Shown: in pieces, positions 1 to 20,949 of the stretch
Numbering within the stretch: position 1 is the stretch's first letter
How the letters are laid out: every line of letters begins with the position of its first letter
DNA from: a virus
Strand: one strand, 5' to 3'
Virus record (IMG/VR): IMGVR_UViG_3300027901_000907
Coordinates: 1 to 20,949 of that record
Length of the DNA stretch: 20,949 bases
Position numbers and translations under genes: made by a program
The notes under the pieces: model-generated
Told to the model about the DNA's origin: nothing
Databases searched by the model: none
What the model saw: the letters and a program-made list of their open reading frames with translations, nothing else

Positions 1-266
1 GTCTTGGTGGTACCAGGAAAAACCGTGCTATGGATAAATATAAAACGTGGTTTATATTTATTATAATAATCTGCGACCAGTTGTTCAAAATTTTTGAGCT
101 CGCCAGGAAGACAAATATGCAAAAAATCACATTCGGCTTCTATTTCTGAATTTCCTTTGAAGCGAGATTGGCTTATTGGTAAAGTTTTGAATACACCATT
201 CATCAACTCATAAAGAGGCATGCCTATCTCACCTACCCCTACTATGATATTGTCATATCTAGTCAT
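1..266 (-). CDS. Nucleotide-sugar dehydrogenase-like protein, N-terminal part (runs off left edge)
   Basis: This is the first 88 codons of a gene that continues past the left edge. The start is an ATG at 266, two bases after the stop of the glycosyltransferase upstream, with an AAGGGAG ribosome binding site. The protein opens with a Rossmann strand and a glycine motif (IIVGVGEIG, about residues 7-15). It then has a CDFLHICLPGE segment and the motif FIHSTVFPGTT. That order (GxGxxG, then a second strand ending in a Pro, then ST-x-x-PGTT) is typical of the UDP-glucose/GDP-mannose dehydrogenase family, which oxidises C6 of a nucleotide sugar with NAD. The distance from the glycine motif to STVFPGTT is shorter than usual, so it is a divergent or compact member. 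The catalytic cysteine region is outside the window. Downstream of an acyltransferase and a Gfo/Idh/MocA oxidoreductase, a role in making an acidic amino-sugar nucleotide is plausible but inferred. Confidence 0.6.
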   Translation of the reverse strand, partial: MTRYDNIIVGVGEIGMPLYELMNGVFKTLPISQSRFKGNSEIEAECDFLHICLPGELKNFEQLVADYYNKYKPRFIFIHSTVFPGTTK

Positions 267-267
267 G

Positions 268-1161
268 TTAATCTCCCTTCACAATTATTTTACCGTCCCA
301 TGCATCTAGCTCGGGCGGAAAATCTCTATAATCATCGGTCTTATATCTTGTCATAGCGTTTATCGATCTAGAACTAACAATTATTTCTCTCAAATTTGCA
401 AGCCTTTCATCATAACTGTTGCCCGGCAAAAATGAACCCGGTCTGTTTTTGCCATAAAAACCTATATTCCTAACTCTTGTAACCTCGGGTTGTATAGTAG
501 TAAATCCATCGTGTATGAAAGCAATATCTGTTAGCCTATTTATAAGTCCAGCTTGCTCATTATGCTCGCCGGGGCCATATTTCTTTTTATATTTAACAGG
601 ATAATAAGATTGATATTTCTTATCCAAGGCGGTAACATAAAGATGTCGAGTCCTGGCATTTTTATAAAATTTCTCGGTCGCACAAGGTTTAATATATTTG
701 TCATAAAATCTTTTTGTAATAGTTGCGCCCGCAGCATCATAAAAATGATTCTGATGAACAACATCTACATCACCATTTAAAACATAAGTTACCCCTAAAT
801 AAACAGAAGTTTTATCCAAGCCCATATTCAAAAGCACATCAATATATTGAAAAAATGTTTTATGAACTATTATATCGTCAGCTTGGAAAATAACATAATC
901 TTCTGTCATTTCCATGGCTACCTTCATACCTTTTAGGATATTTTGTGATAGCCCTATTCTTTCTGGTCTAATTATTATTTCTTTTTCCAAAGGAAAATTT
1001 TCAACATGTTCAATAACTTTTGGTGGTGCTCCACCCTCTACAATAAACAAAACCTTCAATCCTTCTATTGGATGATATTCATAAGCCGTCATAAAATCTT
1101 CCATGACAACTTGTAACATTTCTGGTCTATTCCATACGGCAAAAAGTACTATGTTACTCAT
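268..1161 (-). CDS. Glycosyltransferase, GT-A fold (GT2-like)
   Basis: A 297-residue protein with no visible signal peptide or membrane segment. The N-terminus (NIVLFAVWNRPEMLQVVMEDF) resembles the first strand and helix of GT-A transferases that begin with a 'fxRpe' segment. An acidic stretch, ADD at residues 94-96 (VIFQADDIIVH), follows a helix rich in Met and Glu and matches the DxD-like position that binds metal and the nucleotide sugar. The second half is less familiar and probably sets acceptor specificity. The ATG at 1161 overlaps the stop of the acyltransferase gene by 8 bases and has an AAAGGAG site about 10 bases upstream, which suggests translational coupling. The protein should act in the cytoplasm and move a sugar from a nucleotide donor; donor and acceptor cannot be read from the sequence. 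I am confident of the fold and not of the exact family. Confidence 0.72.
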   Translation of the reverse strand: MSNIVLFAVWNRPEMLQVVMEDFMTAYEYHPIEGLKVLFIVEGGAPPKVIEHVENFPLEKEIIIRPERIGLSQNILKGMKVAMEMTEDYVIFQADDIIVHKTFFQYIDVLLNMGLDKTSVYLGVTYVLNGDVDVVHQNHFYDAAGATITKRFYDKYIKPCATEKFYKNARTRHLYVTALDKKYQSYYPVKYKKKYGPGEHNEQAGLINRLTDIAFIHDGFTTIQPEVTRVRNIGFYGKNRPGSFLPGNSYDERLANLREIIVSSRSINAMTRYKTDDYRDFPPELDAWDGKIIVKGD

Positions 1162-1597
1162 TTTTCTTCAACTCCTTTGCTGGATTTCCTACAACAGTTA
1201 CCCCAGGCGGCACATCTTTAGTTACAACAGCCCCAGCACCAATTGACGCCCTCTTTCCAATTGTGACACCACAAATTATAGTTGCATTTGCTCCTATAGC
1301 CGCTCCTTTTTTCACATGAGTTCGTAAAAACTTACCATAATCTTTGGCATTGGGGTATTTATCGTTTGTAAAACAGACATGAGGGCCTATAAAAACATCG
1401 TCGTCAATTTCTACGCCCTCAGGAATAAAGACAAATGCCTGGATTTTGCATCGACTTCCTATTCTAGGGCTCCTAATTTCTACAAATGTTCCTATATTGC
1501 AATCTTTGCCTATATATCCTCCACCATATATATTGCTTGTCTCTGGATGCCAAATTTTAGTGCCATCACCTATAACAACATCATTATCTATAAGCAT
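1154..1597 (-). CDS. Hexapeptide-repeat acyltransferase (WbpD/WlbB-like N-acetyltransferase)
   Basis: This 147-residue protein is built almost entirely from hexapeptide repeats ([LIV]-G-x-x-x-x), for example YIGKDCNIGTFVEI, VFIGPHVCFTND, AAIGANATIICGVTIGKRASIGAGAVVTKDVPPG and the ending VVGNPAKELKK. These repeats fold into a left-handed beta-helix, which trimerises and binds acetyl-CoA between subunits. The pattern with a FTNDKYP loop and a GNPAK C-terminus is that of sugar N-acetyltransferases such as WbpD/WlbB and FdtC, which acetylate the amino group of a UDP- or dTDP-amino sugar. The gene overlaps the oxidoreductase gene before it by about 10 bases and the glycosyltransferase after it by 8. 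In known bacterial clusters a WbpD-type enzyme travels with a WbpB-type Gfo/Idh/MocA dehydrogenase, which is exactly the neighbour here. The exact substrate is inferred. Confidence 0.85.
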   Translation of the reverse strand: MLIDNDVVIGDGTKIWHPETSNIYGGGYIGKDCNIGTFVEIRSPRIGSRCKIQAFVFIPEGVEIDDDVFIGPHVCFTNDKYPNAKDYGKFLRTHVKKGAAIGANATIICGVTIGKRASIGAGAVVTKDVPPGVTVVGNPAKELKKNE

Positions 1598-2586
1598 ACT
1601 GCTTCTCCTTTTTCCAACGAATCCAGCGCTGCAACTAGCCCTTTAACAACTTCTAAACCATTTTGTCCGTCTGTCAGTGGTTGCTTTCTGTTCTCCACAC
1701 AGTCTATAAAGTGGCCACATTCCAGATATAGTGGTTCCCATATCTCTGTAGATGGAGACCAAATATCACCATGGCGGTAGCTTAATAAATATTCGCCATA
1801 TCCCTCATTGGCATTACTATCAAGATCTACACCCTTGTCATAGATTTTTATTTTTTCTTCGGCAAGCATGTCATAAACCAACATCTTTTTAGTGCCTACA
1901 ATAGTAGTTGTTCTGCTTTTCTTTGGGTCAAGCCAACTCAAATGTAGATGACATACTGCTCCACAACTGTATTCAAAAACAACAAAAGCAACTTCTACTA
2001 TCTTTGGATTTATAAAACTATATCCTTTTGCGAAAACTCTTTTTAGTTCTCCTTTAATCAGATAATTAAAAATGGAAATATCATGTGGTGCTAAGTCAGC
2101 AACAACATTTGCTTTCTGAAATTTGCCCAAATTAAGTCTAGAGGCATGAATATATTGTATATCTCCTAACACACCGTCATCTATAATTTCTTTAATTTTC
2201 CGGACCTCTGGCGTATAAAGAAAGGTGTGTCCTACCATGACAACACGATTATTTTTTGCCGCTAATGCTATTATGTCCTCCGCTTCTTTCACACAAAGTG
2301 TCATGGGTTTTTCAATAAAAACATCTTTATTGGCTTCCAGGGTTGTCATGGCCAATTCATAATGTGTGTTTGGTGGTGTAGCAATAACAACACCATCCAC
2401 ATCATCTCTGCCCAAACACTTTTCCCAATCTATATCAAAAAATATACACCGATAAGCTGAATCGAGGGCATATTTTTTTAGGTTGTCTTCATTTAAATCA
2501 AAAGCCGCGGCCAGAACTTTATATTTGTTGAAGTTTCTTAGTAAATTTGGACCCCAATAACCCAATCCGACTAAAGCTAGCTTCAT
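1588..2586 (-). CDS. Gfo/Idh/MocA family NAD(P)-dependent oxidoreductase (WbpB/WlbA-like)
   Basis: A 332-residue protein of normal family length. The N-terminal Rossmann domain starts with GLGYWG (residues 7-12). The family signature EKP is at 92-94, after the strand ending VVIATPPNTH. The predicted catalytic histidine lies in DLAPHDI (H168), the form seen in sugar 3-dehydrogenases of the WbpB/WlbA group, which oxidise C3 of UDP-N-acetylglucosamine-type uronic acids before transamination and acetylation. The C-terminal half is the usual open beta-sheet domain. The start ATG at 2586 overlaps the previous gene's TGA as ATGA, with AAGGAG upstream, and its TAG stop lies inside the following acyltransferase gene. 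A PLP aminotransferase, needed between these two steps in the known pathway, is not in this window and may lie further left. Confidence 0.88.
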   Translation of the reverse strand: MKLALVGLGYWGPNLLRNFNKYKVLAAAFDLNEDNLKKYALDSAYRCIFFDIDWEKCLGRDDVDGVVIATPPNTHYELAMTTLEANKDVFIEKPMTLCVKEAEDIIALAAKNNRVVMVGHTFLYTPEVRKIKEIIDDGVLGDIQYIHASRLNLGKFQKANVVADLAPHDISIFNYLIKGELKRVFAKGYSFINPKIVEVAFVVFEYSCGAVCHLHLSWLDPKKSRTTTIVGTKKMLVYDMLAEEKIKIYDKGVDLDSNANEGYGEYLLSYRHGDIWSPSTEIWEPLYLECGHFIDCVENRKQPLTDGQNGLEVVKGLVAALDSLEKGEAVCL

Positions 2587-3701
2587 AGCTCTTCAATCTC
2601 CTTAATCATTTTTTGTGCAACTTTTTCCCACGTAAGATTTTCTGCAATATATTTCTTTAGGGCAATACCTTTTTGTTTGGCTTCTTCTCTATTTTCATAA
2701 ACATATTTCATCAATTGCGCAGCATCGTGTACATCGGGCGCTGCCCAAAGCTGATCACCTTTATACCATGGAGCGCCTAGCATGCCAAATACTGGCTGCA
2801 GTGAATAATCCACAAGATAGCTGTTATCTGGCTTGGCATACTCAAGTGCGCCACCAAATCCAGTAATAATAATAGGAGTTGCACAAGCGCCAGCCGTAAA
2901 ACCACTAAGACCAAAACCCTCACCTCTATCCAAGGACACAAAACAATCACCCCTAGCATGTAGGCCCAGGATTTCATTTCTTGAAAGCTGGTCAAGAATC
3001 ATATATACCTTAGCGTGTTTATTAGGCATAGGTGTAACTTCCTTTAGACGCTTCATCGTCTGTAGAATAAGATCTTTATCTTTATCAAAATAGTTCGTTC
3101 GATATGTTTTAAGAACCAATGCCACATTCTCATCGTTTTGAAAAGCGTGCCAATATGCCCTAACAAGGGCGGCAGGATTCTTTCTTTCCATGAACTGAAA
3201 TATGCCATAGAATACAAAAGTATCATCGTTTACCCCTTTTACATGATATGGCTTGATTCCATCAAACTCTTCCATTTCTATACCATGTGGTACAGAACCC
3301 ACAGGGACAGTTACACCGCTTTCTTTATAGACATCCACATTCCAATCACAACATGTTAAAATTTTATCTGCACCATTCATCAGCCCAACCCAGTCAGAAG
3401 GCAGCTTTGTTGTTTCCCATACCACATAACCAATATTTTTCTTGCCTTCTTCTCTGCTCTGAGCAAAATGATGGGGGATAGTCTGAGTAATGGTAACGTT
3501 GTAGTCTATCTCCTTATTAACTAAACTAGCCAAAACCTTACCATATTTCTCATGAACTGGTTTTTCCGGCTCAAACGATACTGGTGCAGCAGTTATAGGT
3601 ACACCGAGTTTATGTAAGGCTAATACATACCCCCTAGAGGCCTCGCCATATCCTGACCCATCCAATAGCGGTGATATATATTTAATTCCCTTTATTTTCA
3701 T
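2583..3701 (-). CDS. Glycosyltransferase, GT-B fold (GT4-like)
   Basis: This 372-residue protein has the two-domain layout of GT-B transferases. An N-terminal segment contains a glycine-rich loop (LLDGSGYGEASRGY), where acceptor and donor domains meet. A C-terminal Rossmann domain carries VFYGIFQFMERKNPAALVRAY and the donor-binding loop RGEGFGLSGFTAGACATPIIITGFGG. GT4 enzymes usually have an E-x7-E motif here. The first Glu is present (EGFGL), but the second position is Thr, whereas the other GT-B gene in this cluster keeps both. The substitution may mark an unusual donor or altered chemistry. The ATG at 3701 lies inside the 3' end of the thymidylate-synthase-like gene with a GAGGAGAT ribosome binding site, and the stop overlaps the next start as ATGA. 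There is no transmembrane segment, so it should act in the cytoplasm. Acceptor unknown. Confidence 0.83.
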   Translation of the reverse strand: MKIKGIKYISPLLDGSGYGEASRGYVLALHKLGVPITAAPVSFEPEKPVHEKYGKVLASLVNKEIDYNVTITQTIPHHFAQSREEGKKNIGYVVWETTKLPSDWVGLMNGADKILTCCDWNVDVYKESGVTVPVGSVPHGIEMEEFDGIKPYHVKGVNDDTFVFYGIFQFMERKNPAALVRAYWHAFQNDENVALVLKTYRTNYFDKDKDLILQTMKRLKEVTPMPNKHAKVYMILDQLSRNEILGLHARGDCFVSLDRGEGFGLSGFTAGACATPIIITGFGGALEYAKPDNSYLVDYSLQPVFGMLGAPWYKGDQLWAAPDVHDAAQLMKYVYENREEAKQKGIALKKYIAENLTWEKVAQKMIKEIEEL

Positions 3702-4440
3702 CCTTATCTCCTCTCAAAGTTCTTAGCTGAGCGAGCTCCCACGCGTAGTCATATAAATGCAAACCCTTGCTCGCTGCAATGATCTCCCCATCTTCTACGC
3801 CTATCTCGCTGGCCATGTATTCTTTTAATAATTGAATGCCTCCAAGGTTAGCTGGCAATCCATTCCACAGATCCCATGACCTAAAATACACCATAAAATG
3901 TAACTTTCCGTCCTTAATGCGCGTGTCTATATGACGAAGACAAGGCGGGTCTCCTAATAAAATATCCGATGGTGTAGAAATAGACATTGCTGCCTGATTC
4001 GTGCCGTAACCTTGTCTTTTATACATACGGATAACTTCATCTATTTGATTTACTGAACTCCTATTTACGTCCTCTGGAATAAATGAATTAGAACGGTCTT
4101 CTGGATGCATCCAATAATATTCCCAGCCCGCGAGACGCTCTCCATAAGTGTAATCCTCGTTCGGTTGTTTCATATTGGTCATAAGATACGGCAAATATTC
4201 TTCAATATATCCATCAGCAACTGGATTAGGAATTCCCAATGACGCTGGAATATCAGGAATCAAAGGACGTATGCCTGGATATTTAATCTGGATAGTAATA
4301 TAATCAAATTCCAAGCGTTGTTGCCCTTCGTAGCTACCACGATCGATAGTATATTTATACCCATGGTCCAGGATTGCATAGACACACTGAAACCATGCAT
4401 CTGGCAAATCTCGTGCTACTATGCTGATAGGATTAAGCAT
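3682..4440 (-). CDS. Thymidylate synthase / pyrimidine hydroxymethylase superfamily protein
   Basis: A 252-residue protein that keeps the key residues of the ThyA superfamily in order. These are YTYGER at 97-102 (compare the family's YG-x-Q/R-W), the nucleophile in DPPCLRH (C167), the phosphate-binding FRSWD (R187, S188, D190), GLPANLGG with N198, and LHLY (H228, Y230). In this family Asn at the N198 position favours dUMP and Asp favours dCMP, so the visible residue predicts a uracil substrate. The reaction would be methylation to dTMP or hydroxymethylation to 5-hydroxymethyl-dUMP, using methylene-tetrahydrofolate. The length is close to compact archaeal ThyA and dCMP hydroxymethylases. The sequence is clearly divergent from standard ThyA. 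It lies directly between two glycosyltransferase genes (stop of one, G, then its ATG; AGAGGAG upstream), so a role in making a base that is then glycosylated is a reasonable inference. Plain dTMP synthesis is the alternative. Confidence 0.78.
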   Translation of the reverse strand: MLNPISIVARDLPDAWFQCVYAILDHGYKYTIDRGSYEGQQRLEFDYITIQIKYPGIRPLIPDIPASLGIPNPVADGYIEEYLPYLMTNMKQPNEDYTYGERLAGWEYYWMHPEDRSNSFIPEDVNRSSVNQIDEVIRMYKRQGYGTNQAAMSISTPSDILLGDPPCLRHIDTRIKDGKLHFMVYFRSWDLWNGLPANLGGIQLLKEYMASEIGVEDGEIIAASKGLHLYDYAWELAQLRTLRGDKDENKGN

Positions 4441-4441
4441 C

Positions 4442-5821
4442 TTAAATCTCCTCTGTTTCTATAACCTCACCAAAATCTGGAAGATCATCTTCCGTTACCA
4501 TTTCTTCTTTCAGCTCTTTTTGAAGTGCTTCATGGGCCTCATCAAAAATATTCACCCACTGGGGAACAATAGATCTTTGCCAATCCATTTTAGTTGTTAC
4601 CCAACGATAGGCATTTTCAGCTTTTTGTTTTGCTTCATCGCGATTATTATATACATGTAACATGGTTTTGACCATGTCATCTACGTCGACTAAAGGTCTT
4701 ACCACCTCGTTATCGTGAGGCAAAACAGTGAATAAGCTTGGGTTGCTTCCGCTCTTTACCAAGTATCCTCTGTCCTCTGTAACGAATTCAGTCAATGCTG
4801 TATTGTTAGGCATTATAATAGGTGTTTTAGCAGCCATGGCTTCAATCCAACTAAGCCCAAATCCCTCGCCAATTGCAGTACTGACAACACAATCACTGAT
4901 ATTATAAATCATATTGACGATTTCACGCGGATAACCCTGGTTTGGACCAAAATTCTCAGGGAAGATAACATCTTCTCTGATGCTTAAACCATATCCTCTA
5001 CAAACCTCAGGAAGATCCCACCCTTGATCCTTTTTGGCCATATGTAAATATAATAAAGCATCTGGAACCTGCTTTTTAACTTCAACAAAAGCACTAATGG
5101 TTCTTGGAATATCTTTTCTTTGTTGGTTTCTATTCAAATTAGTGAATATAAACTTTTCTGACTGCGGGCCAAAATATTGTTTGCGAAATTCTACAACCTC
5201 GTCTTTAGGAAGTGGATGATATTCTAATGTATTAACGCCATGAGGAATGACCCTGAAATCCGGAGCTTCTGGAAAAGCTTTCAGTGCCTCGTTTTTGCCA
5301 AATTCACAATAAGCAACTGGGTAATCAATAACACTTACATTTTTAATCCACTTTTCTTTTGGTACCCCATCAATAGGAAAATAACAAATAGATTTAAATT
5401 TTCTACCCATTTGGTGCAAATAAGGAATTAATTCCGGTAAAAAATCCAAAATAAAAGTATCTTGCAAAAAGAAAAGAAGATCATATTCCATTTTAGGAAT
5501 CATACTACAAATTTTCTTTCGGCCATAAGGATCATGTTCTGCATTAGTACCGGTTGGCCATATCCTATATGGAAAAGGATGTGGATTCCCCCAATAATTG
5601 ATACCCAATATATCTATTTGATATTTACCACTACGTGCCAACCCTTCAAAAATATTTCTAGAAACCGTACCAAAACCAGTGGCGCATGAAGGCGTATCAC
5701 AGTAAGCAACTACCTTAATTTTTTTCGGGGGTTGTGCTTGACGTAATATAGGTGCCGCTGAAACCGGTTTAGTAATTGGTTTATTCGTTCTTGTCTTTTT
5801 CCTTTTCTTACTTTTTGCCAT
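4442..5821 (-). CDS. Glycosyltransferase, GT-B fold (GT4 family)
   Basis: I place the start at the ATG at 5821 (MAKSKKRKK), giving 459 residues. A GGAGGAGGAT ribosome binding site lies just upstream, inside the end of the nuclease gene. A longer in-frame reading to 5899 would lie wholly within the nuclease gene and has no comparable site. The N-terminus is a short Lys/Arg-rich tail, then KKIKVVAYCDTPSCATGFGTVSRNIFEGLARSG, the GT-B glycine loop. The C-terminal domain has FIFTNLNRNQQRKDIPRTISAF and the complete E-x7-E donor motif in IGEGFGLSWIEAMAAKTPIIM. The basic tail could help contact nucleic acid or an acidic surface, which is speculation. The gene follows the nuclease gene with a 14-base overlap and is followed after one base by the thymidylate-synthase-like gene, so the sugar block appears co-transcribed with the replication block. 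Confidence 0.87.
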   Translation of the reverse strand: MAKSKKRKKTRTNKPITKPVSAAPILRQAQPPKKIKVVAYCDTPSCATGFGTVSRNIFEGLARSGKYQIDILGINYWGNPHPFPYRIWPTGTNAEHDPYGRKKICSMIPKMEYDLLFFLQDTFILDFLPELIPYLHQMGRKFKSICYFPIDGVPKEKWIKNVSVIDYPVAYCEFGKNEALKAFPEAPDFRVIPHGVNTLEYHPLPKDEVVEFRKQYFGPQSEKFIFTNLNRNQQRKDIPRTISAFVEVKKQVPDALLYLHMAKKDQGWDLPEVCRGYGLSIREDVIFPENFGPNQGYPREIVNMIYNISDCVVSTAIGEGFGLSWIEAMAAKTPIIMPNNTALTEFVTEDRGYLVKSGSNPSLFTVLPHDNEVVRPLVDVDDMVKTMLHVYNNRDEAKQKAENAYRWVTTKMDWQRSIVPQWVNIFDEAHEALQKELKEEMVTEDDLPDFGEVIETEEI

Positions 5822-6986
5822 TCCCTTTATCCTCCTCCTCATTAAACTTTTTAGTGGCCAAAAAAGGCGATGTAAAAGTAGATTGAGAGCCCTCAACAAT
5901 GCGAGCCTTGATGCGTGGTTTATCGGTTATATATTTTTCAACGGCTCTTTTATTAAGCTTAACCATTTTGAGGAAATCTCTTTCTGGAACAAGCTCATAA
6001 ACTGTTTTTATATCAAAGGCTGTTCTTGAATTTTGTCTCACATATACTTCTTCGCTTTCATTATGTATTCTAGAACCCTGTCGCTTCATTCGTTCCATTA
6101 TAAGCATAGCAAGCTCTCTTTCCCGGCCCTCGACTATTTTCTTAGTATCACGCATCTTCATCCACTCATTCAGCAAATCCGCATCTCTATATTTTTCGGC
6201 TGCCTCAAAACTATAATTTGTTTTTTCATATGCCTTTTTATATGTTCTACAGTAGTCCTTATAGTCACACCACGGACAAAAAATGTTAAGACTAGGTTTT
6301 GCGTCTGTCTTTTTAAGTTTAGTCATAGCATTATGCAGTGCCGTTAAATAATCAGAAAACTCTGCTCTTTCTTCTGGCGTCCTATATGTAGTCATTGGCT
6401 CACCTTTTAATAAGTCCAAACATAATATGATTCTTTCATATTTGGGCCACTTAATACTGGCTACTAAATCATATATAGATAGCTGGATATCGTTTTTTAG
6501 CTGATCACCTGTTGGCATTGTATTAGATGTTTTATAATCTATAACCATTAAACTATATTCATCCAACTCCACAACTTTATCCATAGCACCTATCAATAGA
6601 ACACCATCCTTGGTCATGACTTGGTTGTCATCAGACATACCAAACCTGTCTTCCAAGCTTACTATTTTTTCCCCTATCATAAAATCATCTAGCCTTCTAT
6701 TCACTAATTCAAGGCCTTCTTTATGAATCTCTAAATCATCAACCCCTTCATTCACGGATATATCATTATAAAAAGCATTAAGCATCTTTCGATCTTCTTC
6801 AGTAAATTTGCCATGCTCTATCCATATCCTTCCAGCCTTCTCTAGTACTCTATGACACACAAGACCGAGTTTGAAGGCAGGATTTGTCATTTTAGGGATA
6901 TTATCATGATAGTTGAGCCAATATTTCAGCTTGCATTCCAAAAACATACTTATTCGTGTTGCGCTCAACTTAATTTCTCTGCCCAT
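5808..6986 (-). CDS. PD-(D/E)XK exonuclease with predicted Fe-S cluster (Cas4/AddB/RecB-like)
   Basis: A 392-residue nuclease. The PD-(D/E)XK core is complete: H45 (GLVCHRVLEKAG), D136 (LIGAMDKV), D150-x-K152 (LMVIDYKTS) and Q168 (QLSIYDL). Four cysteines sit where Cas4 and AddB bind a 4Fe-4S cluster: C18 near the N-terminus (FLECKLKYWL) and C237, C240 and C246 after the core (FCPWCDYKDYC). Such enzymes degrade or resect DNA ends and feed recombination. A C-terminal extension of about 140 residues, charged and helical, continues past the cluster and has no motif I recognise; it may bind a partner. There is no helicase motif, so any motor must be a separate protein. The gene follows a small zinc-ribbon gene and a RuvC-like gene. 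The products may process replication intermediates together with the encoded RecA and SSB. Confidence 0.88.
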   Translation of the reverse strand: MGREIKLSATRISMFLECKLKYWLNYHDNIPKMTNPAFKLGLVCHRVLEKAGRIWIEHGKFTEEDRKMLNAFYNDISVNEGVDDLEIHKEGLELVNRRLDDFMIGEKIVSLEDRFGMSDDNQVMTKDGVLLIGAMDKVVELDEYSLMVIDYKTSNTMPTGDQLKNDIQLSIYDLVASIKWPKYERIILCLDLLKGEPMTTYRTPEERAEFSDYLTALHNAMTKLKKTDAKPSLNIFCPWCDYKDYCRTYKKAYEKTNYSFEAAEKYRDADLLNEWMKMRDTKKIVEGRERELAMLIMERMKRQGSRIHNESEEVYVRQNSRTAFDIKTVYELVPERDFLKMVKLNKRAVEKYITDKPRIKARIVEGSQSTFTSPFLATKKFNEEEDKGNGKK

Positions 6987-6988
6987 AT

Positions 6989-7183
6989 TTACACCTTCTT
7001 TCTATAAGTAGTTTCTATTAAAGATTTTTCTTCGTAGTCTTCACCTCTACCATATCTTATCAGCCTTTTAAGCCCGCCTCCGATCTCAATGGCGCCACAT
7101 GTACACCTTACCAATCCGAACTCACTCTTGGACACTAAAACATCTTCACATTTATTGCATTTAACACTATTTTTTAGTATCAT
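6989..7183 (-). CDS. Small zinc-ribbon protein
   Basis: A 64-residue protein if the ATG at 7183 is used ([12 protein letters not shown]). An in-frame GTG at 7195 would add four residues, but a purine-rich AAGGGG would then sit only one or two bases from it, so I prefer the ATG. The start lies inside the end of the RuvC-like gene, and the stop is two bases before the nuclease start. The sequence has CxxC (C9, C12) and CxC (C27, C29) separated by a short beta-hairpin-like stretch, a typical one-zinc ribbon, followed by a charged helical tail. Ribbons of this kind are common in phage genomes and usually bind nucleic acid or a protein partner. The position between a resolvase and a nuclease suggests DNA metabolism, but no specific function can be assigned. 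Confidence 0.65.
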   Translation of the reverse strand: MILKNSVKCNKCEDVLVSKSEFGLVRCTCGAIEIGGGLKRLIRYGRGEDYEEKSLIETTYRKKV

Positions 7184-7670
7184 CAAAATTCTCACGCCCC
7201 TTTATAACTTTATAGTAAAAACAAAGACTTTGTGAAACTGCGTCGCTTATATCGTTGTCTTTTTCAAAATCGAACTTCAAATTATAAAATCCTATAACTA
7301 TGTTATAAACATCTTCTTTGGTTTTGGCATTAAAAAAACTCCTAGTTGTGTTTACGTTCATTATATATGGTTCAATTCCCAACACTCCCATACAAACTGC
7401 CTTTGCCACGCCAGAAAATTCTGACAAAACTTTGAGCGTATTAACATTTCTTCTTAGATAACCATTTTCAATAACTATATAAGACGGCTTATATTTTCTT
7501 AATACTTTTTCGAGTTTGGTTCTAAACTCGGCCAATCTTTTTGCTCTTTTTAAACTGGGGCTTGTTGTAATTGTTCCATAATCAACAAGTCTGGTCTTTA
7601 CAGAAAAACTCCAACCGGTGGATTTAGCTGAAACATCCAAACTTAATATTCCATATTTTCTTTGCCTCAT
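7167..7670 (-). CDS. RuvC-like Holliday junction resolvase
   Basis: This 167-residue protein has the length and acidic residues of the RNase H-fold RuvC family. D12 is in [12 protein letters not shown], the first strand with the D-x-S-x-x-x-T/S-G-W signature. E68 is in [10 protein letters not shown]-terminal acidic cluster lies in [16 protein letters not shown] (D138, D140 and D143 are candidates). These carboxylates bind the two metals that cut four-way junctions. In phages such enzymes resolve recombination intermediates or branched concatemers before packaging. The start at 7670 overlaps the DnaJ gene end by 4 bases, and the TAG stop lies within the next gene. TAG therefore functions as a stop here, so there is no sign of amber recoding. 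I am confident of the family; that it acts as a junction resolvase is inferred from motif layout. Confidence 0.87.
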
Positions 7671-8455
7671 GAAAGCTCCTTAAGTAAGTTAATTTGTTCC
7701 TCTGTTAGGTCTTCTTTCTTTGGTAAAACCATTCTTAGTTTTATAAGAACATTCCCATTCGGCCCGCCATTCCTTCCCGTACATCCTTCCTCTGGCATAA
7801 CAAGAACGTTACCGTCCTTTGAGCCTTCTGGAATTTCAATAGAAATATTTTTTTCTACTTTTATATGAGCCTCTCCTTTACAAGCCTCGCATTTATCTGT
7901 TCCTATCTCTCCCAATCCCCTACAAGCTTGGCATGTGGTTGTTTGTTGGAAAAACACACCGCCATTTTGACTGGTTTGTGTTATCGAACCGGCTCCATCA
8001 CAATTGGGACATCTTTTCCATTCCTTGTTGCCAGAACCATTACATTCCTTACATAAATCATTATAAGTAACGTCAAATTCTAATTTGCCGCCAATAATAA
8101 AATCAGCCAATGGGACATCTTTCACATATTTTAAATCTGGTCCTCTCATTGGCCTCTTAGAGTTGGTAGGGCGCCTAACTCTTACAAAAGGATTGTCTCT
8201 GCCTCCGAAAAAGCTTCTGGTTAGGTTCTCAAAAGGATCGTCACTAAGCGGATTATCATAGTTTCTTCTCTTTTTTTCATCAGAAAGTGTAGAATAAGCC
8301 TCATTAATCTCTTTGAACTTTTCTTCCGCGCTGGTATCATTAGGATTCATATCCGGATGAAATTTCTTAGACAGCCGTCTAAAAGCTTTCTTTATGTCTT
8401 CCTGAGAAGCACTTCTATCAACCTCTAGAATATCATAATAATCCTTTTTAATCAC
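7667..8455 (-). CDS. dnaJ: DnaJ-like (type I Hsp40) co-chaperone, shortened C-terminus
   Basis: I choose the GTG at 8455 (GTG ATT AAA AAG), which has a GGGAGG site nine bases upstream and leaves the J domain at the extreme N-terminus, as in true DnaJ. An in-frame GTG at 8482 would add nine residues with no good site. The protein is about 262 residues, against roughly 375 for bacterial DnaJ. In order it has a J domain with the Hsp70-activating HPD (about residues 33-35), a short Phe/Gly/Asn linker (FFGGRDNPF), and a zinc domain with CxxCxGxG repeats ([24 protein letters not shown] and a degenerate CEACKGEA). Last is one beta-domain ([26 protein letters not shown]) that ends soon after. The second client-binding domain and dimerisation region are missing. 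It would stimulate host DnaK, perhaps for replisome assembly or virion protein folding. Confidence 0.9.
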
Positions 8456-8801
8456 TCTTAATAACCTCCCATTCAAAACCACATGCCGGGCACCTGTATA
8501 GGTGTGGTTCTACTTCACAAGAAATAGTGTTACACTTTAAACATTTATGAATATACTCATTCATATAAGACATCTTTTCTTCTTGATCTTTCATTTTTTC
8601 CTCTCCATAATAGGCTTCTCCAAGCCCCATATCAAATAACATTGTTCCAGAAATAAATTGCCCATCAACCGTTTTCCAAGCCTGTCCACATTCTTTACAT
8701 ACATTATATTCCAAATGTATCTCACCATTACAATGTCTACACGGAAATGCTTCTATTAAAACTATATTGGCACCGCTTTTTCCACATCCTACGCATCTCA
8801 T
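8448..8801 (-). CDS. Multi-zinc-ribbon protein of unknown function
   Basis: A 117-residue protein with five CxxC pairs: C3/C6, C21/C24, C35/C38, C87/C90 and C104/C107, plus a lone C95. The first two pairs and the last two pairs each make one plausible zinc ribbon. The central C35/C38 pair lacks an obvious partner. Between them is an acidic, Met- and Glu-rich stretch (residues 58-80). The C-terminal ribbon ([26 protein letters not shown]) resembles rubredoxin-like or transcription-factor ribbons that clamp nucleic acid. The gene's 3' end carries the ribosome binding site and start of dnaJ, so the two are probably translated together. No family name can be given with confidence; a DNA- or RNA-binding adaptor is the most I can suggest. 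Confidence 0.7.
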
Positions 8802-8809
8802 AGAGCCCC

Positions 8810-9208
8810 CTACTCAACTGGAACATCGCCAGGCTCTAGCATTTCGACGATTTGCCCAATTATATCTACCTCATCTTTCTTAAAAACAAAAGCCAAAGGA
8901 GCAAACAGCTGATTCGGCTTGAGTTTGGGATACTTTTTAGTAGCAAAAAGAACTTTAGATATTGCTGGCATATACATAACTTTACTCTTTTCGTCAAGCA
9001 ACATGAACTCGCCATCTTCTTCTTTGTACATTTCGGGGTCTAGTTCATTATATATACCTGCTCTCGGAATTGTTATTTTGTGTTCCTTTTCATGCACCTT
9101 AAAAAGGTAATTCGCTGCTGGGAGCAGGATTAGAGTAGGTGTTCCTATATGAACGTTCTTATCTGCCCAATCTTCTAGTTCTTCTTTGGTCTTTTTTCTC
9201 TTAGCCAT
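8810..9208 (-). CDS. Hypothetical protein
   Basis: I do not recognise this 132-residue protein. It starts with a Lys-rich segment (MAKRKKTKEELEDWADKN). A mixed alpha/beta body follows with alternating hydrophobic residues (TPTLILLPAANYLFKV, KVMYMPAISKVLFATKK) and an acidic end. There are no cysteines, signal peptide or membrane segment. The start is well supported by AGGAGGT about 11 bases upstream. It lies between the SSB gene and the multi-zinc-ribbon gene in an otherwise replication-related run, so a small accessory factor of DNA metabolism is possible. That idea rests on position only. Confidence 0.68.
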   Translation of the reverse strand: MAKRKKTKEELEDWADKNVHIGTPTLILLPAANYLFKVHEKEHKITIPRAGIYNELDPEMYKEEDGEFMLLDEKSKVMYMPAISKVLFATKKYPKLKPNQLFAPLAFVFKKDEVDIIGQIVEMLEPGDVPVE

Positions 9209-9224
9209 AGTTGTTTTTTACCTC

Positions 9225-9554
9225 CTATTCCCCTTTAACCTCAACGAAATTATCAACCAGAACTTCTGTCCAATATTTCTTCTCCGCGCCGCCACAGTGC
9301 TTACATTTTCCGTCGTATGACCTTTCCTCTATATGCCCATGAACTTTAACAAAAGCGTCTTGGGGTAAATCATTCATTAGCTCCGCAAGATTATTCCAAG
9401 CAGCTATCTTGATATATTGAAATCTACCACTACCAGCGTCTCCCACTGGAATAGCCAGCTTGCCTTTGAATAATTTACTATTATTACTTCCAACCGTCTT
9501 AAAAGACGGATAAATCACTTTACCTTTAAGTTCTACAAAATTTGTTCCTTCCAT
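9225..9554 (-). CDS. ssb: Single-stranded DNA-binding protein, OB fold
   Basis: A 109-residue protein that follows the bacterial SSB pattern: NFVELKGKVIYPSFKTV (first strand), FKGKLAIPV, RFQYIKIAAWNNLAELM (the 'aW...lAe' helix region), DAFVKVHGHIEERSYDG (the 'V.V.G.l..rsy' strand), and YWTEVLVDNFVEV (last strand). Two features differ from standard SSB. A CxxC pair (C84, C87, in KCKHCGG) is inserted in the loop before the last strand and could bind a metal if two more ligands are supplied, for example by another subunit. The protein also ends directly after the OB fold (VEVKGE), with no disordered linker and no acidic DDxIPF-type tip that recruits partners. A GGAGGTG site precedes the ATG. It would coat single strands at the phage fork, next to the encoded primase and helicase. 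Confidence 0.82.
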   Translation of the reverse strand: MEGTNFVELKGKVIYPSFKTVGSNNSKLFKGKLAIPVGDAGSGRFQYIKIAAWNNLAELMNDLPQDAFVKVHGHIEERSYDGKCKHCGGAEKKYWTEVLVDNFVEVKGE

Positions 9555-9572
9555 TATGTCACCTCCATTTTA

Positions 9573-10610
9573 TTATATAAATCTTTTTAAATAGCTATAA
9601 ACCTCTTCTTTTGACAAATCAGATGGGTCTAATCCTTTTCCATTATCATCAACTTCTGTCATAAAAATCGGCATTACTTCCATTTTATTTCTTAGTTCTT
9701 CACATGCTTTTATACAACCACTCATTCCTGGTGCATCATTATCAAACATTATTACAATGCCTTTAAATACATATGTACAAAGTAAATTAACTTGGCCTGA
9801 GGTAATATGCGAACCCATAACTGCCACCACATTTTTAATTCCATATTGATAAAGACGCCAAACACTTTTTTGCCCTTCAACTATAATAAGTGGCTTTTCT
9901 TGCAAAAATTCTTTTGCATTATTCAAGTTATATATTACCTTGTCTTTATCAAATCCTAGCGTATGGATATATTTATAGTCTTCGTCCGAAACATCTTCTC
10001 TTATGTCCCGCAAACTATACCCGGCCAGCTCTCCTTTATCGTCTCTTATGGGGATGATATCTCTTATGAACCCATGGGCATCTGTATATCCCCCCGCAAT
10101 CTCAAAAAAATCTAATGTTTCCTTTGTAAAGCCTTGTTTTATAAAATAATCTGACCTAAAGGGCTTAAACTGATTCAAACACTCATCAGTTACAATAGAG
10201 GGCTTTGGGCCTTTTAATTTTCTGGAACGAATAAAGGATTCTTTTTCTTTTCTTCTTTTATGTTCAAGATAATCAGCGCTATCTATAGTACCCACCAAGC
10301 TCTCTAAATATCTCACAGCATCCATAAAATCTATATTCATGGACGCTTTTATCAAACCTATTATATCGTTTCCAAAAATCTCGTGACAGCGGTGCGAAAA
10401 ACAAACCCATGTTTTGGTCTCTTTATTAAATCTAAAAGAGGTTTTATTGTCACCACCATGAATTCTACAGGCTGTTCTTATCTCTTTTGAAGTTTCTCTA
10501 ATACCAGTAAAGCCTAGGGATTCCATAAGATATCTTGGATCTATGATATCTTTTAGTTTATCTAGCCTGTATTTAAATTCTTCTTTATTTGAGCTCATCG
10601 TCGCTGCCAT
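9573..10610 (-). CDS. dnaG: DnaG-type DNA primase, short form
   Basis: A 345-residue primase. The zinc-binding domain has C48 and H51 (ACRIHGG), then C70 and C75 (VCFSHRC), matching the CHC2 class. The TOPRIM core carries the catalytic Glu in LIIVEGQKSVW (E245), the acidic pair in IVIMFDNDAPG (D290, D292) and the further GLDPSD motif (about 327-331). Bacterial DnaG has an additional C-terminal domain that binds the helicase; it is absent here, so contact with DnaB must be made another way. The first ATG at 10610 has AGGA six bases upstream and overlaps the end of the helicase gene by 26 bases, which suggests coupled synthesis. Its role is to lay RNA primers on the lagging strand. Both identity and catalytic completeness are clear. 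Confidence 0.92.
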   Translation of the reverse strand: MAATMSSNKEEFKYRLDKLKDIIDPRYLMESLGFTGIRETSKEIRTACRIHGGDNKTSFRFNKETKTWVCFSHRCHEIFGNDIIGLIKASMNIDFMDAVRYLESLVGTIDSADYLEHKRRKEKESFIRSRKLKGPKPSIVTDECLNQFKPFRSDYFIKQGFTKETLDFFEIAGGYTDAHGFIRDIIPIRDDKGELAGYSLRDIREDVSDEDYKYIHTLGFDKDKVIYNLNNAKEFLQEKPLIIVEGQKSVWRLYQYGIKNVVAVMGSHITSGQVNLLCTYVFKGIVIMFDNDAPGMSGCIKACEELRNKMEVMPIFMTEVDDNGKGLDPSDLSKEEVYSYLKRFI

Positions 10611-11970
10611 ATTCTATCCTGTTGTCTCCATACTTAATTAGCTGGAATGGAGCCTCTATTTCTTTTATTTGAAGGCTTCTTTTACGAAATTTATAACCTA
10701 TACCTTCTTCTGGTGTACCACCACCACGGCGGGTATCCTTAATAATGAGTTTATATTGTCCAGCTTGCTCACCGCCGGCTTCCACCTCTTTAATTTCCTT
10801 CTTCCCCCACTGCATAACTATATCAGCAAACCAAGAGATTCTATCGCTCCCTGCCACATCACCCTCTCGGTTTAGCTGTACCGCGGTAAAAAATGGAATA
10901 TCCAATATCCCTGACAAATCTTTGAGCTTTGTCGCAACATCCCCCAGTATTTGCCATTCTTGGCGTCTTCGATCTGAACTAGAGCTATCAGGTTCCTTTA
11001 TATAATCAAAAATTGCCAAGCCTATGTCTTCTTTAATCTTGTATTTTTTATATAATGCTGACAACTTATCAACCGAATAACCCGGCATTTGATGATGAAA
11101 CAGCTTGCCTTTTTTAATTATAGATGTAACCGTATTAATTCTATCATAATGCTCTTTTGTGTAGCCACCGTGCTTAATTATGCGCTCTTCAACGCCGGTC
11201 ATCATGGCAATCAATCTATTTCTCCACTCATTAAAGCTCATTTCTGTATCAACATAAAGAACTGGGATATTAAGCCGATAAGCAACGTGGGCCGCAACGT
11301 TGGATAGGAAGGTGCTCTTACCCATTTTCTTGCGGGCAGATAAAATATGTAGAGTACCTGGAATTAATCCATCAATTTGGCTATCAAGAATAGGATATCC
11401 GGTAGAAATTCCACTTTGTTCCACCGGATTATTTTTTCTCTCTTCAATATAATCAACTAAACCAACGGCCAAATCTCGTGCCTCATCTATTGACCTTGCT
11501 TGAGTAGATAGATCCATTATTTTGGATTCAACAAGCCCGATTAATGATTCACTGTTCTCTCCTGCCTTGGCATTCTCAACAACGGTATCCATTCCATCTT
11601 TTAAATCTTTGTAAAGCCTATATTTTGTGCTGGCCTCGAGTACGTCTTTGATGTATATGGGAAGATTGCTATTGTCCAATTCCATCGAACTGATGCTTTC
11701 AATATATTCATAACCACCAATATTATCCAAGACGCCATTATTCTTTGCCTCGCTGGTAATCATGGAAACATCAAACTTTTCAATGGTTTTGCTGGCCGTG
11801 AGGGACTTCATTATTATATATATCATCTTATGCTCTGGGTCAAGGAAATCCCTCTCTTCTAGCTGCGAACAGATGGTATAGAAATTATCCATCTTGTTCA
11901 AAGCGTAGCACAATAAAGACCTTTCCTCACTGGGCTTACAAAATAACTCTTTTGTTTCTTCGTTGCTCAT
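10585..11970 (-). CDS. dnaB: Replicative DNA helicase, DnaB family
   Basis: At 461 residues this has normal DnaB length. The N-terminal helical domain (EERSLLCYALNKMDNFYTICSQLEERDFLDPEHKMIY) is the DnaB N-domain pattern. The RecA-like motor starts near residue 190 (GISTGYPILDSQIDGLIPGTLHILSARKKMGKSTF). Its Walker A, ARKKMGKST (K218), differs slightly from the usual ARPGMGKT by having KK where PG normally lies. Strand LYVDTEMS follows, then Walker B LAIFDYI (D322), and AVQLNREGDVAGSDRISWFADIVM, which matches the later DnaB motifs and the region around the arginine finger. It would form the hexamer that unwinds phage DNA. No separate helicase loader gene is visible. The start follows AAGGGAAG and comes 29 bases after the sulfotransferase gene. 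Confidence 0.93.
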   Translation of the reverse strand: MSNEETKELFCKPSEERSLLCYALNKMDNFYTICSQLEERDFLDPEHKMIYIIMKSLTASKTIEKFDVSMITSEAKNNGVLDNIGGYEYIESISSMELDNSNLPIYIKDVLEASTKYRLYKDLKDGMDTVVENAKAGENSESLIGLVESKIMDLSTQARSIDEARDLAVGLVDYIEERKNNPVEQSGISTGYPILDSQIDGLIPGTLHILSARKKMGKSTFLSNVAAHVAYRLNIPVLYVDTEMSFNEWRNRLIAMMTGVEERIIKHGGYTKEHYDRINTVTSIIKKGKLFHHQMPGYSVDKLSALYKKYKIKEDIGLAIFDYIKEPDSSSSDRRRQEWQILGDVATKLKDLSGILDIPFFTAVQLNREGDVAGSDRISWFADIVMQWGKKEIKEVEAGGEQAGQYKLIIKDTRRGGGTPEEGIGYKFRKRSLQIKEIEAPFQLIKYGDNRIEYGSDDELK

Positions 11971-11999
11971 TAAATATCTTCCCTTTCATTACTATGGTT

Positions 12000-12761
12000 T
12001 TACCATAAACCTAAAATCTTAGCGTTTTTCTTACAATGTTTTTCAACTAGTTCCTTGTCACCTTCTAACATACATTCTCTTGAATATCTTATTTCAGACG
12101 GCGTTATTTCTCTTGTGGGGTTCCCTGGGTCCCAACCACCAAATATTCTATCAATAGTTTCTTTTGGTTTCAAAACGGCATCAGAATACCGTACTAAAAT
12201 TATATCATCTAAATGTTTTATAATTATATCTGTCCAAAACTTCCAAATTAAAGCAACAGATTTTTGTATTTCTTCGAGATTTATTTTATAATAATCTTGT
12301 AGCTTATGTAAGCCCGCGCCGATACTCATTCCCCCTTGAAATCTTCTAAAAGACCCAACAGTATCATATGGATGTCTTACTATCACCACAATTCTAGCCT
12401 CAGGCATGCTTTCCACTATGCCAGGTAACCTATTTAAAAACATACGGGGATTTTTCATACCAAAAATAAAATTTTCATTGTCAAATTCATGTATACCTGA
12501 GGGCTTAACCCATTTTTCTGTCCTATAATCAGTGACTAATGATCCGTCTGCTGCAAACTTATTTGGAACTTGTTCTTTATTTAATACTTTTTCATACCAG
12601 TAATCAAATAATTCTTTAACTCCTTGATTCATTGGCTTGTGCATCACATCAAGCATCGGTGGCTCGGACAACATAACGACGTTTGAGAAATTATGAAGAA
12701 TGGAACATAAATATGTTGTTCCACTTTTTGGAATACCTGTTAATACGATCTGCTTTCTCAT
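12000..12761 (-). CDS. Sulfotransferase family protein (PAPS-dependent)
   Basis: A 253-residue protein with both signatures of PAPS-using sulfotransferases. The 5'-phosphosulfate loop is at the start (LTGIPKSGTTYL, residues 7-18). The 3'-phosphate-binding strand and helix lie in RIVVIVRHPYDTVGSFRRF (R129 and S137). A KNPRMF segment before it and a C-terminal helix also fit. These enzymes move a sulfuryl group from 3'-phosphoadenosine-5'-phosphosulfate to a hydroxyl or amine of a sugar, lipid or protein. No signal peptide or membrane anchor is present, so it is cytoplasmic. The ATG follows the previous stop directly (TAAATG). It lies among replication genes, away from the sugar cassette, which makes its target unclear. 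Sulfation of a phage glycan, of host surface material, or of a modified base are all possible. The host would have to supply PAPS. Confidence 0.86.
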   Translation of the reverse strand: MRKQIVLTGIPKSGTTYLCSILHNFSNVVMLSEPPMLDVMHKPMNQGVKELFDYWYEKVLNKEQVPNKFAADGSLVTDYRTEKWVKPSGIHEFDNENFIFGMKNPRMFLNRLPGIVESMPEARIVVIVRHPYDTVGSFRRFQGGMSIGAGLHKLQDYYKINLEEIQKSVALIWKFWTDIIIKHLDDIILVRYSDAVLKPKETIDRIFGGWDPGNPTREITPSEIRYSRECMLEGDKELVEKHCKKNAKILGLW

Positions 12762-13223
12762 TTACGAATAACGTTCCTTTCTTACTGTATATAGTTCATT
12801 TTCCCGTCTTGTTAATTCTCTTTTAAGTGTCGCAATTAAATCTGAGATTGTTTTATCAACACCATCTATTCTCATTAGTTCTTCTTTTATCTTATCTATC
12901 TCTTTCTTAATCTGACCTAAAGGATTAGAAGTAGATATTATATATTCAATAGCATTTGCTTTAGTTTTATATTGTTTTAAAACATCTTTAGTTAAGACCA
13001 TTTCGATACCAGAATCTAGCGCCCGCTGCTTTATATGAATATTAACTTTGGCTTTATTTACTTCTGATTTAAAATAAATCAAATACTGCGCCAAAGCAAC
13101 AGCGTACTTGCTAATAACAGCGCCATCTAAAACATCCAGTTTTCTAACGTCAAAGGCTAAGATTTCGTTAATAAAACCCATCTCCGGTTTAACTTTTTCA
13201 AATAGATAAACACCGTCGTCCAT
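12762..13223 (-). CDS. Hypothetical protein with C-terminal coiled coil
   Basis: I do not recognise this 153-residue protein. The N-terminal third is mixed (MDDGVYLFEKVKPEMGFINEILAFDVRKLDVLDGAVISKYAVALAQYLIYF). The middle is Lys-rich helix, and residues from about 103 to the end (PLGQIKKEIDKIKEELMRIDGVDKTISDLIATLKRELTRRENELY) show heptad spacing of Ile/Leu, consistent with a coiled coil. There are no cysteines and no membrane segment. The gene abuts the sulfotransferase gene and overlaps the start region of its upstream neighbour by a base. An oligomeric accessory or scaffold protein is possible. Nothing visible identifies an enzyme activity. Confidence 0.68.
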   Translation of the reverse strand: MDDGVYLFEKVKPEMGFINEILAFDVRKLDVLDGAVISKYAVALAQYLIYFKSEVNKAKVNIHIKQRALDSGIEMVLTKDVLKQYKTKANAIEYIISTSNPLGQIKKEIDKIKEELMRIDGVDKTISDLIATLKRELTRRENELYTVRKERYS

Positions 13224-13480
13224 TATGACACCTCGTCGTCTACGCCCCTATCTTCTATAGTGGCAAAAATTCCTGTACAAAAATAATCAAAGGCCTCATT
13301 ACCATCTTGGTCCCTAAACTTATACCAATCGCTTCTCATACATTTCTGTGTACAATGCAAAGATAGATTACAATAGCGAGGATCGCCGGTCTTGGTACCA
13401 TCATTCAACGGAGCAAAGTCTGGACAATCTTTTCCTCGTTTAATTGGATTTCTATCAGTTGGAATTATTATATTACTCAT
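13223..13480 (-). CDS. Small cysteine-containing hypothetical protein
   Basis: An 85-residue protein with five cysteines: C19 (KDCPDF), C37 (RYCNLS), C43 and C47 (HCTQKC) and C68 (YFCTG). The order and the conserved-looking CPDF, CxxxC and YFC pieces suggest a metal site (zinc or Fe-S) rather than disulfides in a cytoplasmic phage protein. Only the clustering is seen here; the metal is inferred. The start overlaps the preceding nuclease gene's stop by eight bases, and the stop overlaps the next start. I cannot assign a family. Confidence 0.62.
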   Translation of the reverse strand: MSNIIIPTDRNPIKRGKDCPDFAPLNDGTKTGDPRYCNLSLHCTQKCMRSDWYKFRDQDGNEAFDYFCTGIFATIEDRGVDDEVS

Positions 13481-13826
13481 AAAAACCTCGCTCTATTGCA
13501 TTATATATTTTGCGCATAACTAGATTCTTTGTTATTTTCTCGTCAAAACCAAATCGCGTAAGCGCAATGTTGTTTTTTTGTGCATACTCGATTTTTAAAT
13601 TGTCACGGTTTTTTTGAGCCACAAACTTTCCGCGCTCTTCGTGAAAATGTTTAACAAACCGAGTATGCTGTCTACCTTGAACTTCAATTAGAACATTTAA
13701 GTCTTTGATATAAAAATCAAAAAACAACTTTGAACCTTTATATTTGACATAATGCTCTTTTATAATGATATTAAGAGGAAATAATTCCTTAAGTGTATCA
13801 TAAACTTTATTACTTATTACACTCAT
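13473..13826 (-). CDS. Small PD-(D/E)XK-like (Vsr/DUF559-like) endonuclease
   Basis: A 117-residue protein with a compact nuclease look: FFDFYIKDLNVLIEVQGRQHTRF. D37 starts one strand. E48-x-Q50, followed by QH, lies on the next, the arrangement of Vsr-like and DUF559-like members of the PD-(D/E)XK fold (D...E-x-Q/K). Then comes an R-D-x-x-K helix (KNRDNLKIEYAQKNNI) and a final strand with Arg (ALTRFGFDE), which also fits that group. It may nick or cut DNA, and could act in mismatch processing, recombination or as a stand-alone mobile-type nuclease. The ATG lies inside the last 17 bases of recA, so it appears translationally coupled to RecA, supporting a recombination role. The family call is moderately sure; the catalytic Lys is replaced by Gln, so activity is not certain. 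Confidence 0.6.
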   Translation of the reverse strand: MSVISNKVYDTLKELFPLNIIIKEHYVKYKGSKLFFDFYIKDLNVLIEVQGRQHTRFVKHFHEERGKFVAQKNRDNLKIEYAQKNNIALTRFGFDEKITKNLVMRKIYNAIERGFYE

Positions 13827-14895
13827 AAAGTTCCTTCAAACCGGTCATGGAAATTATTTGACCTCTTATATCCTCGTACAGATCTGCGTCTTCTCTAAGC
13901 GCATTTACTACATTAAATTCACCTTGGCCAAGTTTTACATCCCCATAATTATACCAAGCCCCGTTTTTATCAACTATTCCGAGACTGGTAGCAAGGGTGA
14001 GGGCTTCCCAATGAACATCAAAGCCTTTACCATATATCAAAGGTATTGTAGCTGTCCTAAATGGTGGTGCTAGCTTGTTTTTGACTACTTCTAGCTTGGC
14101 GTGGTGTCCAATTGGTTCGCCGGAAACAGAGTCTACTATTCTGTTTGATTTATACTCAGCTCCTTTAACAGAAATTCGACCTGTTGCATAAAAAGGAAGT
14201 GCTTCTCCGCCGGTAGGTGCTTCAGGATTTCCATAAGCCCCGACTTTATGTCGGATTTGGTTTATAAAAATAACAAGCGTGTTGGTCTCGTTAGCCAGGG
14301 GGACCAAACGCCTTAATGCTTTGCTCATTAATCGAGCTAAAAGAGCTATAAAATCGTCGCCAATTTCTGCAAGGGTCTCACTCTTAGGAATTAATGCACT
14401 AACAGAATCTATTATCAACAAATCGACGGCAGCATTTTTCAATAACATTTCTGCGCCATCTAGATTCTCTTCACCACAATAACCCTGAACAATGAGTATC
14501 TTGCTGATATCAGCACCCATTGTCTTCACAAGAGTTGGGTCCATCGCATGTTCGGCGTCTACAATAGCGGTGTTTAGCCCTTTTTTTTGAGCCTGAATCA
14601 AAACACTTAAAGCAAGTGTTGTTTTTCCGCCAGAAGGATTGCCATAAATTTCATAAATCCTTCCTCTAGCCATACCACCTCTACCCAAAGCAATATCCAA
14701 ACCCAAACTACCAGTTGATACTGTGGGTATGGTCATATCCTCATGATCGCCGAGATAGCTGATGACATTTCCATATTTTTTCTGGATAGCTTTCTTGGCA
14801 ATATCTAAACCAGAGGGTGTTTTTACCTTTTCCTTCTTTTCAGAAGCGGAACCCGCAGACACGGATTCCGCGCCTTTTTTCTTCAACCTAGGCAT
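13810..14895 (-). CDS. recA: RecA recombinase
   Basis: A 361-residue protein, close to normal RecA length. It has an N-terminal Lys-rich tail, then TVSTGSLGLDIALGRGGMARGRIYEIYG and Walker A GNPSGGKTT (K91, T92), which differs from the common GPESSGKTT. The catalytic Glu is in DAEHAMDP (E115) and Walker B is LLIIDSVSAL (159-168). Loop L2 and the ATP-sensing strand are in VIFINQIRHKVGAYGNPEAPTGGEALPFYATGRI. The C-terminal domain is present (WYNYGDVKLGQGEFNVVNALRED), but the strongly acidic end of E. coli RecA is missing. It pairs homologous strands and is expected to act with the encoded SSB, resolvase and exonuclease; no separate UvsY-like loader is recognised. AAAGGAG precedes the ATG by six bases. 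The call is secure. Confidence 0.95.
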   Translation of the reverse strand: MPRLKKKGAESVSAGSASEKKEKVKTPSGLDIAKKAIQKKYGNVISYLGDHEDMTIPTVSTGSLGLDIALGRGGMARGRIYEIYGNPSGGKTTLALSVLIQAQKKGLNTAIVDAEHAMDPTLVKTMGADISKILIVQGYCGEENLDGAEMLLKNAAVDLLIIDSVSALIPKSETLAEIGDDFIALLARLMSKALRRLVPLANETNTLVIFINQIRHKVGAYGNPEAPTGGEALPFYATGRISVKGAEYKSNRIVDSVSGEPIGHHAKLEVVKNKLAPPFRTATIPLIYGKGFDVHWEALTLATSLGIVDKNGAWYNYGDVKLGQGEFNVVNALREDADLYEDIRGQIISMTGLKELYECNK

Positions 14896-14913
14896 GATAC
14901 GCTCCTTTACTTT

Positions 14914-15780
14914 TTATTTAGTGCAACCGCCACAAGAGCCGCCGCCTGCTTCTTCTCGGCTCGTATCAACTGCCATCGTCTTCTCATCCCTATCTCTCTT
15001 TTCCCTTCTTGACTGAGCACAGCTGACAGAAGTATGTGCATCATCATACAGGAATTGAAAGACCTGATCCTCTAGAAAGTTATAAATAGAGGTAATAGGA
15101 ATGAAATAGGATAGATGCGTAATAGCATCCGCAGAAAAACCACCCATATTAACAGCAATTCTACTAGGAATGCCGATGAACTCATAGGTATCAGCTAGAT
15201 ACAGAGACCCACCAGAATTACCATAAATGGTAGGAGCAGTAGAAAGCCAGTAAGGATAGTTATCGATAATGTCCGTAAAACCGGTCAAATTACCCTGGGT
15301 TGCAAGCGGTGGATGACCCATACCACAACCAACAGCGTAGACCTTCATGAACATTCTCAGTCTCTTCATATGTTCGCCCCTTGGAAATACGGTGGCAACG
15401 TGCTCAAACTTCTTAGATGACTTAACTCTAAGAAGTGCCAAATCCATGTCCTTATCATAACACATAATTTCTGCCTTATGTGCGATATGGCCACTTTCCC
15501 AAGAACCATATTCAAAATCAAATAGCTCTACTGTACAGTCGGCCAAAACGTCAGTCTTAACCTCTCTCTTAAGTAGAGTACTCCACTTTTTCTCTACCCT
15601 GATATTGTCATTAATGACGTGGCAATTAGTCAGGACATAAGTTTCATATCCTTCATAATCGCTTCCTTCCGGAACTGGTCTACTATAAATAATAGTACCA
15701 GAGCCGCCGGCCTTGTCAGTTCTAACTCTCACAGTAGGATAAAGCAGTTTTTCATGCTTTTCATTTAGTCGTTCGTCCAT
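14914..15780 (-). CDS. Trypsin-like (HtrA-type fold) serine protease with Cys-rich tail
   Basis: A 288-residue protein with a complete chymotrypsin-fold triad: His in VLTNCHVIND (H54), Asp in KDMDLALLRVK (D113) and Ser in IYGNSGGSLYL (S189). The GSGTII strand before the His and the GIPSR strand after the Ser also fit the family. No signal peptide, transmembrane segment or PDZ domain is present, so it should work in the cytoplasm or in the virion, unlike most HtrA proteins. The C-terminal 35 residues are charged and end in GGGSCGGCTK, with two closely spaced cysteines of unknown use. The gene lies between the unknown 201-residue gene and recA, not beside head genes, which argues against a simple prohead protease. 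Possible roles include cleaving a host or defence protein. The target cannot be read from the sequence. Confidence 0.86.
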   Translation of the reverse strand: MDERLNEKHEKLLYPTVRVRTDKAGGSGTIIYSRPVPEGSDYEGYETYVLTNCHVINDNIRVEKKWSTLLKREVKTDVLADCTVELFDFEYGSWESGHIAHKAEIMCYDKDMDLALLRVKSSKKFEHVATVFPRGEHMKRLRMFMKVYAVGCGMGHPPLATQGNLTGFTDIIDNYPYWLSTAPTIYGNSGGSLYLADTYEFIGIPSRIAVNMGGFSADAITHLSYFIPITSIYNFLEDQVFQFLYDDAHTSVSCAQSRREKRDRDEKTMAVDTSREEAGGGSCGGCTK

Positions 15781-15785
15781 AAATC

Positions 15786-16391
15786 TTAGTCTCCTTTCAA
15801 ATTTTTTAAAATCTCATCCAAATCCTCGAAGCCACCTGGCTCGGCGTCGTACTTTTTGTCTAAAGAAGCAATGAGAGCCTCCCTCCTTTCTTCATCTTTA
15901 TTCATTATCTTCTTGTTCATGATTTGAATTGCTTTTTCTGTTATCCAACCGCAATTCTTTTGTCCCAAAACATTAAATGTTAGGGGTATTTTGAAATTAA
16001 ATTCGGCCTCGTGCTCAAATATCGTAGCGATAATCTCAGCACATTCATTCATTGCAGCTTTTCTACACATATTACTTGCTTCTTGTCTTGCCGTAACAAA
16101 ATACTTTGCCAAAGCTCGATCTCTCGATAGATTTCTATAGTTATTAATAAGTTCTGGATGTTTCAAATCCGAATATGCATAAAATAAATGGATAAGATCA
16201 TCCAGCTTCTTAATATCAAATCTAGACAAAGGCTTTACTATTTTATAGCCTTTATATTTTAAAAATTCAACACAAGCATCCTCCAACAATTCAAAAGGAG
16301 GATTCTCGCTTCCAAAAAGCGTCCCCTGTTGGGTCTCCAACCACCCTTCATGTAACATATCCAGAATCTTTTCAAAATCCTTAATGGACAT
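15786..16391 (-). CDS. Hypothetical protein next to the sliding clamp
   Basis: A 201-residue protein that I do not recognise. It is mostly helical: an N-terminal segment with FELLEDACVEFLKYKGYKIV, a basic middle (INNYRNLSRDRALAKYFVTARQEASNMCRKAAMNECAEIIATIFEHEAEF) and an acidic C-terminal end (GGFEDLDEILKNLKGD). Cysteines are scattered and do not form a metal motif. The ATG overlaps the clamp gene's stop by one base (TAATG) with GGAG upstream, so it is the first partner translated with the clamp. A clamp-binding or DNA-binding accessory role is possible but only by position. I see no polymerase, nuclease or ATPase motif. Confidence 0.7.
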   Translation of the reverse strand: MSIKDFEKILDMLHEGWLETQQGTLFGSENPPFELLEDACVEFLKYKGYKIVKPLSRFDIKKLDDLIHLFYAYSDLKHPELINNYRNLSRDRALAKYFVTARQEASNMCRKAAMNECAEIIATIFEHEAEFNFKIPLTFNVLGQKNCGWITEKAIQIMNKKIMNKDEERREALIASLDKKYDAEPGGFEDLDEILKNLKGD

Positions 16392-17521
16392 TAACGTCTC
16401 CTTATTGGGGTAATTAGTGCTTTTTGATCTTCAAAGTTGCCAGAGTCGAATATTAAAACACCCTTCTCATCAGAGAATTTTATAAGAATCTGGTCGTCGT
16501 TTATGGCATCAATGGTATGTAACAGGAAAACACCGTTGATATCAATAACAAAAGAGCCATCATAATCTATACCAAAATCACAGTTATATGATACCTCACC
16601 ATTATAAAACCGTATCTTTTTGTTTTTAACTTCAAAGGTTAGTCTATTATTATCCTCTGCGTCAAGGATGTCAGCAAAGGGTGTTAAGACGGCCATAAGA
16701 GCGTCTTTGTTTGCTTTTATAACGTGGGAATAGGTCTGCAACACAGGTTTATAATTCGGATATTCGTGGCCAACTACAAGACGGCCTTGAAAAACCACGT
16801 TCTCGAACTTTGCTTTTATGCTTCTGCCATCAATTTCAAAAAAGATTTGCGTCTCTTCCCCCACAGCTCGACGTAAACCCATGATGAAGTCGTATTTCAT
16901 TAAATAATTTTTTTCTTTCAATTCATTTGTATTTTTAACCGTATATTCTGATAAAATACGGCCATTGGTACCACAGAAATATATATCATCTTTTCCAAAG
17001 GACAAACTCATTCCTTGGATAAATGCCCTATTTTCCGTAGGATCCATTGCATACACCACTTTTCCAATAGCTTTTTTGAACATGTTGGAGTTTAAAATGA
17101 ACTGTGTGTTGCCGAATGGGGCTGGTTTTTGAAGGCGACCGTCATGAAAACAGTCTGCCCTAAGCTCTCCTGTCGATGTTTCTCCATTTTCATGCACATT
17201 TTCTACAGTAATATCCACATGTTCTTCACATACAAACACAACTTCCTTGGTTCCATAAGAGCCGTTCCATGGTTGAAGCGCATTAATAAATGATTTTACT
17301 TTTCCATATAGAATTGTGGCAGAACCAGGTGTGGTTACTTTGACTTTGTCTGATAGGATGGATATTGCCGTGGAATTGTTGTTTGAGACAAACAAAACCG
17401 TGTTATCGTCGTTGGCCTCAATTAAAACTCGACCGCTGAAATCTATAACATTGACTTTAGCGGTCACACCTAACAAACTCACAATTTTCTGTAATTCCTT
17501 TGTTTCAATACTAAAATTCAT
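16391..17521 (-). CDS. dnaN: DNA polymerase III beta subunit-like sliding clamp
   Basis: At 376 residues this matches the bacterial three-domain beta clamp (about 365-380). It opens with MNFSIETKELQKIVSLLGVTAKVN. Domain repeats are visible as FILNSNMFKKAIGKVVYAMDPTENRAFIQGMSLSF and FFEIDGRSIKAKFENVVFQGRLVVGHEYPNYKPVL, the latter matching the bacterial 'R.ieG.fPdY..v.P' region. It ends in QKALITPIRRR, comparable with the usual 'y.v.PmR' C-terminus. It would encircle DNA as a dimer and tether the phage polymerase, which lies outside the window, as does any clamp loader. This is the first gene after the promoter region, with an AAGGA site nine bases upstream, so it heads the replication operon. 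The fold call is firm; the sequence is divergent. Confidence 0.86.
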   Translation of the reverse strand: MNFSIETKELQKIVSLLGVTAKVNVIDFSGRVLIEANDDNTVLFVSNNNSTAISILSDKVKVTTPGSATILYGKVKSFINALQPWNGSYGTKEVVFVCEEHVDITVENVHENGETSTGELRADCFHDGRLQKPAPFGNTQFILNSNMFKKAIGKVVYAMDPTENRAFIQGMSLSFGKDDIYFCGTNGRILSEYTVKNTNELKEKNYLMKYDFIMGLRRAVGEETQIFFEIDGRSIKAKFENVVFQGRLVVGHEYPNYKPVLQTYSHVIKANKDALMAVLTPFADILDAEDNNRLTFEVKNKKIRFYNGEVSYNCDFGIDYDGSFVIDINGVFLLHTIDAINDDQILIKFSDEKGVLIFDSGNFEDQKALITPIRRR

Positions 17522-17603
17522 GTCACATAGTCCTTTCTCTTGTCTTTTTTGATTTTGTTCTCTACTTAAATAGAGGTTAGTTTATTATGGTCGTCCCTCC
17601 TAT
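17522..17603 (-). other. Predicted 5' leader of the replication operon
   Basis: If transcription starts 6-8 bases past the -10 box, the leader is about 80 bases. It begins with an AGGAGGG ribosome-binding-like sequence (17595-17601 on the plus numbering) that is not followed by ATG, GTG or TTG at a usable distance. Further on there is a small hairpin (CTCTA, six-base loop, TAGAG, at 17560-17575), then an A-rich run and the AAGGA site for the clamp start. The hairpin is short and may have no function. Confidence 0.4.
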
Positions 17604-17607
17604 AATC

Positions 17608-17637
17608 ATAATATAATACCGTTTTAGAACTTGTCAA
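17608..17637 (-). promoter_or_regulatory. Strong sigma70/sigmaA-type promoter for the replication operon
   Basis: On the minus strand a perfect -35 TTGACA (17637-17632) is followed by a -10 of TATATT (17615-17610, spacer 16) or TATTAT (17613-17608, spacer 18); each matches TATAAT at 5 of 6. A-tracts directly upstream of the -35 resemble an UP element. It reads into the sliding clamp gene, and the genes after it are spaced tightly enough to form one long transcription unit. It sits in the only large gap in the window. Confidence 0.78.
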
Positions 17638-17639
17638 GT
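17629..17639. promoter_or_regulatory. Palindrome over the -35 box, possible operator
   Basis: ACTTGACAAGT (minus strand) is a perfect inverted repeat of five bases around a single central A, with the -35 hexamer inside it. A related copy (ACTTGACAAAT, one mismatch) is centred exactly 70 bp upstream at 17699-17709. Regulator binding is inferred; the match could also come simply from two promoters sharing a -35 box. Confidence 0.35.
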
Positions 17640-17640
17640 C

Positions 17641-17668
17641 TTTTTTTTATTTTTTTTTATTTTTTTTT
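17641..17668. repeat. 10-bp-periodic A-tract array
   Basis: On the plus strand TTTTTTTTAT occurs twice in a row, followed by eight more T, giving runs of eight or nine A on the minus strand with breaks exactly 10 bp apart. It lies just upstream of the strong promoter's -35 and downstream of a weaker one. Phased A-tracts can bend or stiffen DNA and can bind the RNA polymerase alpha subunit; the effect here is inferred. It is not preceded by a GC-rich hairpin on the plus strand, so it is not a terminator for rightward transcription. Confidence 0.6.
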
Positions 17669-17679
17669 CTGATGATCCT

Positions 17680-17707
17680 AAGATAAGCATCCAAAGAAAT
17701 TTGTCAA
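17680..17707 (-). promoter_or_regulatory. Weaker tandem promoter candidate
   Basis: A second perfect TTGACA (17707-17702, minus strand) lies exactly 70 bp upstream of the first, starting 10 bases after the stop of the repeat-protein gene. Its best -10 is TATCTT (17685-17680, spacer 16; 4 of 6). Both -35 boxes lie in the nine-base word ACTTGACAA. It could add to the main promoter or be a remnant. Confidence 0.4.
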
Positions 17708-17716
17708 GTAAAAAAT

Positions 17717-20134
17717 TTAAATAAATTCAACTTTATCATCGAAACCGAGAACAAATGTCTTTTCTTGTGGTGTGATAGTAGCCGAAAGGTCGTCGTTGGT
17801 AGGCGTAAACCACCTGATTCTAACGGGTAGATCGGCAGTATGGTATATTTTAGGAATGACATTCAAATATGCACCCAAATTTCCATAATTATAAGAAGTT
17901 ACATAATCAATAGCAAAGCGGATGGCCTCGTCCAAGGTATTAAAATCGGTCAAGTCATATAGATTTTTAACCCTATGAAGCTTTCTTCTGATGTTTAAGG
18001 CCATGCCTTCCGGAATATAGGAGCTTATGTCTAGCACCCAACGGTCTAATCGGTTTGTTTTATAGACAGAACTTCCGGCGCCGACATAAAAATATTCTGG
18101 AACCATGGATTTAAAATACATTTCAACGACTTCATACCAATTTACTTGGCGCGCGTGGTTCAAATCATAAACAATTTCTCGGCTTTTGGTATTATCAAAA
18201 CTATACTCTTCTAACCAAGTTGCCGTGATAGAGGCCGGCATGTCGCTGTGTCTATATTCACCAACAATATAGCCGCCTAAATATGCTTGTTGCTTAAATA
18301 TTCGTAGGCTAATAGGGATTTTATCTTCTATTTGATAACCACTTCCAATATTAATTGTTATGGGCAGCTTATCTTTGAACACATATGAATCTGTATAGCC
18401 AATTTTAGCTCCCAAATCAGCATAATAAGTCGGAATTTTATAACCTGTAATTGTAGCAACAAGATTTGCCAGATATCGGCATCTTATTGAGGCCGAAAGA
18501 TCTAAATATCCGGAACTTCTGCAAATAAAGTTTATAACGGCTGATAAATCTGAGTGTTCCATAGTGGCAACAGATATTATACCTGTCATGTAAATTGTTT
18601 TTGGATAAATAAAAGCCGGCAAATTCCCAATACCACCAGCAGCGGTTATAGTAGCTGGTAAGTTGGCCGGAGCATGGATGGCTATATAAGCAGCTAAATC
18701 GCTTTGCTGGGCTAATATAGAAGCCCCATATATCAAACCTTGCAAATTTTTATAATAAGGTAAAGTCCAGCCGTCAGCTATAATTGTAGCTGGTAAATCA
18801 CCAGGTAAATGACCCCCCATATGACCACGTAGATCATAAGGCCCATAGCGACCGATAATGCTGGCACCCAAATCGCTTTCTTGCCAACCATGAATTAAAC
18901 CATTCAAATCAGCTGGTTGTATACAATACAAATAACCTGGTAAATCTTCCAAATAGGTGGCCCTAATTATACCTTGTAACTCTTCATAGGTGAATCCGTC
19001 TATATAGGCCCCTAAATCAGAGGTGGCCTCCCTAACCCATCCTTTTATAAGCGCCCGCAAATTTCTTGGAAAAGAGGTTCCTATATAAGCACCCAAATTA
19101 CTGGAATCAAACCAACCTATAGTAGCCCCCAAATCTCTATATTCCCAACCATGTAAATTAGCAGGCAAATCTTCTTGTGGCCATACGTTCAGATAGGCCG
19201 GCAAATCGACTGGTGGGATACCATAAACACTGGCTGGCAAATCTTTATATGTAAGAGCATTTATAAGAGCTAACAAATCTTCATATACCATTCCGCTAAT
19301 AATACCTTGTAAATCTCCGTACCCTTCGCCCCAACCTCGGATAATACCTCTAAGTCCAAATTCACCTTGTTTTAAAATAGCGTTAATAGTAGCTGGCAAA
19401 TCCTTGTGTTCATGCGGTCTTACACCAATAATGGCGCGCAAGTCAGCAGAATAAATATGTTTTATATAGGCAGGCAAAAAATCAACACATCTGTATCTAG
19501 GTCTACCAACAATAAACTTTGGCTGGCCTGCTTCATACCCCACCAAATATTTTCTTGGCGCAATAAGATGACAATAAACACCTGCTATACTAGTCATCAA
19601 ATTATTAGAGGTGGTGTAAGCGGGTTTAATTATGCCTCCCAAATCCGCTTGCCCACTAAATATTTCTTTACCAGCAACTATAAACCCTCCTAAATCAGCA
19701 TAAGAGCTATACCACGCTTGAATGGCAGCTGGTAAATTTTCGGTAGATTGAACTCTAGATTTTATATATGCAGATAGAAAATCTACACATCTAAATTGTT
19801 GTCTAGCTTCAACAAATTTTGGAATTCCATCTTCATAGCCAATCAAATATTTTCTAGGCCCCAAAGCTTGGCAATATGCACCAATAATACTCGCAACTAA
19901 ATTCGCTGGATTATGACCCGACATAGATGCTCCAAAGTTTGCATATGCCGAATGCCATTTATATCCAGTAATATATGCACCAAGATTTCCATGCCCATAT
20001 AAACCAGCATTTCCTGCATTATAAAGCCTTTGTTCAGGACCATCCTTAAGGGCGAACCTCAACACCTGGGAACCAGAATATCCCGCTGGAAACATTCTTG
20101 GGTAACTTGAAGAAAATGGTCTTAAAATTGGCAT
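17717..20134 (-). CDS. Giant 12-residue-repeat protein, probable tail or surface fibre
   Basis: About 805 residues from the ATG at 20134 (MPILRPFSSSY), just after the LamG gene's stop; an in-frame GTG at 20149 would add five. Residues about 50-640 are tandem copies, some 40 in all, of a motif near (D/N)-L-(P/G/R/Q)-(A/G)-x-(I/L)-x-(G/A)-(W/x)-x-x-x, for example DLPAYLNVWPQE, DLPANLHGWEYR, DLGATIGWFDSS. Many copies are exactly 12 residues and others carry loops of a few residues. Two copies carry a long insert with YC, PRKYL and RCVDFL words. A non-repeat domain (YDLNHARQVNWYEVVEMYF to AIRFAIDYVTS) interrupts near the C-terminus, then three last repeats follow. No signal peptide. I know no family with this repeat. 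Alternating hydrophobic residues suggest a beta-rich fibre; with the upstream LamG-type protein, a receptor-binding or tail structure is likely but not proven. Confidence 0.8.
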   Translation of the reverse strand: MPILRPFSSSYPRMFPAGYSGSQVLRFALKDGPEQRLYNAGNAGLYGHGNLGAYITGYKWHSAYANFGASMSGHNPANLVASIIGAYCQALGPRKYLIGYEDGIPKFVEARQQFRCVDFLSAYIKSRVQSTENLPAAIQAWYSSYADLGGFIVAGKEIFSGQADLGGIIKPAYTTSNNLMTSIAGVYCHLIAPRKYLVGYEAGQPKFIVGRPRYRCVDFLPAYIKHIYSADLRAIIGVRPHEHKDLPATINAILKQGEFGLRGIIRGWGEGYGDLQGIISGMVYEDLLALINALTYKDLPASVYGIPPVDLPAYLNVWPQEDLPANLHGWEYRDLGATIGWFDSSNLGAYIGTSFPRNLRALIKGWVREATSDLGAYIDGFTYEELQGIIRATYLEDLPGYLYCIQPADLNGLIHGWQESDLGASIIGRYGPYDLRGHMGGHLPGDLPATIIADGWTLPYYKNLQGLIYGASILAQQSDLAAYIAIHAPANLPATITAAGGIGNLPAFIYPKTIYMTGIISVATMEHSDLSAVINFICRSSGYLDLSASIRCRYLANLVATITGYKIPTYYADLGAKIGYTDSYVFKDKLPITINIGSGYQIEDKIPISLRIFKQQAYLGGYIVGEYRHSDMPASITATWLEEYSFDNTKSREIVYDLNHARQVNWYEVVEMYFKSMVPEYFYVGAGSSVYKTNRLDRWVLDISSYIPEGMALNIRRKLHRVKNLYDLTDFNTLDEAIRFAIDYVTSYNYGNLGAYLNVIPKIYHTADLPVRIRWFTPTNDDLSATITPQEKTFVLGFDDKVEFI
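19064..19315 (-). repeat. Seven perfectly phased 12-residue (36-bp) coding repeats
   Basis: Seven consecutive units of exactly 12 codons, beginning DLQGIISGMVYE and ending NLGAYIGTSFPR, with no insertion. The protein motif is conserved far better than the DNA, which shows mixed codons, so the array is old and held by selection rather than a recent slippage product. Four more exact units follow after one 15-residue unit. Confidence 0.85.
19460..19606 (-). repeat. Duplicated 49-residue insert module, copy 2
   Basis: The encoded segment NLMTSIAGVYCHLIAPRKYL... to RCVDFLPAYIK matches copy 1 at 30 of 49 residues by direct count and lies exactly 300 bp from it. Shared words are YC, PRKYL, GYE, PKF, RCVDFL and AYIK. 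This shows duplication of a 100-residue block inside the repeat protein. Confidence 0.85.
19760..19906 (-). repeat. Duplicated 49-residue insert module, copy 1
   Basis: The segment NLVASIIGAYCQALGPRKYL... to RCVDFLSAYIK is the partner of copy 2. Two cysteines are conserved in each copy (YC and RC), the only regularly placed cysteines in the protein. Confidence 0.85.
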
Positions 20135-20135
20135 A

Positions 20136-20949
20136 TTAACATGTCCCACTGGCCGGTGTCATAAAAACAGCACCAGCTATATCTTCATCTAATCTATAGT
20201 GTCCTTGTCTATAAAAAGTTACAATAAATTTTTCTTCGGGCGGGGCAGGAACTCCTATATTAAAAGTACCGTTAGTTTCAGATACGTCACTAACAACAAA
20301 TTCTCCATCCAAATCAGAAACTATAATATTACATGACTCCGTCATAGGTAATCCATTTTTATCATATACTATGCCTTGAATACACATTGGAGGATAGTTT
20401 TGTTCATTACCATATGTTATTAATTCATCCCAAATAGTATAGTGCTGTGCTTTTAAATAAGCATCCGATCGATCTATCTTAGATATCCTAATCTCGTCCA
20501 TAGAACCGTCCCAATAATCATAGGTCGGCAAATATCCTATATAGCGGCCACCATCATCATTTGCCATTGTATTACCAGTAGTGGCATTAGAACTACCCTG
20601 ATAAACACCATCCAAAAATCTTGTTAGATAACTATTATCCCATACAAAATCAATAGAATGCCACGTATCAACTAATAATCCAGTAACAGACTGAGATTTA
20701 ACAGAGGCATCATCCATTTCAAAATAGCAAGTAACATTAGATGTAGTATCGCTTCCCCATATCCAAGGTGTTCTTTGATTTGTAGATCCTCTTGCAAAAA
20801 TACCTCGATGTGCTGTAAACGGCATTTCGTCTGATTTTACGACACATGAAAAAGTAAAACGCGAGATACCATTTAATGATGTAAGACTATTCATATTTAA
20901 ATATTCTGAGCTTCCTGGATCAAAATTAAGTCCTCGGCCTGCTTTAGCT
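20136..20949 (-). CDS. LamG-like jelly-roll protein with C-terminal regulatory-like beta domain (5' end beyond window)
   Basis: The reading frame is open to the right edge: codons before the ATG at 20894 read GLNFDPGSSEYLN, the normal first strand of a LamG/concanavalin-like domain. That ATG is therefore internal and the gene begins outside the window. The domain continues with ISRFTFSCVVKSD, RGIFARG, WHSIDFVWDNSYLTRFLDGVYQGS, RYIGYLPTYDYWDGSMDEIRISKIDRSDAYLKAQHYT, the LamGL pattern that ends with a '(D/N)G.(D/I)e(v/i)ri....rs' strand. After a linker, MCIQGIVYDKNGLPMTESCNIIVSDLDGEFVVSDVSETNGTFNIGV looks like a carboxypeptidase-regulatory-like beta sandwich. Such proteins bind glycans or form virion appendages. 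The stop is three bases from the next gene's ATG, so the two genes are probably made together. Confidence 0.8.
   Translation of the reverse strand, partial: AKAGRGLNFDPGSSEYLNMNSLTSLNGISRFTFSCVVKSDEMPFTAHRGIFARGSTNQRTPWIWGSDTTSNVTCYFEMDDASVKSQSVTGLLVDTWHSIDFVWDNSYLTRFLDGVYQGSSNATTGNTMANDDGGRYIGYLPTYDYWDGSMDEIRISKIDRSDAYLKAQHYTIWDELITYGNEQNYPPMCIQGIVYDKNGLPMTESCNIIVSDLDGEFVVSDVSETNGTFNIGVPAPPEEKFIVTFYRQGHYRLDEDIAGAVFMTPASGTC

Follow-up and report, generated by a model that had tools for sequence, protein, structure and literature searches.

What is a phage protein that consists largely of short (D/N)LxAxIxG units, does its pattern belong to a described repeat family, and what might it do for the phage that encodes it? 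These questions are raised by a minus-strand gene in a 20,949-bp IMG/VR virus record, which was analysed here over its full length (the window). The product belongs to an unnamed conserved phage family. Our preferred reading, of moderate confidence, places it among the virion proteins, as a conserved part of the tail-tip/adhesin complex in a clade of long-tailed phages, where it would form a β-rich stalk or scaffold bearing exchangeable adhesins encoded upstream.

The repeat gene and its setting

The features concerned are, in the direction of the gene:

20136-20948, minus strand: upstream structural gene with a Laminin_G_3 domain and a CarboxypepD_reg-like end, truncated at the window edge
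17717-20134, minus strand: repeat protein ORF, 805 aa (from ORF and translation, ATG at 20134)
19760-19885, minus strand: Cys module copy 1, aa 84-125 (C-x27-C, consensus CxxLxPKKYxIGYexGxPkfi...fRCVDFL)
19460-19585, minus strand: Cys module copy 2, aa 184-225 (same C-x27-C form)
18749-19279, minus strand: core array of 14 units, aa 286-462 (spacing 12, with two exceptions: 15 after unit 7 and, once, 13)
17885-18223, minus strand: conserved non-repeat domain, aa 638-750 (from the alignment of homologues)
16391-17521, minus strand: sliding clamp, 3′ of the repeat gene (PHROG 947, E 6e-30)

The 805-residue product is laid out as an N-terminal region with the two Cys modules, the central 12-residue array, the C-terminal non-repeat domain, and three terminal units. 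Its ATG at 20134 overlaps the stop codon with which the LamG gene ends, and an in-frame GTG at 20149 offers a possible alternative start. The full-length version of that LamG gene, with a weak match to DUF2341, is found in locus L002, which also carries the repeat protein of the window.

Between the clamp block and RecA lies a gene for a trypsin-like serine protease (14914-15780, minus strand), which is 85% identical in L003, exceeding RecA (76%); no such ORF was seen in L005, L017, or L018. Elsewhere in the window (268-6000 and 12000-12761, minus strand), genes read by eye as glycosyltransferase-like, acyltransferase-like, and oxidoreductase-like are clustered, together with a sulfotransferase-like gene. 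This sugar-enzyme-like cluster, assigned by reading, suggests that the phage modifies surface sugars.

The 12-residue array and its flanking domains

The first-pass annotation had described the word (D/N)-L-x-(A/G)-x-(I/L) as recurring about every 12 residues, and the counts bear this out. The strict word [DN]L.[AG].[IL] is found 29 times in the protein, whereas 2000 shuffles averaged 0.25 and never exceeded 4; for a looser word the count is 37, compared with 1.9 in shuffles (maximum 8); and self-identity peaks at lag 12 (0.139 versus a background of ~0.065). Exact 12-residue phasing extends over eight unit starts (aa 274-358) and, after a 15-residue spacing, over five more (aa 373-421). This 15-residue spacing of the core comes after the KGWVREA unit, with the 13-residue spacing later on. 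The earlier figure of about 40 units was slightly generous: 35-40 are recognisable in the 805-aa protein, but only about one-third of the spacings are exactly 12, the others being 13-17, plus longer insertions. Similarly, the C-terminus had been called non-repeat, which is true of aa ~638-750, but three further units follow (at 752, 768, and 782).

Within the unit, D/N at position 1, L at 2, A/G at 4, and I/L at 6 are conserved; Gly or Ala is frequent at 8 and Trp or His at 9, and Tyr is common at 5. The protein shows a strand-like two-residue alternation. A superperiod of four units had a p of 0.006, uncorrected, on ten aligned proteins, but proteins taken singly yielded 2/4, 7, or no period, and owing to this disagreement no superperiod is claimed. 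No consistent higher-order period of units was found in the ten aligned proteins and single proteins, a three-unit period being unsupported.

Conserved Cys pairs, which may serve as a disulfide or metal site, lie at aa 88-116 and 188-216, each in a hairpin-like module. The window protein and L004 have two copies of the module, L003 and L020 have three, and six homologues have a single copy, in a shorter C-x18-C form, whereas the relatives in the window clade have 2-3 copies of the longer form; by eye, it is absent from L064. For the domain at aa 638-750, a low-confidence AlphaFold model predicts a two-helix end. A resemblance of the C-terminal domain to SpaS/FlhB-type helices in PDB was marginal (E 0.008 over 38 residues only) and is not claimed.

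A conserved phage family without a name

With the window protein as query, Pfam-A returned no family up to E 10, NCBIfam and PDB sequences returned nothing, and PHROGs gave three sub-threshold matches (best E 0.066), whose families have no assigned function. Of ten homologues, only one had a PHROGs match at the 0.01 cut-off, to phrog_15214 (E 0.00069), a family that also lacks an assigned function; Pfam gave just two sub-threshold names, and none of the ten had a PDB match to the array. The whole repeat protein was without a match in isolated phages and plasmids, two scans of prokaryote genomes gave no homologue, and literature searches on the repeat, on DUF2341 phage proteins, and on SP-15 brought up no explanation of it. 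The initial view that the pattern fits no named repeat family thus stands, Pfam, NCBIfam, and PDB having yielded no convincing match.

In IMG/VR, the family comprises 13 distinct members including the window protein (also L002), the others being those of L003, L004, L005, L009, L010, L016, L017, L018, L020, L057, L061, and L064. A pattern scan of IMG/VR for two DLPAxI units 12 apart gave eight loci, three of which (L058-L060) have no array, the others belonging to this clade. The repeat gene is single-copy in all six records searched; its match in L020 comes in pieces within one frame.

In all homologous loci, the repeat gene is the last or near-last of the structural block. Where the locus reaches far enough, it is followed on its 3′ side by the sliding clamp, a ~200-aa protein, RecA, a ~117-aa protein, and DnaB; a protease gene precedes RecA in the closest relatives of the window, and L057 has one extra structural-looking ORF between the repeat gene and the clamp. 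Adhesin-like genes with DUF2341, Laminin_G_3, F5_F8_type_C, and GH130-like domains usually lie 5′ of the repeat gene, and the gene directly upstream varies by locus: in L003, L005, and L020 it encodes a LamG protein, in L009 a protein of 115 aa, in L018 one of 533 aa, and elsewhere others. Four homologues start with a PP...F.F / GGY..P motif, which adjoining structural genes share in two lineages. Gene order and neighbours thus agree with the phage-appendage context proposed at first pass, the repeat gene ending a tail/adhesin gene cluster of a tailed phage.

Two related contigs of tailed phages, 115 and 119.5 kb long, were mapped, and terminase, portal, and major head protein are encoded on the contig of L018. 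Giant single frames run to 8,081 codons in G001 (L041-L043, 79535-103780) and 8,048 codons in G004 (L045-L046, 32474-56620). The 8,081-codon frame, on the 115-kb contig, contains a PhageMin_Tail domain (E 2e-25) and is therefore a tape-measure candidate. The same giant frame also includes a PT-TG (Pre-toxin TG) Pfam domain (L042 2001-8000, minus strand, E 3e-12). In the same genomes, another structural protein, encoded at L041 2749-4362 (minus strand) and by the G004 ORF 69298-69939, has just two LGASI units (SLGASIVGMPWSEKNLGASITP), next to a segment that looks sandwich-like.

Conservation and divergence

The core (aa 286-462) aligned in ten proteins with a gap fraction of 0.006, the 15- and 13-residue exceptions being retained; the more distant L057 keeps both of these spacings and has one extra of 14. 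Across homologues, orthologous units are 43-47% identical, against 27% for non-orthologous ones. This near gap-free core and the unit-by-unit orthology argue that the array is old and positionally fixed, with no recent expansion. The array therefore does not expand freely, each unit being conserved by position. Mean identity is 46% in the array and 42% in the C-terminal domain (gap fraction 0.006 or less), and variation in length falls in the N-terminus and the last 55 residues.

Between L005 and L018, the most distant pair compared, the repeat protein is 44% identical and the sliding clamp 42%. In a closer pair, the corresponding value for the repeat protein was 57%, versus 60, 76, and 67% for clamp, RecA, and helicase, and in another closer pair it was 65%, versus 84 and 80% for replication proteins. 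The divergence of the repeat protein lies inside the range shown by the neighbouring structural proteins.

Similar repeats in other phages and a plasmid

The pattern is not peculiar to this protein: similar repeats occur in a Paenibacillus plasmid protein and in Bacillus phage SP-15, with weaker evidence for a Brevibacillus phage. The query consisted of DLPASI-type repeats. The proteins reached were WP_190299717.1 of a Paenibacillus peoriae plasmid (DNRLRE domain-containing), gp64 of SP-15, and gp52 of Brevibacillus phage Jenst, in which [DN][LIM].[AGS].[ILVM] occurs 26, 33, and 30 times, respectively, versus 1.4, 2.7, and 2.1 in shuffles. A 24-residue profile of the phage family detected the Paenibacillus protein at E 3e-6 (10 stretches) and SP-15 at E 4e-4, the best shuffled decoy having E 0.3; Jenst, at E 4.3, scored no better than decoys, and only its motif count is above chance. 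In the reverse direction, a single-unit profile gave weak scores, with E 0.025 for the best family member and an overlap with decoys for others. Homology of the family with the Paenibacillus and SP-15 repeats is therefore likely rather than proven, and the 12-residue pattern is unnamed but not unique to this family.

These DLxSxI repeats (Paenibacillus, SP-15, and Jenst) use the same core word as the window family, in units of 12 and 14 residues, but have Ser instead of Ala/Gly at position 4 and a mixed 12/14/26 spacing. In the Paenibacillus and Jenst proteins they are fused to CBM96, and in the former also to LamG, unlike in the window family; both proteins contain CBM96 and NF033679 domains. 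CBM96 (PF24517) is absent from the window protein and nine homologues, and NF033679 from the window protein and L005. No C-terminal domain or synteny common to the window family and the DLxSxI proteins was seen.

The LamG and CBM96 protein with similar repeats is encoded on the Paenibacillus peoriae plasmid pPlas1 (L050 584-4378), where its gene adjoins one annotated as filamentous hemagglutinin, an integrase gene lying ~2 kb further. Matches to the Paenibacillus repeats also occur in Listeria phage LIS04 and Bacillus phage EZ-2018a. Two kinds of tblastn match were set aside. Aeromonas phage AVP3 has, at the end of a putative tail protein (L051, 189-4574), tandem 14-residue repeats of another kind, ADLTAPYGLQPGVI. 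Among the Klebsiella plasmid matches, the one opened (a Raoultella plasmid) sits on the strand opposite an annotated gene.

Possible folds of the array

In the arrangement that we propose, each 12-residue unit would form one short β-strand (positions 2-8, with L, A, and I facing one side) and a five-residue turn, and the stacked units would build a long β-rich stalk or scaffold. AlphaFold monomer models of the full protein and of the 14-unit core had a pLDDT of 30 each. At that confidence, the core model places strands over positions 2-8 in units 4-7 and over about 2-7 in units 8-9, a pattern that is compatible with one strand per unit but carries no weight alone. The earlier suggestion of β strands in each unit, perhaps as a solenoid or fibrous fold, is thus favoured in its first part by the two-residue alternation and these low-confidence marks, but the pLDDT 30 models do not bear out the fold. 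We infer both the β-strand structure and the oligomeric state of the protein.

A known fold may be hidden under the unusual sequence, either a pentapeptide-type or other β-solenoid or a trimeric β-helix like that of T4 gp5, all compatible with a stalk or fibre; we think this possible but rather unlikely. An interlocked trimeric β-structure would be consistent with one strand per unit and a small residue turned inward, and a monomer model of such a trimeric fibre would be likely to fail, as ours did. However, no Pfam repeat model matches, and no 5- or 8-residue period stands out. Pentapeptide repeats (PF00805) have a superficial A(D/N)L-x-(A/G) likeness to the unit start, but the period of the window array is 12 and not 5, and lag-5 self-identity is 0.046, below background. 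The C-terminal repeat of T4 gp5 is a trimeric, tail-associated phage β-helix with an 8-residue VxGxxxxx unit. The window array, known from sequence alone, shares with it short putative β-strand repeats in a tail-associated protein, whereas its own unit is a 12-residue LxAxI. Furthermore, a three-strand single-chain coil would require a three-unit superperiod, which is not seen, and a coil of 12 residues, seven of them in the strand, is probably too short for a single-chain solenoid turn. Alternatively, the (D/N)LxAxIxG units may constitute a β-fold absent from solved structures (e.g., a one-strand-per-unit trimeric stalk), common to the long-tailed clade and to adhesin-like proteins of Bacillota phages and plasmids, a proposal that we make only tentatively and consider doubtful.

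Stalk, receptor-binding fibre, or non-virion protein

The proposed stalk would end in the conserved non-repeat domain, with duplicable Cys-bearing hairpin modules near the N-terminus, and would serve as a constant body to which exchangeable glycan-binding proteins (DUF2341, LamG, F5/8C, propeller-like), with genes immediately upstream, are added. The structural protein with two such units in the same genomes also speaks for this reading. It is the clamp-like divergence of the repeat protein together with the swapped upstream gene that we read as a constant body with exchangeable adhesins. The DUF2341/LamG/F5-8C adhesin-like neighbours probably belong to the same virion substructure, although the repeat protein itself has none of those domains. 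The conserved array and the clamp-like divergence also favour a stalk or scaffold over a variable receptor-binding tip, so that, as far as the alignments tell, a constant stalk or scaffold is more likely than a variable host-recognising tip. Against the stalk reading, the repeat protein diverges faster by percent identity than clamp, RecA, and helicase in closer pairs.

The same protein might instead be a receptor-binding fibre or spike, whose array contacts host glycans through outward Tyr, Trp, and His and sets the host range. The frequent Tyr at unit position 5 and Trp/His at 9, the range of 1-3 N-terminal Cys modules, and the joining of similar repeats to carbohydrate-binding domains (CBM96 in Paenibacillus and the Brevibacillus phage, LamG in Paenibacillus) would suit such a role, and the variable module number could indicate recognition by the N-terminal part. 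Receptor-binding tips usually vary most, however, whereas here the array and C-terminal domain are least variable, with clamp-like divergence at larger distance. A hypervariable tip with a conserved anchor was not seen, since the variable parts, namely the N-terminus and the last 55 residues, lie outside the conserved array and C-domain. Hence, of the receptor-binding fibre suggested at first pass, the position in a tail/adhesin cluster is retained, but not the tip, the array and C-domain being the conserved, nearly gap-free parts; we regard the fibre or spike as improbable. Very unlikely, in our view, is a non-virion late protein, e.g., one that is secreted or works at the host surface, and whose gene is no more than a neighbour of the structural genes. 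The repeat gene does sit at the structural/replication boundary, and the putative virion membership of its homologues rests on gene context. But its start codon and the stop codon of the structural gene before it overlap, and in two lineages its N-terminal motif recurs in neighbouring structural proteins. Gene order and neighbours support a virion role, while position between structural and replication genes would by itself be no proof. As a stalk or scaffold, the protein would presumably be present in the virion and take part in attachment, and we would group it with the β-repeat proteins of phage tail appendages, as an unnamed family with a repeat type known elsewhere.

The phage clade that carries this family is little known and is missing from the isolated-phage collection searched. 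The family ties this clade to unnamed repeats of Bacillus and Paenibacillus elements, some of which have glycan-binding domains. Moreover, a fixed-register β-repeat, whose units can be traced one by one across distant phages, would be useful for structure determination and for the design of fibrous proteins.
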